Assembly: GCF_013177675.1 (NCBI RefSeq)
Contig: NZ_CP042652.1
Span: 1,054,001-1,118,000, forward strand
DNA: 64,000 nucleotides
From: Arcobacter acticola
Lineage (GTDB): Bacteria > Campylobacterota > Campylobacteria > Campylobacterales > Arcobacteraceae
Reading direction: 5' to 3'
Shown: in pieces, positions 1 through 64,000 of the stretch
Position numbering within the stretch: the first letter of the stretch is position 1
Layout: each line of letters opens with the position of its first letter
Notes under the pieces: model-generated
Database searches by the model: none
The model's input: the letters and a program-made list of their open reading frames with translations, nothing else
What the model was told of the DNA's origin: nothing
Translations under genes and position numbers: made by a program

Positions 1-738
1 TTAGCTGCTGAAGAAGCTAAGAATCCAGAGAAAGACGTACCAAAAGGTATTATTGCAGCTATGATTTTTTTACTTTTTACAGCTGTATTAGTAGTATTTT
101 TATTAGCAGGTGTTGCAGGAGCTGATGCTATTGGTAAAAGTGCTGTTCCTTTAGTTGATGCATTAAATATAAATGGAAATACAACATTAGCAACAACGGT
201 AAATGTTTTAGGATTAGCTGGATTAGTTGCTTCATTTTTCTCAATTATATATGGATATAGTAGATTAGTATTTGCACTTTCAAGAGCAGGATATTTGCCA
301 CAATTCTTATCATTAACAAGTAAGAAGAAAACTCCAACATGGGCTTTAATAGTTCCAGGTGTTTTAGGTTTTCTTGCATCATTAACAGGTGAGGGTGATT
401 TAATGTTAGCTATGGCTGTTGTCGGAGCTACAATATCTTATGCATTAATGTCATTAAGTCATATTTTATTAAGAGTTAAAAATCCAGATATGCCAAGACC
501 ATACAAAACACCAGGAGGAGTTGTAACTTCAGGTATCGCATTTGTATTATCTTTAGTCGCTTTGACAGGAGTTTATGCTTTTGATCCCAGAGCATTTAAC
601 TATACAATTATTTTATATATAATTGGAGCTTTATACTTCTTTATGTATAGTAAAAATCATTTAGTTGCAAAAACAGCAGATGAAGAGTTTGCAATGTTAG
701 AAAAAGCAGAATCAGATTTAGCCCATGAATTAGGTTAA
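1..738 (+). CDS. APC-family amino acid permease, ethanolamine-permease-like (5' truncated)
   Basis: Inner-membrane amino acid/polyamine/organocation transporter. The frame is open from base 1, so the gene begins outside the window and 245 residues are visible. The first visible residues, LAAEEAKNPEKDVPKG, and the later FALSRAGYLPQFLS are typical of the APC superfamily and most like ethanolamine permeases as I recall them. Several hydrophobic membrane segments follow and the tail is short and acidic. It converges on the AEC transporter, with 12 bases between stop codons and no obvious terminator hairpin. Substrate is inferred from resemblance only; another amino acid is possible. Confidence 0.8.
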   Translation, partial: LAAEEAKNPEKDVPKGIIAAMIFLLFTAVLVVFLLAGVAGADAIGKSAVPLVDALNINGNTTLATTVNVLGLAGLVASFFSIIYGYSRLVFALSRAGYLPQFLSLTSKKKTPTWALIVPGVLGFLASLTGEGDLMLAMAVVGATISYALMSLSHILLRVKNPDMPRPYKTPGGVVTSGIAFVLSLVALTGVYAFDPRAFNYTIILYIIGALYFFMYSKNHLVAKTADEEFAMLEKAESDLAHELG

Positions 739-750
739 TAAAAATCTTAA

Positions 751-1665
751 TTAAACAAAGAACTTTAAAAAGAGTATTATAAACAGTGCAGACACTAGCG
801 TTTGCACTGTTATTATACTTGACATTAATCCAATATCTCCACATAATTGACGTGCAAGAATAAAAGAGCTAGGTGCTGTTGGCAAAACTGCGAATAAAAC
901 CAAAATTGATAACATCATATCATCTAAACCAAAATATTTTCCAAGAATAAATATGAAAAAAGGAAGAAGTAAATGTTTTGCAATGCTTGAAATAATAAGT
1001 TCGCTTTTTGAAGATTTAATCTCTTTTATTACAAGTCCAAATCCAACTGATAAAAGTCCCATTGGAAGAGCTGCTTTACTTAATACTTCAAGTGTATTAT
1101 TTAGTATTATAGGTAATTGAATTCCAAGAAAATTTATACTTCCACCTACAACACAAGCAATTATTAAAGGATTTGTAATAATAGATTTAAGTAAATAAAT
1201 GAAATTTAATTTATCATTGCCCACATAAAGTGCAAAAATTGTAATACATAAAATATTTATAAATGGTATTGCAAATGTTAATAAGATTGCTGATAAAACT
1301 AATCCATCATTCCCAAAAATTGCTCCTGCAAGTGCTAAAAAGACATAAGTATTAAATCTTATTCCACCTTGAACCACAGAAGTAAATGCAGCAGGATTTG
1401 AGGGTTTTATTTTATTTACAATCATAAGAACAATCATTGTAAAAAATATTGCTAAAAGTGCAGATAAAATAAAACCAAAACTATTTTGTGCTTCAAGTGA
1501 AGCATTTGATAATTTGAAAATCAAAAGAGCAGGCATTAAAACATAATAAGTTAATTTATCAGCTTGTGGCCAAAATTCATGTGATGGAAATTTTATTCTT
1601 TTGAAAAAATACCCTATTAATATAAGTGCAAAAACAGGAATTAAAGCAGAGAAAATTAATGACAT
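751..1665 (-). CDS. AEC family transporter (auxin efflux carrier/malonate permease type)
   Basis: A 304-residue polytopic membrane protein, about the usual length for the AEC family. The N-terminus (MSLIFSALIPVFALILIGYF) is the typical first helix, followed by roughly ten hydrophobic segments with the family's broken-helix pattern. Family members export or import organic anions such as malonate or malate, but the substrate cannot be read from sequence. It is the last gene of the minus-strand cluster pgm-galU-pgi-yhcH-AEC, 6 bases after the YhcH-type gene, so co-transcription is likely. Confidence 0.8.
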   Translation of the reverse strand: MSLIFSALIPVFALILIGYFFKRIKFPSHEFWPQADKLTYYVLMPALLIFKLSNASLEAQNSFGFILSALLAIFFTMIVLMIVNKIKPSNPAAFTSVVQGGIRFNTYVFLALAGAIFGNDGLVLSAILLTFAIPFINILCITIFALYVGNDKLNFIYLLKSIITNPLIIACVVGGSINFLGIQLPIILNNTLEVLSKAALPMGLLSVGFGLVIKEIKSSKSELIISSIAKHLLLPFFIFILGKYFGLDDMMLSILVLFAVLPTAPSSFILARQLCGDIGLMSSIITVQTLVSALFIILFLKFFV

Positions 1666-1671
1666 AATTTT

Positions 1672-2166
1672 CTAGCTATTTACAGATATTTTTAAAACAG
1701 CTTTTATAACTTTCTTATTTTCATCTAATCTAATACAAGGCATATGAGCATCTTGTGGAAAAAATATTGCAAGTTCATTTTTTCTTATTTTTAAAATTGA
1801 AGAATCTTTAGATTGTGAATATTTAGCATAATCTAAATCTTCTTTATAAGCAGTTGTAACTTGAAGATTTGATAAGTTTTCAACTTCCATAATTTCTTCA
1901 CCCTCAAAAATATATTGAATATCAATATATTTTCTATGTGATTCAAAAAAACAATCTTCTTTATTTTTACTAATATAAGCTTGTTCTAAAACAAAACAGT
2001 GTTCATCCAATACTATTTTATTACACTCATCAAGTTCTATATTTAAAAGACTTTTATATTCATCAGAATTTTTGTCTTGAAGTTTATCAATGTATAATAA
2101 GGCCTTTTCAAAACTAGGATTATTAATTTGTGCTTTAACTGTTTCTATAGTTCCAAAAATTGCCAT
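1672..2166 (-). CDS. YhcH/YjgK/YiaL family protein
   Basis: A 164-residue cytoplasmic protein of the YhcH/YjgK/YiaL (DUF386) family, a cupin-like beta barrel often found beside sugar or sialic-acid catabolic genes. Residues 75-85 (ESHRKYIDIQY) and 135-141 (FFPQDAH) are the conserved blocks that carry the likely metal-binding His and Asp. It lies 18 bases downstream of pgi and 6 upstream of the AEC transporter, which suggests a sugar-phosphate-related role. The exact reaction is unknown for this copy; anomerase-type activity is known for relatives. Confidence 0.85.
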   Translation of the reverse strand: MAIFGTIETVKAQINNPSFEKALLYIDKLQDKNSDEYKSLLNIELDECNKIVLDEHCFVLEQAYISKNKEDCFFESHRKYIDIQYIFEGEEIMEVENLSNLQVTTAYKEDLDYAKYSQSKDSSILKIRKNELAIFFPQDAHMPCIRLDENKKVIKAVLKISVNS

Positions 2167-2184
2167 TTTATATTTCCTGATAAT

Positions 2185-3411
2185 TTATTTTTTTAGCATT
2201 TCTTTAAGAATAATTTTACCACCCTCAACACCTGGTTGATCATAAGTATTAATTCTTAAAAATTTTCCAACGATTGAAGTTAAAAGTTCATAATAGAATA
2301 GAAGTTTTCCAATTTCATATTCACTAATATTTTCAATCTCAATTATATCAATTGGAATATCTTTTTTACACTCTTTTACAGAAGCAATTGTAGCATCTGC
2401 TTGTTGGTTAATAAGCTCTTTGAAGTTAAGATTATTTATATAATCAAGATCTTCCAATCCAGCAAGAGTTATAGGTGCAATTTTAGTATCATCTTTAAAA
2501 TCTTTTATTTTTATAAAAGTTAATGTTTTATCAGATTTTCCTTCAACTATTAATTGTAAGAATGAATGTTGATCAACAGGTCCTAAAAGACCAATTGGTG
2601 TTAAACCTTGATTTGTATTGTTTATATCAATTTTACCAAGGCTTTCTCCCCAAAGTTGAACATACCATTTATTAAAACCTTCAAGTAATTGAGAATATGA
2701 AAAAATTGCATTAATATTATAAACATCTTTAAATTCATAATATGTTCTAGCTTTTTTGATTAAATGGTCATATAACTCATGTTGTTCAAAAAATGAAGTT
2801 GAAATTTTCTTCGCACTTCTTAATAATTCATCTATATTAAATCCAGCAAGATATAAAGGAACTAATCCAACATTTGAAAGTACTGAAAATCTTCCACCAA
2901 CATCTTTTGGTATTTCAAAAGAGTTAATATCATTTGTAGTAGCAAAAGTATTTAATTTACTATCATGCTCAGTAATTACAAGTAAATTAGATTTATCAAT
3001 TTTTATAATTGACATCAAATATTTAAATATAGAAATAGTTTCTATTGTTGTTCCAGATTTTGAAATAACAATAAATAAAGTATCTTCTAAATTAAGTTGA
3101 CTTATAGTTCCATTTAAATTAACAGGATCCGTACTTTCAAAAAAGAAAAGTTCTTTTTTAAGTGTCTTACTATGCTGTTTGTTATATTTCATAAAATTAT
3201 AAATAGCATAAGTCCCTAAAGTACTTCCACCAATACCAATAATTGCAATTTGTTTTTGAGTAAAATTAAGATTATCAAGTCTAATTTTTAAATCAGTAAT
3301 ATCTACATGAGGAAGAGAATAGTATCCAATACTTTCTCTTTCTTTTTTTATTTCACTAAAGATCTCTTCATTACTTAATGATATTTGTGGATAATATAGA
3401 TTATTTTTCAC
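2185..3411 (-). CDS. pgi: Glucose-6-phosphate isomerase
   Basis: Interconverts glucose-6-phosphate and fructose-6-phosphate in the cytoplasm. Length is 408 residues, short next to the roughly 550 of enterobacterial Pgi but as I expect for Campylobacterota. Visible motifs are SKSGTTIET at 117-125 (phosphate binding), DVGGRFSVLSNVGL at 170-183 (Pgi signature 1) and QPGVEGGK near the C-terminus (signature 2). The start is a GTG whose G overlaps the galU stop (TAGTG), implying translational coupling. With galU and pgm it supplies sugar phosphates for surface polysaccharide. Confidence 0.95.
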   Translation of the reverse strand: MKNNLYYPQISLSNEEIFSEIKKERESIGYYSLPHVDITDLKIRLDNLNFTQKQIAIIGIGGSTLGTYAIYNFMKYNKQHSKTLKKELFFFESTDPVNLNGTISQLNLEDTLFIVISKSGTTIETISIFKYLMSIIKIDKSNLLVITEHDSKLNTFATTNDINSFEIPKDVGGRFSVLSNVGLVPLYLAGFNIDELLRSAKKISTSFFEQHELYDHLIKKARTYYEFKDVYNINAIFSYSQLLEGFNKWYVQLWGESLGKIDINNTNQGLTPIGLLGPVDQHSFLQLIVEGKSDKTLTFIKIKDFKDDTKIAPITLAGLEDLDYINNLNFKELINQQADATIASVKECKKDIPIDIIEIENISEYEIGKLLFYYELLTSIVGKFLRINTYDQPGVEGGKIILKEMLKK

Positions 3412-4289
3412 TACTTAGCTCCAGTTGGTTTCTTAGCTGCTTTTTCTATTTCTTTTTTTGTTTCTTTTTCATAAAAATAGTTCGTTGCTTGAACAAATCC
3501 ATCAATACTTCCACAGTCAAATCTTTGTCCATTAAATTTAAATGCTAAAACCATACCTTTTTTTGCTTGTGTTAAAAGTGCATCAGTAATTTGAACTTCT
3601 CCACCTTTACCAGGTTTTGTTTCTCTAATAATATCAAAAATGTCTGGAGTTAAAATATATCTTCCAATAATTGCTAAGTTTGAAGGTGCAACTTCAGGTT
3701 CAGGTTTTTCAACCATGTCTTTTACCATAAAAATTCCAGGTTCAATTTCATTTCCAGCAATAACACCATATTTATTTGTATCTTCTTTTGGAACTTCTTC
3801 AATTGCAACAATTGAACAATGATATTTTTTGTATAACTCTACCATTTGTGCTAATACACCTTTTTCAGGAGCATCACAAAGGTCATCTGCAAGAACAACT
3901 GCAAAAGGTTGATCACCAATTAGTGTTTCACCACATAAAATTGCATGACCTAATCCTTTCATTTCAATTTGTCTAGTATATGAGAAAGTACATTTAGTAA
4001 TTACAGCTCTAATTTCATTTAAATAATGTTCTTTGCTAGTACCTTTAATTTGATTTTCAAGTTCATAAGAAATATCAAAATGATCTTCAATAGCTCTTTT
4101 ACCACGACCAGTTACTATTGCCATTGTATCCATACCAGCTGCAATTGCTTCTTCAACTCCATATTGAATTAGGGGTTTTGTTAAAACAGGTAACATCTCT
4201 TTTGGTGTAGCTTTTGTAGCAGGTAAAAATCTTGTACCGTATCCCGCTGCTGGGAATAAACATTTTTTAATTGGGCTATTTTTATTCAT
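3411..4289 (-). CDS. galU: UTP--glucose-1-phosphate uridylyltransferase
   Basis: Makes UDP-glucose from UTP and glucose-1-phosphate, the entry point for LPS/LOS core and capsule sugars. Length 292 residues is normal for bacterial GalU. The nucleotide-binding signature GYGTRFLPATKATPKEMLP covers residues 16-34, and VEKPEPEVAPSNLAIIGRY in the middle is the sugar-binding region. The C-terminus ends in a Lys-rich tail. It directly abuts the mutase upstream and overlaps pgi downstream by one base, so the three form a tight operon. Confidence 0.95.
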   Translation of the reverse strand: MNKNSPIKKCLFPAAGYGTRFLPATKATPKEMLPVLTKPLIQYGVEEAIAAGMDTMAIVTGRGKRAIEDHFDISYELENQIKGTSKEHYLNEIRAVITKCTFSYTRQIEMKGLGHAILCGETLIGDQPFAVVLADDLCDAPEKGVLAQMVELYKKYHCSIVAIEEVPKEDTNKYGVIAGNEIEPGIFMVKDMVEKPEPEVAPSNLAIIGRYILTPDIFDIIRETKPGKGGEVQITDALLTQAKKGMVLAFKFNGQRFDCGSIDGFVQATNYFYEKETKKEIEKAAKKPTGAK

Positions 4290-5666
4290 TTATCTTCCTT
4301 TAATTTCTTCAAATAATTTTATTAATACATCTTCGTATATTTTAGCATTTTCTTTCGTATCTGCTTCAAATCTTGTAACTAATTTTGGTGTAGTGTTACT
4401 AGCTCTTACTAATCCCCATCCATTTTCAAATATAACTCTAATACCATCAACTGTAATTATATCCTTAATTTTTGGAAAATCAAGAGGTGGATTTACTAAA
4501 GCTTTTTTTAAATCATCAATAATTTTAAATTTTGTCTCTTCTGTAACAGTAATATTAATTTCAGGTGTTGAGTAAACTTGTGGTAAAGCTTCAAACTCTT
4601 TATCAAAATCAAATCCTTTATCAATTAACTCTAAAGCTCTAAAAGTAGCATATAAAGCATCGTCAAATCCAAAATATCTATCATTAAAGAATAAGTGTCC
4701 AGAAACTTCAGCAGCAAAATCAGCTTTAGTCTCTTTAATTTTTACTTTTAAATTAGAGTGACCAGTTTTATACATAATAGCTTTACCATATGAATTAATT
4801 GTGTCATACATAACTTGTGAACATTTAACTTCACCAATAACCGTAGGATTATCAATAAATCTAGAGAAGAATATTGCTAAAATATCTCCTTTAAAATTAT
4901 ATTTTGGGGAAAGTAGGGCAATTCTATCGGCATCTCCATCATAAGCAAAACCAAAATCATAAGCACCAGTTGCTAACTCTTTTTTAATATCTTCAAGAGT
5001 GTGCTCATCACTTGGGTCTGGATGATGATTTGGAAAATTTCCATCTGGTTGCTCAAATAAAATTTTATATTGGATATTTAATCTATCAAGTATCTCTCTT
5101 AATACAACACCTGCAACTCCATTTCCACAATCAAATACAAATTTTTTATTTTCTAATTTCAAATGTGAAAAATGATTTACAAGATAATCAATATATCTAT
5201 TTTTACAATCAATAGGAATAGTTACATTATTATCTTCTATAATAGAATCATCATCAAGTATAGTTCTTCCTAGTGCATAAATATCTTCACCAAAAAAAGG
5301 ATCTTTATTTAATGTAATTTTAAATCCATTATATTCAGGTGGGTTATGAGATCCCGTAATCATTACAGATCCATCACTTTCTAATCCATCAAAATCAGTA
5401 AAATTTGCAAAATAGTTTGCTGGTGTTGGTACAAGTCCCATATCTAGAACTTCTAATCCAGCTTCATTAATTCCCGAACTTAACCAATTTTTTAAAATAG
5501 GTGAATGAAGTCTTGCATCATAACCTACTGCTATAAACTGTGCATTAGGAACTTTTTTTAATAATGCCTTTGCAAAATGAAAACCAATCTTTTTAACAAT
5601 GTTCTCATTTAGTTCTTTTTCAAAAATTCCTCTAATATCATATTCTCGAAATATAGATGCACTCAT
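4290..5666 (-). CDS. Phosphomannomutase/phosphoglucomutase
   Basis: Alpha-D-phosphohexomutase converting mannose-6-P or glucose-6-P to the 1-phosphates. I chose the ATG at 5666, which has AGAGGAG 9 bases upstream; the frame is open 24 bases further to an ATG without a ribosome site. From this start the protein has 458 residues. TGSHNPP at about 104-110 is the phosphoserine loop, AYDGDADR the metal-binding loop, and RASNTTP near the C-terminus the phosphate-binding loop. It is first in the operon and feeds GalU with glucose-1-phosphate. AlgC- or ManB-type specificity cannot be separated by eye. Confidence 0.93.
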   Translation of the reverse strand: MSASIFREYDIRGIFEKELNENIVKKIGFHFAKALLKKVPNAQFIAVGYDARLHSPILKNWLSSGINEAGLEVLDMGLVPTPANYFANFTDFDGLESDGSVMITGSHNPPEYNGFKITLNKDPFFGEDIYALGRTILDDDSIIEDNNVTIPIDCKNRYIDYLVNHFSHLKLENKKFVFDCGNGVAGVVLREILDRLNIQYKILFEQPDGNFPNHHPDPSDEHTLEDIKKELATGAYDFGFAYDGDADRIALLSPKYNFKGDILAIFFSRFIDNPTVIGEVKCSQVMYDTINSYGKAIMYKTGHSNLKVKIKETKADFAAEVSGHLFFNDRYFGFDDALYATFRALELIDKGFDFDKEFEALPQVYSTPEINITVTEETKFKIIDDLKKALVNPPLDFPKIKDIITVDGIRVIFENGWGLVRASNTTPKLVTRFEADTKENAKIYEDVLIKLFEEIKGR

Positions 5667-5828
5667 TATATATGTTTCTCCTCTAATCAATAATATATAG
5701 TATTAATGATTTTATTTTGTATTTAGATTTTTATAAAAATATATTTTATCGAATTATTATTAAATAAAGTTGTATAAAAAATGTGAATTTAAAAATTTAA
5801 AAAATTATCATTGTGATATTAAATCTTG

Positions 5829-5901
5829 AATACCCAACACAACCCAATAAAAAGCAAGTAAAACCCCAAAAAAACACAAAGAAGAAATGGAATCCAAAAA
5901 T
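5829..5901 (+). other. T-poor, A/C-rich tract upstream of the rRNA promoter
   Basis: The gap 5667-5927 contains no ORF I can support. Its distal part (5829-5901) is nearly devoid of T on the plus strand and rich in A and C, unlike the mixed AT composition around it. It lies just upstream of the -35 box and could act as a curved or UP-like activating region; that is inference only. Confidence 0.3.
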
Positions 5902-5927
5902 TTAAGCCAAATTTCAGCTAAAAGGTC

Positions 5928-5956
5928 TTGACAAACCCAGAGGAATCTATTATAAT
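5928..5956 (+). promoter_or_regulatory. rRNA operon promoter
   Basis: TTGACA at 5928-5933 and TATAAT at 5951-5956 are both perfect sigma-70 consensus hexamers with an ideal 17-base spacer. Transcription should start near 5963, about 290 bases before the mature 16S. This is the best promoter match I found in the window, as expected for rrn. Confidence 0.92.
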
Positions 5957-5979
5957 TCCCGTCCAATTTGACTGGAACG

Positions 5980-6035
5980 CATCAAACGAAAGTGTGATGG
6001 TAACGAGATAGTTTGAATGTGGATGATCTTTAAAA
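5980..6035 (+). promoter_or_regulatory. rrn antitermination region (boxB-like hairpin and boxA)
   Basis: TGATCTTTAAAA at 6024-6035 closely matches rrn boxA (TGCTCTTTAACA in E. coli), the NusB/S10 binding site. A small hairpin, CATCA at 5980-5984 with TGATG at 5995-5999, precedes it in the place of boxB. Both lie in the leader just after the predicted start, as expected for antiterminated rRNA synthesis. Confidence 0.75.
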
Positions 6036-6056
6036 TAAATTATAACGTTTATAAAG

Positions 6057-6078
6057 TAATCTTTGTAAACCGAATATG
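6057..6078 (+). other. RNase III processing stem of pre-16S, 5' arm
   Basis: These 22 bases pair without interruption with 7833-7854, downstream of the 16S, using two G-U pairs. The arms bracket the mature 16S and would form the long-range helix that RNase III cuts in the primary transcript. Confidence 0.85.
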
Positions 6079-6250
6079 TAATTCTTGTTGTTTAAATCTG
6101 TCAATTTATTCAGATTAAAAATAAGAATAATGTTAAATATATAAAACAAGAAAAGTATGGTAAAACATATTAAACTTGTCTATTAACTTATGAGTGATAA
6201 TTTTGTAATTAGTAAAATAATACAGAAAAAGTCAAGTTCAAAAGCTTCAA

Positions 6251-7768
<1,518 letters not shown>

Positions 7769-7832
7769 AGAGAAATAAGAGTAGATTCGTTTCTACTCTT
7801 AAAATATCATAAAGAAAATGGCAAAGATTTTA

Positions 7833-7854
7833 TATATTCGGTTTATAAAGATTA
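7833..7854 (+). other. RNase III processing stem of pre-16S, 3' arm
   Basis: Pairs with 6057-6078 over 22 bases, including two G-U pairs. It lies between the 16S 3' end and tRNA-Ile, so cleavage here would release pre-16S from the tRNA-containing part of the transcript. Confidence 0.85.
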
Positions 7855-7870
7855 TTTAAATAGGTAGTAG

Positions 7871-7947
7871 GGGCCTATAGCTCAGCTGGCTAGAGCGCTC
7901 GACTGATAATCGTGAGGTCCCAGGTTCAAGTCCTGGTAGGCCCACCA
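7871..7947 (+). tRNA. tRNA-Ile (anticodon GAT)
   Basis: A 77-base tRNA with encoded CCA. The acceptor GGGCCTA (7871-7877) pairs fully with TAGGCCC (7937-7943), and the T loop is GGTTCAAGTCC. The anticodon loop CTGATAA at 7903-7909 has GAT at 7905-7907. The anticodon stem CTCGA/TCGTG has one apparent U-U mismatch (7899 and 7913). It is in the standard place after the 16S. Confidence 0.96.
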
Positions 7948-7969
7948 TGATAATCTTATAATGTTGAAT

Positions 7970-8035
7970 GTTAAATTTTAAATGTTGAATTAATTTTTTT
8001 AATTCAAAATTCAGAATTTAGAATTCAAAATTATT
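7970..8035 (+). repeat. Degenerate AATTCAAAATT-type repeats in the tRNA-Ile/tRNA-Ala spacer
   Basis: The spacer has several near-copies of a short unit (AATTCAAAATT, AATTCAGAATT) in both orientations. A 9-bp perfect hairpin, TTGAATTAA at 7985-7993 with TTAATTCAA at 7999-8007, closes over a run of T. Similar units recur at 11727-11770 and around 12005-12032, all in or next to the rRNA operon spacers. Confidence 0.6.
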
Positions 8036-8042
8036 AGTCCCA

Positions 8043-8118
8043 GGGGAATTAGCTCAGCTGGGAGAGCGCCTGCTTTGCACGCAGGAGGTCAGCGGTTCGA
8101 TCCCGCTATTCTCCACCA
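8043..8118 (+). tRNA. tRNA-Ala (anticodon TGC)
   Basis: A 76-base tRNA with encoded CCA. The acceptor GGGGAAT pairs with ATTCTCC (one G-U). The anticodon stem CCTGC/GCAGG is perfect around the loop TTTGCAC, giving TGC at 8076-8078. It follows tRNA-Ile in the usual rrn order. Confidence 0.97.
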
Positions 8119-8543
8119 CCTATTTTAGAGTTCAGTAATCAGAGTTCAGTGCTCAGAAGATAGAATTTAAAGTTCAGTTATAATAATTTAGCTTGAGAGT
8201 AAAATTAAATATAAGTTCAAATTAGTTTGAATTTATATTTGATTTTCGAATCAAAACTTTTAGAGAAATCTAAAATGATATTTAAAAATATAATGTTAAA
8301 GTCTTTAATTTTTTCGTTTAATTTACGTTCGAAAGAACATAATTTAAAAACAAAAATTTAATTATCTAAAAATTGTTACCTTGAAAAAACTTGTTTTTTT
8401 AAGATAATTTGAAATAGATAGAACACAACTAATTTTATTAAGATGTAAGAGTTGATGATTAGATTCATTAATTTAAATATGTTTAATAAGATAGTAGCCA
8501 AAGAATAATTATCAAAAATGCGACAGAATTTAATTCTGTTTAT
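8119..8543 (+). other. tRNA-Ala to 23S spacer (structured leader of pre-23S)
   Basis: No protein gene is visible in these 425 bases. The spacer begins with short repeats related to those at 12005-12032 (TTCAGTGCTCAG at about 8145-8156 is the reverse complement of CTGAGCACTGAA there). Next come three consecutive AU-rich hairpins at about 8206-8280, the first a 15-bp stem with one G-U pair, then the 5' arm of the 23S processing stem at 8477-8505. Confidence 0.7.
8477..8505 (+). other. RNase III processing stem of pre-23S, 5' arm
   Basis: Pairs with 11501-11530 just after the 23S over almost its whole length, with one bulged base and two G-U pairs. The arms bracket the 23S and would be the RNase III substrate. 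Confidence 0.85.
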
Positions 8544-11497
<2,954 letters not shown>

Positions 11498-11500
11498 ATA

Positions 11501-11530
11501 TTCTTTGGTTTACTATCTTATTAAATATAT
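11501..11530 (+). other. RNase III processing stem of pre-23S, 3' arm
   Basis: Complementary to 8477-8505. It starts only a few bases after the estimated mature 23S end. The spacer that follows (to about 11775) holds further hairpins, such as AAAAGTGAA/TTCACTTTT at 11544-11565, and a palindrome GCTTATGCATAAGC. Confidence 0.85.
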
Positions 11531-11689
11531 GAGAAACGTTATTAAAAGTGAACTGCTTCACTTTTATAGTTTCGGAACCGTAGCTTTTATGCTTATGCAT
11601 AAGCGCAGGATATATTTAATAAACAAATTGTGTTTTTTTTAGAAAGAACAAAAGACTTTAACATTATTTTTTCTTAACTCTAGCATAGA

Positions 11690-11774
11690 GTTGAGTGTTA
11701 AGTATAATTTACTTAATTTGGGTTTTAATTCAAAATTCAAAATTAAGCATTCAAAATTAAATTTAACACTCAAC
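11690..11774 (+). repeat. 12-bp inverted repeat with AATTCAAAATT units before the 5S
   Basis: GTTGAGTGTTAA at 11690-11701 and TTAACACTCAAC at 11763-11774 are perfect inverted copies. They enclose an AT-rich stretch with three AATTCAAAATT-like units. The right arm touches the 5' end of the 5S, so the structure may take part in 5S maturation. Confidence 0.65.
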
Positions 11775-11775
11775 T

Positions 11776-11894
11776 TTGCTGGTGGCTATAGAGAAGTGGA
11801 AATACCCAGTCCCATTCCGAACCTGGAAGTCAAGCACTTCATCGCCGATAATACTGCCGGGTCCCCTGGTGGAAACGTAGGCCGCTGCCAGCTC
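11776..11894 (+). rRNA. rrf: 5S ribosomal RNA
   Basis: About 119 bases. The terminal stem GCTGG (11778-11782) pairs with CCAGC (11888-11892), and the conserved core CCCAGTCCCATTCCGAAC lies in the middle. Ends are estimates. The flanking CTCAA and TTGAG extend the stem and probably mark the precursor. A frame reading through this gene on the plus strand is not a protein. Confidence 0.95.
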
Positions 11895-11910
11895 TTGAGT
11901 TTATTTACTT

Positions 11911-11965
11911 AAGCTTTTACTTATTCATACTTTAAAAAGTATTTTTAGGTAGAAGCTTTTTTTTT
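11911..11965 (+). terminator. Rho-independent terminator of the rRNA operon
   Basis: A long hairpin whose arms begin AAGCTT (11911) and end AAGCTT (to about 11958), about 20 pairs with a small internal loop and G-U pairs, followed by nine T. It lies 17 bases past the 5S. Confidence 0.85.
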
Positions 11966-12004
11966 AGTTTGTTTTTTTTGGTTTTATCTTTTTTATTTCT
12001 TTTT

Positions 12005-12032
12005 CTGAGCACTGAATTCTGAGCACTGAATT
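12005..12032 (+). repeat. Two tandem 14-bp repeats (CTGAGCACTGAATT)
   Basis: Two exact copies of CTGAGCACTGAATT at 12005-12018 and 12019-12032, then a partial CTGG. The 12-base core also occurs inverted near 8145-8156. Looser relatives (AATTCTGACTTCTAAGC) lie around 12125-12145. The rest of 11966-12207 holds no gene I can support. Confidence 0.7.
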
Positions 12033-12207
12033 CTGGTTTTTTACTTAGCGCTTAATACTTAGCACAGGTCTTTAATACACTAATAGACCAATATACACCA
12101 ATAAACTAACTACATTACTCTACTCTAAATTCTGACTTCTAAGCATAATTTCTAATTACTGTATATAAAATAATCTATTAAGTAACCTTATTATGTCTAA
12201 TTTATTA

Positions 12208-12213
12208 TATAAT
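12208..12213 (+). promoter_or_regulatory. Putative -10 box of a small transcription unit
   Basis: A perfect TATAAT at 12208-12213 in an AT-rich setting, 44 bases before the small ORF. No clear -35 is seen, which is common for promoters in this phylum. Confidence 0.45.
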
Positions 12214-12256
12214 TTTAACAATTATAAAGTACAATTAAATTAAAAAGGAAAAAAAA

Positions 12257-12376
12257 ATGGAACCTTTATACAAAGTTAGCAAACACAATTCATATGGTGT
12301 ATCTATTATTCCAGACGAAAAAGACAAGACTAAATCATACATTATGAGATGGTTATGTAATTGGCGTACAAGTTAA
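12257..12376 (+). CDS. Small ORF of 39 residues, possibly frameshifted
   Basis: An ATG at 12257 follows AAAAAGGA by about 8 bases and opens 39 codons (MEPLYKVSKHNSYGVS...) ending ...CNWRTS. I do not recognise the protein. From 12357 the +1 frame reads VIGVQVNTGTIYKK to a TAG at 12399-12401, which looks more protein-like than the in-frame tail. Removing one T near 12356 would give a 47-residue product, so this may be a decayed gene, a sequencing error or a recoded gene. A promoter-like TATAAT precedes it and a strong hairpin follows. Confidence 0.45.
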   Translation: MEPLYKVSKHNSYGVSIIPDEKDKTKSYIMRWLCNWRTS

Positions 12377-12417
12377 TACTGGTACTATTTACAAGAAGTA
12401 GTTTACACATTAATTTT

Positions 12418-12445
12418 AATAGTTAGGCTTTTAAGTCTAACTATT
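12418..12445 (+). terminator. Hairpin terminator after the small ORF
   Basis: AATAGTTAGGCTT pairs with AAGTCTAACTATT over 13 positions (one G-U) around a two-base loop, followed by a T-rich stretch. It closes the small transcription unit before tRNA-Thr. Confidence 0.65.
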
Positions 12446-12529
12446 CTTCTTTCTTCTAAACAAACTTTTTTAACTATACTAATTTAGATACTCATTACTG
12501 ATTTTATAACTCCTTATGCTCTTTTTTGC

Positions 12530-12535
12530 TACAAT
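12530..12535 (+). promoter_or_regulatory. Putative -10 box for tRNA-Thr
   Basis: TACAAT at 12530-12535, preceded by a run of T and TGC, resembles epsilonproteobacterial sigma-70 promoters with an extended -10. It is 30 bases before the tRNA. Confidence 0.45.
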
Positions 12536-12565
12536 TCCCATCCTTTTACATTCCTATTTTTACAC

Positions 12566-12641
12566 GCTTGCATAGCTCCAATGGTAGAGCAATTCCATGG
12601 TAAGGAAGAGGTTATCGGTTCAACTCCGATTGTGAGCACCA
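12566..12641 (+). tRNA. tRNA-Thr (anticodon GGT)
   Basis: A 76-base tRNA with encoded CCA. The acceptor GCTTGCA pairs with TGTGAGC (two G-U). The anticodon loop ATGGTAA gives GGT at 12599-12601. The T arm is ATCGGTTCAACTCCGAT. The outermost anticodon-stem pair is A-G rather than Watson-Crick. There is no sign of an integrated element behind it. Confidence 0.94.
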
Positions 12642-12727
12642 CTTGTATTATTTTTATCCACTTTTTATTAGAATTTATATGTAATTTTTGTATAATTTAA
12701 ACTTATTTTAAAATTAAGGAAAAGTTT

Positions 12728-14023
12728 ATGAACTTTTTTAAATTAAAAGAACATGATACAACTGTTTCAAAAGAGTTTTATGCTGGATTTACTACTTTTT
12801 TAACAATGATGTATATTGTTCCTGTAAACGGATTTATACTTGCAGATGCAGGTCTTCCTATTGATGCTGTAATTACTGCAACTGCTCTTATTACAATTTT
12901 AGCAACTTTGTTTTCTGCTTTATGGTCAAATACACCAATTGCAATGAGTGTTGGTATGGGTTTAAATGCATATTTTTCTTATGGATTGGTTTTAGGAATG
13001 AAAATTCCTTGGGAGACTGCTTTAGGGATAGTATTTTTATCAGGTATATTATTTGTAATATTGTCTTTAACAAATTTTAGAGTTTGGATAATGACATCTA
13101 TTCCAATGAGTTTAAGACGAGCTATAAGTGCTGGAATTGGTTCTTTTATTGCTTTTATTGGTTTAAAACAAATGGGAATGATTGTTTCTAATGATGCAAC
13201 ATTGGTTGGACTTGGAGATTTCTCAAATTCAAATGTTTTATTAGGTGTATTAGGTCTGATTTTAGCTTTTAGTTTTTATGCATATAGATTAAAAGGTGCT
13301 TTTATTTTATCAATTGCAATTACATCTTGTACTGCATGGTTTTTTGGTTTAGGAGAATTACCATCTTCTATAATATCAATGCCGGCTTCAATTTCTCCTA
13401 TTTTTCTTCAATTAGATATTTTAAGTGCAATATCTTTATCTTTATTACCAGTTATTATCACATTTTTAATTACGGATATGTTTGATACTTTAGGAACTCT
13501 AACAGGAGTTGGAACAAGAGCAAACTTATTTCAAGCAAATAATAAAGATGATAAATCTCTACAAAAAACTTTAGAAGCTGATGCTATTGCAACGGTTGGT
13601 GGAAGTTTATTAGGAGTTTCAACTACAACTGCTTTTATTGAAAGCGCCGCAGGTGTTGAAGAAGGTGGAAGAACTGGTTTAACAGCAGTGTTCACAGCAT
13701 CTCTTTTTGTTATGACATTATTTATGTTGCCACTTTTTAAATCTATTCCTTCAAATGCAATTTATCCAGTTTTAGTGGTTGTTGGAGTATTGATGTTTAC
13801 AGAGCTTGGTAAAATTAATTTTGAAGATTCAGATTTAGCTACAAGTGCGGGAGCATTTTTAATTGTAATTTTAATGCCTTTAACTTTTTCTATTACAAAT
13901 GGTATTGCTGCTGGATTTTTAGTTTATACAATTATAAAAATTGCAAAAAAAGAATTTGCAGATTTAAATATTGGTATTTTAGTTATTACATTTATTAGTG
14001 CTTTAGCGTTTATCGTACACTAA
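12728..14023 (+). CDS. NCS2 family purine permease (guanine/hypoxanthine type)
   Basis: A 431-residue inner-membrane transporter of the AzgA/PbuG/GhxP branch of the NCS2 family, with about 12-14 hydrophobic segments. The N-terminus (FKLKEHDTTVSKEFYAG followed by TTFLTMMYI) is the signature start of this branch, and TDMFDTLGTLTGVG in the middle is its conserved transport motif. It is 26 bases upstream of a purine-type phosphoribosyltransferase, so base import and salvage are probably coupled. Guanine or hypoxanthine is the likeliest substrate. Confidence 0.9.
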   Translation: MNFFKLKEHDTTVSKEFYAGFTTFLTMMYIVPVNGFILADAGLPIDAVITATALITILATLFSALWSNTPIAMSVGMGLNAYFSYGLVLGMKIPWETALGIVFLSGILFVILSLTNFRVWIMTSIPMSLRRAISAGIGSFIAFIGLKQMGMIVSNDATLVGLGDFSNSNVLLGVLGLILAFSFYAYRLKGAFILSIAITSCTAWFFGLGELPSSIISMPASISPIFLQLDILSAISLSLLPVIITFLITDMFDTLGTLTGVGTRANLFQANNKDDKSLQKTLEADAIATVGGSLLGVSTTTAFIESAAGVEEGGRTGLTAVFTASLFVMTLFMLPLFKSIPSNAIYPVLVVVGVLMFTELGKINFEDSDLATSAGAFLIVILMPLTFSITNGIAAGFLVYTIIKIAKKEFADLNIGILVITFISALAFIVH

Positions 14024-14048
14024 TTTTATATTAGAAAAAGGAATTATT

Positions 14049-14495
14049 TTGGAAAAACTATATTATAGTTATGAATTATTTGTAAAAGATACTCAAGTTT
14101 TAGTTGATAAATGTAGAGATTTTGAACCTGAGATTTTACTTGCAGTTGCACGTGGTGGATTAACACTTTCACATTTAATGGCTCAAGCAATGGATATGAG
14201 AAATTTATATACTTTAAATTCAATACATTATGAAGGTGAATTAAAACTTGATACATTTAATATATTTAATATTCCTGATGTTTCACATGCGAAAAAAGTT
14301 TTAATAGTAGATGATATTGTAGATTCTGGTGAAACTATGAGAGAAATTTTAAAAGTTTTAAGTGAAAAATTTCCAAATGTTGAATTTAAATTAGCAACTT
14401 TATTTTATAAAAAAACTGCTGTATTAAGACCTGATTATAGTGTTAGAGAAGCAAATGAGTGGATTGATTTTTTTTGGGAAATTGATGTTAAATAA
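14049..14495 (+). CDS. Purine phosphoribosyltransferase (hypoxanthine/xanthine-guanine type)
   Basis: A 148-residue type I phosphoribosyltransferase that joins a free purine base to PRPP. The PRPP-binding motif VLIVDDIVDSGET is at residues 84-96, with AVARGGLTLSH at 33-42 forming the PPi loop. It starts at TTG (14049) with AAGGA upstream; no ATG gives the full domain. Located just after the purine permease, it is most likely a Gpt/Hpt-type salvage enzyme. Base preference cannot be assigned by eye. Confidence 0.85.
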   Translation: MEKLYYSYELFVKDTQVLVDKCRDFEPEILLAVARGGLTLSHLMAQAMDMRNLYTLNSIHYEGELKLDTFNIFNIPDVSHAKKVLIVDDIVDSGETMREILKVLSEKFPNVEFKLATLFYKKTAVLRPDYSVREANEWIDFFWEIDVK

Positions 14496-14547
14496 GTAAT
14501 TATATATTTTTTATGTATAATGAATAAAATTAAAAATGGATGTGAAT

Positions 14548-14832
14548 ATGACTTTTATAGATTTTAAGAAATTACTTTTGGATGCAGAACTTAGTATTCC
14601 AAAATTTACAGAACTTATTAAAGTTAGTGAGAAGAATATTCAAGCATATAAAAAGAAAAAACATGTTCCAAATGCAATTGCTGTAATTGCAACATGTTTT
14701 GCTAAAATGAATAAAGAATCTATTGATTTTAGAGAATTAATAAACGATTTAGAATTAGAGAAAAAAGAAAAAAAAGGTGCAGGTTTTTCTAAGAAAAAAG
14801 TATCAAAAGAGAAAGAGAAATCAAAAAAATAA
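14548..14832 (+). CDS. Small helical protein with Lys-rich tail, possible DNA-binding
   Basis: Unrecognised protein. From the ATG at 14548 (GGA upstream) it has 94 residues; an in-frame ATG 12 bases earlier lacks a ribosome site. Residues 1-60 look like a compact helical bundle (FKKLLLDAELSIPKFTELI, then KVSEKNIQAYKKKKHVPN) reminiscent of a Xre-type helix-turn-helix. The last 25 residues are almost entirely Lys, Glu, Ser and Gly. A small DNA- or RNA-binding protein is a reasonable guess, not a finding. Confidence 0.7.
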   Translation: MTFIDFKKLLLDAELSIPKFTELIKVSEKNIQAYKKKKHVPNAIAVIATCFAKMNKESIDFRELINDLELEKKEKKGAGFSKKKVSKEKEKSKK

Positions 14833-14878
14833 AGTTTAATTTGATATACTTCCCAAATTTTAAAAATTAAGGAAGTAT

Positions 14879-15265
14879 ATGATACTCAATAATAAAATCA
14901 AAATCTTTTTTGCTATTGCTTCATTTATGATGGCATTAGGCATAGCTCTTGGAGCTTTTGGAGCTCATGCATTAAAATCTATTCTTGATGAATATTTTTT
15001 AAAAATCTACAATACAGGTATTCAATACCATTTTTATAATACATTAGGACTTTTTGCTGCAACTTTTATTTATGCATTAAAACCTGATTCTAAAAAAATC
15101 TTTATTTCTTTATGGCTTATTATAATTGGTATGATAATTTTCTCTTTTTCATTATATTTCTTAGCTATTTTAAACATGCCAATTTTAGGAGCAATAACAC
15201 CAATTGGTGGAACATTACTTATTATTGCATGGCTTACTTTAACTTATGGTATTTTAAAGGACTAA
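14879..15265 (+). CDS. DUF423 family small membrane protein
   Basis: A 128-residue protein with four hydrophobic segments and the DUF423 features GAFGAHAL at about 26-33 and YHFYNTLGLFAA near 50. GGAAG precedes the ATG at 14879. Function of the family is unknown. It ends 4 bases before the ion channel, so the two are probably co-transcribed. Confidence 0.85.
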   Translation: MILNNKIKIFFAIASFMMALGIALGAFGAHALKSILDEYFLKIYNTGIQYHFYNTLGLFAATFIYALKPDSKKIFISLWLIIIGMIIFSFSLYFLAILNMPILGAITPIGGTLLIIAWLTLTYGILKD

Positions 15266-15269
15266 TTTA

Positions 15270-16073
15270 ATGACAGTTATGGAAAAAATTGTTCATGTTA
15301 GAGATTCAAAATGGTTTTCTAATTTAACAACTATAATTATTATTGCATATGCTTCTATTTTGGGGTTTAAAACTTTAGATGAAGTTGATACTCATTATGA
15401 TTTATTTTTAAAGCTTGCTGATTATTTTGTAACCATTTATTTTGTTTTTGAATTAGCTATTAAAATGATTGCAGAAAAGAAATTCTTAAATTTTTTTAAA
15501 TCAGGTTGGAATTTATTTGACTTTGTAATTGTTTTTATTACTCTTCTTCCTTTAGAGTCATCAAACTATGCTGCAATTGCTAGACTTATGAGGGTATTTA
15601 GAATTTTAAGATTATTTACAGCTAGACCTGAATTAAAAGCTATTATTGATATGTTAATCAAAGCAATTCCTGCAATTATTGATATTGTTATTTTGATGTT
15701 TATAATCTTTTATATATATGCCATTATTGGTAATTTCTTTTTTGTAAATTTAGAATCAGGATTATGGAAAGATTTCTTAGTTTCTATGTTAACACTTTTT
15801 AGAGTTTTAACATTTGAAGATTGGACAGATGTTATGTATGAAGCTATGGAAGTTTATCCATGGGCTTGGACATATTTTGTTTCATTTATTATAATTGCAG
15901 CATTTGTATTTTTTAATCTTTTTGTTGCTGTTATTATTGGTGAAATGCAAAAACTTCAAGAAGCTGAAATGAAAGAAGAGATTCATGAAGATAGTTTAAA
16001 ATTAGATATTTTATTAAAAGAAATGAAAGCTCTTAGAGAAGAAGTAAATAACTTAAGAAAAGAAAAACAATGA
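15270..16073 (+). CDS. Voltage-gated cation channel of the bacterial NaV type with acidic filter
   Basis: A 267-residue, six-helix channel subunit expected to form tetramers in the inner membrane. Helix S4 carries Arg at 105, 108, 111 and 114, the voltage-sensor spacing. The pore loop has TFEDWTD at 181-187 (15810-15830), where NavAb of Arcobacter butzleri has TLESWSM. S6 (about 202-225) is followed by an acidic neck and a coiled coil (226-265) as in NavAb. The filter aspartates match positions that, as I recall, make the engineered CavAb calcium-selective, so this may be a natural calcium or mixed channel. The stop overlaps the next gene by 4 bases. Confidence 0.9.
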   Translation: MTVMEKIVHVRDSKWFSNLTTIIIIAYASILGFKTLDEVDTHYDLFLKLADYFVTIYFVFELAIKMIAEKKFLNFFKSGWNLFDFVIVFITLLPLESSNYAAIARLMRVFRILRLFTARPELKAIIDMLIKAIPAIIDIVILMFIIFYIYAIIGNFFFVNLESGLWKDFLVSMLTLFRVLTFEDWTDVMYEAMEVYPWAWTYFVSFIIIAAFVFFNLFVAVIIGEMQKLQEAEMKEEIHEDSLKLDILLKEMKALREEVNNLRKEKQ

Positions 16074-16834
16074 AAAAATTTACAATATTAGGAACTGGTT
16101 GGTTAGGTTTTGAATTGGCAAAATCATTTAAAGATTTATATAAAATAAAAGTATCTTCAAGAAATGAAGAAAAGTTAAAAATTTATGAAGATGAAGGTTT
16201 ATCTTCATATGTTTTAAATGAAAATCATTTGGAATCTTTAGATGAATTACTTGATACAGATTATTTATTTATTAATTTCCCTCCTTCAAAATTTGATGAT
16301 TACTTATCTTTCTTGAATAAGATTTATGAGCATAAAAAAATAAAAGATATAGAAAAAATTATATTTATTAGTTCTACTTCTGTTTACCCAAATATTGAAG
16401 GTTTTTTCAATGAAGAATTTGAGATTGAAAATTCAAGTTCAAAAATAGTATATGAAGCTGAGAAATTAGTTTTAAATAAAAGTGATATTATTTTTAGAGT
16501 TTCTGCACTTGTTGGAGCAAATAGAGTTTCAGGAAGAAGGTTATCTAATAAAGTTGTGGAATATCCAAAAAGTGTAATAAATTTTGTTCATAGAAATGAT
16601 GTAATAGATGCGACAAAGTTTGTCATTGAAAATAATCTTAATGGTACATTTAATCTTTGTTGTAAAGAACATCCAAGTAAAGAAGATTTATATAGTTTCA
16701 ATGCTAAAAAATATGATTTTGCCTTGCCTCTATTTTCACAAAATAAAGATTTTTTAAATAGAATAATTGATGGTTCTAAAATAGAAAAGTCAGGATTTGT
16801 CTATAAGCATGAGAATGCCTTTGATTTAATATAG
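16070..16834 (+). CDS. NAD(P)-dependent epimerase/SDR family protein (YeeZ-like)
   Basis: A 254-residue Rossmann-fold protein. TILGTGWLGFELA at residues 5-17 is the nucleotide-binding turn, in the GxGWLG form found in YeeZ-like atypical SDRs. FISSTSVYPN around 100 carries the SDR Ser/Tyr region, and the C-terminal half is short. It starts inside the channel stop codon (ATGA overlap), implying translational coupling, though the functional link is unclear. Substrate unknown. Confidence 0.8.
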   Translation: MKKFTILGTGWLGFELAKSFKDLYKIKVSSRNEEKLKIYEDEGLSSYVLNENHLESLDELLDTDYLFINFPPSKFDDYLSFLNKIYEHKKIKDIEKIIFISSTSVYPNIEGFFNEEFEIENSSSKIVYEAEKLVLNKSDIIFRVSALVGANRVSGRRLSNKVVEYPKSVINFVHRNDVIDATKFVIENNLNGTFNLCCKEHPSKEDLYSFNAKKYDFALPLFSQNKDFLNRIIDGSKIEKSGFVYKHENAFDLI

Positions 16835-16845
16835 TTATAAAAGTA

Positions 16846-16881
16846 AGATTAGCTTTTGAAGTTAAAGCTAATCTATTTTTT
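16846..16881. terminator. Bidirectional terminator between the YeeZ-like gene and upp
   Basis: AGATTAGCTTT (16846-16856) and AAAGCTAATCT (16864-16874) form a perfect 11-bp stem, followed by a T run on the plus strand and preceded by A on the other. It serves two convergent genes. Confidence 0.85.
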
Positions 16882-17501
16882 TAATAAGTATTAAAAGCTC
16901 TATCTCCAGCATCACCAAGACCTGGTCTAATATAATTGTTTTCATCAAGTCTTTCATCTATTTGAGCTATATACATATCTACATCTGGAAATGCTTTTTG
17001 TACTTTTTCAACTCCATATGGTGAACCTAAAACATTTAAACAAATTATTCTTTTTGGATTTCTAGATTTTAAATGTTCAATCCCATCTATTAATGAACCA
17101 CCCGTTGCTACCATTGGATCTAATAATAAAACAGTTTTTCCTTCTAAATTAGGAATATTTTCATAAAAAATTTTACTTTGTGATGTTTCTTCATCTCTTT
17201 TCATTGCTAAAAATCCACTTCTTGCATATGGTAAAGTTTTTAATATACCTGTTAGCATTGGCTCACCAGCTCTTAAAATTGGAACAAGAACTAATTTTTG
17301 AACTTCTATCATTTCAACATCTAATGGACCCTGCCATGTATTAATATTTTGACTTACTGTTTCAAAATCACTTAAAGCTTCTGAAGCTATGATTCTTGAT
17401 ATCTCTTCTATTGTTAATCTAAACTCATTTGAAGTTGTTCTAACATCTCTTAATCTATTTACTAAGTGTTTTACCACTACGTTTGTACTTTCTTTATACA
17501 T
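16881..17501 (-). CDS. upp: Uracil phosphoribosyltransferase
   Basis: Converts uracil and PRPP to UMP. It has 206 residues, the family norm. The PRPP loop reads VLLLDPMVATGGS and the C-terminus has the uracil-binding RPGLGDAGDRAF typical of Upp. The ATG at 17501 has AAAGGA upstream. It is divergent from the uracil permease at 17617, so import and salvage of uracil share one intergenic control region. Confidence 0.97.
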   Translation of the reverse strand: MYKESTNVVVKHLVNRLRDVRTTSNEFRLTIEEISRIIASEALSDFETVSQNINTWQGPLDVEMIEVQKLVLVPILRAGEPMLTGILKTLPYARSGFLAMKRDEETSQSKIFYENIPNLEGKTVLLLDPMVATGGSLIDGIEHLKSRNPKRIICLNVLGSPYGVEKVQKAFPDVDMYIAQIDERLDENNYIRPGLGDAGDRAFNTY

Positions 17502-17616
17502 AGGAATCCTTTGAAAATTTATATTACTGAAAAATTGCTTATAAATTATATATAAATTTAAATTTTATTAACACATAATTTGATATTATAATTTTACAAA
17601 AAAAATAGAGGTATAT

Positions 17617-18849
17617 ATGAAACCCACAGATTACAACTTTAGAATGAAAGATTCAATTCTTGGCTTACAATTTTTATTTGTAGCTTTTGGTGCACTTGTC
17701 TTAGTGCCAATTTTAACTGGACTTGATCCAAATGTCGCTTTATTTACAGCTGGAATTGGAACTTTACTTTTTCAATTTGTAAATAGAAAATGCGTTCCTC
17801 CAATATTTTTAGCATCTTCATTTGCTTTTATTGCTCCGATTTCTTATGGTGTTGCTACTTGGGGAATTCCTGCGACTATGTCAGGACTTGTTGCTGCTGG
17901 GTTTTTGTATGTTGTTTTGAGTTTTTTAATTAGATTAAAAGGTGATAATTTTTTACATAAATTACTTCCAAGTGTTGTTGTAGGTCCCGTTATTATGTCT
18001 ATTGGACTTATTTTATCTCCAGTTGCTGTTAATATGGCAATGGGTAAATCAGGTGATGGATCAATTGTAATTGTACCTTTTGAACAAGCAATAGTTATTT
18101 CAATGATTGCATTACTAATAACTATTTTTGTATCTTTACTTGGAAAAGGAATGTTTAAATTAGTACCTATTTTATTAGGAATTATCGGAGGATATTTAGT
18201 TTCTTTATACTTTGGTATTGTTGATTTTTCAAACATAGCAAAAGCATCTTGGTTTGCAATGCCTAATTTTACAGCTCCTGAATTTAATTGGCAAGCTATA
18301 ATTTTTATTTTACCAATTGCAATTGCCCCTGCAATTGAGCATATTGGAGATATGTTAGCTATTTCAAATGTTACAAAACAAGATTATTTAAAAAAGCCAG
18401 GATTAAAAAATACACTTTTAGGTGATGGTCTTGCAACCTCTGTGGCTTCACTTTTTGGTGGACCTCCTAATACTACTTATTCTGAAGTTACAGGTGCTGT
18501 TACAGTTACAAAGGCTTATAATCCAGCTATTATGACTTGGGCTGCTATTTGTGCAATTCTTTTAGCTTTTGTTGGAAAATTAGGAGCAATACTAGCTACT
18601 ATTCCAACTCCTGTAATGGGAGGAATTATGTTGTTACTTTTTGGTATTATTGCAACTTTAGGAATTAGTACTCTTTCAAAAGCAAATATTGATTTCTCTT
18701 GTCCTAGAAATATGGCAATTGTTTCTATGATTTTAGTATTTTCAATAGGTGGTATGACATTTAATTTTGGTGGAGTTCCATTTGCTGGAATTGGTCTTGG
18801 AGCAATTATTGGAGTATTTTTAAATCTCGTTTTACCAAAAGCTTCATGA
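17617..18849 (+). CDS. uraA: Uracil permease (NCS2 family)
   Basis: A 410-residue inner-membrane uracil:proton symporter with about 12-14 membrane segments. AIAPAIEHIGDMLAIS contains the conserved Glu of UraA helix 8, and FGGPPNTTYSEVTGAV is the family's NCS2 signature. A TATAAT lies at 17587-17592 and AGAGG precedes the ATG. The pairing with upp supports uracil as substrate; xanthine is less likely. Confidence 0.93.
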   Translation: MKPTDYNFRMKDSILGLQFLFVAFGALVLVPILTGLDPNVALFTAGIGTLLFQFVNRKCVPPIFLASSFAFIAPISYGVATWGIPATMSGLVAAGFLYVVLSFLIRLKGDNFLHKLLPSVVVGPVIMSIGLILSPVAVNMAMGKSGDGSIVIVPFEQAIVISMIALLITIFVSLLGKGMFKLVPILLGIIGGYLVSLYFGIVDFSNIAKASWFAMPNFTAPEFNWQAIIFILPIAIAPAIEHIGDMLAISNVTKQDYLKKPGLKNTLLGDGLATSVASLFGGPPNTTYSEVTGAVTVTKAYNPAIMTWAAICAILLAFVGKLGAILATIPTPVMGGIMLLLFGIIATLGISTLSKANIDFSCPRNMAIVSMILVFSIGGMTFNFGGVPFAGIGLGAIIGVFLNLVLPKAS

Positions 18850-18906
18850 AATAATGTTAATATTTAAATCTTAAATAAATCATTAAAATTTACAAAAAGG
18901 ATAATA

Positions 18907-19407
18907 ATGGCAACAAAAGAACACCAATTTGATATTTCTGCGAAATTAGATATGCAAGAGATGAAAAATGCGGTTATACAAGCACAGAAAGAGATAGATA
19001 CAAGATATGATTTTAAAGGTATTTCAAAAGAGATAGATTTAAATGTAGGTGCTAAAACTTTGACATTAGTTACTTCAAGTGATAATAAAATAGATGCAAT
19101 GAGAGATATTTTAATTTCAAAAATGAATAAAAGAGGAATTTCTATAAATTCCCTTGAAGAGTTAAAAAAAGAGGATTCAAGTGGTGGAAATAGAAAATAT
19201 TCATATAAAATAGTTGATACTATTGAAAAAGATGAAGCAAAAATTATTCAAACTGAAATTAAAAGTTTAAAACTAAAAGTATCTGCTGTTAATCAAGGTG
19301 ATGAAATTAGAGTTACAGGAAAAAATATTGATGATTTACAAACTGTAATGAAACATCTTAAAACTCTTGAATTAAAAGCTCCTTTAGTATTTGATAATTT
19401 TAGATAA
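18907..19407 (+). CDS. YajQ family nucleotide-binding protein
   Basis: A 166-residue cytoplasmic protein of the YajQ family, two ferredoxin-like domains. The start (HQFDISAKLDMQEMKNAV) and the SRYDFKG-equivalent TRYDFKGISKEI at about 33-43 are diagnostic. Relatives bind cyclic di-GMP and act as transcription co-regulators; some bind tRNA or rRNA. AAAAGGA precedes the ATG. It is monocistronic by appearance. Confidence 0.93.
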   Translation: MATKEHQFDISAKLDMQEMKNAVIQAQKEIDTRYDFKGISKEIDLNVGAKTLTLVTSSDNKIDAMRDILISKMNKRGISINSLEELKKEDSSGGNRKYSYKIVDTIEKDEAKIIQTEIKSLKLKVSAVNQGDEIRVTGKNIDDLQTVMKHLKTLELKAPLVFDNFR

Positions 19408-19474
19408 TAATATTATTTATACATAATTTATGAATAATTAATATATAATTCATTCTTTTTATAAAGGATGAATT

Positions 19475-20260
19475 ATAGAACTTCTAATCATAAAATCAAT
19501 TGCAGTAGTAACACTTGTTTTAGCTTTAAGCTTTATTGCTGAAAAAGTAAGCCCTAAAGTTTCAGGTATATTATCAGGTCTTCCTGTTGGAAGTTCAATT
19601 ACTCTTATTTTCTTTGCAATAGAAAATGGAGTTGATTATGTAACAAAAGTTGCTTTATATAATATTCACGGTCTTTTTGCTGCATTGGCTTTTTCTATTG
19701 GTTATTATATTAGTACTTTTTATAAGGGAAAATTTGAGATATTTTTATCTTTATTAATCTCATTTATTTCATACTTGATTATTGCATTTATTTTAGCTTA
19801 TGTTCCTCCTCATGTATTTTTTACTCCATTTATTGTTATTACATTGATGTTAATTGCTTCAATATATTTTGCAAAAAAAGAAAATTTTACAATTGACAAA
19901 TCTGTTAAAACTTCTTTATCAGATATACTTTTTAGATCTATTTTAACTATATCAATATTTTTGATAGTTTCAAGTTTACCTAAATATGTCTCTAGTAATA
20001 TTGCCGGAATTTTTTCTTCATTTCCTACAATACTTTTGCCATTACTTCTGATAATCCATTTTAGACATAGTAAACTACAAGCAAGAACAATTATTAAAAA
20101 TACTCCTTTTGGATTGAGTTCTGTTGTTATTTACTCTTTGGTTGTATATTTTACATATGAAAAAATTGGAATTCTATATGGAACATTAACAGCATTAATT
20201 TGCTCTGTTTTATATGTTTTCATACAAGGAAAGATTTTGAAATTTTTTAAACTTATATAA
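19475..20260 (+). CDS. Polytopic membrane protein with two similar halves, apparent AUA start
   Basis: The coding frame is open from 19472, but the first ATG/GTG/TTG in frame is a TTG at 19685, inside a membrane helix. AAAGGA (19463-19468) lies 6 bases before ATA at 19475, exactly where a start belongs, giving 261 residues beginning with ELLIIKSIAVVTLVLALS. About eight hydrophobic segments are visible. VSGILSGLPVGSSITLIFF near 30-50 and IAGIFSSFPTILLPLLLII near 180-200 look like repeats of one half. Family not recognised. Initiation at AUA, a mutated ATG or a base error are all possible. Confidence 0.65.
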   Translation: MELLIIKSIAVVTLVLALSFIAEKVSPKVSGILSGLPVGSSITLIFFAIENGVDYVTKVALYNIHGLFAALAFSIGYYISTFYKGKFEIFLSLLISFISYLIIAFILAYVPPHVFFTPFIVITLMLIASIYFAKKENFTIDKSVKTSLSDILFRSILTISIFLIVSSLPKYVSSNIAGIFSSFPTILLPLLLIIHFRHSKLQARTIIKNTPFGLSSVVIYSLVVYFTYEKIGILYGTLTALICSVLYVFIQGKILKFFKLI

Positions 20261-20341
20261 GATGTAATTTTCAGATATACACAGTAAGTAAACAAACTTT
20301 TACTATAATTAATATAAATTATTATAGTTTATAGGATTTAT

Positions 20342-21001
20342 ATGAGAGTTTTATTATTAGAAGACGATGTTGCTTTAAATGATTTATTAAATGAGCATTT
20401 AATAGATAAAGGTTATGATGTAACTTTATGTACAGATGGACAAGAAGCTTTAGAAGCATTGATCGATCAAAAGTATGATATTGCACTATTAGATATAAAT
20501 ACACCAATTATGAGTGGTATTGAAGTCTTAAAAACTATTCGAACTGAATATAAGAATAATACACCAGCTATTATTTTAACAGCTTACCAAGACACAAAAC
20601 ATTTAAAAGAGTCTTTTGAAAATGGTGTTGATGATTATATTAAAAAACCTTTTGATTTAGAAGAACTTGATCAAAGAATATTAAAACTTTGTAGGCAATT
20701 CTTAATTGAGCAAAATGATAAAATAAGAATTGATGATAATATATTTTTTGAATCACAGTCTTGTCAAGTATATGTAAATGATAAAATCGTAAATTTAGCA
20801 CAAAAAGAAAGAGATATTTTAAAGTATTTTTGTACACATAAAAATAGGGTAGTTTCAAGTGATGAGCTTCTTCAAAATATTTGGGCTTATGATGAAATGC
20901 CAACGGATGCCACAATTAGAGTTTATATAAAAAACTTAAGAGAGATAATTGGAAAAGATAAAATAACAACAATTAGAGGAATAGGGTACCGATTTGAATA
21001 G
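20342..21001 (+). CDS. OmpR-family response regulator
   Basis: A 219-residue DNA-binding response regulator. The receiver domain (1-115) has the acidic pair D8/D9, phospho-acceptor D51 (LLDIN) and K102-P103. The C-terminal winged helix (about 130-219) ends with TIRGIGYRFE, the OmpR/PhoB hallmark. The partner kinase begins 8 bases before its stop, so the two are translated together. The signal is unknown. Confidence 0.93.
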   Translation: MRVLLLEDDVALNDLLNEHLIDKGYDVTLCTDGQEALEALIDQKYDIALLDINTPIMSGIEVLKTIRTEYKNNTPAIILTAYQDTKHLKESFENGVDDYIKKPFDLEELDQRILKLCRQFLIEQNDKIRIDDNIFFESQSCQVYVNDKIVNLAQKERDILKYFCTHKNRVVSSDELLQNIWAYDEMPTDATIRVYIKNLREIIGKDKITTIRGIGYRFE

Positions 21002-22187
21002 GGATGAGAGAAAAGCATTAATTAGTTTTTTATCGATTTATATAATTTCAGCAATATTTTTAATAGGCGTAATTTTATATATCTATTATAAAAATGAAAC
21101 AAAAATGTTAGAAGAAACATGTAGTATGGAATTGAATAATGCTTCAATGCATATTAAAACTGAAATCATGAATAAATATATGAAGAAACAAGAATTTAAT
21201 GCAAATAAATTATTAAATGAAAATATAAAATATGGACTTTTTGACAAAGATAAAAAAGTCATCTTTTCATATTTAGATAAAAACTTTGCAATTGATTTTT
21301 CTAAAACTTCTAATAAGAATGAATTTTATAACTATTTTATTACTACATTAGATGAAGAGGATATTCCTATTAAATATATTGTAATAGAAACTTGTCAAGA
21401 AGTTCAAGATAAAAATAAATTAAAAATATTTATATTAATTATTCTTGTTTTAAGTTCTATTTTTATTGGTTGTATTGGGTTTTTATTATCAAAGATTTTA
21501 CTAAAACCAGTTCGTCAAAGAATTCACTCAATGGATAAATTTATAAAGGATTCTGCCCATGAATTAAATACTCCTATTTCAGTATTAATGACATCCGTAT
21601 CAATGTTAAAAAATGGAAAAAATCCACAGAAAATGATGAAATATATATTAAGTAGTTCTAAGCAAATATCACAGATTTATAATGATATTCATTTTTCTGC
21701 TTTTAATGAAATAAATGAAGATGTATTTGAAGAATTCAATTTAAAAGAATTAGTAAGTGAAAGTGTTGATTATTTTAATGATATATCTATTACTAAAAAT
21801 ATAGTAATAAATTCAGATTTAGAAAATTGTTTTATAAAAATGGATAGAACTAAAACACAAAAATTGGTAAATAACCTTATTTCAAATGCCATAAAATATA
21901 GCTATAAAGATTCCCAAATTGATGTTTGTTTAATCAATAATATATTAAGCGTAAAAGATTATGGGATTGGAATAAGTAATGAAGAACAAAAAGAAATTTT
22001 CAAAAGATATAAAAGAGGAAATAATAATGAAGGTGGTTTTGGAATAGGTTTAGATATTGTAAAAGGAATATGTGAAGAATATTTATTGCCTTTAACTGTA
22101 GAGTCCAAAATCAAAAATGGAGCACTTTTTAGTATCGATTTTACAAGTATCTTAAATAAAAAGTATATGCAAAAGGAAAATGAATAA
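20994..22187 (+). CDS. Sensor histidine kinase
   Basis: A 397-residue inner-membrane kinase with membrane helices at about 9-32 and 144-168 enclosing a periplasmic sensor domain of about 110 residues. The H-box SAHELNTP puts the phospho-acceptor at H189. The N-box LVNNLISNAIKYS, G1 VKDYGIGIS and G2 GGFGIGLDI are all present. No HAMP domain is evident. The TTG start at 20994 overlaps the regulator's stop by 8 bases. The sensor domain gives no hint of the ligand. Confidence 0.9.
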   Translation: MNRDERKALISFLSIYIISAIFLIGVILYIYYKNETKMLEETCSMELNNASMHIKTEIMNKYMKKQEFNANKLLNENIKYGLFDKDKKVIFSYLDKNFAIDFSKTSNKNEFYNYFITTLDEEDIPIKYIVIETCQEVQDKNKLKIFILIILVLSSIFIGCIGFLLSKILLKPVRQRIHSMDKFIKDSAHELNTPISVLMTSVSMLKNGKNPQKMMKYILSSSKQISQIYNDIHFSAFNEINEDVFEEFNLKELVSESVDYFNDISITKNIVINSDLENCFIKMDRTKTQKLVNNLISNAIKYSYKDSQIDVCLINNILSVKDYGIGISNEEQKEIFKRYKRGNNNEGGFGIGLDIVKGICEEYLLPLTVESKIKNGALFSIDFTSILNKKYMQKENE

Positions 22188-22228
22188 TTCTTTTGTTAAA
22201 ATACGAAAAAATATAATAAAGATTATTT

Positions 22229-22810
22229 ATGATAAATATAATTAAAAATTTTAAAACAAGCGAACTTACGAATACTAGATTTATTCATCCTGTAAAAGTA
22301 AGTTTTAATCTTAATGGAAAAGACAAAGCTTGGGAGGCAGTTAGTAGCCATGATAGTGTTGCAATACTTTTATATCATGAAGAAAGAAATGCTTTCTTAC
22401 TTGTAAAACAATTTCGAGCGCCTGTTTATTTAAATGATAATAGTAAAACCTATACCTATGAATTATGCGCAGGATTAGTTGATAAAGATAAATCATTAAT
22501 AGAAATTGCAAAAGAAGAAATAGATGAAGAGTGTGGATATAATGTATCTGTAGAAAGTATTCAAAAAGTAACATCATTTTTTACAAATGTTGGAATCAGT
22601 GGTGGTTGTCAACATCTATTTTTTGCAAAAATAAATGAATCTATGAAAATACATGAAGGTGGAGGGGTGAATGATGAACAAATTGAACTTTATTTTTTAC
22701 CTATTGAAAAATCAGATGAATTAATTTTTGATGAATCAAAGGCTAAGACTCCTGGCTTGATGTTTAGCTTTTACTGGTTTTTGAAAAATCAAAAAAAATT
22801 AGGACTATAG
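22229..22810 (+). CDS. NUDT14-like Nudix hydrolase (probable nucleoside-diphosphate-sugar diphosphatase)
   Basis: A 193-residue Nudix protein of the ADP-ribose/UDP-sugar pyrophosphatase branch. The Nudix box AGLVDKDKSLIEIAKEEIDE departs from consensus: Lys replaces the first Glu and Glu replaces the Arg. The same departures, and nearby features such as GLVD, EECGY and HEGGGVN, recall UDP-glucose diphosphatase NUDT14. The catalytic Glu residues of the EExxEE core remain. It follows the kinase by 41 bases and is immediately followed by cytochrome c. UDP-sugar turnover is the likeliest role. Confidence 0.82.
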   Translation: MINIIKNFKTSELTNTRFIHPVKVSFNLNGKDKAWEAVSSHDSVAILLYHEERNAFLLVKQFRAPVYLNDNSKTYTYELCAGLVDKDKSLIEIAKEEIDEECGYNVSVESIQKVTSFFTNVGISGGCQHLFFAKINESMKIHEGGGVNDEQIELYFLPIEKSDELIFDESKAKTPGLMFSFYWFLKNQKKLGL

Positions 22811-22811
22811 T

Positions 22812-23285
22812 ATGAAACTTTTTTTTATAATATTTTTATTAATAAGCACTTACTCTTTTGTTAATGCAGCAGAAGAAGAACTTTTGGCTCCTTTACCAAA
22901 TGCAAATGCAGAATCAATGAATTCTTTAGATATTAATAATTCTTTTATTACAAAATTTGAATATGGGAAAATGTTATATAATAATCCAAGAGGAATAGGT
23001 TGTAATTCTTGCCATGGAAATGATGCTAAGGGCAAAAAAATCATAGATTTTAAACAAGAGCATGATAAAAAAATATATAATTGTGTTTTAAGTGTTCCAA
23101 ATATCAAAGATATAGATTATGATACTTTTTCAACAAAAGTTAATTCTAAAAAGAATCCAAATGTAAAATTTGAGAAAGAACAAGTTTGTGAGAAACTAAT
23201 ATATTACGCAAATGTTATGCCAACATACTTTTTAGTTGAAGAAGAAATAGAAGCTATTTATTATTATATAAAAAATATTAAATAG
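22812..23285 (+). CDS. Periplasmic monohaem c-type cytochrome
   Basis: A 157-residue protein with an N-terminal signal peptide (about 1-19, ending VNA). One haem-binding motif CNSCH lies at 64-68 after GIG. The Met in NVMPTYF near the C-terminus is a plausible axial ligand. Two further Cys residues (in YNCVL and QVCEK) could form a disulfide, which is uncommon in small cytochromes c. The N-terminal stretch after cleavage is long and acidic. Role in electron transfer is inferred; the partner is not evident. Confidence 0.85.
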   Translation: MKLFFIIFLLISTYSFVNAAEEELLAPLPNANAESMNSLDINNSFITKFEYGKMLYNNPRGIGCNSCHGNDAKGKKIIDFKQEHDKKIYNCVLSVPNIKDIDYDTFSTKVNSKKNPNVKFEKEQVCEKLIYYANVMPTYFLVEEEIEAIYYYIKNIK

Positions 23286-23302
23286 CTTTATTCAAAATAG
23301 CC

Positions 23303-24313
23303 TTATCTAGAAAAGGCAATTCCTAATCCTATTTTATGAATTTCTTGGTTATAATCAATTAAACTATTTCCATATCCTGAAAATACTTGTAGTAAACCAA
23401 AAGTATTTTTTGATGAAATTACGTTAGGTAAAGGGAAAGTCCAATCTAATTGAACTGCCCCTCTATTTGCATCGTGAAAATCTAAATTATTTCTTATCAT
23501 TAATTCAAATGTATGTTTTTTATCAACATATACAAATGTTAATTCTCCATTTCCATAATAATCTTCAATGTCAGCATTATCATCATCTTTTGTGTCTTCT
23601 GGAATTCTATACCAAACTTTTGGAACAAAAAATAGATTTGAGAATTGAAAATATGTTTCTAAATAAGCTCTATTCCATGACCTAGATTCTTCATCATTTC
23701 TTCCATTTGAAGAATGCATTATAGATAACTTATAGGCTTTAAAGACTTCATTATCTTTAAATGGAAATTGAATAAAAACTTCAGGTTCATAATTTGATTC
23801 TCTAAATGGAGCTGAATCTTCTGCTGTTTGCCAAAATGATTTTTGAGTATATGCAGCACTTATTGTTTCATTAAAACCTAATAAATCGTAAGTCATTGGT
23901 TTCTCTATACTGATTTGAAATGCAGTTTCAAATTGGTTTCTATCTTCAATTTTATTTATATTATATGTTGCTGGTAATAAATAGTTTTTTTTGTAAGGAT
24001 ATAAACCAAAGTCTTTTGTAATTATTTGTTCTAAATTATCATCAGTTTCTTTATCTTCAACTTTATTAATTTGTGTTTCATAAAATTCTTCTTTTACAAT
24101 TGAGAAGTTTTCAACTTTTTTTTCTTCACTTTTAGATAAATTATTTATATATTTATCTTCTTTTGTTGAATTTAAATTAGCAGCTTTTTTATAAAGAACC
24201 ATTGCTTCTTTATAATTACCTTCTTTTTCTAAATCTTGAGCTTTTTGGTATATAGAATTTATGTCTTCACTAAAACATAAACTATAAATAAACAGGGGTA
24301 ATAATTTTTTCAT
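23303..24313 (-). CDS. pldA: Outer-membrane phospholipase A1 with N-terminal extension
   Basis: Outer-membrane phospholipase A of the OMPLA family. HSSNG holds catalytic His and Ser (209 and 211 counted from an upstream ATG at 24340), and the Asn of WNRAY (223) completes the triad. I prefer the ATG at 24313, which gives a good signal peptide (MKKLLPLFIYSLCFS). Between signal and barrel are about 90 extra residues with a TPR-like motif (YQKAQDLEKEGNYKEAMVLY) and an acidic linker. The barrel begins near LYPYKKNYLLPATYN and ends in an aromatic-rich strand. Confidence 0.88.
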   Translation of the reverse strand: MKKLLPLFIYSLCFSEDINSIYQKAQDLEKEGNYKEAMVLYKKAANLNSTKEDKYINNLSKSEEKKVENFSIVKEEFYETQINKVEDKETDDNLEQIITKDFGLYPYKKNYLLPATYNINKIEDRNQFETAFQISIEKPMTYDLLGFNETISAAYTQKSFWQTAEDSAPFRESNYEPEVFIQFPFKDNEVFKAYKLSIMHSSNGRNDEESRSWNRAYLETYFQFSNLFFVPKVWYRIPEDTKDDDNADIEDYYGNGELTFVYVDKKHTFELMIRNNLDFHDANRGAVQLDWTFPLPNVISSKNTFGLLQVFSGYGNSLIDYNQEIHKIGLGIAFSR

Positions 24314-24432
24314 TTTCAACCATTTAATTTTTTTTCGCATTTTACATTAATATAGATTAAGAGATGTCTTTTATACAAGCTAAAAGAGTATAAATGATAT
24401 AATCGACGAAAATTTAGAAAAAAAGGTTAATA

Positions 24433-25077
24433 ATGATACTTGTTGCACCTTCAATATTATCAGCAGATTTTGGAAATTTAACTAATGAAATAAAAGCTAT
24501 TTGTGACGCTGGTTGTGATCTAATACACGTAGATGTAATGGATGGACATTTTGTTCCTAATATGACTATTGGTCCAGTTGTTGTAACTCCAGTTGCAAAA
24601 GCTGCAACTAAACCACTTGATATTCATTTAATGGTTGAAGATAACAATTTCTTTATTGATTTATTTGCATCTTTAAAACCGATGTATATTTCTTTTCATA
24701 TAGAAAGTGAAAGACATCCCCATAGAGTAATTCAGAAATTAAGAGCATTAGGAATAAAACCAGCTATTGTTTTAAATCCTCATACTCCTCCTGAAGCAAT
24801 TGAGTATTTAATTGAAGATTTGGATATGGTTTTATTGATGTCTGTAAATCCAGGTTTCGGTGGTCAAAAATTTATTTCAAGTGTAGTTGAAAAAGCTAAA
24901 AAACTAAAAGAGCTTATTAACAAAAGAAATCCAAATTGTTTAATTCAAGTTGATGGTGGAGTAAATGATAAAAATATTCATATTTTAAAAGATGCTGGAG
25001 TTGATGTTGTTGTTGCTGGATCTTATGTATTTGGAAATGATAATTACTCGACTGCAATAAAAAGTTTACAGGTATAA
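24433..25077 (+). CDS. rpe: Ribulose-phosphate 3-epimerase
   Basis: Interconverts ribulose-5-P and xylulose-5-P in the pentose phosphate pathway. It has 214 residues, the normal size. APSILSADF at 5-13, HVDVMDGHFVPN at about 32-43, HLMVE, VNPGFGGQKF and DGGVN are the family signatures and include the metal-binding His and Asp. AAAAAGG precedes the ATG. It heads a run rpe-trpF-exonuclease-HD hydrolase with gaps of 2 bases or overlaps. Confidence 0.96.
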   Translation: MILVAPSILSADFGNLTNEIKAICDAGCDLIHVDVMDGHFVPNMTIGPVVVTPVAKAATKPLDIHLMVEDNNFFIDLFASLKPMYISFHIESERHPHRVIQKLRALGIKPAIVLNPHTPPEAIEYLIEDLDMVLLMSVNPGFGGQKFISSVVEKAKKLKELINKRNPNCLIQVDGGVNDKNIHILKDAGVDVVVAGSYVFGNDNYSTAIKSLQV

Positions 25078-25079
25078 AT

Positions 25080-25676
25080 ATGAAAGTTAAGATTTGTGGC
25101 ATTACTAATTTACAAGATGCTCTTGATGCTATAAATTCAGGAGCAAATGCATTAGGTTTTGTTTTTTATAAAAAATCACCTAGATATATCGAAGCTAAAA
25201 AAGCAAAAGAGATAATAGATAAACTTCCTCCCTTTATTCAAACTGTTGGACTTTTTGTAAATGAAGATGAAACTTTTATAAATGAGATTTGTCTTGAATC
25301 AAAAATGCAATTAGCACAAATAATTGATGATAATGAGATTATAAATTATGATTTGTTAAAAGTGAAATATTTAAAAGTATTAAGAGCAAAAGAGCAAAAA
25401 GATTTAAGGAATTTAAATAAAGAGTACTATTTAGTTGATGCCTTTGTAGATAGTTTCGGAGGAGTTGGTAAAAGAATTGCTTTAGAATGGTTTGAGGATA
25501 TTGATTGCTCTAGACTTATTTTGGCAGGTGGATTAACATCAGCTAATCTAAAAGAGATTGATGGTTTTGGTTTTTATGGAGTTGATGTAAGTAGTGGTGT
25601 AGAATCAGATATTAAAGGCAAAAAAGATAGAGCTAAAATGATAGCTTTTTTAAAAGAAGCAAATGAAATCAAATAG
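25080..25676 (+). CDS. trpF: Phosphoribosylanthranilate isomerase
   Basis: Third step of tryptophan synthesis from anthranilate. It has 198 residues in a TIM barrel. VKICGIT at 2-8 carries the catalytic Cys, GFVFYKKSPRYI follows, and VDVSSGVES near the C-terminus is the phosphate-binding loop. It begins 2 bases after rpe and overlaps the exonuclease gene by 14 bases. It is separated from trpC (32635), so the trp pathway genes seen here are dispersed. Confidence 0.95.
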   Translation: MKVKICGITNLQDALDAINSGANALGFVFYKKSPRYIEAKKAKEIIDKLPPFIQTVGLFVNEDETFINEICLESKMQLAQIIDDNEIINYDLLKVKYLKVLRAKEQKDLRNLNKEYYLVDAFVDSFGGVGKRIALEWFEDIDCSRLILAGGLTSANLKEIDGFGFYGVDVSSGVESDIKGKKDRAKMIAFLKEANEIK

Positions 25677-26481
25677 AAGAATAATTCCTAAACCTTCTTT
25701 TAAATTGCAAAACATTATACAAAGATTAAAAATTGAACCAATATTATATACAGAATTTTTAGACTTATTAGAAAAAGCTACTGATTCTATGTATGAAAAT
25801 TCAGAATTAGAATTTGAATTATTATTATCAAATGGTTTACCGTTGGAATTTGATGGTGATTTTGTTTTTCTTAAGACAAAAAATACTTTAATAGAAGATC
25901 AAACTTTTTGTATTGTAGATATAGAAACAAATGGTGGAAGTGTAAAAAAAGGTTTTCAAATCATTGAATTAGGTGCTGTTAAATATAAGAATGGACAAAT
26001 AGTTGATAAATTTCAATCTTTGGTTTATGCAAAAGAAATTCCTCCTTATGTACAAGAAGTAACAAAAATAACTCCTAAAATGCTTGAAGATGCTCCTCGA
26101 CTTGAAAATGTTCTAAAAGATTTTAAACTTTTTCTAGAGGATGATGTATTTATTGCACATGATATAAAATTTGACTATACATTTATTTCAGAATCATTAG
26201 AAAAATATAATTTAGGTAAACTATTAAATAGAAAAATTTGTTCAATTGATTTAGCGCGAAGAACTATAGAATCAGAACGATATGGCTTAAGTTTTCTAAA
26301 AGAGCTTTTAAATATAGAAATTGAAAATCATCATAGAGCTTATTATGATGCTTTAACTACAGCTATTATTTTTGAAAAAAGTTTGCAAAATTTAGATTCA
26401 AATAAAATAAAAACTGTAGAAGAACTAATTACTTTTTCAAAAAGTGATAATGTAATAAATTCAACTTTAAAAAAGGCTTAA
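25663..26481 (+). CDS. DEDDh 3'-5' exonuclease (DNA polymerase III epsilon-like)
   Basis: A 272-residue protein. Residues about 1-80 form a helical N-terminal region without a recognised domain; about 83-245 form a DnaQ-type exonuclease. IVDIETNGG holds the first Asp and Glu, AHDIKFDYTF the second Asp, and HHRAYYDA the His and last Asp, so all DEDDh residues are present. It may proofread for the replicative polymerase, or be a repair nuclease. The ATG lies inside trpF (14-base overlap). Confidence 0.88.
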   Translation: MKSNRRIIPKPSFKLQNIIQRLKIEPILYTEFLDLLEKATDSMYENSELEFELLLSNGLPLEFDGDFVFLKTKNTLIEDQTFCIVDIETNGGSVKKGFQIIELGAVKYKNGQIVDKFQSLVYAKEIPPYVQEVTKITPKMLEDAPRLENVLKDFKLFLEDDVFIAHDIKFDYTFISESLEKYNLGKLLNRKICSIDLARRTIESERYGLSFLKELLNIEIENHHRAYYDALTTAIIFEKSLQNLDSNKIKTVEELITFSKSDNVINSTLKKA

Positions 26482-26482
26482 T

Positions 26483-27028
26483 ATGTTTAGTCAAGAAAAT
26501 TATATAAAATTCCTTACTTTTGCAGCCAATGCTCATGGCACTCAAAAAACTCCACATGATTTCCCTTATTTAACTCATATCTCTTGTGTAGCTATGGAAG
26601 TAATACATGCTTGCGAGAAATCATCATTAGATGAGAAGAAAGCTGATTTTGCTATTACTTGTGCTTTATTGCATGATGTAATTGAAGATACGAATATAAC
26701 TTATGATGAGTTATATACAAAATTTGGTCCTGATATTGCAGATGGTGTTGAAGCATTAACAAAAAATAAAATTTTGCCATCAAAACAAGAACAAATGAGA
26801 GATAGTATTGAAAGACTCTTAACACAAAGTTATGAAGTTCAAATGGTAAAATTAGCAGATAGAATCACAAATCTTGGAACTCCTCCAACTTCTTGGGATA
26901 ATGAAAAGATAAAAGCTTATGCAAAAGAAGCTAGTTTTATTTTATCATGTTTAAGAAATTCAAATATTTATTTAGCAAAAAGATTAGAAGATAAAATAGA
27001 AGAGTATAAAAAGTATATAAAAGAGTAG
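26483..27028 (+). CDS. HD-domain phosphohydrolase, small alarmone hydrolase-like
   Basis: A 181-residue stand-alone HD protein resembling the hydrolase half of SpoT and the MESH1 family. HGTQKTPHDFPYLTHI near 18-33 and LLHDVIEDT near 74-82 supply the metal-binding His and Asp residues, and VKLADRITNL follows near 119. There is no synthetase or TGS domain. ppGpp hydrolysis is a family-based guess. It starts 1 base after the exonuclease stop and ends before a strong bidirectional terminator. Confidence 0.85.
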   Translation: MFSQENYIKFLTFAANAHGTQKTPHDFPYLTHISCVAMEVIHACEKSSLDEKKADFAITCALLHDVIEDTNITYDELYTKFGPDIADGVEALTKNKILPSKQEQMRDSIERLLTQSYEVQMVKLADRITNLGTPPTSWDNEKIKAYAKEASFILSCLRNSNIYLAKRLEDKIEEYKKYIKE

Positions 27029-27052
27029 GGAATTTGCACACTTACTAGATTT

Positions 27053-27080
27053 AAAATAAAAGCCCTCAGGCTTTTATTTT
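27053..27080. terminator. Strong bidirectional terminator
   Basis: AAAATAAAAGCC (27053-27064) and GGCTTTTATTTT (27069-27080) form a perfect 12-bp stem on a CTCA loop, with A and T tracts built into the arms. It separates the rpe run from oorC on the other strand. Confidence 0.92.
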
Positions 27081-27086
27081 ATTTGA

Positions 27087-27653
27087 TTAAGCTTTAGATA
27101 CTTCTTCTGCGTATTTAAGACCTAAATCAAATGCTTTATTATTAATAGCATGTACTTTTTCAGGTACTTTAGAAAGCATAGTTGCTCTTAATACATCATT
27201 TGATACAGTTTCACCTGTAAAGTAGTTAGCCATAGCCAATGCTAATACTGATTGAGTAATAACATTTCCTACTTCTTCTTTTGCAATAGTAATAATTGGA
27301 ATCTCATAGATTTTCCATTTTTTTCTATCTTCATCTGTAGGGCTAACTAAATTTGGCTCAACTACGATTACTCCGCCTTCTTTTACACCACTTTTAAATT
27401 GGTTATAAGAAATTTGTGCAACTGATAACATAAAATCAATTTCACCATCATTTGCATAAGGGTATAAAATTTCTTCATCTTGTAAAGTAATATCAACAAC
27501 AGTTGGTCCACCTCTAACTTGAGATGTATAAGTTGCAGTTTTTAAACCAAAACCACCATCTTTAATTTTTGCAGCTGCGAAAATCGCACCTGCAAGAAGT
27601 ACACCTTGTCCACCAACACCTGTAAATCTCATTAAAGTTCTATTTGCTGCCAT
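27087..27653 (-). CDS. oorC: 2-oxoglutarate:acceptor oxidoreductase, gamma subunit
   Basis: A 188-residue subunit of the 2-oxoglutarate:acceptor oxidoreductase, the oxygen-sensitive TCA enzyme that replaces the 2-oxoglutarate dehydrogenase complex in Campylobacterota. FTGVGGQGVLLAG near residues 10-22 is the conserved gamma-domain loop. It is last in oorDABC, 10 bases after oorB. The substrate assignment rests on gene order D-A-B-C and phylum habit; a related 2-oxoacid oxidoreductase cannot be fully excluded. Confidence 0.9.
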   Translation of the reverse strand: MAANRTLMRFTGVGGQGVLLAGAIFAAAKIKDGGFGLKTATYTSQVRGGPTVVDITLQDEEILYPYANDGEIDFMLSVAQISYNQFKSGVKEGGVIVVEPNLVSPTDEDRKKWKIYEIPIITIAKEEVGNVITQSVLALAMANYFTGETVSNDVLRATMLSKVPEKVHAINNKAFDLGLKYAEEVSKA

Positions 27654-27663
27654 GTGGATCTCC

Positions 27664-28497
27664 TTATAATTGAACCATAGTTTTATTTTTGTGAGCTTCT
27701 TTTACTTTTTCGTATGAGTCACAATATTCTGCTGCTTCAGTATCATGTTTTAAGATACCAGTAGGGAAAATACCTTTTTGTTCTTCTGGTTCTAATTTGT
27801 CAAACTTTGCTTTAGCCATAGAAATAGAATCAATCCACTCTAAGTTTGCCATAGCAGTTGCCATTTTATTTTTTCTTCCTAAATTAACGTGACAGTTAGA
27901 GAATACTTCAATAAATGAGAAACCTTTATGTTCAAAACCTTTAACTAAAACTCTTTCAAGTTTTTTAGGATCAAGCATTGTTTCTCTTGCAATAAATGAA
28001 GCACCTGCTGCTTCAACTAATTTACAAGCATCAAAAGTAGGGTCAATATTTCCTCTACTCATTGTTACAGTCCACATACCTTGAGGAGTAGTAGGAGATG
28101 TTTGTGAATTTGTTAATCCATAAATGAAGTTATTGATAATAATATAGTTTAAGTCAATATTTCTTCTTGAAGCATGAATTGTATGATTTCCACCAATTGC
28201 AAGTCCATCACCATCTCCACCAACAACGATTACTTTTTTATCAGGATTTGCTAATTTAATTCCTGTTGCATATGGTAAAGTTCTACCATGAGTTGTGTGA
28301 ACTGTATTACAATTGATATATGAAGAGAATCTTCCTGAACATCCAATTCCTGAAACAACACAAACATCATCCATATTCCAACCAATTTTTTCAATGGCTC
28401 TAATTACAGATTTTAAAATAACTCCATCACCACATCCCCAACACCATAGTGTTGGCATTTTGTCTGTTCTTAAATATTCATCATAATTAAATGCCAT
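27664..28497 (-). CDS. oorB: 2-oxoglutarate:acceptor oxidoreductase, beta subunit (TPP-binding)
   Basis: A 277-residue subunit. CWGCGDG near 19-25 and SGIGCSGRF near 50 hold Cys residues typical of the beta subunit; VVGGDGDGLAIGGNH near 91-105 is the thiamine-diphosphate/Mg motif, with IIINNFIYGLT following. It is 10 bases upstream of oorC and 2 bases downstream of oorA. With oorA it forms the catalytic core that makes succinyl-CoA and reduced ferredoxin or flavodoxin. Confidence 0.93.
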   Translation of the reverse strand: MAFNYDEYLRTDKMPTLWCWGCGDGVILKSVIRAIEKIGWNMDDVCVVSGIGCSGRFSSYINCNTVHTTHGRTLPYATGIKLANPDKKVIVVGGDGDGLAIGGNHTIHASRRNIDLNYIIINNFIYGLTNSQTSPTTPQGMWTVTMSRGNIDPTFDACKLVEAAGASFIARETMLDPKKLERVLVKGFEHKGFSFIEVFSNCHVNLGRKNKMATAMANLEWIDSISMAKAKFDKLEPEEQKGIFPTGILKHDTEAAEYCDSYEKVKEAHKNKTMVQL

Positions 28498-28499
28498 GA

Positions 28500-29630
28500 T
28501 TACATTCCTTTCACTTTTTCAATAATTTCTAGAGGAGATAAAGGTCTACCATTTACTTTGAATAATGTATCAAAATCTGATCTTCCACTTACTCTTTGTA
28601 CTTCATCTGCGAATTGACCCATATTTAATTCAGTAATTAATACTTTATCAAATCTTGTCATTAATTCTTTGATTCTTTTTGCTGGACTTGGCCAAATTGT
28701 TAATGGTCTGAACATACCAACTTTGATACCTTCTTTTCTCATTCTATTGATAGCTTCAGTAACACCTAGAGAAACAGAACCATAAGCAATAATCATAATG
28801 TCGGCATCTTCTAACATATACTCCTCATTTAATTCTAATTCATCTAAGTGAGCATCAACTTTATTAAATAATCTTTTCATTAAAGCATCACATAATTCAG
28901 CATCTTCAGTTGGATGTCCTGTTGGTCCATGGTGAAGACCAGTGAAGTGGTATCTATAACCTTCAAACATTGGATTTAAGATAGCTGGTTCATCAGCACC
29001 TACACCATAAGGCTTGTAATCTTTTTTGTCACCTGTAAATTTTCTTCTTGAAATTTTACCAGCTTGAACTTCTTCTAAGTCTGGAATTACAGCTTTTCCA
29101 CTCATGTGACCAATTGTTTCATCTAATAAAATGAATACTGGTTGCATAAATCTATCAGCTAAATTAAATGCTCTTACAGTTTCTGTATAACATTCTCTTA
29201 GGTTACCAGGAACTAAAGTAATCGATTTAACATCCCCATGAGTTGGGTTTCTAGCTTGTAATAAGTCACCTTGAGCAACCCTTGTTGGAAGACCAGTTGA
29301 TGGACCACCTCTCATTACATTTACTACTACTAAAGGTATTTCAGAAATATATCCAACACCTAGGTTTTCTGCTTTCAAAGATATACCAGGACCTGATGAT
29401 GCTGTCATTGATCTTTTTCCAGACATAGCTGCACCAATTGCTGTACAAATTCCAGCAATTTCATCTTCCATTTGAATACATGCTTGACCTCTAGCTGGTA
29501 AAGCAGATGAAAGTATGTGCATTATTTCACTTGAAGGAGTAATTGGATATCCACCAAAAAACTCAACATCAGCGTCAAGCGCAGCTTTTGCTGCTAATTC
29601 ATTTCCTGTTGAAATTAGTTCTCTTGCCAT
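28500..29630 (-). CDS. oorA: 2-oxoglutarate:acceptor oxidoreductase, alpha subunit
   Basis: A 376-residue alpha subunit. EFFGGYPITPSSEIM near 23-37 is the conserved start of the pyruvate-ferredoxin-oxidoreductase-type domain I, and MTASSGPGISLKAE near 75-88 is the substrate/TPP-side loop. The C-terminal third is domain II (transketolase-C-like). It is 9 bases downstream of oorD and 2 upstream of oorB, so the complex is made from one message. Confidence 0.94.
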   Translation of the reverse strand: MARELISTGNELAAKAALDADVEFFGGYPITPSSEIMHILSSALPARGQACIQMEDEIAGICTAIGAAMSGKRSMTASSGPGISLKAENLGVGYISEIPLVVVNVMRGGPSTGLPTRVAQGDLLQARNPTHGDVKSITLVPGNLRECYTETVRAFNLADRFMQPVFILLDETIGHMSGKAVIPDLEEVQAGKISRRKFTGDKKDYKPYGVGADEPAILNPMFEGYRYHFTGLHHGPTGHPTEDAELCDALMKRLFNKVDAHLDELELNEEYMLEDADIMIIAYGSVSLGVTEAINRMRKEGIKVGMFRPLTIWPSPAKRIKELMTRFDKVLITELNMGQFADEVQRVSGRSDFDTLFKVNGRPLSPLEIIEKVKGM

Positions 29631-29639
29631 TAATTCTCC

Positions 29640-29957
29640 TTACGCCTCTAGTTCTCTATAATTATTTTTTATAACCGCTTCTTTTCTTTCTTTTGCTTCT
29701 TCTGTAAGTTTTGCAAATTTAAACTCTTTTTTATCAGCAACATAAATCGCGAAATCAGGACATGCTAATTCGCAATCTGTACAACCAATACATGCTTCAG
29801 GATGTACAACTTTAATCATTGAACCTAACGTAGAATGAACTTCTTGTCTCATAGCTAGAACACCAGCTGGACAAACAGACACACACTTATCACATGCTTT
29901 ACATCTAGCTTCGTTAACCCAAACTGGAGTATTTGCAGGAGCTTCCATATTAGACAT
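29640..29957 (-). CDS. oorD: 2-oxoglutarate:acceptor oxidoreductase, ferredoxin-like delta subunit
   Basis: A 105-residue ferredoxin-type subunit that carries electrons out of the complex. Two [4Fe-4S] motifs are clear: CKACDKCVSVCP near 19-30 and CIGCTDCELACPD near 56-68. The C-terminal tail is charged. It is first in oorDABC and has AAGGAG before the ATG. The 296-base region upstream holds the operon's control region. Confidence 0.93.
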   Translation of the reverse strand: MSNMEAPANTPVWVNEARCKACDKCVSVCPAGVLAMRQEVHSTLGSMIKVVHPEACIGCTDCELACPDFAIYVADKKEFKFAKLTEEAKERKEAVIKNNYRELEA

Positions 29958-30071
29958 AATTTCTCCTTAAATTATTTAAATATCAATATTTGAATAAAAT
30001 CAATATATTATGATTGAATAATAACCTATACTAGCACTAAAGATTGTTTAATTGGGGGATTTTAATTGTTG

Positions 30072-30108
30072 AATTTTACTCTTGTTACATTTTGCAACAA
30101 GTAAAATT
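30072..30108. promoter_or_regulatory. Dyad between oorD and the methyltransferase gene
   Basis: AATTTTAC (30072-30079) with GTAAAATT (30101-30108), and TTGTT (30082-30086) with AACAA (30096-30100), form one interrupted hairpin or operator dyad 115-150 bases upstream of oorD. There is no T tract, so an operator or leader structure is more likely than a terminator. Function unknown. Confidence 0.4.
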
Positions 30109-30253
30109 AACTTGTATTATTTAGGTAATTAAACTATAATTTTACTTAATTTATTTAACTAGTTTATAATAAACAGTATATATTAATATATAAATTAAAA
30201 CTTAAATTTATTTAACTTAGATATAATTCATTCAAATAAAAAAAGGAATATAA

Positions 30254-30970
30254 TTGGTTTTATATCAGCCTATAAATGGCTATTGTTATAATAGTGATAC
30301 CCATTTCTTGTATAATTTCATTTATGAAAATTTGAAAAAATATAAAAATATTAAAGGTGAACTTTTAGATATTGGAAGTGGAAGTGGGATTTTAGGATTG
30401 TTGCTTGCTAGGGAGTATACTAACTTAAATCTTAATCAATGTGAAATACAAGAAGTGTTTCAATTCTTCTCAACTAAGAATGCACAAACAAATAAATTAG
30501 AGTCAACTTTATATAAAGGCTCTTTTGAGAAAGTAGAATTTAATAAGAAATTTGATATTTGTGTATCTAATCCACCTTTTTATCATAGTGATGTAATAAA
30601 AAGTGAAAATGAAAATCTGAGAATAGCTAGATATAATGACTCTTTACCTTTAGAACAGTTTATCAAAAAAGTTAGTAGTGTTTTAACAAGTGAAGGGAAA
30701 TTCTTTTTTTGTTATGATGTAAAGCAAATAAATGAAATATTAATACTATTAAATAAATATAAATTTAATTTGGAAGCTTTACAATTTGTTCATCCAAAAT
30801 TATCAAAAGATGCAACATTAATTTTAGTTTATGCAAAAAAGAATTCAAAATCATTAACAAAAATATTTAATCCATTAATCGTTTTTGAAAATAACAATGA
30901 TTTTACCCAAGAAGTTCAAAATATATATGAAAAATCTTCAACATATAGTATAAAGGTTAATATTGAATAA
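30254..30970 (+). CDS. tRNA1(Val) adenine-N6 methyltransferase-like protein
   Basis: A 238-residue SAM-dependent methyltransferase. LLDIGSGSGILGLLLA near 37-52 is the SAM motif and CVSNPPFYHSD near 101-111 is the N6-adenine catalytic motif. The layout fits TrmN6 (YfiC), which methylates A37 of tRNA-Val. The start is TTG at 30254 behind AAAAGGA. It overlaps the YkgJ-type gene by 8 bases. TrmN6 versus another small-domain methyltransferase is uncertain. Confidence 0.82.
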   Translation: MVLYQPINGYCYNSDTHFLYNFIYENLKKYKNIKGELLDIGSGSGILGLLLAREYTNLNLNQCEIQEVFQFFSTKNAQTNKLESTLYKGSFEKVEFNKKFDICVSNPPFYHSDVIKSENENLRIARYNDSLPLEQFIKKVSSVLTSEGKFFFCYDVKQINEILILLNKYKFNLEALQFVHPKLSKDATLILVYAKKNSKSLTKIFNPLIVFENNNDFTQEVQNIYEKSSTYSIKVNIE

Positions 30971-31346
30971 TTTAATAAAAAAAGAGGGTTTTAATTTTGC
31001 TTTTGATCCAAATGGTTGTAATAGATGTGCAGGAAATTGTTGTATTGGAGAAAGTGGATATATTTGGATTAATGCACAAGAGATAAAAAATCTTGCATTA
31101 CATTTAAATTTATCCATTGATGAAGTAAAATTTAGATATTTAAATAAAATCGGCTATAAATATAGCATAAAAGAGGTACAATTAGCTTCAAATAATTTTG
31201 CATGCTATTTTTTTAATTTAGAAAAAAAACAATGTTCTATTTATCATGCAAGACCAATGCAGTGTCGAACTTTCCCTTTTTGGGATTATTTTAAAGAAAA
31301 TGAAGAAGAGGTTTATAAAGAGTGTCCAGCTATAAGAAATCTTTAA
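30963..31346 (+). CDS. YkgJ family cysteine-cluster protein
   Basis: A 127-residue protein with the YkgJ (CxxCxxxCC) cluster: CNRCAGNCC near 19-27, CYFF near 81, CSIYHARPMQCRTFPFW near 91-107 and a Cys near the end. These Cys probably bind zinc or an Fe-S cluster. TTG start at 30963 inside the upstream gene. It overlaps the TPR lipoprotein gene by 25 bases. Family function unknown. Confidence 0.88.
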   Translation: MNNLIKKEGFNFAFDPNGCNRCAGNCCIGESGYIWINAQEIKNLALHLNLSIDEVKFRYLNKIGYKYSIKEVQLASNNFACYFFNLEKKQCSIYHARPMQCRTFPFWDYFKENEEEVYKECPAIRNL

Positions 31347-32638
31347 TTTTATGTTTTGTTTTACTTGTTCTTAATGGATGTAGTACAAAAACATTAGATA
31401 GTAAAAGTGGAGATGTTTCAAAAACAACATTTACAGAAGTAAAAATAAAACCTTATAATCTTGAAAATCAATATATTATTTTGGCTTTAGAATCTGAAAA
31501 TCAAAAACTATACAATGATGCAAGCAGCTTATATTTTAAATTATTTGAAAATACTAATAATTATGAATATTTAGTAAAATATTTAAGTATTGCAACTACA
31601 GTAAAAGATTTTGAATCGGTAAAAAAATATTCAAAAAAATATGCGATTGATAATATAAAAGAAGAAGAAGTTATTTTAAGATTATATATTTATGCATTAT
31701 TCAAATTAAATGAAAAAGATGAAGCATTAAAAAAAGGTGAGAACTTAATATCAAAATATAAAAATGATATAAATTATCAACTTTTAGGAAGTATTTATTT
31801 AGAAGATAAACAATACCAAAAAGCTTACAATTTATTTGATATGGCATATCAATTAACAAATAATAGCAATACACTATTAACAATAACTAGTATTCAATAT
31901 AATAATTTATTTGATAAAGAAAATGCTATTAAAAGACTTGAAAACCATATTCAAATGAGTGGCTATGATTTTAATTTATCAATACAGTTATTATCGTTTT
32001 ATGAAAAATTAAATCAAAAAGAGAAACTTATATCACTTTTGAAAAATATGTTCTTTTATTATAAAAATAGTGAAAATCAGTTCTTGTTAAATAAAACTAA
32101 AATTTTATTTATACAATATGTAGCAAGAGATGATATAAGTATTGCTATTGATTTTTTAGAAGAAAATCATGAAGAAGATGAAAATTTATTAAACTTATAT
32201 AAAATTTCAAATCAGCCAGAAAAGGCTTATGAATTATTAGATAGATTATATAGAAATACAAACAATTTAGATTATTTAGCACAACAAGCAATTTTTCAGT
32301 TTGAAATGACTAATGATAAAGAAAGTATTTTAAATGATGTTATTGCTAAATTTGAAAAAGTTTTAGAAAATATAAGTAATCATGTATATGAAAATTATCT
32401 TGCATATATATTAATTGATTTTGATATAGATGTAAAAAAAGGTTTAGTTTTAGTAAAAAAAGCACTAGAAGTTGAGCCAAATAATATAGCTTATATTGAT
32501 ACTTTGGCATGGGGTGAATATAAGATAAGAAATTGTAAAGAAGCTTATATTCAAATGAAAAGAGTGGTTGATGAAATTGGTACAGATGATTATGATATTA
32601 AACTACATTGGGATCAAATACAGGAGTGTAAAGAGTGA
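31322..32638 (+). CDS. TPR-repeat lipoprotein
   Basis: A 438-residue exported protein. The N-terminus has a lipoprotein signal with lipobox LNGC near 17-20, so it should be lipid-anchored. The rest is almost all helical repeats; clear TPR-like units are near 150-185 ([20 protein letters not shown]) and near 375-430. GTG start at 31322 inside the YkgJ gene; the stop overlaps trpC by 4 bases. Probably an envelope scaffold; no enzyme motif seen. Confidence 0.82.
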
Positions 32639-33426
32639 TTTTAGATGAAATAATTGAAAGAACAAAATTAGATTTAGAAATTAGAAAAAAAGAGATAACT
32701 TTAGATTTATTAGGAAGAAGTTTATCTTCAAACCCTTACGCTCCAAGAGATGTAAAACCTTATTTAGTTTCTACAAAAGAAGAGCCTGTTAGAATTATTG
32801 CAGAAGTTAAAAAAGCAAGTCCTAGCAAAGGAATTATAAAAGAAGATTTCGATCCTTTAGTTATTGCTCAAGAGTATAGTAAAAATGGAGCTAATGCAAT
32901 TTCTGTATTAACTGAACCCCATTATTTTAAAGGCAATTTAGAGTATTTAACGGCAATTAGAAGATATGTACCAACTCCACTTTTAAGAAAAGATTTTATT
33001 GTAGATAAATATCAAATAGTTGAAGCTTTAGTTTATGGAGCTGATTTTATCTTACTTATTGCAAAAGCTTTAGGAACTAAAGAGTTAAAAGAATTATATG
33101 ATTATGCTATTCACTTAGGTTTAGAAGTTTTAGTTGAGATTCATGATAAAGAAGATTTAACAAAAGCTGTTAAGTCAGGTGCAACAATAATTGGTATTAA
33201 TCATAGAAACCTAGATACATTTGAGATGGATATGGAACTTTGTGATAAGTTAATCCCTTTAATTCCAAATGGAAAAATTATTGTTGCAGAATCAGGTGTT
33301 TCAAATGTTGATACTATTAAAAGATTAAGTGCCATTGGTGCTGATGCTTTTTTAATAGGTGAACATTTTATGAGAGTTCCTAGTATTGAAGATGAACTAA
33401 AAAGATTTAAAAATGCCTGTAATTAA
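32635..33426 (+). CDS. trpC: Indole-3-glycerol phosphate synthase
   Basis: Fourth step of tryptophan synthesis from chorismate, closing the indole ring. It has 263 residues. [10 protein letters not shown] near 62-71 holds the catalytic Lys, LLRKDFI near 115-121 the second Lys, and VAESGVSN near 220 the phosphate loop. GTG start at 32635 in a GTGA overlap with the lipoprotein gene. The 3' end overlaps the tautomerase gene by 14 bases. Confidence 0.95.
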
Positions 33427-33628
33427 TATAAAAATGACCCATGAAGATGGTGGTGCTACAAAAGAGCAAAAAGAGCAATTATCAAAAGGTATAACAGAGC
33501 TTTTTGCTAAAACTTTTAATGGAAGAGGTGCCTCTAGTGCTGTTGTAATTATTGAAGAAGTAAATACAGATAATTATTCTATTGGTGGGAAAACAATTTC
33601 CCAAATAAGAAGTGAAACTAAAAATTAA
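33413..33628 (+). CDS. 4-oxalocrotonate tautomerase family protein
   Basis: A 71-residue tautomerase-superfamily protein. After Met removal the N-terminal residue is Pro1, the general base, in the family start [13 protein letters not shown]. The Arg of NGRGASS near 38 may be the substrate-binding Arg. It begins inside trpC (14-base overlap). Its substrate is unknown; such proteins are often orphan members without a degradation pathway nearby. Confidence 0.88.
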
Positions 33629-33632
33629 AAGA

Positions 33633-33671
33633 TTTATTTAAAGACGAGATATTCCCTAGTCTTTAAATAAA
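33633..33671. terminator. Convergent hairpin overlapping the yggS stop
   Basis: TTTATTTAAAGAC (33633-33645) and GTCTTTAAATAAA (33659-33671) form a perfect 13-bp stem. The right arm contains the last codons of yggS, so one element probably ends both convergent transcripts. Confidence 0.7.
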
Positions 33672-34336
33672 GTTGATCCAACTCTTATCATATTTGAACC
33701 ACATGTAATTGCTAATTCATAATCTGAACTCATTCCCATAGAACAATATTTTGCTCCAAATGGTACTAATTCATCATATATTTTTTTAGTAGTTTTAAAT
33801 GAATCTTTTATAACTTTTTCATCTTCAACATGTGCTCCAATACTCATAACACCTTTTAATCTAATATTAGGACAAGTTTCAAGTATTTGTTTATAAATTT
33901 CAACAGCATTTTCTGGCATTACACCTGATTTAGTATTTTCATAAGCTGAGTTTATTTGAAGTAGGGCATTTAGTTTTTTGTTTTTTGCTTCTAGTTTTTT
34001 ATTTAGTTCTTGGGCTAAATCTAAACTATCAAGGGATTGAACTAATGTTGGATTTAAATCAATAAGATTATTGATTTTATTTTTTTGTAAAGTTCCTACA
34101 AAATGCCATTCAATTGGTAGATTTTCTAGTGCTTCCATCTTTTCTTTTAAGTCTTGCACTTTATTTTCACCAAAAGCTCTTTGACCTGCATTATAAAGTG
34201 TTTCTACATCATCTTTACTTGAATATTTAGATATACCAATAATTTTTACTATATGGTGCTCAGAGATTCTAAGTCTTGCACCTTCTACTTTTGTAATAAT
34301 TTCATCTAAATTTTTAGTTGCTGTTTGTTTATTCAT
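33656..34336 (-). CDS. YggS family pyridoxal-phosphate homeostasis protein
   Basis: A 226-residue PLP-binding TIM-barrel protein. GISKYSS near 33-39 carries the PLP Lys, FGENKVQD near 55-62 and WHFVGTLQKNK near 78-88 follow, and MGMSSDYELAI near 200 is the phosphate-binding end. Family members buffer free PLP and affect amino acid pools. It is the most downstream gene of the minus-strand block, 10 bases after rseP. Confidence 0.93.
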   Translation of the reverse strand: MNKQTATKNLDEIITKVEGARLRISEHHIVKIIGISKYSSKDDVETLYNAGQRAFGENKVQDLKEKMEALENLPIEWHFVGTLQKNKINNLIDLNPTLVQSLDSLDLAQELNKKLEAKNKKLNALLQINSAYENTKSGVMPENAVEIYKQILETCPNIRLKGVMSIGAHVEDEKVIKDSFKTTKKIYDELVPFGAKYCSMGMSSDYELAITCGSNMIRVGSTLFKD

Positions 34337-34346
34337 ATTTATTACC

Positions 34347-35405
34347 TTAATTATTTAAAAAGATTCTATTAATATCATTGTATATTCCAAGAATCATTAG
34401 ACTTCCTAGTATTACCCAACCTGCAATTGTTAGAAATAAAAACACTTGATCACTTGGTTTTCTTTTTGTAATCATTTCATAAAGATTAAACATAATATGC
34501 CCACCATCAAGCGCAGGAATTGGAAGAAGATTTAAAACTCCAAGATTAACTGATATTAAAGCTGTTATTGCAAATAAAGCGATGATAGATGATTCACTTG
34601 CATCTGAAATAACTTTACCAATAGTAATAACTCCACCAACTTCAGAGCTTGGAATTACACCTTGAATTAGTTTTTGAACACCTTGAAAAATCATAGTTGA
34701 AGCAAAAATAGTTTTTTCATAGGCATAAACTAGTGATTCACTAAAAGATAATTCTAGATTTATTATTTTCCCTGATGGTGAAATTCCAATCATTCTTTTT
34801 TTGATTTTTTCTTTAAACATATTTTCACTATCTGAAACTTCTGGATTTATAGTTTTTGCTATAATTTCTCCATCTCTTTTAATAAAGAATTTTAAAGCAC
34901 CTTGGGTACTTACAATTGTTTTACCTATTTCATCCCATGATTTTATATCAGTATCATTGATTCTTAATATTTCATCATTTGCTTGAATTCCAGCTAGAAA
35001 TGCAGGTGAGTTTTCTTGTACAGTTCCTACTTGTGCAGACCATGTAGTTGCACCCATCACAGCTATTGAAAAGTATAAAATTGCTGCTAAAATAAAGTTC
35101 GCTGCTGGACCTGCAAAAAGAATAATAATTCTTTGCCAAGGTTTTTTAGTATTATATGAGTCATCACCTGATTCAACTAAAGCAGGATTAGAATCATCTT
35201 GTCCTTTCATTTTTACATATCCACCAAGGGGAATTAATGCAATTTGCCAAGTAGTTCCCATCCAATATTTAGAATAAAGTTGTTTACCAAAACCTATTGA
35301 AAATACATGAACTTTTACACCAAAATAACGAGCTGCTAAAAAGTGTCCTAATTCATGGAAGAAAACTAAAAATGATAAAACAAGTAAAAAAGTAATAGTA
35401 CCCAA
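34347..35405 (-). CDS. rseP: RIP metalloprotease RseP (site-2 protease)
   Basis: A 352-residue intramembrane zinc protease. HELGH at 17-21 in the first helix binds zinc, and NLLPIPALDGGH in the third helix supplies the Asp ligand. One PDZ domain (about 115-200) sits between, rather than the two of E. coli RseP. It would cleave membrane-bound anti-sigma factors or signal peptides. It is 9 bases downstream of pgsA. Confidence 0.94.
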   Translation of the reverse strand: MGTITFLLVLSFLVFFHELGHFLAARYFGVKVHVFSIGFGKQLYSKYWMGTTWQIALIPLGGYVKMKGQDDSNPALVESGDDSYNTKKPWQRIIILFAGPAANFILAAILYFSIAVMGATTWSAQVGTVQENSPAFLAGIQANDEILRINDTDIKSWDEIGKTIVSTQGALKFFIKRDGEIIAKTINPEVSDSENMFKEKIKKRMIGISPSGKIINLELSFSESLVYAYEKTIFASTMIFQGVQKLIQGVIPSSEVGGVITIGKVISDASESSIIALFAITALISVNLGVLNLLPIPALDGGHIMFNLYEMITKRKPSDQVFLFLTIAGWVILGSLMILGIYNDINRIFLNN

Positions 35406-35414
35406 AAGAAGCCT

Positions 35415-35957
35415 TTAATTTTTGAAATAATCTCTTGTATATTCATATCCTGAATATATAGTTAAAATTACAGCTAACCATAAAAGTTCAGTTGCAAAGG
35501 GCCAATTCATAATTAAAAAACCAATAGCAATCATCTGCACTACGGTTTTTATTTTTCCTGCCATTGTAGAAGCTACATTTTTACCTTCACTAACAGCTAC
35601 AACTCTTAGTCCAGTTATAAAAAATTCTCTTGAAAGTATTAAAAAAACAGCCCAAGCTGATGCTCTATTTATTACCATTAGTCCTAAAAAACCTGCAAGA
35701 ACTAACATCTTATCAGCAAGGGGATCTAAAATACCACCAAGTTTTGTCATTTTATTCCAAGATCTTGCAATAAAACCATCGAAGAAGTCTGTTATAGAAG
35801 CAATAACAAAGATAAGTCCAGCAAAATAGTCTAGCCATGAAGGATGCCATGAAGAAAAGATAGAGTTATCTCTATCTATAAAAAACCATAGCATTAGCGG
35901 CGCTAATGCTATTCTAAAAAGTGCTAATAAATTAGGAAGATTTAGTGCTTTTGACAT
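35415..35957 (-). CDS. pgsA: CDP-diacylglycerol--glycerol-3-phosphate 3-phosphatidyltransferase
   Basis: Makes phosphatidylglycerol-phosphate in the inner membrane. It has 180 residues with four to five hydrophobic segments. The CDP-alcohol phosphotransferase motif is seen as DFFDGFIARSWNKMTKLGG followed by ILDPLADK. The ATG overlaps the stop of the enoyl-reductase gene by one base (TAATG). Confidence 0.94.
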   Translation of the reverse strand: MSKALNLPNLLALFRIALAPLMLWFFIDRDNSIFSSWHPSWLDYFAGLIFVIASITDFFDGFIARSWNKMTKLGGILDPLADKMLVLAGFLGLMVINRASAWAVFLILSREFFITGLRVVAVSEGKNVASTMAGKIKTVVQMIAIGFLIMNWPFATELLWLAVILTIYSGYEYTRDYFKN

Positions 35958-36736
35958 TATCTAAATGTTGTCCCACCATCAACTATTAAAGTATGACCTG
36001 TAATCCAAGACGCATCACTTGTACATAAAAAATAACATGATTGTGCTAAATCTTCAGGTTGACCAATTCTATTTAATGGAGAATATTCAGCAGTTTTTGC
36101 TTTAACTTCTTCATAGTTTGTAAATGCTTTAAGAGCATCAGTATCAATAGGACCACCTGAAACTGCATTTACTCTAATTCCAAATTCACCAAGTTCATTT
36201 GCTGCATATCTAACCATTGCCTCAACAGCTGCTTTATTTGTTCCATGTCCAGCATAGTTTTCAATATATACTAAATTTCCAGTTGATGATAATGAAACAA
36301 TAGCTCCACCACCAATTTTTTGCATTCTTTTTGCAGCTTGTTGTGCTCCACAAACAAATGCATTTACAGTTGCAGTATAAATATTATTTAATCCTCTTGG
36401 TTTTAGTTTCATAAATTTACCATATCCACCAACAACTGCACGTCCGTAAATCATTGCATTTGAAATAAAGAAGTCAACTCTATCAAAATCTTTATCGATT
36501 TCTTCAAATAATTCTTTATATTTTTCTGGTTCTAAAATATTAAAAGGGTATGCTTTACATTTTACATTATATTTTTCTTCAACATCTTTACAGATATCTT
36601 CTGCAAACTGTTGATTTGAATTATATGTGAAAGCAACATTAATTCCATTACTTGCAAATTTATAAACACATTCTTTTCCGATACCTTTTGTACCACCAGA
36701 AATAACTAAAGTTTTACCCGACATTACATTGCTCAT
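35957..36736 (-). CDS. FabL-like enoyl-ACP reductase (SDR)
   Basis: A 259-residue SDR. SGGTKGIGKE near 14-23 binds the cofactor. The catalytic region reads NYAGHGTNKAAVEAMVRYA, with Tyr and Lys six residues apart (Tyr-x6-Lys), as in enoyl-ACP reductases, whereas ordinary SDRs have x3. That region and NAVSGGPIDTDALKAF closely resemble Bacillus FabL as I remember it. NADPH-dependent enoyl-ACP reduction in fatty acid synthesis is therefore likely. It sits between dapA and pgsA with one-base overlaps. The older label would be generic oxidoreductase. Confidence 0.82.
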   Translation of the reverse strand: MSNVMSGKTLVISGGTKGIGKECVYKFASNGINVAFTYNSNQQFAEDICKDVEEKYNVKCKAYPFNILEPEKYKELFEEIDKDFDRVDFFISNAMIYGRAVVGGYGKFMKLKPRGLNNIYTATVNAFVCGAQQAAKRMQKIGGGAIVSLSSTGNLVYIENYAGHGTNKAAVEAMVRYAANELGEFGIRVNAVSGGPIDTDALKAFTNYEEVKAKTAEYSPLNRIGQPEDLAQSCYFLCTSDASWITGHTLIVDGGTTFR

Positions 36737-37629
36737 TATTTTATTACCTCATATTTTATTAAAGTTTCTTCTAGTTTTTTCATGCTCTCTTTACTTGGAG
36801 CTGTTAATGGAAGTCTGTATTCCAATGTATCTAATAAACCTGCTATATACATAGCAGCTTTAATGGGAATTGGATTACTTTCACAGAAAAGAACAGAGTT
36901 TAGTGCATATAAATCTTCATTGATTTTTCTAGCACTTTCTAAATTTCCTGCGAATACATCATGAACTAATTTAGATTTTAAATTAGGAAGAATATTTGAT
37001 GTTACAGAAATTATTCCTTTTGCACCATTTACTAACATTGGAAAATCAATTGCATCATCACCTGAAACAACAATGAAATCTTTTCTTTGAGAAAGTAGAG
37101 CAATTGATCGCTCTAAACTTCCTGTAGCTTCTTTTACTGCATAAATATTTTTCACATCATCAAAAAGTTTAATAGTTGTTGCTGTTTCTAAATCAACAGA
37201 TGTTCTTCCTGGAACATTATAAAGCATAAATGGAATCTCTACTGCATTTGCAATGGCTTTAAAGTGTTGATATAAACCCTCTTGAGTTGGTTTATTGTAA
37301 TATGGTGTAATAGATAAAATTGCATCAGCACCAACATCTTGAGCATGTTTAGCTAATTCACAAGCTTCTAATGTTGAATTAGATCCAGCACCTGCAATTA
37401 CTTTTACTCCTGTGCCTTTACAAGCTGCAACGGCAACTTCAATACACTGCTTATGTTCATTAAATGATAAAGTAGCACTTTCTCCTGTTGTCCCTACAGG
37501 AACAACTGCATCTATTCCTTGTGCAATTTGTCTTTTTATTAATGATTCATATTTTTCTAAATCAACTTGTCCATTTTTAAATGGTGTTATAAGTGCAGTC
37601 ATAGCACCCGTTATAATTTCCATATTCAT
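36736..37629 (-). CDS. dapA: 4-hydroxy-tetrahydrodipicolinate synthase
   Basis: Condenses pyruvate with aspartate semialdehyde in lysine and peptidoglycan precursor synthesis. It has 297 residues. [10 protein letters not shown] near 43-52, [10 protein letters not shown] near 135-144 (Tyr and Arg) and VKEATGS near 162-168 (Schiff-base Lys) are visible. Two in-frame ATG codons lie two codons apart at the start; the second has better spacing to AAGGA. It overlaps the haemoglobin gene (ATGA) and the enoyl-reductase gene. Confidence 0.96.
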
Positions 37630-38093
37630 CCTTTTTTAACTACTAAATCTTCTAATTCTTGTCTTTCATCAACATTTACAGTATGTTTTGAAAATACTTC
37701 TAAAAAATCCCAAAAACTTTGTTTTGCCTCATCAGAAATATCCACTTTTCTCAAAACTTCTTCCATACAACCTAACCATTCTCGTCTAGCTTTTTCAGTT
37801 ATTGAAAATTGTTCATGGGTTTTTAACATATCAAAATGCCCAACAGCATTTGTATAGTGTTTTTCTCCACCACAAGCTTCAATAAAAAACTTTACATTAT
37901 GAGCTTTTATCTTATCAAGTTCTTTTTCATCCTGTGGAAAAAAATTACCAATATCACTATCAGCTACTAAATCATAAAAATCACTAAATAGTTTTTTTAA
38001 TTTTTCTTCACCCATCTCTTCTAAAAAAATAGGTTTAGGATAATCAAAACTAGGTTTATCTCCAAAATTCGTTTTGCTAACGCTGTAATGCAT
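37626..38093 (-). CDS. Truncated haemoglobin-like protein
   Basis: A 155-residue globin of the truncated type. [19 protein letters not shown] near 35-53 forms helices B-C and CD; the proximal His is in LKTHEQFSI near 90-98, followed by REWLGCM. An N-terminal extension of about 25 residues precedes the globin fold. Such globins handle oxygen or nitric oxide in microaerophiles. It lies between the M16 peptidase and dapA in a chain of overlapping genes; the link is not obvious. Confidence 0.82.
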
Positions 38094-39436
38094 TATTTTT
38101 CTTCTTTTTTCAAAATAACTGTTGTTGAATTACTTTTAATTAAATATTTATTTGCAACTTTAATCAAATCATCTTTAGTAAGTTTTGCTACATTTTCTTC
38201 ATAATTTAGAAGAGGTTTAATATTGTCTCTTACTAAGTATGAACCATATAATGAAGCAACCTCTGTTGAGCTTTCAAGTGAAAAAATAAAATCTGCTTTT
38301 GTATTTATTTTAAGCTTATCAATATCTTTTTGAGATACTTCACCTTTTTTGATTTGCGCAATTGTATCTAAAATTTCATTTTCAATTTCTTTAGCATCAA
38401 CACCTTCATTTGCAACAGCCATAAACATAAAGATTCCAGGGTCTTTAAGCTCCATATTATAGGCATAGATAGTATTTACTAATCTTTTCTCATCAATTAA
38501 CTTTTTTTGTAATATTGAGCTTTTACCTGAACTTAAAAGTTCACTAAGTGCAGAAAGTGCAACTTGATCTTCGTGTTCAAAGTTTGGAATATGGTAAGTT
38601 ATTGCTAACATTTCAACTTGTGAATCTTTATTTATTATAACTCTTTTTTCACCATCTTGTTTTGGTTCAACAGTGTGAATAAGAGCTGGAACCTCTTTTT
38701 TGTTTTTTATCTCTTTAAAATGTTTTTCAACAGATGCAAAAACTTTATTTTCGTCAATATCTCCTGCAACTACAACAATTGCATTTTTTGGTTGATAATA
38801 AGTACTATGGAAATCTTTTATATCTTCAATTGTCCAATTTTTAATATCACTCATAAATCCAATTGGTGTCCAATGGTATGGATGGTAGATATAAGCATTG
38901 TTAAATAGCCTGAATTGTAAATATCCCATAGGATTATTATCTGTTCTCCATCTTCTTTCTTCTGCTACTACATCACGTTCTGGTTGAAATTCTTCATCTT
39001 TTAGTGTTAAGTTTTCCATTAAGTCTGCAAATAATTCTAAAGATTTATCCATATTTTTAGAAGCAGATTTTATATAATAATGTGTATAGTCAAATGATGT
39101 TGAGGCATTATTCATACCACCAAATCCTTTTACTATCTCATCAAACTCTCCAGCTTCTAAATTTTTTGTAGATTTGAAATTTAAATGCTCAAGCATATGG
39201 GCAATTCCACTTTTCCCCATTATTTCATTTCTACTTCCTACTTTATAAAAAACATCAGTTGAAATAACTCCTGAATTGTTTTTCATAGGAATTGCTACGA
39301 TTTCTAAACCATTTTCTAAAGTTTTTGTATGATATTTTGGTAAGTTACTACTCATTAATTCTCCCGAAATTATTATTAATAATGAAAATTGAATAGCGAA
39401 TGTTTTGAAATATTTATTAATTTTTGTACTATTCAT
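38093..39436 (-). CDS. M16 family zinc metallopeptidase
   Basis: A 447-residue pitrilysin-type protease. The inverted zinc motif HMLEH, followed by the downstream Glu in VVAEERRW, is complete, and the C-terminal M16 domain (about 200-440) is present. Residues 1-30 form a signal peptide-like start, so the enzyme is probably periplasmic. The ATG at 39436 has AAGGA 6 bases upstream. It is translationally coupled to the haemoglobin gene (one-base overlap). Confidence 0.9.
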   Translation of the reverse strand: MNSTKINKYFKTFAIQFSLLIIISGELMSSNLPKYHTKTLENGLEIVAIPMKNNSGVISTDVFYKVGSRNEIMGKSGIAHMLEHLNFKSTKNLEAGEFDEIVKGFGGMNNASTSFDYTHYYIKSASKNMDKSLELFADLMENLTLKDEEFQPERDVVAEERRWRTDNNPMGYLQFRLFNNAYIYHPYHWTPIGFMSDIKNWTIEDIKDFHSTYYQPKNAIVVVAGDIDENKVFASVEKHFKEIKNKKEVPALIHTVEPKQDGEKRVIINKDSQVEMLAITYHIPNFEHEDQVALSALSELLSSGKSSILQKKLIDEKRLVNTIYAYNMELKDPGIFMFMAVANEGVDAKEIENEILDTIAQIKKGEVSQKDIDKLKINTKADFIFSLESSTEVASLYGSYLVRDNIKPLLNYEENVAKLTKDDLIKVANKYLIKSNSTTVILKKEEK

Positions 39437-39448
39437 TTTTGTTCCTTT

Positions 39449-40507
39449 TTATTTTAAATTAGCCCCAATAGCTTCACTTATATTTGAATACCCATCTTTT
39501 GCCATTAATTCTAAAATCTCTTCGTTGATTTTTCTAACCATTGAAGGACCTTCAAAAATTAGTGCTGAATATGATTGTACAAGTGTAGCGCCATTTTTTA
39601 TTCTTTCGTAAGCTTCTGCTCCTGTTGATATTCCACCAACTGAGATTAAAACTGTCTTCCCAAACAATTCTTTACCTAATTCTTTAAATAAATCTCCAGA
39701 TTTTTGTGTTAAACAAGCACCTGAAAGTCCACCAAAACTTTGGCAATTAGGAACTAGTGAATAATCTATTGTCGTATTAGTAGCAATAATTCCAGCAGCA
39801 CCGGCATTTATTGCACTGTAGCATAAATTAATAGCCATTTGTACTTCCATATCTGGAGCAATTTTCAATAAAATTGGTTTTTCTGTTAATTCTCTTGCCA
39901 TTGTAAAAAGTTCTGTAATAAACTTTTCATTTTGTAAATCTCTTAAATTTGGAGTATTTGGACTAGAAATATTTATTACTAAATAATCACTTGTCTCTTC
40001 AAATTTTTTGATCAAGCTTTTGTAATCACTTAATGCAAACTCTTCTGGAGTTGTTTTATTTTTCCCAATATTCGCACCAATTGGAATATCAAAAGGATAA
40101 ACTTTTTTTAAGTTCTTTAAAACTTTGTGTGCACCTTTGTTATTGAATCCCATTGCATTTTGAACTGATTTAAATTCAGGGTATCTAAACATTCTAGGTT
40201 TTGCATTTCCATCTTGTGGTTTTGGAGTCATTGTTCCAATTTCTGTAAAACCAAATCCTAAAGATTGCATAGCTTTTATCATTGTTGCATTTTTATCAAA
40301 ACCTGCTGCTAGTCCAACTGGATTTGCAAAAGTAACTCCAAAAACTTTTTGAGTTAGTTTAGGATCTGTAATATAATTTTTCTTTTGCATATATGCTTTT
40401 GCAATTTTGCATTTTCCTAATACTCTAAGACCATATTCTGCGATATTATGTGCAGTTTCTGGGTCAAACTTAAATAAGATTTTTTTTAGTGAGTCATAGC
40501 TAAACAA
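39449..40507 (-). CDS. pyrD: Dihydroorotate dehydrogenase (quinone), class 2
   Basis: Oxidises dihydroorotate to orotate with quinone, membrane-associated. It has 352 residues. The N-terminal helical extension is that of class 2; FANPVGLAAGFDKNA, GNAKPRMFRYPE and INISSPNTPNLRDLQ follow, the last with catalytic Ser. The start is TTG (40505-40507) behind AAGGGA. The order msbA-pyrD-peptidase-dapA matches what I recall for Campylobacter. Confidence 0.95.
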   Translation of the reverse strand: MFSYDSLKKILFKFDPETAHNIAEYGLRVLGKCKIAKAYMQKKNYITDPKLTQKVFGVTFANPVGLAAGFDKNATMIKAMQSLGFGFTEIGTMTPKPQDGNAKPRMFRYPEFKSVQNAMGFNNKGAHKVLKNLKKVYPFDIPIGANIGKNKTTPEEFALSDYKSLIKKFEETSDYLVINISSPNTPNLRDLQNEKFITELFTMARELTEKPILLKIAPDMEVQMAINLCYSAINAGAAGIIATNTTIDYSLVPNCQSFGGLSGACLTQKSGDLFKELGKELFGKTVLISVGGISTGAEAYERIKNGATLVQSYSALIFEGPSMVRKINEEILELMAKDGYSNISEAIGANLK

Positions 40508-40592
40508 TATTTATCCCTTTATTTAAAATTATAATATTTTATCTAAAAATCATTAAATATTGGTTTTAATGGTTTTTACAGTTAAAATATAA

Positions 40593-42302
40593 TTATATAT
40601 TTGCTGAATTATACAATCTTTGATACTCATTACATGAAGATAAAAGTTCATTTTCTGTACCAATTGACAAGATCTCACCATTTTTAAATACTGCTATTTT
40701 ATTTGCATTTTTTATAGTACTTAATCTGTGAGCTATTATAAATGTAATTCTATCTATACTTACTTCTTTTATTACTTCACTTATTATTGATTCGCTTTTA
40801 TTATCAAGTGCAGAAGTAGCCTCATCAAGAATCAATATTTTTGGGTTTTTATACAAAGCCCTTGCAATTGCAATTCTTTGTCTCTGACCTCCACTAAGAT
40901 TTGTTCCAAACTCATCTAATACTGTATTAATACCTTTTTTCATTTGCATAACAAAATCATAGGCATGGGCTTGTTTTAAAACTTCAATAACTCTAATTTC
41001 ATCTATTTCATATCCATAGGCTACGTTTGATGCAATTGTATCATTAAAAATATAAACCCTTTGGGTTACTATTGATATATTTTCTCTTAATGATTTTATA
41101 TCAAATTCTTTGATTGAATTACTATTTAATAAGATTTTTCCATTTGTAGTGTCATAAAATCTAATAATTAAATTTATTAAAGAAGATTTTCCTCCACCAC
41201 TATCTCCCACAAGAGCTATTGTTTCACCTTTTGATGCTTCTAAATTTATATTGTTTAATGCTGTAAAGTCATCATATTTTAAGCTAACATCTTTAAAAGT
41301 AATTTTATTTATATCTTTTGGGCATGATAATTCACCTGATAATATACTTGCTTTTTGTGAGAAAATATCATTTATTCTTTCATTTGCAGCAAGGGCATCT
41401 TGCATTTTATTATATAAAGAAGATAATTTTTTAATAGGAGTATAAAGCATAAATAAAGCTGCTACAAATGAAGTAAATGTTCCTGTTGTTAGCTCACCAT
41501 CAATTACTTTTGAACCACCTACAATAATAACAGCAGCAAAGGCAAAAGAACCTATTATTTCCATTACAGGAGATACTAATTCATTTGTTTTTACAGCTTT
41601 CATATTGTATTTAAAGAAAATCATATTATGAATTGAAAATTTATTCGCTTCTATTTTTTCCGTTGAATTTGCTTTTATTATCTCAATATTATTAAAAGAT
41701 TCACTTAAACTTGATGTAATATCTGAGTTACTCTCTTGTGATCTAAAAGATAGTTTCTTCATTTTTTTTGCTAATAAAGATAAAGGATAAATAGCAAGGG
41801 GAAGTACTACTAATCCATAGAATGCAAGTTCAGGTGAATGATAAATTACAAGACCTATTAATCCTACGATTGTTAGGGATTCTCTAATAAATTCAGCAAC
41901 AGTATTTGAAACAGCTTGTTGTATTCTATTTATATCATTTGTAATTCTACTTACTAGTTCTCCCCCATGTTTTTTTTGAAAAAAGTTCATATCTAAAGTT
42001 AAAACATGAGAAAAAAGTTTATCTCTTACTATTCTTGTAATATCTTGTCCAATAAAAGAGATATAGTAAGCTTGAATATATCTTCCAAAACCTTTTGCTG
42101 AATATAATGCAACAATAATAAAAGGCATCATGTATAACATATTCTCATCTTTGTTTATGAAAATATCATCTAACAAAGGTTGAATTACATAAGCTGTCCC
42201 TGAAGTTGATGCTGATACTAAGATAATTCCAATAAATGAGAAAAAAAATTGAAGTTTGTAGTTTTTATAATAGGGTGCATATTGTTTAAAAAAATCTTTC
42301 AT
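40593..42302 (-). CDS. ABC transporter, fused permease/ATPase (MsbA-like lipid exporter)
   Basis: A 569-residue half-transporter. Six membrane helices lie in about 1-310 and the ATPase in about 335-569: Walker A VGDSGGGKSS, signature LSGGQRQR, Walker B ILILDEATSAL and the H-loop His in IIAHRLST. MsbA-type lipid A-core flipping is the best guess from context (murJ and pyrD neighbours); PglK-type lipid-linked oligosaccharide flippases are similar. An 85-base gap separates it from pyrD. Confidence 0.87.
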   Translation of the reverse strand: MKDFFKQYAPYYKNYKLQFFFSFIGIILVSASTSGTAYVIQPLLDDIFINKDENMLYMMPFIIVALYSAKGFGRYIQAYYISFIGQDITRIVRDKLFSHVLTLDMNFFQKKHGGELVSRITNDINRIQQAVSNTVAEFIRESLTIVGLIGLVIYHSPELAFYGLVVLPLAIYPLSLLAKKMKKLSFRSQESNSDITSSLSESFNNIEIIKANSTEKIEANKFSIHNMIFFKYNMKAVKTNELVSPVMEIIGSFAFAAVIIVGGSKVIDGELTTGTFTSFVAALFMLYTPIKKLSSLYNKMQDALAANERINDIFSQKASILSGELSCPKDINKITFKDVSLKYDDFTALNNINLEASKGETIALVGDSGGGKSSLINLIIRFYDTTNGKILLNSNSIKEFDIKSLRENISIVTQRVYIFNDTIASNVAYGYEIDEIRVIEVLKQAHAYDFVMQMKKGINTVLDEFGTNLSGGQRQRIAIARALYKNPKILILDEATSALDNKSESIISEVIKEVSIDRITFIIAHRLSTIKNANKIAVFKNGEILSIGTENELLSSCNEYQRLYNSANI

Positions 42303-42369
42303 CTAAATCCTAATTAAATATTTATAAAACTTGGATTATAGCCAATAGTTACTAAATATAGCTAAATTT

Positions 42370-42408
42370 ACAATGTATAAAAAGTATAAATTACTTTTTA
42401 TACATTGT
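42370..42408 (-). terminator. Hairpin at the murJ 3' end
   Basis: A perfect 17-bp stem (42370-42386 with 42392-42408) on a 5-base loop. The arm nearest murJ contains its last codons and stop. T-richness after the stem is weak, but the stem is long; it probably ends murJ transcripts. Confidence 0.6.
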
Positions 42409-43692
42409 GATGAATTTATTAAAACCAAATGCTTTAATAGTCAGAAAAAATAGAATAAACCCACTTAATGTGCTAGCAAAAGCAAGTCCAGCAGCTCCAT
42501 AAGGTTTTATTAAAATTAAAGAGAAAACTATATTCCAAGCTAAACTTTTCATAGATATTTTTGCTGATAAGTATTGTTGTTCATTTGCATATAACCACAA
42601 AGAAAATATTTTTGCCAAACCAAAAGGTAAAAGTCCCATAAGATACATTGTTAAGATTAATGCAGTATTTTGTGTATCAACACTATTAAATGCACCTCTT
42701 TCAAATAAAAGTTTTACAATAAACTCATTAAATACAATTCCAATTAACATGGATGTTGATAATACAGCAAATAAAATCAAAGATGATTTTTTCATTAAAT
42801 GTAAAGCTCTATTTTCATCTTTGTTTTTTATAGCTTTTGCTATCATTGGGAATAATGCAATTGAAGTTGCTATTGCAAATATGGCAAGAGGAAGCTGAAA
42901 AACTCTATTTGCATAATATAAATATGAAATTGAACCACTTATTAAAAATGATGCTAACCATGTATCTATAAATGCAGATAAGTGAAGTGTTGAAGAACCT
43001 AAAGTTGCAGAAAAGAAGTTCTTATAAAATTTGTTTTCTTCTTTTTTCTTATGTTTCTTAAAGTGAAATATTTTACACAAATTAGCTTTTTTAATAGAGT
43101 ATAAATGAACTAGTACCTGTAGCATTCCTCCAACAATTACCCCATATGATAAATAAAATGTAATCTCATATTCATCTTTACCTTTTGCAATTAAAAGTGC
43201 AGCTATCATTCCTAAATTCAAAAGAGCAGTTGAGTAAGCACTTGTTGCAAAATGGTGTTTATATTGTAATAAAGCAGCCATAAATGTTACTGTAAAGATT
43301 ATTGGCAAATAATAAAAATTTATAGCAAATAATGGAGCCGCTAAATCAATAGTTTCTTGTGTAAATCCTATTGCAAAAGCTTTTGCAACAAAATGTGAAA
43401 ACATACTTACTATTAAAGATAATATAATTAAAAAACCAAATAGCTGTAAAAAAATCATTGATGAAAATCTAATTTTATGTTTTGATTTTGCATATGAAGG
43501 AATAAAAGCTTGTGTGAAAGCTCCATCTGCAAATACACTTCTAAATAAATTAGGCAATTTAAATGCAATAAAAAATATATCTGAATATATATTAGCACCT
43601 AAAATTGATGCTGTTAATAAATCTCGAACAAAACCTAAAACCCTTGAAACTAAAATTCCTGAACTATTTGTAAAAATTGACTTGATTAACAT
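42391..43692 (-). CDS. murJ: Lipid II flippase MurJ
   Basis: A 433-residue polytopic MOP-superfamily protein (MviN/MurJ) that moves lipid II across the inner membrane. SSGILVSRVLGFVRD at 9-23, with Arg in helix 1, and FADGAFTQAFIPSY near 55-68 are MurJ hallmarks. It is slightly shorter than E. coli MurJ at the C-terminus (about 12 rather than 14 helices). Its start shares one base with the upstream nuclease gene. Confidence 0.93.
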   Translation of the reverse strand: MLIKSIFTNSSGILVSRVLGFVRDLLTASILGANIYSDIFFIAFKLPNLFRSVFADGAFTQAFIPSYAKSKHKIRFSSMIFLQLFGFLIILSLIVSMFSHFVAKAFAIGFTQETIDLAAPLFAINFYYLPIIFTVTFMAALLQYKHHFATSAYSTALLNLGMIAALLIAKGKDEYEITFYLSYGVIVGGMLQVLVHLYSIKKANLCKIFHFKKHKKKEENKFYKNFFSATLGSSTLHLSAFIDTWLASFLISGSISYLYYANRVFQLPLAIFAIATSIALFPMIAKAIKNKDENRALHLMKKSSLILFAVLSTSMLIGIVFNEFIVKLLFERGAFNSVDTQNTALILTMYLMGLLPFGLAKIFSLWLYANEQQYLSAKISMKSLAWNIVFSLILIKPYGAAGLAFASTLSGFILFFLTIKAFGFNKFITMYKK

Positions 43693-45275
43693 TAAAATCC
43701 TACTTTAAAATCTGATTGTTTATGAATTATAATTTGCATATTTCCCCTATATGAAGCTAGTTGAGCATTTAAAATTGTGATTTTATCACCATCTTTTGGC
43801 AATAACTTTTTATCTTTTGAATAAATTTTAATATATTTATTATCATTTACATAAAGCTTTGAGTTTTTCATTACTCCTTTTAGATTTGTAATAATCTCAT
43901 TTTCATATTTAAAATCAAGAATATCTATACTATTTGCATCTAAATATAAATCTTTATAATTAGCTATTTCTTTTATTTCATCTAAAACTACAAAATCTTT
44001 TATCTCTTTTAATCCATAGTAATCATATATTTGATTAATTTGAAGATTGTATGAGTGTCCAAGTTTTAGATTTTGAGCATTTTGGTAGATATAAATTGCT
44101 CTATCGTTTTGCCTTTTTATTATTGCTTTTTCATTATCTTTATAAATTACAATTACATTATTTATTGTAAGAGGTTCTATTAGTTTCTCTTTTTTATATA
44201 AATCTGAAATAGAGTTTATTTCATTTGTATTATTCTCTACTTGGATTTTTTTTAGTATATTTGTATCTTCTTTTTTTATTGAAAATTTTGCATAAATAGG
44301 AAGATGATCTGAAAAGCCAATTCCTTTGTGGATTTTATCATACTTTTTACCACTCATTTCCCATCTAATTACATCATTGTTTTTATATAGATAATCTGCT
44401 TTAAAAACTTTAAATGATTTAGGAATATAAGAAACCCTTTTTGTATCAAATAAAGCAGGGGATAAGATAATACTATCAGGTGTATTATTTTGTCTTCTAA
44501 ATTTTGTTGAAAATCTTTCATTTGTAGGAAGATCAAGCCATAAATTAAAGTGAACTCTTTTATCATAATTTAAAATATCATCATAAGTTATAAACTTATT
44601 TTCATAAGTTGTATTTAAAATTTGATTTATTCCTGTAATTGAAGAACTGTTATTTAATTTTTGATTGTTTCTAAATGTTTGATATTCATTGTAGTTAGAA
44701 TTAAAATCACCTAATAAAATATAGTCATAATCTTTTGGCAGTTGAATTAATCTATCTTGTAGAGTTTTTGCATATTTTATTCTATAACTTTCAGGTGCTG
44801 CTTTTGAAGGCCAGTGATTATTAAAAACTTTGAATTCTATATTTTCATTAGAAAAAGTTGTTTCTAGTATGGGTCTGTAGAGTCTTTTAGTAAATTTTAC
44901 ATCAATATTTTTATTGTTTTTAATCTCTATTTTAGATAGAAATCCTACCCCAACAGCAGAATCTGGGTACTTAATAAATGAATAATATGTATATTTTGGA
45001 AGTTTACTTGAAAGTAGTTTCATTAAATCTCTATTTTCGATTTCTTGAAGAGCTATAATATCTGCATCTATGTCATTTATAACTTTTAATAAATTGTTTA
45101 ATTTAATATTGAAATTTCTTTGATTCCATTGATTTTTTGTATTGGGTATAAATTCACTATATTCACTATTGTCTTTTTTTAAATCAAAAAAGTTTTCAAC
45201 ATTGTAGCTAGCTATTGTTATATTATTTGCATTTAATGAGATTGAAAATATTAATAAAATTAGATATTTGAACAA
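43692..45275 (-). CDS. Secreted endonuclease/exonuclease/phosphatase-fold protein
   Basis: A 527-residue protein with a signal peptide (about 1-16). An EEP catalytic domain (about 18-330) shows ALQEIENRDL, FNNHWPSK, LLGDFNSN and FSDHLPIYA, which hold the metal and catalytic Glu, His, Asp and Asn. The C-terminal 190 residues look beta-rich, like an OB fold (LTINNVIVIYKDNEKAIIKR), and might bind nucleic acid. A periplasmic or secreted DNase is the likely role. It overlaps murJ by one base. Confidence 0.84.
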   Translation of the reverse strand: MFKYLILLIFSISLNANNITIASYNVENFFDLKKDNSEYSEFIPNTKNQWNQRNFNIKLNNLLKVINDIDADIIALQEIENRDLMKLLSSKLPKYTYYSFIKYPDSAVGVGFLSKIEIKNNKNIDVKFTKRLYRPILETTFSNENIEFKVFNNHWPSKAAPESYRIKYAKTLQDRLIQLPKDYDYILLGDFNSNYNEYQTFRNNQKLNNSSSITGINQILNTTYENKFITYDDILNYDKRVHFNLWLDLPTNERFSTKFRRQNNTPDSIILSPALFDTKRVSYIPKSFKVFKADYLYKNNDVIRWEMSGKKYDKIHKGIGFSDHLPIYAKFSIKKEDTNILKKIQVENNTNEINSISDLYKKEKLIEPLTINNVIVIYKDNEKAIIKRQNDRAIYIYQNAQNLKLGHSYNLQINQIYDYYGLKEIKDFVVLDEIKEIANYKDLYLDANSIDILDFKYENEIITNLKGVMKNSKLYVNDNKYIKIYSKDKKLLPKDGDKITILNAQLASYRGNMQIIIHKQSDFKVGF

Positions 45276-45280
45276 AATAG

Positions 45281-45322
45281 AATATCTCCGATAAATTTTT
45301 TTGTTATATTATCGAAGATATT
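45281..45322 (-). terminator. Terminator after the desulforubrerythrin gene
   Basis: 45281-45294 and 45309-45322 pair over 14 bases with one G-U. It lies between the desulforubrerythrin stop and the nuclease start on the minus strand. Confidence 0.65.
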
Positions 45323-45339
45323 ATGTTTAAGAGGTTAAA

Positions 45340-45990
45340 CTATTTTTTTGCGTTTAATCTTGATTGGTATTCTAATGGATGTTTACAAACAGGACAAACT
45401 TTAAGAGCTTTTTTACCTCTGTGAACATGTCCACAAACTTCACAAATCCACTCTTCTTCTTCATCACTAACATGTTCTTTTCCAGAATCTAATCGGTGTT
45501 TTAAACTTTTATACATATTTTCATGTTCGATTTCGATTTTTCCAATCATATCTAACATTCTTGCAATATCACCATGACCTTCTTCTTTTGCAACTTTTGC
45601 AAATTCTGGATACATAGTAACATTTTCATAAGATTCACCATCAATTGCATATTGAAGATTTTCACTTGTATTGCCAAACTCTTTGTCATAATTTAAAACA
45701 TTATAAGCTTTTAATTCAAGCTTAGCATGCATTTTTTCATTATTAGCAGCTCTTTGGAAATGCTCAGCAATATCTCTAAAACCTTCTTTTTGAGCAATTT
45801 TTGCAAAATATTCATATTTATTTCTAGCCATTGACTCGCCTGCAAAAGCTTTCATTAAAACTACAGATGTTAAATCTTTTGTTATCATTTCCATAGCTTG
45901 ACCACAGCAGTGTAGTTCTCCACCACCTACATTTTGTACTTCTACCACGTTTCCACATTTGTTACATTTATAAGACTGATATTGTTTCAT
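45340..45990 (-). CDS. Desulforubrerythrin (copy 1)
   Basis: A 216-residue three-domain peroxidase. A desulforedoxin-type domain (YKCNKCG, then HCCGQ, residues 8-33) precedes a rubrerythrin di-iron domain (about 36-165, with KYEYF and repeated E-x2-H) and a C-terminal rubredoxin (ICEVCGHVHRGKKALKVCPVC). This matches the C. jejuni desulforubrerythrin. It reduces hydrogen peroxide in the cytoplasm. TAAAGGAG precedes the ATG. A near-palindrome TGAATTATTATTCA is at 46006-46019 just upstream. Confidence 0.93.
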   Translation of the reverse strand: MKQYQSYKCNKCGNVVEVQNVGGGELHCCGQAMEMITKDLTSVVLMKAFAGESMARNKYEYFAKIAQKEGFRDIAEHFQRAANNEKMHAKLELKAYNVLNYDKEFGNTSENLQYAIDGESYENVTMYPEFAKVAKEEGHGDIARMLDMIGKIEIEHENMYKSLKHRLDSGKEHVSDEEEEWICEVCGHVHRGKKALKVCPVCKHPLEYQSRLNAKK

Positions 45991-46005
45991 ATTTTTTCTC
46001 CTTTA

Positions 46006-46019
46006 TGAATTATTATTCA
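46006..46019. promoter_or_regulatory. Candidate Per/Fur-type box upstream of desulforubrerythrin 1
   Basis: TGAATTATTATTCA is an imperfect palindrome 17-30 bases before the start. It shares GAATTATTAT with the box at 46822-46836 upstream of copy 2. Since PerR is encoded next to them, PerR is the obvious candidate; this is inference. Confidence 0.4.
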
Positions 46020-46048
46020 CATTCTAACATAATATTATTTAATGAAAT

Positions 46049-46711
46049 TTAACCAGCAGTAATATCTTTTGGTTTTTTCTTGAAATACTCTTTTTCAACT
46101 GCACATAAAGGACAAGCTTTAGGTGGTTTTTTACCTCTATGAACATGTCCACAAACTTCACATACCCATTCTTCTTCTTCATCTGATTCTAAGAACCCTT
46201 CATCAATTAAAGCTTGTTTTAATTCTAAATACTCTTTTTCATGCTCAACTTCAACTTTTCCAATAGCTTTAAACATTCTTGCTATTTCTTTTAAACCTTC
46301 CTCTTTTGCTATTGCTTCAAAGTTTGGGTACATCTCTTCATGTTCATATTTTTCACCATCAGCTGCGTATTGGATATTGTTTTTTGTTGAGTTTAATTCT
46401 ATATTGTGTACCAATTTATTGTATGCTTTAAACTCAGCAATTGCATGGTATTTTTCATTTTCAGCAGCTTCATTAAAAAATCTTGCGATTTTATGAAAAC
46501 CTTCATCAAAAGCAATTTGTGCAAAAAATTCATATTTATTTCTAGCTTGTGATTCACCTGCAAAGGCTTTCATTAAATTTACAGCAGTTAAATTTTCTGT
46601 TATCATTTCCATTTCATTTCCACAGCAAGATAATTTTGCGTTTGTTCCTGTTACTTGTACTTCTACTTCACATCCACATGTGTTACATTTATAAGTTTCA
46701 TATTGTTTCAT
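46049..46711 (-). CDS. Desulforubrerythrin (copy 2)
   Basis: A 220-residue paralogue of the preceding gene with the same three domains: desulforedoxin-like YKCNTCG with SCCGN (8-34), rubrerythrin di-iron core, and rubredoxin VCEVCGHVHRGKKPPKACPLC. All expected Cys, Glu and His ligands appear present. The copies differ at many positions, so the duplication is not recent. AAGGA lies 9 bases before the ATG. It is separated from copy 1 by 58 bases and shares its upstream region with the perR side. Confidence 0.93.
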   Translation of the reverse strand: MKQYETYKCNTCGCEVEVQVTGTNAKLSCCGNEMEMITENLTAVNLMKAFAGESQARNKYEFFAQIAFDEGFHKIARFFNEAAENEKYHAIAEFKAYNKLVHNIELNSTKNNIQYAADGEKYEHEEMYPNFEAIAKEEGLKEIARMFKAIGKVEVEHEKEYLELKQALIDEGFLESDEEEEWVCEVCGHVHRGKKPPKACPLCAVEKEYFKKKPKDITAG

Positions 46712-46821
46712 TTTTCATTTTCCTTAAGCATTATTTTTATTATTGGATAATTTTTATCCTTTGAAGTATTGTAATATATTAAAACTTAAAAGAAAATTAT
46801 TCTCCATTAATAAAATTTATG

Positions 46822-46836
46822 CTATAATAATTCTAC
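46822..46836. promoter_or_regulatory. Candidate Per/Fur box left of the IS5-family element
   Basis: CTATAATAATTCTAC matches the 7-1-7 Per box TTATAATNATTATAA at 11 of 14 fixed positions. It lies 111 bases upstream of desulforubrerythrin 2 and 46 bases left of the IS that separates it from perR. It could also serve as a -10 box toward perR. Confidence 0.45.
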
Positions 46837-46882
46837 GGAACATATATTTAATATATATAGTTTATGTAGAAATAAATATTAA

Positions 46883-48226
46883 GGGAACCTCTAAAAATAC
46901 CTTTTAAAGCTCCCAACTTTTACTTTTTTTGATTTTTAAAAAATCTCAGCCCAATTCTAACTGAACTTTACTAAGAATTTTGTGGAAATCACCCTAATAT
47001 TTTGGATATTTCATCCATTTCCCAACTCTTTTCATATCAATTTTACCTTTTGTAATCTAACCATCTGTTCGTATCTGACTAAGTTGTAGGTAAGGTTCGT
47101 AAGTCCTATTGTGGACTTTATCCTATCTATTCCAATTGAGAGAAGATTAAGTGCATTATGCATTTGAGTTGTAAGTGTTCCAAATATATGTTCAACTCTT
47201 ACTCTTGTTTTAGAGTGTTTATAATTTTCTTTATGCTGGGCATTGGTTAAGGGTTTGTTTCTGTAGGCTCTTTTGATAACTTTTGATTTCACATTTTTAC
47301 TTTCGAGATATTGCTCAGTCTCTTCAGATTTATAAGCACTATCAGCATAGAGGGTATTATCATCTCCATCTATCAAATCTTTAACCACTTGTGAATCATG
47401 GGTTGAAGCTGGCGTCACTTCATATTTAGTGATAATTTTAGTTTTCTGATCTGAGGCTACATGATCTTTATATCCATATTCTCTTTGACCTCCTTTTGTT
47501 GTCCATCTTGCATCACAATCTTTTTGAGCTTTTTTATTTGGATTGTCTTCAAAGCTTTGTGGCATTTTATCCTCTTTGATTTGTTTATTTTCATCTCTTG
47601 TATTTCTTTGTTTGGGTACATTTACAAATGAAGCATCAACGATTGTCCCCTCTTTGGCAACTATTCCATTTGAGATAAGTTTAGAGGTAAATAGTTCAAA
47701 TAATTTTTTGGATAAACCTTTCTCTTTTAGTTGCTCTTTAAACAACCATATAGTCTTTTCATCTGGTACATCATCACCGATTTGCAATCCTAAAAAATCT
47801 AAAAATGATAATCTATCTTTGATCTGAAATTCTGTTTGTTCATCTGAAAGATTATAATATCGTTGAAGTATTAAAATTTTAAACATTAGCAATTTATCGT
47901 ATGGCTTTCTTCCTGCATTTGACTTTCTATCCTCTTTTTCTAAAGCTGATTCAATTGTTTCTCTAAACATCTCCCAATCAATAATCTTGTTTAGTTTTTG
48001 TAGCGGTGGTTGATGTTTATTGATTTTTTCCAATTGAAATTCGTAGTCAAATAGTCCTGCCATTTTTTAACCTTTGTACCTATATTTATATAGATATTTT
48101 AGCTAAAAAGTCCTACAAAAAGCCTTACATAAAGGGTTTTGTCGCTTTATTGCAAAGTATACATCATCAGTGATTTTATGAATATTTTCAATTTTTATGA
48201 ATATTGACTAATTTTTAGAGGTGCCC
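46883..48226 (-). mobile_element. IS5-family insertion sequence, apparently intact
   Basis: A 1344-bp element. The terminal inverted repeats are GGGAACCTCTAAAAAT (46883-46898) and ATTTTTAGAGGTGCCC (48211-48226), 15 of 16 matched. It is flanked by the 4-base direct repeat TTAA (46879-46882 and 48227-48230), which fits the YTAR target of the IS5 group. One transposase gene fills it. It sits between desulforubrerythrin 2 and the perR-like gene. Confidence 0.93.
47032..48063 (-). CDS. IS5-family transposase
   Basis: A 343-residue DDE transposase in a single frame. The catalytic residues are visible in TIVDASFV (Asp, near 141), LYADSAYKS (Asp, near 240) and RVRVEHIFG (Glu, near 291). The N-terminus MAGLFDYEFQLEKINKHQPP is typical of the IS5 group. 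The gene is uninterrupted, so the element may still be mobile. The transposase reads away from perR. Confidence 0.95.
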   Translation of the reverse strand: MAGLFDYEFQLEKINKHQPPLQKLNKIIDWEMFRETIESALEKEDRKSNAGRKPYDKLLMFKILILQRYYNLSDEQTEFQIKDRLSFLDFLGLQIGDDVPDEKTIWLFKEQLKEKGLSKKLFELFTSKLISNGIVAKEGTIVDASFVNVPKQRNTRDENKQIKEDKMPQSFEDNPNKKAQKDCDARWTTKGGQREYGYKDHVASDQKTKIITKYEVTPASTHDSQVVKDLIDGDDNTLYADSAYKSEETEQYLESKNVKSKVIKRAYRNKPLTNAQHKENYKHSKTRVRVEHIFGTLTTQMHNALNLLSIGIDRIKSTIGLTNLTYNLVRYEQMVRLQKVKLI

Positions 48227-48262
48227 TTAAAATAGTATTATTCCACGAAAGAAGAGGACATT

Positions 48263-48667
48263 ATGAATAATTATACAAATTTATTAAAAGAATATGATTT
48301 AAAAGTTACTCCTCAAAGAGTAGCAATAGTTGAAGAACTTTTTAAAAATGGGCATATGAATATTGATGATTTATATAAAAAATTATTATCAAAATTCCCA
48401 TCTGTATCATTAGCAACAATTTATAAGAACATAAATGCAATGGTAGAAAAAGTTTTTCTTTCAGAGGTAAAAATACCAAACTCAAAATCAGTTTATGAGT
48501 TAGTTAAAACAGAGCATGCACACTTAGTTTGTTCATGTTGTGGAGCTATTGAAGATATAATGCTTGATCCATCAAGTATTATAAATGAAGTTTCAACTTT
48601 AAGCTCTTTTAAAATTGACTCAACAAATATCGTTTTAAGTGGTATTTGTCCTAAATGTACAAAATAG
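48263..48667 (+). CDS. perR: Fur-family regulator, probably PerR
   Basis: A 134-residue Fur-family repressor. The winged helix (about 12-75) contains VTPQRVAIVEEL and PSVSLATIYKNI. Two CxxC pairs (CSCC near 92-95, CPKC near 130-133) form the structural zinc site, and AHLVCSCCGA gives the His region. Adjacency to two desulforubrerythrins favours PerR over Fur. AGAGGA lies just before the ATG. An IS now lies 36 bases upstream, cutting off any more distant promoter. Confidence 0.87.
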   Translation: MNNYTNLLKEYDLKVTPQRVAIVEELFKNGHMNIDDLYKKLLSKFPSVSLATIYKNINAMVEKVFLSEVKIPNSKSVYELVKTEHAHLVCSCCGAIEDIMLDPSSIINEVSTLSSFKIDSTNIVLSGICPKCTK

Positions 48668-48684
48668 TCTTTATAGACTATTTT
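48661..48684. terminator. Bidirectional hairpin between perR and the antiporter
   Basis: AAAATAGTCT (48661-48670) and AGACTATTTT (48675-48684) form a perfect 10-bp stem. It includes the perR stop codon and overlaps the end of the antiporter gene, so it must serve both. Confidence 0.75.
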
Positions 48685-49588
48685 GTATTACTAATCCTAA
48701 AACTACAAGCAAAGCAATCCCTGCTGATTTATTATAAAGTTTGTTAGCTGTTATAAATACCAACATCAAAGAGACAATAAAAGCTGCACTTATATCAAAT
48801 AAATAGCTATTGAAATCTACATTTAGTGGATTTATAATTGAAGATAATCCTAAAACCATAGTAAAGTTTGCTACATTTGAGCCTATTATGTTTCCTATTG
48901 CTAAATCAGCATTATTATTTATCGCTGATTTTACTGAGATTATAAGTTCTGGTAAAGAAGTACCAAATGCAACTAAAAATAATCCTATTATCCATTCACT
49001 TATTCCAAAACCTCTTGCTATATTTCCTGCACTATCAATAGCAAAATTTGCTCCAACAATTACAAAAATAAAACCAATCAAAAGTAGGACAAGTGTTTTA
49101 ATCCAATTGAATTTATCTTTTGATAAATCTTCATCAGATTGTTCAATACTATTTGAGTTTATCAAAAATAGTAAATAAGCTCCCATCATACAAATAAATA
49201 AAATACCATCAAACATTGATATTCTTCCATCTATTCCCATTAGTATAAATATTAAAATAGGAAAAATAGACCAAGCTGAATCTTTTGCGAATAAATCTCT
49301 TTTGGGTTCAATGTTTTTTGCAAGTAAAAATACAAGTCCTAACACAAGTGAGATATTAAATATCGTACTTCCAATAACATTTGCAACTGCAATATCTGCA
49401 CTTCCTTTTGCCGATGCTGACATTGAAACAGCCATTTCAGGAAGACTTGTTCCAACTGCAACTAATGTAGCTCCTATTACAAAGCTTGATATATTAAAAT
49501 GAAGAGCGATTCTTTCACTTTCTTTTATCACAAAATCAGCTCCATATATTAAAGCTGCCATTGCAATAATAAATATTAAAAAATCCAT
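48671..49588 (-). CDS. Calcium/sodium antiporter (CaCA family, YrbG-like)
   Basis: A 305-residue inner-membrane exchanger with about ten helices in two inverted halves. The alpha repeats are GATLVAVGTSLPEMAVSM near 39-56 and FLVAFGTSLPELIISVKSA near 205-223, each followed by GS-type Asn/Ser (NVIGSTIFN and NIIGSNVANF). Family members exchange Ca2+ for Na+ or H+. Only 2 bases separate it from ybeY. With the acidic-filter channel at 15270 it suggests calcium handling matters here, which is speculative. Confidence 0.9.
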   Translation of the reverse strand: MDFLIFIIAMAALIYGADFVIKESERIALHFNISSFVIGATLVAVGTSLPEMAVSMSASAKGSADIAVANVIGSTIFNISLVLGLVFLLAKNIEPKRDLFAKDSAWSIFPILIFILMGIDGRISMFDGILFICMMGAYLLFLINSNSIEQSDEDLSKDKFNWIKTLVLLLIGFIFVIVGANFAIDSAGNIARGFGISEWIIGLFLVAFGTSLPELIISVKSAINNNADLAIGNIIGSNVANFTMVLGLSSIINPLNVDFNSYLFDISAAFIVSLMLVFITANKLYNKSAGIALLVVLGLVIQNSL

Positions 49589-49590
49589 AA

Positions 49591-50010
49591 TTACGAATTT
49601 CTAACAATCAAACTATCAGGTAAATTGAACTCTTTTATCAGTTCTTCTTCTTTAGCTCTGTGCTCACCGTTATCAACTTCATGGTCGTATCCTAAAAGAT
49701 GTAATATTCCATGAATAAACAGAAGTGAAAACTCTTCATTGAAAGTATGATCGTACTCTTTTGCTTTTTCATCCACAAAATCAGTAGATATTACAATAGA
49801 ACCTAAAGGCATATTAGGAAAATCAAAATCCATAGGAAAACTTAAAACATCAGTTGCTTTATCTATGTTTCTATGCTCTTTATTTAAAGCTTGAATTTCA
49901 TCATTTTTTACTACCATTAGCTCAATGTCTTTTTTACTTAGAGAGTTTGCTATTTTTTCTAATATAGCAATATCAATTTGTAAATCTGTATTATTTTCTA
50001 ATTCAATCAT
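49591..50010 (-). CDS. ybeY: Endoribonuclease YbeY
   Basis: A 139-residue zinc-dependent RNase for 16S 3'-end maturation and ribosome quality control. The zinc motif H-x3-H-x5-H appears as HGILHLLGYDH near 105-115, and the preceding TDVLSFPMDF is conserved. AAGGA precedes the ATG. It lies between radA and the antiporter on the minus strand. Confidence 0.95.
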   Translation of the reverse strand: MIELENNTDLQIDIAILEKIANSLSKKDIELMVVKNDEIQALNKEHRNIDKATDVLSFPMDFDFPNMPLGSIVISTDFVDEKAKEYDHTFNEEFSLLFIHGILHLLGYDHEVDNGEHRAKEEELIKEFNLPDSLIVRNS

Positions 50011-50085
50011 AATTATCCTTTTAAAAGTCCGATTGTATCAAAGATTCTATTAAAATAGTTCTATCATTTTAGATACACATAAATT

Positions 50086-51435
50086 CTAAAATAATTCAAT
50101 CATTTTTGAAACTTCATCAACGGCAAATGTTTTGATATCAAGTTTTAGATTTGTTTTTTGAGCAATAACAGCTTTTTTCATACCTTGCGCTTGTGCTTCT
50201 TTTAGTCTTAAATCTATTGAATAAACATCTTTGATTTCACCTGTTAATGAAACCTCTCCTATAAAAGCTGATTCTTTTGAAATAGGTCTATCTCTATATG
50301 ATGATATAATTGCAGCAATTACAGCTAAATCTGCTGAACTCTCTTTGATTTTTATCCCACCACTTATATTTATAAAAACATCGTAGTTATTTAGTGGTAA
50401 ATCAATTTTCTTTTCAAGAAGTGCAAGAAGCATAGTAAGTCTATTTGCATCAAAACCTGTGGCACTTCTTTTTGGATTTGGATAAGTACTTTCAGTTACA
50501 AGAGCTTGAACTTCTAAAATAATAGCTCTGCTCCCTTCCATTACAACCGTAAGTGCAGAGCCTGCTTGAGCTTTACTTTTATCAAAAAACTTTGAAGCTA
50601 TATCTTTTGCACTTATTAATCCCTCTGCTGTCATTTCAAAAATACCAATTTCTGAAGTTGAACCAAATCTATTTTTAAAGCCTCTTAGCATTCTTAGTTC
50701 CCTACTTGCTTCTCCTTCAAAATATAAAACAGTATCAACCATATGCTCTAAAACTCTTGGACCTGCTATACTTCCATCTTTTGTGATGTGTCCAATTATA
50801 AACATGGCTAAATCTGTCTCTTTTGCCTTTCTCATAAGCTCAAAAGTAATCTCTCGAACTTGACTCACACTTCCAGGGGCACTTGATAGATTTGATGAAT
50901 AAATAGTTTGAATTGAGTCAATAATGCAAACTTCATAATTCTCTCTAAGAAGTTCATCTTGTATCTCTTCAAGTTTTATTTCACTTAATAAATATAAACT
51001 ATCGTGATTTGCATCTAATCTATTAGCACGCAGTTTAATCTGTCCAGCACTCTCTTCTCCTGAAACATAAAGTACTTTTTTCCCAGATTTTGCAATACTT
51101 CCAGCAACTTTTAAAAGCAAGGTAGATTTCCCAACTCCTGGACTTCCTCCAATTAGGGTTAAACTTCCAGGAACTATTCCTCCACCTAAAACTAAGTCAA
51201 ATTCATCATTAAAAGATGAAAATCTAGTTACGTTGTCTTGTTGTATTTGGGTAATTGGAACAGCTTTTGAAGTTGTATTTACTATTTTTGAACTATGCTT
51301 TAAAACCTCTTGCTGTTCTTGATTTAGTTCTATAAATGAATCCCATGAGCCACAATTTGGACATTTTCCAAGCCATTTTGTAGCTTGTTCTCCACAGTGT
51401 TGACACTCAAAAAGTGATGTTTTTTTCTTTGCCAT
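50086..51435 (-). CDS. radA: DNA repair protein RadA
   Basis: A 449-residue RecA-like helicase that helps branch migration in recombination. The N-terminal zinc finger CQHCGEQATKWLGKCPNCG (10-28), Walker A GGSPGVGKST near 92-101, the RadA motif KNRFGSTSE near 252 and a C-terminal Lon-like domain (about 285-449) are all present. AAAAGG precedes the ATG. It is divergent from the RNase H-like gene. Confidence 0.96.
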   Translation of the reverse strand: MAKKKTSLFECQHCGEQATKWLGKCPNCGSWDSFIELNQEQQEVLKHSSKIVNTTSKAVPITQIQQDNVTRFSSFNDEFDLVLGGGIVPGSLTLIGGSPGVGKSTLLLKVAGSIAKSGKKVLYVSGEESAGQIKLRANRLDANHDSLYLLSEIKLEEIQDELLRENYEVCIIDSIQTIYSSNLSSAPGSVSQVREITFELMRKAKETDLAMFIIGHITKDGSIAGPRVLEHMVDTVLYFEGEASRELRMLRGFKNRFGSTSEIGIFEMTAEGLISAKDIASKFFDKSKAQAGSALTVVMEGSRAIILEVQALVTESTYPNPKRSATGFDANRLTMLLALLEKKIDLPLNNYDVFINISGGIKIKESSADLAVIAAIISSYRDRPISKESAFIGEVSLTGEIKDVYSIDLRLKEAQAQGMKKAVIAQKTNLKLDIKTFAVDEVSKMIELF

Positions 51436-51533
51436 AATAAAACCTTTTAAATATATGAAGAAATTATAATCAAATTTTTTATATGCTTTCTAAAATATGA
51501 CATTTTGTAATGTAAAAAACTATACAATCTTTT

Positions 51534-52025
51534 ATGAAAAAAATAAAATTATTTACAGATTCAAGTGTAAATCCCCAAGAAAAAATAGGTTTCGCTGCTT
51601 TTCTACTTTTAGATAATGAAAATATTTTTTTAGATGAGATGAAAAAAAATATAAAAACAAAAAGATTTGAGGATACAAGTTCAACTAAACTTGAACTTCA
51701 AACATTACTTTGGGCTTTAGATGAAATAGAAAATGACTCAAATACACTTATAGAAATTTATACTGATTGTCAAAATATAATAGGCTTAGAAAATAGAAGA
51801 AAAAAATTAGAATTAAATGATTATATATCATCAAAAGGAAAATTGATAAATAATCATGATTTATATAAATTTTTTTTTAAAGCACTTGATAATTTAAATC
51901 TAGTTTTTATTAAAGTTAAAGGGCATAAAAAAAGTAGCTTAAAAGATGAGATTGATGATATCTTTAATCTTGTGGATAAAGCTTCAAGAAATGCTCTAAG
52001 AGAAGAGTTAGCAAATCTAAAATAG
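51534..52025 (+). CDS. RNase HI-like protein
   Basis: A 163-residue protein with the RNase H fold. LFTDSSV gives Asp9, TKLELQTLLWAL the Glu, IYTDCQNI the second Asp, VKGHKKS the His and LVDKASRNAL the last Asp, so the catalytic set is complete. The usual FTDGS is FTDSS, the loop around 80-120 is unlike E. coli RnhA, and similarity is low. It could cut RNA-DNA hybrids or be a divergent paralogue. Its stop overlaps the LpxR-like gene on the other strand by 9 bases. Confidence 0.75.
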   Translation: MKKIKLFTDSSVNPQEKIGFAAFLLLDNENIFLDEMKKNIKTKRFEDTSSTKLELQTLLWALDEIENDSNTLIEIYTDCQNIIGLENRRKKLELNDYISSKGKLINNHDLYKFFFKALDNLNLVFIKVKGHKKSSLKDEIDDIFNLVDKASRNALREELANLK

Positions 52026-53000
52026 ATAAGCTAAACTTACTCCTCCCCAATTTTCATACTCGCTTTTATTATTTATTGATACAAATTTAGAGGTTTTATA
52101 AGTAAAAGATAAAACAAGGTTGTCAAAATATGTATCATAAGATATTACTTGAACAATAGTATCTTTTAACTTATTTAATCCATAAGATTTATCATAATTA
52201 GTAATATAGAAGTAGTCTGTATATGAGTATCCTAATCCATAAGATACAGACCATCCAAAGCTTTTATTTGATTTTGAATCAAGATTTAAAAGTTTGTTTT
52301 CATTAGCTCCAATAACTTTTCCAATTGTATTGAAGTTATTTGGATAATTATTTCCATATCTAATTGTTGAACCTGCCATTAATGCTCTATTATAATTTCC
52401 CACATCAACTCTAAAGTTGTTTATAATATCCATTTTTCCATAAGAGAATTCGTGTTTAAAAGCTTTGTATCCATAAGAATAAGAGAAGTTATATAAGAAA
52501 TCATTCTCTAATTGATTGTTCCAACCTTTTGATTCATTGTTTCCTGTTATGTTGTGATATACCTTTTGAAAATTTTCTGCAGCTGAACTAGGTCCTATCA
52601 TTCCTAAAGTCACCATATATTGATGAAAAAAATCCTCTTCCCATTTATATAAAATAAAATCTACAGTCACTACTCCAGCATAAGGTAGGTCATTTATAAT
52701 TTTATTAGTATTCTTTATGTCATCAGGAGTAAATGTAAGATGAGATAAAGTCATTCCTAATGTTTGATATTTTGTATCATTGTTAAATGTAGGAATTTTT
52801 GATACTAAGTTAAAAAAACTATTATCATACTTATCTAAGTTATTTGTATCTTTGTTACTAAGATAAGTAAAAGCAGCACCATTTGTATAATGTTTGTCTT
52901 CACCATTTACAACATCATTTTCAATAAACCCTGAGATTACCTCTGCATTTAGACTTAAAGATAAAAGACATAATGGCATAATTTTTAAAAATAATTTCAT
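52017..53000 (-). CDS. LpxR-family lipid A deacylase
   Basis: A 327-residue outer-membrane beta-barrel protein from the ATG at 53000 (AAAGGA 6 bases upstream; a TTG two codons earlier is inferior). A signal peptide ends near residue 19. FIEND near 25-29 holds the catalytic Asn and Asp, DKHYTNG is the family motif, and KVYHNITG near 146-153 holds the catalytic His with GWNNQL after it. It would remove the 3'-acyloxyacyl chain of lipid A. Confidence 0.85.
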   Translation of the reverse strand: MKLFLKIMPLCLLSLSLNAEVISGFIENDVVNGEDKHYTNGAAFTYLSNKDTNNLDKYDNSFFNLVSKIPTFNNDTKYQTLGMTLSHLTFTPDDIKNTNKIINDLPYAGVVTVDFILYKWEEDFFHQYMVTLGMIGPSSAAENFQKVYHNITGNNESKGWNNQLENDFLYNFSYSYGYKAFKHEFSYGKMDIINNFRVDVGNYNRALMAGSTIRYGNNYPNNFNTIGKVIGANENKLLNLDSKSNKSFGWSVSYGLGYSYTDYFYITNYDKSYGLNKLKDTIVQVISYDTYFDNLVLSFTYKTSKFVSINNKSEYENWGGVSLAYLF

Positions 53001-53061
53001 TATCAATCCTTTTATTGTATTATTCTAAAATTATATAATAATAAATTGGGAAAAAAATAAA

Positions 53062-53622
53062 ATGATAATATATATTCACGGATTTGCAAGTTCAGGATTT
53101 GGTTCAAAAGCAGAAAAATTTAAAGAGTATTTTGAGGACGAAATAATAACAATTTCTCTTCCAACTATTCCAAATTTAGCAATAAATACACTAGAGCAAT
53201 TAATTGAAGCTTTTGTTAGTATAGATGAAGAGGTTAATTTAATAGGTTCTTCATTAGGTGGTTTTTATGCCTTGTATCTAGCAAATAAATATGATTTAAA
53301 AGCAGTTTTAATAAACCCAGCTGTAAATCCATGGGGAACACTTGATAGATATGAAGGTGTTGATTTTGTTACAAATTATTATGATGGTTCAAGATTTGAG
53401 TTTAATGCAAATCATATAAAATCATTAAAAAACTATGAAGTAGATTTTATTAAAACACCTGAAAATTTTATTACACTTTTACAAGAAGATGATGAGGTTT
53501 TAGATTTTAGTGAAGCCGCTCAAAAGTTAGAAGATACAGAATTAATAATAGAAGAGGGTGGAAGTCACTCATTTGAGGATATTGAGAGATATTTTAGAAA
53601 AATTAGTACATTTTTTAGATAA
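53062..53622 (+). CDS. YqiA/YcfP-type alpha/beta hydrolase
   Basis: A 186-residue small esterase. MIIYIHGFASSG at the start is the oxyanion region, LIGSSLGGFYA near 60-70 carries the nucleophile Ser in GSSLGG, LLQEDDEVLDF the Asp and GGSHSFE the His of the triad. Substrate unknown. It is immediately upstream of the IS256-family element and followed by a hairpin at 53648-53676. Confidence 0.88.
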   Translation: MIIYIHGFASSGFGSKAEKFKEYFEDEIITISLPTIPNLAINTLEQLIEAFVSIDEEVNLIGSSLGGFYALYLANKYDLKAVLINPAVNPWGTLDRYEGVDFVTNYYDGSRFEFNANHIKSLKNYEVDFIKTPENFITLLQEDDEVLDFSEAAQKLEDTELIIEEGGSHSFEDIERYFRKISTFFR

Positions 53623-53647
53623 GTAAAATATACTAAAATATATACAG

Positions 53648-53676
53648 CTAAAAGAAAACTATTGATTTTCTTTTAG
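53648..53676 (+). terminator. Hairpin after the esterase gene
   Basis: CTAAAAGAAAA (53648-53658) and TTTTCTTTTAG (53666-53676) form a perfect 11-bp stem, with only weak T-richness after it. It probably ends the esterase transcript and sits just outside the IS256 left end. Confidence 0.6.
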
Positions 53677-53783
53677 TGAGTTTATTTGGTAGTGTAAAAA
53701 TAACTGTGTAAATTCAGAAATATCAATTTATTAGATAGAATAAAATATCTATTTAATGAATTGTTTAATTCAAGGATTTACAA

Positions 53784-54839
53784 ATGAATATATTAAATAA
53801 AGAAGAATTAAGAAGACAAATTAGAGAAGGGAAAGAGATATCATTAGATGGTATTTTAGATGAATTTAAATCCCTTCTTAGAGAATCATTACAAACTGCA
53901 AGTGAAGAAGAACTAACCTCCCATCTTGGTTATGATAAACATCAAGAGTCTGATAATCCAAATTATCGTAATGGACATAATAAGAAATCATTAAAAACAA
54001 AATATGGTCAAGTAGATGTTTCAATACCAAGAGATAGAGATGGAACATTTGAACCTAAATTAGTTCCTAAACGAGAAAGACTTTTAAAAGGTAGTGAAGA
54101 TTTAATACTTTCACTTTATGCAAAAGGAATGAGTGTAAGAGATATTCAATCACACTTAGATGATTTATACGGCTATGAGCTATCAGAACAAACAATTTCA
54201 AATATTACTAGTGCTATTTTAGATAAGGCAAAAGAGTGGCAAAATAGACCTCTAGAATCAATTTACCCAATTATCTTTATGGATGCCACAGTATTAAAAA
54301 TAAGAGTTGATAGAGCAGTAAAAAATATAGCTGCATATATAATGCTAGGAATTACACTTGATGGTAAAAAAGATATTATAGGGATTTGGATAGGTGAAAA
54401 TGAAACTTCTAAATATTGGCTAACACTTTTAAATGAATTAAAAAATAGAGGTGTAGAAGATGTGCTTATCTTTGCAATAGATGGATTAAATGGATTTAAC
54501 CAAGCAATTCAAGCTGTTTATCCAAAAGCTGAAATACAAAGATGTATAGTTCATCAGATTCGTTCTTCTTTACGTTATGTTTCTTGGAAAGATAGGAAAG
54601 CAGTGGCACGTGAATTAAAAACAATTTATACAGCACCAACAGAAGAAGATGCACAACTTGCACTTACAGAGTTTAATGATATTTGGGGACAAAAATATCC
54701 TCATATTGCTCAATCTTGGTTAAATAACTGGAATGAACTTACAACTTTTTTTAAATATCCACAAGCAATAAAAACATTAATCTATACGACAAATCCAATT
54801 GAGTCATTAAATTCAACTATAAAAAGAAAAATAGCTTAG
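53784..54839 (+). pseudogene. IS256-family transposase, disrupted
   Basis: 351 in-frame residues with the IS256 DDE residues in IFMDATVL (Asp), IFAIDGLNGF (Asp) and NPIESLNSTIKRK (Glu). A stop follows an A5 run (54827-54831); a -1 shift there would continue as NSLERTQSVRKSKGSFP through the 150-bp duplicate, rejoin in the right-hand copy at 56939 and end at 56986, about 414 residues in all, the usual length. The nested IS separates that tail in any case, so this copy is almost certainly non-functional. Confidence 0.88.
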
Positions 54840-54979
54840 AGCGAACACAAAGTGTGAGAAAATCAAAAGGATCTTTCCCAACAATAGATTCAGCTTTTAA
54901 AATGTTATATCTTTCAACACAGGAGGTCCAAATAAAATGGGAGAAAAGTAGTATGAGAAATTGGAGTGAGATTTATCCT
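54830..54979 (+). repeat. 150-bp direct duplication, left copy
   Basis: Identical by eye to 56789-56938 and lying directly left of the IS1634-family element. It contains the 3' part of the IS256 transposase frame. Its boundaries coincide with the 17-bp terminal repeats of the inner IS, so it is a target-site duplication. Its 150 bases are 50 codons, and the frame is kept across it. Confidence 0.9.
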
Positions 54980-56788
54980 CCTGACTTCCGCGATAAGACA
55001 CACAAATCAATATCTTGAAATTTCAAATAATATCTAAAATCTGTTTTTGTATTTCAGATGGATTAATAGGTATTATTTCATCATCTATTTTTACAGCAAT
55101 TATATGCTCAATAATTTTGCGTAAAAATTTTTGTGAGAAATCAAATTTAACATCATTTAGTTTTAATTTTCTTTCAAACTCTTTATAGATTGCATAAGAT
55201 ACAAACGAAATTAAGATATGAGCTTTTATTCTTGTTTCTAGTCTATGATAAATAGGTCTTATTTTTAGATCAGTCTTTGAGATTCTAAAAGCTCGTTCTA
55301 CATCATATTGATTATTATAGTGTTCAATTATTTCATTTGCTGTAAGATTAAAATCATTTGTTATAAATCCTTTGATACCATCTAATTTTTGATCTTCAAT
55401 TATTTTTTGATTATTGATATTAAAAGTGATATCACATTTATGATCATCAATATTAAGATATTTAGCATAGTATGATAGTTTTAAATCTTTTTTTGTGATA
55501 TTTTTTGTAGTCTTTATTTTCTCTTCTAATCTTTGCAATGCTTTATCTCTATTGTACTTATCTTTTTTTGCTCTTTTGAATGAATATGAAAGCACTAATC
55601 TTTGATTTACATTTATTGATTTTGAAACGCTAGTATCTTCATCTATTTTTTCTTTATAGGATATATCTTTATTAAATTTTAGTGTATGAATAGTACCATC
55701 ATCAATAAATGTTAGATTTGTGATTTTTTCTTTTAAATCACTTGCGATACTTCTTGTTTTAGCAGCTAAAATATATTTATAATTATTCTCTTCTAAATAA
55801 GCTATATTTGCATTATTTAACATTCCACGATCAGCTACAACTATAGGTTTATTTGGAAGAACAAATTTCTCTTGGAATTTTTTGAGTATATCTACTAGTG
55901 TATGGCCTTCATATTTATTACCCTCATAAACTTCAAAGCTTAATGGATATCCTTGCAGTGTTGTAAACAATCCTAGTTGTATCTGAGGACGTGCTAATTT
56001 ACCCTCTTTACTAAATCCAATACGTCTAAGATCATCTTCACTCTCACTCTCAAAGTATAATGTTGTTACATCATAAAAGGTTAATACTATTTCACCTTTC
56101 ATTATATTTTTTGTATATTCAAATACACAGGTCTCTATTTTTGATTTTATTTCATCTTGGTACAAAGTATCTAAAAATCTATATATTTTATCACTTGTTA
56201 TATCAATATTTTTAAAGTAACTTAGATAGTTTATAAGTTCAAGTTTACTCCCTGGATATAATAATCTTGAAATCACCAAACTTTTAAACAAAAAGTTTTT
56301 ATCCTCTTTATTCCTAATATTTTTTGTATTTATATCTTTAAATAAATCATTACATCCAATATTATTAAACAATTTTCCAAATATAAGCTCATCACCTATT
56401 GGAATAAAGTCTTGTGTATTTAAACTTGAAAGTAGTTCTTTAAGTAGTATCTTTTTATTTGATTCTGATATTTTATTTGCAAAAAGATTTTGAGATAAAT
56501 CATTGATTTTTACAAGAGCTTTTTCATAAAATTTTTCAATCTCTAGATCTTCAAAACTACAACCAATAGTTTCAACTACTTTGTATCCTCTATTTGTTCT
56601 ATCTAATATTTGAACACTTATACTACCACTAGCATTTTTCTTTTTTCTAACTCTTAAATTCATAAAGAAATTTTAACAAATATACCCTTGAGACACACAA
56701 ATAGTGTTTTCTTATTACCTATAAAGCCCTTTATTTAGGGATTCATATTTTTAAATTATTGATTTATTGAGTTATCGCGGAAGTCAGG
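54980..56788 (-). mobile_element. IS1634-family insertion sequence, apparently intact
   Basis: An 1809-bp element with perfect 17-bp terminal inverted repeats CCTGACTTCCGCGATAA (54980-54996) and TTATCGCGGAAGTCAGG (56772-56788). One transposase gene fills it on the minus strand. It is inserted in the IS256 element with a 150-bp direct duplication; long variable duplications are known for IS1634/IS1549-type elements. Confidence 0.9.
55023..56663 (-). CDS. IS1634-family transposase
   Basis: A 546-residue DDE transposase of the IS4-related IS1634 group in one frame. Catalytic acids appear in TFYDVTTLYFES (Asp, near 198), VVADRGMLN (Asp, near 277) and YDVERAFRISK (Glu, near 453), the last with the spacing of the YREK-like signature. 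A Lys-rich start and a helical C-terminal region frame the RNase H-like core. No damage is visible. Confidence 0.93.
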   Translation of the reverse strand: MNLRVRKKKNASGSISVQILDRTNRGYKVVETIGCSFEDLEIEKFYEKALVKINDLSQNLFANKISESNKKILLKELLSSLNTQDFIPIGDELIFGKLFNNIGCNDLFKDINTKNIRNKEDKNFLFKSLVISRLLYPGSKLELINYLSYFKNIDITSDKIYRFLDTLYQDEIKSKIETCVFEYTKNIMKGEIVLTFYDVTTLYFESESEDDLRRIGFSKEGKLARPQIQLGLFTTLQGYPLSFEVYEGNKYEGHTLVDILKKFQEKFVLPNKPIVVADRGMLNNANIAYLEENNYKYILAAKTRSIASDLKEKITNLTFIDDGTIHTLKFNKDISYKEKIDEDTSVSKSINVNQRLVLSYSFKRAKKDKYNRDKALQRLEEKIKTTKNITKKDLKLSYYAKYLNIDDHKCDITFNINNQKIIEDQKLDGIKGFITNDFNLTANEIIEHYNNQYDVERAFRISKTDLKIRPIYHRLETRIKAHILISFVSYAIYKEFERKLKLNDVKFDFSQKFLRKIIEHIIAVKIDDEIIPINPSEIQKQILDII

Positions 56789-56938
56789 AATAGCTTAGAG
56801 CGAACACAAAGTGTGAGAAAATCAAAAGGATCTTTCCCAACAATAGATTCAGCTTTTAAAATGTTATATCTTTCAACACAGGAGGTCCAAATAAAATGGG
56901 AGAAAAGTAGTATGAGAAATTGGAGTGAGATTTATCCT
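56789..56938 (+). repeat. 150-bp direct duplication, right copy
   Basis: Second copy of 54830-54979, directly right of the inner IS. It is followed by 15 codons and the stop (56984-56986) of the original IS256 transposase, then the IS256 right inverted repeat. Confidence 0.9.
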
Positions 56939-57015
56939 CAACTTTGCATATTTTTCAGTGAAATTATGGAAAAATATACAAAGTGATTAAAAGGGCAACT
57001 GGTGGTTTACACAGT

Positions 57016-57606
57016 TTATTTTACAGGCTCTTTTATTTTTTCATCAATCAAAGCTAATGTTCTTTCTTGTGTTTTATATGATATTTCAGGAAGTTCTCCT
57101 CCAAATAGTTCTTTAGCTTCTTCAAAACCTTTAACTATCCCCTCTCGTCCTTTTTCTAAAATTTCTAGATTATCACCTGCAAAACTAAATACAAAATTAG
57201 CAACCCTATTAGAAGTTTGAGTTACTCCAAAATATCCCTCATCACTTACTAGTTCTTTTGCTTCATCTTGAGAAAGTTCAATTATAGGTTTACCTGTATA
57301 TCCTGTATTCTCAAGATTCATTCCACTTTGAGATTCTTTTCCACTTAAAAAATCTAATACATCTTGTTCTTGTGAACTTAAACCAGCTTGAGTTAGAGTA
57401 TTATCTTTTGTAGTGCTTTGTGCATCCATGGCATAAAGTATATATTGTGAATTCATTGAAATAGATACTTTTACTGCTGATTCATTTACTATTTCTTCTA
57501 ATGATTTTTCAGCTGCATTTTGGGTATTTTGATTTTCTATATTACTATTTTGATTAAAAGTATTTAATGCAATGTTCAAGGTATTTGTACTGCTTTGAAT
57601 GTTCAT
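57016..57606 (-). CDS. Conserved hypothetical protein, C-terminus altered by IS256
   Basis: A 196-residue protein. The Asn/Gln-rich first 35 residues look unstructured; later YFGVTQTSNRVANFVFSFAG and LEILEKGREGIVKGFEEAK recall an epsilonproteobacterial family often labelled hydrogenase-4 component G, a label I do not trust as function. The final residues PVK and the stop come from the IS256 right inverted repeat, so the natural C-terminus is replaced. A full-length relative probably extends a few to tens of residues further. Confidence 0.72.
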   Translation of the reverse strand: MNIQSSTNTLNIALNTFNQNSNIENQNTQNAAEKSLEEIVNESAVKVSISMNSQYILYAMDAQSTTKDNTLTQAGLSSQEQDVLDFLSGKESQSGMNLENTGYTGKPIIELSQDEAKELVSDEGYFGVTQTSNRVANFVFSFAGDNLEILEKGREGIVKGFEEAKELFGGELPEISYKTQERTLALIDEKIKEPVK

Positions 57607-57677
57607 TTTAAATCCTTTATCTTTTACTAGTATTATATAGTTTTTGAGTTTAAATTAAAAACAAAAAGAGAAATTAA

Positions 57678-58322
57678 CTATTTAATTTCAATTTTCATTC
57701 TAAAATATCTTGGAAAATTCTCTTTTAAAGAATCATTAATTTTAAGTGGAAAAACTTGAGTAATTGAAGATCTAAAAAGTTCAAAATTATCTTTACTTCC
57801 ATCCATAAAAGTTAGCTGTTCATATCTTCCATCTTTTAAAATTGTAACTCTTATATTTACAAAAGCATTATCTTTGATCAATGTTTTATCTACGTTACTT
57901 TCAATGTTTGCATATATTTTATCTTCAATACTTTTATAAAATATTTCAATGTCTGTTATTTCACTTAAGTTTGGAGTTTCTGTTTCTTTTACTTCTTTTG
58001 TTATTTCTTTTTTTACTTCAATTTTATCATCAGGTATAGCTTCAATTATATCTTTAGTCTCTTCTTCTATTTGAACTGGTTTTTCTCTTTGTGTTTGAAT
58101 AATATCTTCGTTTATTTTTTCATCAGCAACTTTTTCATTGTTTATAGAATCTTTATCAACTTGTGAATCTGTTGAAACATTTCTCTCAACCACTGCTGGT
58201 TCATTTTGTATTTCTACTTCTTCATCTGATGCAAAAAAGAAACTATAAACTGCATATATTATTATTCCAATAACAAAAAGTATAATTGTATCTTCAATAA
58301 AAGATTTATTTTTCCCTCTCAA
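57678..58322 (-). CDS. Membrane-anchored TonB/TolA-like protein
   Basis: A 214-residue protein: short cytoplasmic N-terminus, one membrane helix (about 10-30), an acidic Glu/Lys/Val-rich linker (about 33-115), and a C-terminal domain (about 120-214) with VNIRVTILKDGRYEQLTF, like the C-terminal domain of TonB or TolA. No ExbB/ExbD genes are adjacent. It starts at TTG (58322) behind AAGGGG. It ends 14 bases from ftsY, so a joint message is possible. Exact role unknown. Confidence 0.7.
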   Translation of the reverse strand: MRGKNKSFIEDTIILFVIGIIIYAVYSFFFASDEEVEIQNEPAVVERNVSTDSQVDKDSINNEKVADEKINEDIIQTQREKPVQIEEETKDIIEAIPDDKIEVKKEITKEVKETETPNLSEITDIEIFYKSIEDKIYANIESNVDKTLIKDNAFVNIRVTILKDGRYEQLTFMDGSKDNFELFRSSITQVFPLKINDSLKENFPRYFRMKIEIK

Positions 58323-58336
58323 ATTAACCCCTTTAT

Positions 58337-59383
58337 CTATTTTTCAGCTGTATATATTTCATCAAGTAAACTATCAACAAAATCATCTGGACTAAATTCA
58401 ATTAAATCATCCTGCTTTTCACCAATTCCCACATAGAATATTGGAAGTTCTAGTTGATTTGAAATAGAAAATAGTGCTCCACCTTTTGCTGTTCCATCAA
58501 GTTTTGTTACTATTATACCATTGATTCCAACCATTTCATTAAAAGCACGCGCTTGAGCAATTGCAGTGTTTCCTTGTGTTCCATCTAAAATCATTAGTTT
58601 TTGATGAGGGGCACCAATCATTGCTTTTTCACAAACTTTAACAATTTTTTTAAGTTCATTGTTTAGATTTGTTTGTGTTTGTAGTCTTCCTGCTGTGTCT
58701 ATTATAACATTATCAATATCTCTAGCAATTGCAGCACTTATTGTATCATATGCCACTGCACTTGCATCATGACCTTGTTTTGTTTTAATAATAGGTACCT
58801 CTAATTTTGAAGCCCAAGTAGAAAGTTGTTCAATTGCTGCTGCTCTAAATGTATCTCCTGCTCCTAAAATAACTGTTTTTTGATTTTTCTTAGAAATATT
58901 TGCAAGTTTTGCAATAGTGGTAGTTTTTCCAGCTCCATTTACTCCAATAATTAATCTAACAAATGGCTTAGGTAAATTTGATAAATCAACTTTTGGTGCA
59001 TGTTCAAATAACATTACAAGTCTATGTCTTAGTTGTTTTCTAGTAATTTCAGAAGGAAGTCCATTCATAGCTTTTTCTATTATTTCATATTCCATATCCG
59101 CTTCAATTAGAAGTTCTTGAATATCATCAAATGATATTTTTTCTTGTTTTTGAGGAACAACAGTTTTTATGCTTGCAAAAGTTTTTTCTAATGCTCTTGA
59201 AAAAAAGTTTTTTTTCTCTTGAGGAGTTTCTTCTTTTACCACTTCTATAATTGCAGAAGACATTTCTTTAATTGGCGTAATATCTGCTTCATGCTTTTTT
59301 ATTGAATCAGATATATTTTCTTCTTCTAAAAATTCTTCATTTTTAACACTATCTTCTTTTTTCTTTTTAAAAAAACTAAACAT
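58337..59383 (-). CDS. ftsY: Signal recognition particle receptor FtsY
   Basis: A 348-residue SRP GTPase that docks ribosome-SRP complexes at the membrane. The acidic N-terminal A domain (about 1-60) is short; the NG domain shows GVNGAGKTTTIAKLA near 149-163, VIDTAGRLQTQ near 227 and TKLDGTAKGG near 291. It is 9 bases downstream of the TlpA-like gene on the minus strand. Confidence 0.97.
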   Translation of the reverse strand: MFSFFKKKKEDSVKNEEFLEEENISDSIKKHEADITPIKEMSSAIIEVVKEETPQEKKNFFSRALEKTFASIKTVVPQKQEKISFDDIQELLIEADMEYEIIEKAMNGLPSEITRKQLRHRLVMLFEHAPKVDLSNLPKPFVRLIIGVNGAGKTTTIAKLANISKKNQKTVILGAGDTFRAAAIEQLSTWASKLEVPIIKTKQGHDASAVAYDTISAAIARDIDNVIIDTAGRLQTQTNLNNELKKIVKVCEKAMIGAPHQKLMILDGTQGNTAIAQARAFNEMVGINGIIVTKLDGTAKGGALFSISNQLELPIFYVGIGEKQDDLIEFSPDDFVDSLLDEIYTAEK

Positions 59384-59392
59384 AAATTACCT

Positions 59393-59959
59393 TTATTTTT
59401 GTAATACTTTTTTAATATCCATTTCCATCATTTCATTTGGAACTAATCCAACATATTTTTGGAAAATAGTACCTTCTTTATTTAATAGATACATAGTTGG
59501 AATAGATTTTACTCCACCAATTTCTTTTGCAAATTCAAAACCATCTGGACTATTTGTAACTGTATAGTTTATATTAAACTCTTTTATAAAAGCTAAAATG
59601 TCTTCATTTGTTTTCATCTCTTCTAAAAGTATAGAAACCACTACTAAGTCATTTCTGTAATCTTCTTGTAATTTAATAAGATTTGGGATTTCAACTTTAC
59701 AAGGAGGACACCATGTTGCAAAAAAAGTTAAAAGTACCATTTTATCTGGATGCTCTTTTACAATAATTTTATCATTTTCTAATTTTATATTTATTATTGA
59801 ATTATCAGTTGCTTTCAATTGAAATTCTGTTCTTTTTTCAACTATCTCTACTTTTTCTACTTTTGATTCATTAGTATCTTCTTTATTTTCTTTAGAATCA
59901 CACCCTGCAAAGAATAAAATAGATAAAATTGATAAAAATGCTATGGTTTTAAACTGCAT
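59393..59959 (-). CDS. TlpA-like thioredoxin-fold lipoprotein
   Basis: A 188-residue protein from the ATG at 59959 (AAAGGA 6 bases upstream); the frame is open 48 bases further. A lipoprotein signal with LFFAGC near 13-18 anchors it, followed by a charged linker and a TlpA/ResA-type domain with CPPC in TWCPPCKVEIPN and a cis-Pro in VKSIPTMYLL. It probably reduces disulfides in periplasmic proteins such as apocytochromes. It is divergent from the 5-FCL gene. Confidence 0.9.
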   Translation of the reverse strand: MQFKTIAFLSILSILFFAGCDSKENKEDTNESKVEKVEIVEKRTEFQLKATDNSIINIKLENDKIIVKEHPDKMVLLTFFATWCPPCKVEIPNLIKLQEDYRNDLVVVSILLEEMKTNEDILAFIKEFNINYTVTNSPDGFEFAKEIGGVKSIPTMYLLNKEGTIFQKYVGLVPNEMMEMDIKKVLQK

Positions 59960-60020
59960 TTTAATTCCTTTGGGTAAAATTATTTGTTGGGTAGGAATTT
60001 TACCCAAGTGAGGCTTAAAT

Positions 60021-60560
60021 ATGAAAAACTATCACAAAAGTGATTTTAGAAAATCGTGCATAAAAAGATTAGAATTTACAAGCCTCTTTTTGAAGTATTA
60101 TAAAAATAAAATTATTGTTAGAGAATTAAAAAAATTTATACAGCGAAGTGGATCAAAAAATATTTTATTATATATACCTTTGGGTATTGAAGTTGATGTT
60201 AAACCATTAATCGTAAGTTTAAGAAAATCGAGAAATAAGAGTGTATATGTTCCATATATGCAAGGGGATAGTTTTAAAATAGTAAAGTACAGACTTCCTT
60301 TGCATAAAAAAAAGTTTGGAATTAAAGAACCAAACAATTCTTTTGTTAACCCTGCGAAAGTTGACCTTGCAATAATTCCTGTGGTAGGAGTTGATGCATT
60401 AAATAAAAGAATAGGTTATGGAAAAGGCATGTACGATAGATTTTTCGATAGATTAAATTATAAACCAACAATGATTTTCACCCAATTAATACTTTGTAAA
60501 AGTGAACATGTATTATCTGATTGTTACGATATTCAAGCTGATTATATAATTACAAATTAA
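60021..60560 (+). CDS. 5-formyltetrahydrofolate cyclo-ligase
   Basis: Returns 5-formyl-THF to 5,10-methenyl-THF. It has 179 residues. YIPLGIEVDVKPLI near 53-66 and IGYGKGMYDRFF near 131-142 are the family signatures, the latter the ATP/Mg site. It is 5 bases upstream of the rny region. In Campylobacter the same neighbours occur as I recall. Confidence 0.92.
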   Translation: MKNYHKSDFRKSCIKRLEFTSLFLKYYKNKIIVRELKKFIQRSGSKNILLYIPLGIEVDVKPLIVSLRKSRNKSVYVPYMQGDSFKIVKYRLPLHKKKFGIKEPNNSFVNPAKVDLAIIPVVGVDALNKRIGYGKGMYDRFFDRLNYKPTMIFTQLILCKSEHVLSDCYDIQADYIITN

Positions 60561-60571
60561 GGTTTTTGAAT

Positions 60572-62116
60572 ATGGAATACATAATTGTTAGTATCGTTGT
60601 AGGAGTTATAAGTTCTACAATGAGTATATTTGTTGTAAGAAAATTAGATAAAGCTAAATTTCAAGTTTTTATTGAACAAGCAAAAGCTAAAGCAAAAGTT
60701 ATTGAGCATGAAGCAGAGGTTTCACTAAAAGATGCTCAATTAAAAGCTAAATTTGAGTGTGATAAAGAGTTTAAACACGCACGTCGTGAATATGACATAA
60801 TGCTTTCTAAGATTGAAAAAAAAGAGAGAGAATTAAACGAACACTTAGAATCAGAATTAAGAATTATTAGACTTGAAAAAGAGGAAATAATTGAAAAAAA
60901 TAAAAAGATAACAACTTTAAAAGAGGGAATTGAACAACAAAAAAGAACTTATGAAGAGAAAACTTATGAAGCTATAAAAATACTTGAAAATGCTTCTGGT
61001 TTAACTTTGATTGAGGCAAAAGATTTAATGCTTAAAAAAGTAAAAGAAGATTCACGTGCTGAAATAGCATCTATATTTAGAAAAAAATATAAAATTGCAG
61101 AACAAAACACTAAAAATGAAATTAATAACATGTTCTCAATGGCAGTTACTAGATATGCAGGTGAGTTTGCAGCTGAAAGACTTATTAATAATGTGCCTAT
61201 TAGTGATGAAGAAACAAAAGGTAAAATTATTGGTAAAGAAGGTAGAAATATTAAAGCTCTTGAGATGTTATTAGGAGTTGATATTATTATAGATGATACT
61301 CCAAATATGATTACTATCTCATCTTTTAATTTATATAGAAGAGCAATTGCTACAAGAACAATCCAAGAACTTTTAGAAGATGGAAGAATTCAACCAGCAA
61401 GAATTGAAGAAATTTATAAAAAAGTAAAATCTGAATTTGACAAAAATATCCAAAAAGAGGGTGAAGATGTTGTTCTTGAGCTTGGAATTAAAGCTATGCA
61501 TCCAGAACTTATTAAGCTTGTTGGAAGATTAAGATATAGAGCATCTTATGGTCAAAATGCCTTAGCTCATACCCTTGAAGTTGCGCACTTAGCTGGATTA
61601 ATTGCAGCGCAAATGGGTGGAGATGCAATACTAGCAAGACGAGCAGGTCTTTTACATGATATTGGAAAAGCCTTAACTCATGAAATGCCAGGTTCACATG
61701 TACACTTAGGTGCAGATATTTGTAGAAGATATGATGAGTGTGATACTGTAATAAATGGAATTTATGCTCACCATGGACATGAAGAACCTATAAATGTAGA
61801 ATCAGCTTCTGTATGTGCAGCTGATGCATTAAGTGCGGCACGTCCAGGTGCTAGAAGAGAAGTACTTGAAAGTTTCTTAAAAAGAGTAGAAGAAGTTGAG
61901 AATATTTCTACTAGTAAATTAGGTGTTTTAAATGCTTATGCTATAAATGCGGGTAGAGAAGTTAGAGTTATTGTAAAAGCTGAACTTGTAAATGATGATG
62001 AAGCTATATTATTAGCAACTGAAATTGCAAAAGAAATTGAGCAAAAAGTACAATATCCAGGTGAAATAAAAGTAAATGTTATTAGAGAATTAAGAGCAGA
62101 AAGTTATGCTAGATAA
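60572..62116 (+). CDS. rny: Ribonuclease Y
   Basis: A membrane-anchored endoribonuclease initiating mRNA decay. From the ATG at 60572 (AAGG 9 bases upstream; a TTG two codons earlier is less well placed) it has 514 residues: one N-terminal helix (about 3-22), a long coiled coil (about 23-160), a KH domain with GKIIGKEGRNIKAL near 215, and an HD domain with HTLEVAHLAG and LLHDIGKAL near 330-365. Confidence 0.96.
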   Translation: MEYIIVSIVVGVISSTMSIFVVRKLDKAKFQVFIEQAKAKAKVIEHEAEVSLKDAQLKAKFECDKEFKHARREYDIMLSKIEKKERELNEHLESELRIIRLEKEEIIEKNKKITTLKEGIEQQKRTYEEKTYEAIKILENASGLTLIEAKDLMLKKVKEDSRAEIASIFRKKYKIAEQNTKNEINNMFSMAVTRYAGEFAAERLINNVPISDEETKGKIIGKEGRNIKALEMLLGVDIIIDDTPNMITISSFNLYRRAIATRTIQELLEDGRIQPARIEEIYKKVKSEFDKNIQKEGEDVVLELGIKAMHPELIKLVGRLRYRASYGQNALAHTLEVAHLAGLIAAQMGGDAILARRAGLLHDIGKALTHEMPGSHVHLGADICRRYDECDTVINGIYAHHGHEEPINVESASVCAADALSAARPGARREVLESFLKRVEEVENISTSKLGVLNAYAINAGREVRVIVKAELVNDDEAILLATEIAKEIEQKVQYPGEIKVNVIRELRAESYAR

Positions 62117-62145
62117 TCAAACAATTTTAGATAAAGGACTAGTTT

Positions 62146-62742
62146 ATGGCAAGTGATAGACCAACTACAAAAATAATTGCAGGTAAGTATAAAGGAAAAA
62201 TTTTAGAATTACCTTCTTTGGATGTAACAAGAAGTTCAAAAGCTAGATTAAAAGAGTCCTTATTTAATGTTTTACAGTTTGATATAATTGATAAAATTTT
62301 TATTGAATCATTTGCAGGAAGTGGTTCTATTGGATTAGAAGCTATTAGTCGAGGTGCAAAAAGAGCATATTTTATAGAAAAAGATAGAAACTCTTATCAA
62401 ATTTTGTTAAAAAATTGTAAAGCTGTAGAAATGGAAAAATGTCAAACTGTGCAAGCAAATACTTTTGTTCAGACTCCATTAATTTTAGATTTTTTAAAAT
62501 CTTCGAAAGATGAAATTGTTTTATATGTTGATCCTCCTTTTGATTATAGAGATGGAATGGATGATATATATGTACAATCATTTGATATGATAAGAAATAT
62601 TGAATTAGATAATATTTTTATAGTAATAATTGAGCACGTAAGCTCACTTGAAATGCCAGAAGTTTTAGGAAGATTTACACTTAATAAAACTAAAACATTT
62701 GGTAAAAGTGCTCTTTCTTATTATTTTTATACACAAGAGTAA
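62146..62742 (+). CDS. rsmD: 16S rRNA (guanine(966)-N2)-methyltransferase
   Basis: A 198-residue SAM methyltransferase. RSSKARLKESLFNVLQ near 29-44 is the characteristic RsmD start, FAGSGSIGLEAISRGA near 59-74 the SAM motif and VDPPFDYRDG near 127-136 the catalytic DPPF (usually DPPY). It follows rny by 29 bases and precedes the ABC permease by 5. Confidence 0.93.
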   Translation: MASDRPTTKIIAGKYKGKILELPSLDVTRSSKARLKESLFNVLQFDIIDKIFIESFAGSGSIGLEAISRGAKRAYFIEKDRNSYQILLKNCKAVEMEKCQTVQANTFVQTPLILDFLKSSKDEIVLYVDPPFDYRDGMDDIYVQSFDMIRNIELDNIFIVIIEHVSSLEMPEVLGRFTLNKTKTFGKSALSYYFYTQE

Positions 62743-62747
62743 AATAT

Positions 62748-63548
62748 ATGTTTAAAGTAGCTTTATATCTCTTGATTACAGTTATTTTAACTATTTTTCT
62801 AATGCCTTTTTTTTATACGGTTTCTCCTTATCAGTTGGATCCCAGTAAAATATTAGAAGCTCCATCTTTAAGCCATCTATTTGGAACTGATAGACTAGGT
62901 AGAGATATGTTAGCTAGAGTATTGCAAGGCGGTCAAACTTCATTGATTATTGGTTTTCTTGCAGCTTCTATTTCTTCTATTCTTGGATTAGTTATAGGAA
63001 TTACAGCTGGATATTTTAAGGGAAATGTTGATAGAACCATTACTATTGTAATTGATCTTTTTTTAACTTTTCCTACTTTCTTTTTATTGTTAGCATTGGT
63101 TTCTTATATACAAGCTTCTTCTTTGATTTTAATTATTGTTATTTCAATTACAGGTTGGATGGGAATGTCAAGATTAATTAGATCTGAGAGTTTTGCAATT
63201 GGAAATAAACCTTTCATAAAAATATTAAGATTATCTAATGTTTCTACATTTAAAATTATATTTAAATATTTTGCACCAATACTTGCTCCAATTTTTTTGA
63301 TATCATTTACTTTTGGAGTAGGTGGTTCAATATTAGCAGAATCAGGACTTTCTTTTTTAGGACTTGGTATAAATGCTCCCCAAATGTCTTGGGGAAGTTT
63401 ACTAAGTGATGGTAAGGCTGTTATTGATATTGCTTGGTGGGTTAGTTTTTTCCCTGGTTTAATGATATTTTTAATCACATTTTGTTTAATACAAATATCT
63501 GATTATCTTCAAGGTCTTGCAAACTCAAAAGAGATGATAAAAAATTAG
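62748..63548 (+). CDS. Peptide/nickel-type ABC transporter permease (DppC/OppC family)
   Basis: A 266-residue inner-membrane permease with six helices. LFGTDRLGRDMLARVLQGG near 44-62 is diagnostic for the DppC/OppC branch, and ESFAIGNKPFIKILRLSN carries the EAA-type loop that contacts the ATPase. The partner genes (DppB, ATPases, binding protein) are not in the window, which is unusual but not rare. It converges on the SDR gene with a 4-base overlap. Substrate unknown. Confidence 0.9.
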   Translation: MFKVALYLLITVILTIFLMPFFYTVSPYQLDPSKILEAPSLSHLFGTDRLGRDMLARVLQGGQTSLIIGFLAASISSILGLVIGITAGYFKGNVDRTITIVIDLFLTFPTFFLLLALVSYIQASSLILIIVISITGWMGMSRLIRSESFAIGNKPFIKILRLSNVSTFKIIFKYFAPILAPIFLISFTFGVGGSILAESGLSFLGLGINAPQMSWGSLLSDGKAVIDIAWWVSFFPGLMIFLITFCLIQISDYLQGLANSKEMIKN

Positions 63549-64000
63549 ATTTTATTTAATAATTTATCCATTAAAGAAGTAGAAAGAATTCTTTTTAAAA
63601 ATCCTAAAATATAAGTAGCTTTTGTTACATAATATCTAGGCTTTGGTTTTTGTGTTTGCATGATTTTTAGCACTACATTTGCTACACTAGTAGCTGGAAG
63701 ATTAAAAGGGGCATTGTTATCATTTGATTCAAGTCTAACTTTCAACTCTTTTTTATAAACTTCTTCGAAAAAACTTCCTTCTATTTGAATATTTTTATTG
63801 AATTTTATTAAAGCATTTTCTCTAAATTTTGATGTAACAGGCCCTGTATTTATAGTGCTAATAAAAATATTACTTCCTAATACTTCTTGTCTTAATGTAT
63901 CAGTTATTCCTTCAATTGCATATTTACTTGCATTATATGCACCTCTATATTTTAAAGAGATGATTCCAAGAACAGAGCTGTGTTGGATGATTTTTCCAAA
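63545..64000 (-). CDS. SDR family oxidoreductase (5' part outside the window)
   Basis: The minus-strand frame is open to the right edge, so the N-terminal Rossmann part is missing; 151 residues are visible. YRGAYNASKYAIEGITDTLR is the catalytic Tyr-x3-Lys region, followed by INTGPVTSKF, the typical SDR substrate loop, then a helical C-terminus with TKATYILGFLKRIL. It resembles classical SDRs of unknown substrate. Confidence 0.85.
   Translation of the reverse strand, partial: FGKIIQHSSVLGIISLKYRGAYNASKYAIEGITDTLRQEVLGSNIFISTINTGPVTSKFRENALIKFNKNIQIEGSFFEEVYKKELKVRLESNDNNAPFNLPATSVANVVLKIMQTQKPKPRYYVTKATYILGFLKRILSTSLMDKLLNKI

Follow-up and report, generated by a model that had tools for sequence, protein, structure and literature searches.

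Does an acidic selectivity filter suffice to make a bacterial voltage-gated channel a calcium channel? A gene in the window, the 64,000-nucleotide stretch of the Arcobacter acticola genome analyzed here, raises this question: its product carries the filter TFEDWTD, which the preliminary description of this DNA had likened to that of the engineered, calcium-selective CavAb. The letters of the filter alone turn out to be a poor guide to Ca2+ versus Na+ selectivity.

The channel gene and its surroundings

The channel gene, located at 15270..16073 on the + strand, is an intact open reading frame of 267 aa with an ATG start and no internal stops; the reading frame, Pfam match, trees, and model together identify an AnclNav-like, single-domain (6TM) voltage-gated cation channel. 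The protein matches the Pfam Ion_trans domain with 151 bits (E 3e-44). A Shine-Dalgarno-like AAAGGA (15256..15261, +), situated 8 nt 5' of the ATG, lies within the 3' end of the upstream gene. The alignment places the S4 gating arginines R105, R108, R111, and R114, invariant among orthologues, at 15582..15611 (+), and the filter TFEDWTD occupies residues 181-187 (15810..15830, +). An AlphaFold2 monomer model, built from a 43-sequence alignment with a mean pLDDT of 91, comprises six TM helices, a P1 pore helix (residues 169-180; 15774..15809, +), a P2 helix (residues 185-195; 15822..15854, +), and a single helix (residues 199-266) formed by S6 and the tail. Superimposition of the model onto the NavAb and NaChBac structures gives Z scores of ~19-20 across ~225 residues, with 32% identity to NavAb. 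The C-terminal region (residues 234-262; 15969..16055, +) displays a heptad pattern of M234, I238, L245, L248, M252, L255, V259, and L262, supporting a coiled coil.

The 6TM Ion_trans domain, the S4 arginines, and the P1-filter-P2 pore place the protein in the BacNav superfamily as a real, probably functional voltage-gated channel. The six-helix frame, the filter position, the intact S4 arginines, and the coiled coil are all as the preliminary description had given them. Cysteines are absent, and a CavMr-like L6 disulphide is thus lacking. The residues opposite NavAb T206 and A215 in the alignment are A211 and A220; we take these NavAb positions to be the sites of NaChBac T220 and G229. Ala at these two NaChBac sites slows inactivation (PMC7041947), predicting slow inactivation for the window channel as well.

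Upstream lies a gene for a DUF423 membrane protein (14879..15265, +; Pfam), whose presence beside the channel is conserved in Arcobacteraceae only, and downstream a gene without a Pfam match, resembling NAD-binding epimerases/dehydrogenases (16070..16834, +). The channel stop overlaps the start of the latter (ATGA), so the three genes likely form one operon. Further neighbors include xanthine/uracil permeases and phosphoribosyltransferases, likewise conserved within Arcobacteraceae only; the loci of Arcobacteraceae and Gammaproteobacterial channels have no neighbor in common, and a functional link through gene context was dropped on these grounds. Within the host's genus, the channel occurs in only 2 of 31 genomes, and in many congeners (e.g., G001 and G016) the DUF423 and epimerase-like genes abut directly. 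The empty site, corresponding to 15266-16069, is clean in most congeners (G001 C1:878494-879636; G016 C178:2301-3454). Because other genera keep the DUF423-channel-epimerase order, a loss affecting most congeners is more probable than a gain of the channel.

The preliminary description had also pointed to a Ca/Na exchanger, which is indeed encoded at 48671-49588 (Na_Ca_ex, 194 bits), ~32 kb from the channel; the genome holds a second one at 349251-350189. As a hint of a calcium channel, the exchanger carries little weight: it is present in all 51 channel-bearing Arcobacteraceae genomes and also in 36 of the 53 channel-less ones, and the association is confounded by phylogeny, with 16 of the 17 exchanger-less genomes coming from one genus. 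Several relatives have a similar exchanger-channel distance, probably reflecting general synteny.

Spread of the filter and place of the channel among BacNavs

The host genome (3.02 Mb) encodes a second Ion_trans protein of 268 aa with the filter TLESWSM; its 457-bit match to the NavAb structure 5YUA identifies it as the NavAb orthologue. The window channel, with ~34% identity to it, is therefore a paralogue and not a mutated NavAb, and the two make Arcobacter acticola a convenient source of a native pair for comparison. Aligned with this orthologue, F182, E183, D184, and D187 correspond to NavAb L176, E177, S178, and M181, in agreement with the earlier reading of Glu at 177 and Asp at 178 and 181, with the D187-M181 pairing slightly ambiguous, since the sequence set determines whether MAFFT opens the one-residue P2 gap after D187 or directly behind the filter Trp.

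Orthologues of the window type are present in 51 of 104 Arcobacteraceae genomes, all 51 with TFEDWTD, and their identity of 65-100% to the window channel is separated by a clean gap from that of the NavAb-like genes (31-39%). Four further Campylobacterota orthologues outside the family bring the identical filters to 55/55, encoded by 21-nt stretches in 22 different spellings, which indicates purifying selection on the protein sequence. Scanning a single genome for each species yielded at least 537 relatives; among the matches listed, 80 were retained, partly on the TFEDWTD motif itself, and all 80 carry it (Campylobacterota, Halomonas, Marinobacterium, Cellvibrionaceae, Thiomicrorhabdus, Ghiorsea, and others). 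A Gammaproteobacteria sample of 369 genomes, selected independently of the filter, gave matches in 99 genomes; the 90 genes read comprise 34 TFEDWTD, 20 TLEDWTD, 2 TFESWAT, 1 TFDNWAH, and 33 canonical or other filters. The filter is thus no speciality of this lineage. A search centered on a 'Polarisedimenticolaceae' genome added no new phylum, returning many genomes of the Gammaproteobacteria search, apparently Pseudomonadota, and a plasmid collection gave matches in Pseudoalteromonas and Leisingera. A literature search of open-licence texts found TFEDWTD in none of them, and we know of no TFEDWTD channel that has been measured.

In a tree computed without the filter columns, acidic-filter channels separate from the TLESWSM-type clade (split support 100/99), and the window gene falls within a Campylobacterota TFEDWTD clade (100/99), adjoined by a mainly Gammaproteobacterial TFEDWTD clade and then by a TLEDWTD group. 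A tree with all columns again groups the gene with the TFEDWTD channels and outside the canonical clade. Tree position, filter (TLESWSxG-type in the canonical clade), and scaffold (Gln172/Arg185) all place it outside the NavAb-like channels. Ancestor-like BacNavs that are neither NavAb-like nor Bacillus channels have been named AnclNavs (Shimomura et al. 2020, PMC7041947). The separate branch (100/99, filter columns omitted) and a TLESW-type filter with extra acids, ancestor-like TLED/SWTD (TFEDWTD here, TLEDWTD in its neighbors), make the channel most likely a member of this kind, by group resemblance in a tree that holds no NavPp, CavMr, or NaChBac.

Several divergent channels were observed alongside. 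L258 (G748), with TMSSWEN recalling NavRh TLSSWET, and L228 (G626), with TFDNWAH, lie near the TFEDWTD clade on long branches. Six Campylobacterota channels (L080, L081, L082, L086, L087, and L088) are short, at ~230-250 aa, with the filters TGDSWSE, TGESWSG, TGEGWSE, TFESWSE, and TLEGWSE, some bearing a CavMr-type Gly4. Channel decay in some lineages is suggested by further BacNav genes of Campylobacterota, interrupted by in-frame stops in genomes G254, G314, and G336 and broken in two in G307 and G415.

Covariation of a P1 arginine with the filter aspartate

Arg178 on P1 (15801..15803, +) occupies the site of NavAb Gln172, while Tyr190 on P2, a helix one residue shorter than in NavAb, occupies that of Arg185. 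Both sites and the P2 length were scored in 291 channel sequences. Channels with Asp at filter position 4 have Arg at the Gln172 site in 218/218 cases and Tyr at the Arg185 site in all, and their P2 helix is one residue shorter in all 216 with scorable length; channels lacking Asp4 have Gln at the 172 site in 73/73 and Arg at the 185 site in 68/73. Restricting the count to distinct proteins leaves 195 Asp4/Arg and 73 non-Asp4/Gln channels, with no exceptions. The constant company of Arg, Tyr, and a short P2 sets the acidic filter on a scaffold unlike that of NavAb and CavAb.

Counted on a quick tree from which the whole P1-P2 block was omitted, the P1 residue and Asp4 change six times each and jointly in 5/5 independent pairs (sign test p 0.0625, the minimum attainable with five), a covariation noticed after looking at the data. 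Three Gammaproteobacterial channels inside the TFEDWTD clade (L184, L188, and L328) carry TFESWAT with Gln on P1, Ser4, and a P2 one residue longer, which in sequence terms is a natural reversal toward the canonical BacNav pore. These three could stem from gene conversion of the whole P1-P2 block or from its horizontal spread, and block transfer by recombination could be part of the explanation of the covariation itself; such transfer, if real, would leave fewer independent events than counted.

In NavAb, Gln172 bonds the main chain of Glu177 and Arg185 on P2 in one network, and Q172N abolishes current (PMC12919392). We read the covariation as structural coupling between the filter acid and the P1 Arg, which would partly neutralize the 12 filter acids. 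Such coupling fits published chimeras, because NavAb-CavMr filter swaps give no current while CavMr-NavPp swaps are functional (PMC7041947). The P1 Arg/Gln site, which together with P2 length always changes with the filter Asp, may bear on why acidic filters produce a Ca2+ channel in CavAb and a Ca2+-blocked Na+ channel in NavPp. We regard this coupling as the most useful new point here, the channel itself being a further member of a described family.

Ion selectivity in the light of measured channels

According to a review, Asp at filter position 4 marks channels that are either Ca2+-selective or Ca2+-blocked (PMC10120453). NavPp, with the filter TLEDWTD, prefers Na+ (PCa/PNa 0.308 ± 0.028), shows low-affinity Ca2+ block, and discriminates against other monovalents (K+ 0.16, Cs+ 0.005); its TLEDWSD (T6S) and TLEDWAD mutants are still Ca2+-blocked and gain no Ca2+ permeability (PMC7041947). 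Phe at position 2 is natural in some BacNavs and AnclNavs, and NavAb L176F creates no Ca2+ block (Irie et al. 2023, PMC10349818). On balance, analogy with NavPp leads us to favor a channel that would prefer Na+ or select weakly, let some Ca2+ through, and be blocked by external Ca2+ in the millimolar range, without being highly Ca2+-selective. Counting against this NavPp-like reading, CavMr carrying the NavPp filter has a PCa/PNa of 13.8, so the backbone decides selectivity. From the preliminary proposal of a calcium or mixed-cation channel, the voltage-gated character, Asp at 178 and 181, and the distinction from NavAb are retained; the step from a CavAb-like filter to a calcium channel is not, given the Na+ preference of NavPp and the missing Gln172-Arg185 scaffold. 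That description would have yielded to a family with this filter known to be sodium-selective, and NavPp comes within one residue of such a case.

Under the favored reading, we infer that the gene product would be one subunit of a homotetrameric, AnclNav-type voltage-gated cation channel, in which depolarization would move S4 (R105-R114) and open the S6 gate. Cations would then cross a filter in which Glu183, Asp184, and Asp187 each form a ring. With Arg178 and Tyr190 of the short P2 in place of the Gln172-Arg185 network, this acidic ring would rest on a different, partly charge-compensated scaffold and conduct in the NavPp-like manner. More tentatively, an E-D-D ring counter-charged by a co-evolving P1 Arg may constitute a distinct filter architecture in hundreds of mainly marine bacteria, with conduction that could be Ca2+-permeable or Ca2+-blocked through a mechanism unlike those of NavAb, CavAb, and CavMr.

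The CavMr chimera with the NavPp filter, with its PK/PNa of 0.95 and little monovalent selectivity (PMC7041947), provides the model for a mixed, poorly selective channel (PCa/PNa ~1-20, little Na+/K+/Cs+ discrimination); we consider this possible, if doubtful, as NavPp itself discriminates against K+ and Cs+ and the window backbone is without CavMr's cysteine-bridged L6 loop. It is unlikely that the E183/D184/D187 rings bind Ca2+ and exclude Na+ as in CavAb, making a native Ca2+-selective voltage-gated channel. The NavAb TLEDWSD and NaChBac TLEDWAD mutants are described as Ca2+-selective (PMC7041947), Asp4 strongly raises Ca2+ permeability in both channels (PMC10120453, PMC7764494), CaV3 gives the best sequence matches among solved structures (a score inflated by its multi-domain total), and the P2 register EDWxxVxYxxM agrees with CaV3 domain II. 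Yet NavPp with TLEDWTD prefers Na+, and the only native prokaryotic Cav depends on Gly4, with CavMr PCa/PNa falling from 218 to 7.7 in G4D (PMC7041947); the window channel has Asp184 at this position, no cysteines for the L6 disulphide, and a P1 Arg and short P2 unlike CavAb. A canonical NavAb-like sodium channel that gained two Asp substitutions in this lineage would share the fold and the 32% identity seen here; it is highly improbable, as the same genome holds a separate NavAb orthologue and the trees already contradict it, placing an old TFEDWTD family that spans Campylobacterota and Pseudomonadota outside the TLESWSM clade.

Among known systems, NavPp of Plesiocystis pacifica, an AnclNav, is likewise a single-domain voltage-gated channel, its filter differing at position 2 only. 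CavMr of Meiothermus ruber, also an AnclNav, has Glu3 and Asp7 in common with the window channel but bears Gly4 (filter TLEGWVD) and a cysteine-bridged L6 loop, against Asp4 and no Cys here. The AnclNavs of Halomonas elongata and Teredinibacter turnerae, reported with NavPp-like filters, gave no detectable current on expression (PMC7041947); other relatives in Halomonadaceae and Cellvibrionaceae carry TFEDWTD. NavAb and CavAb of Arcobacter butzleri share the fold, S4 arginines, and coiled coil, and the Asp residues at 178 and 181 are common to CavAb and the window channel. CavAb combines Asp rings at 177, 178, and 181 with the Gln172, Arg185, and longer P2 of the NavAb scaffold, whereas the window channel combines Glu at 177 with Arg178, Tyr190, and a shorter P2.
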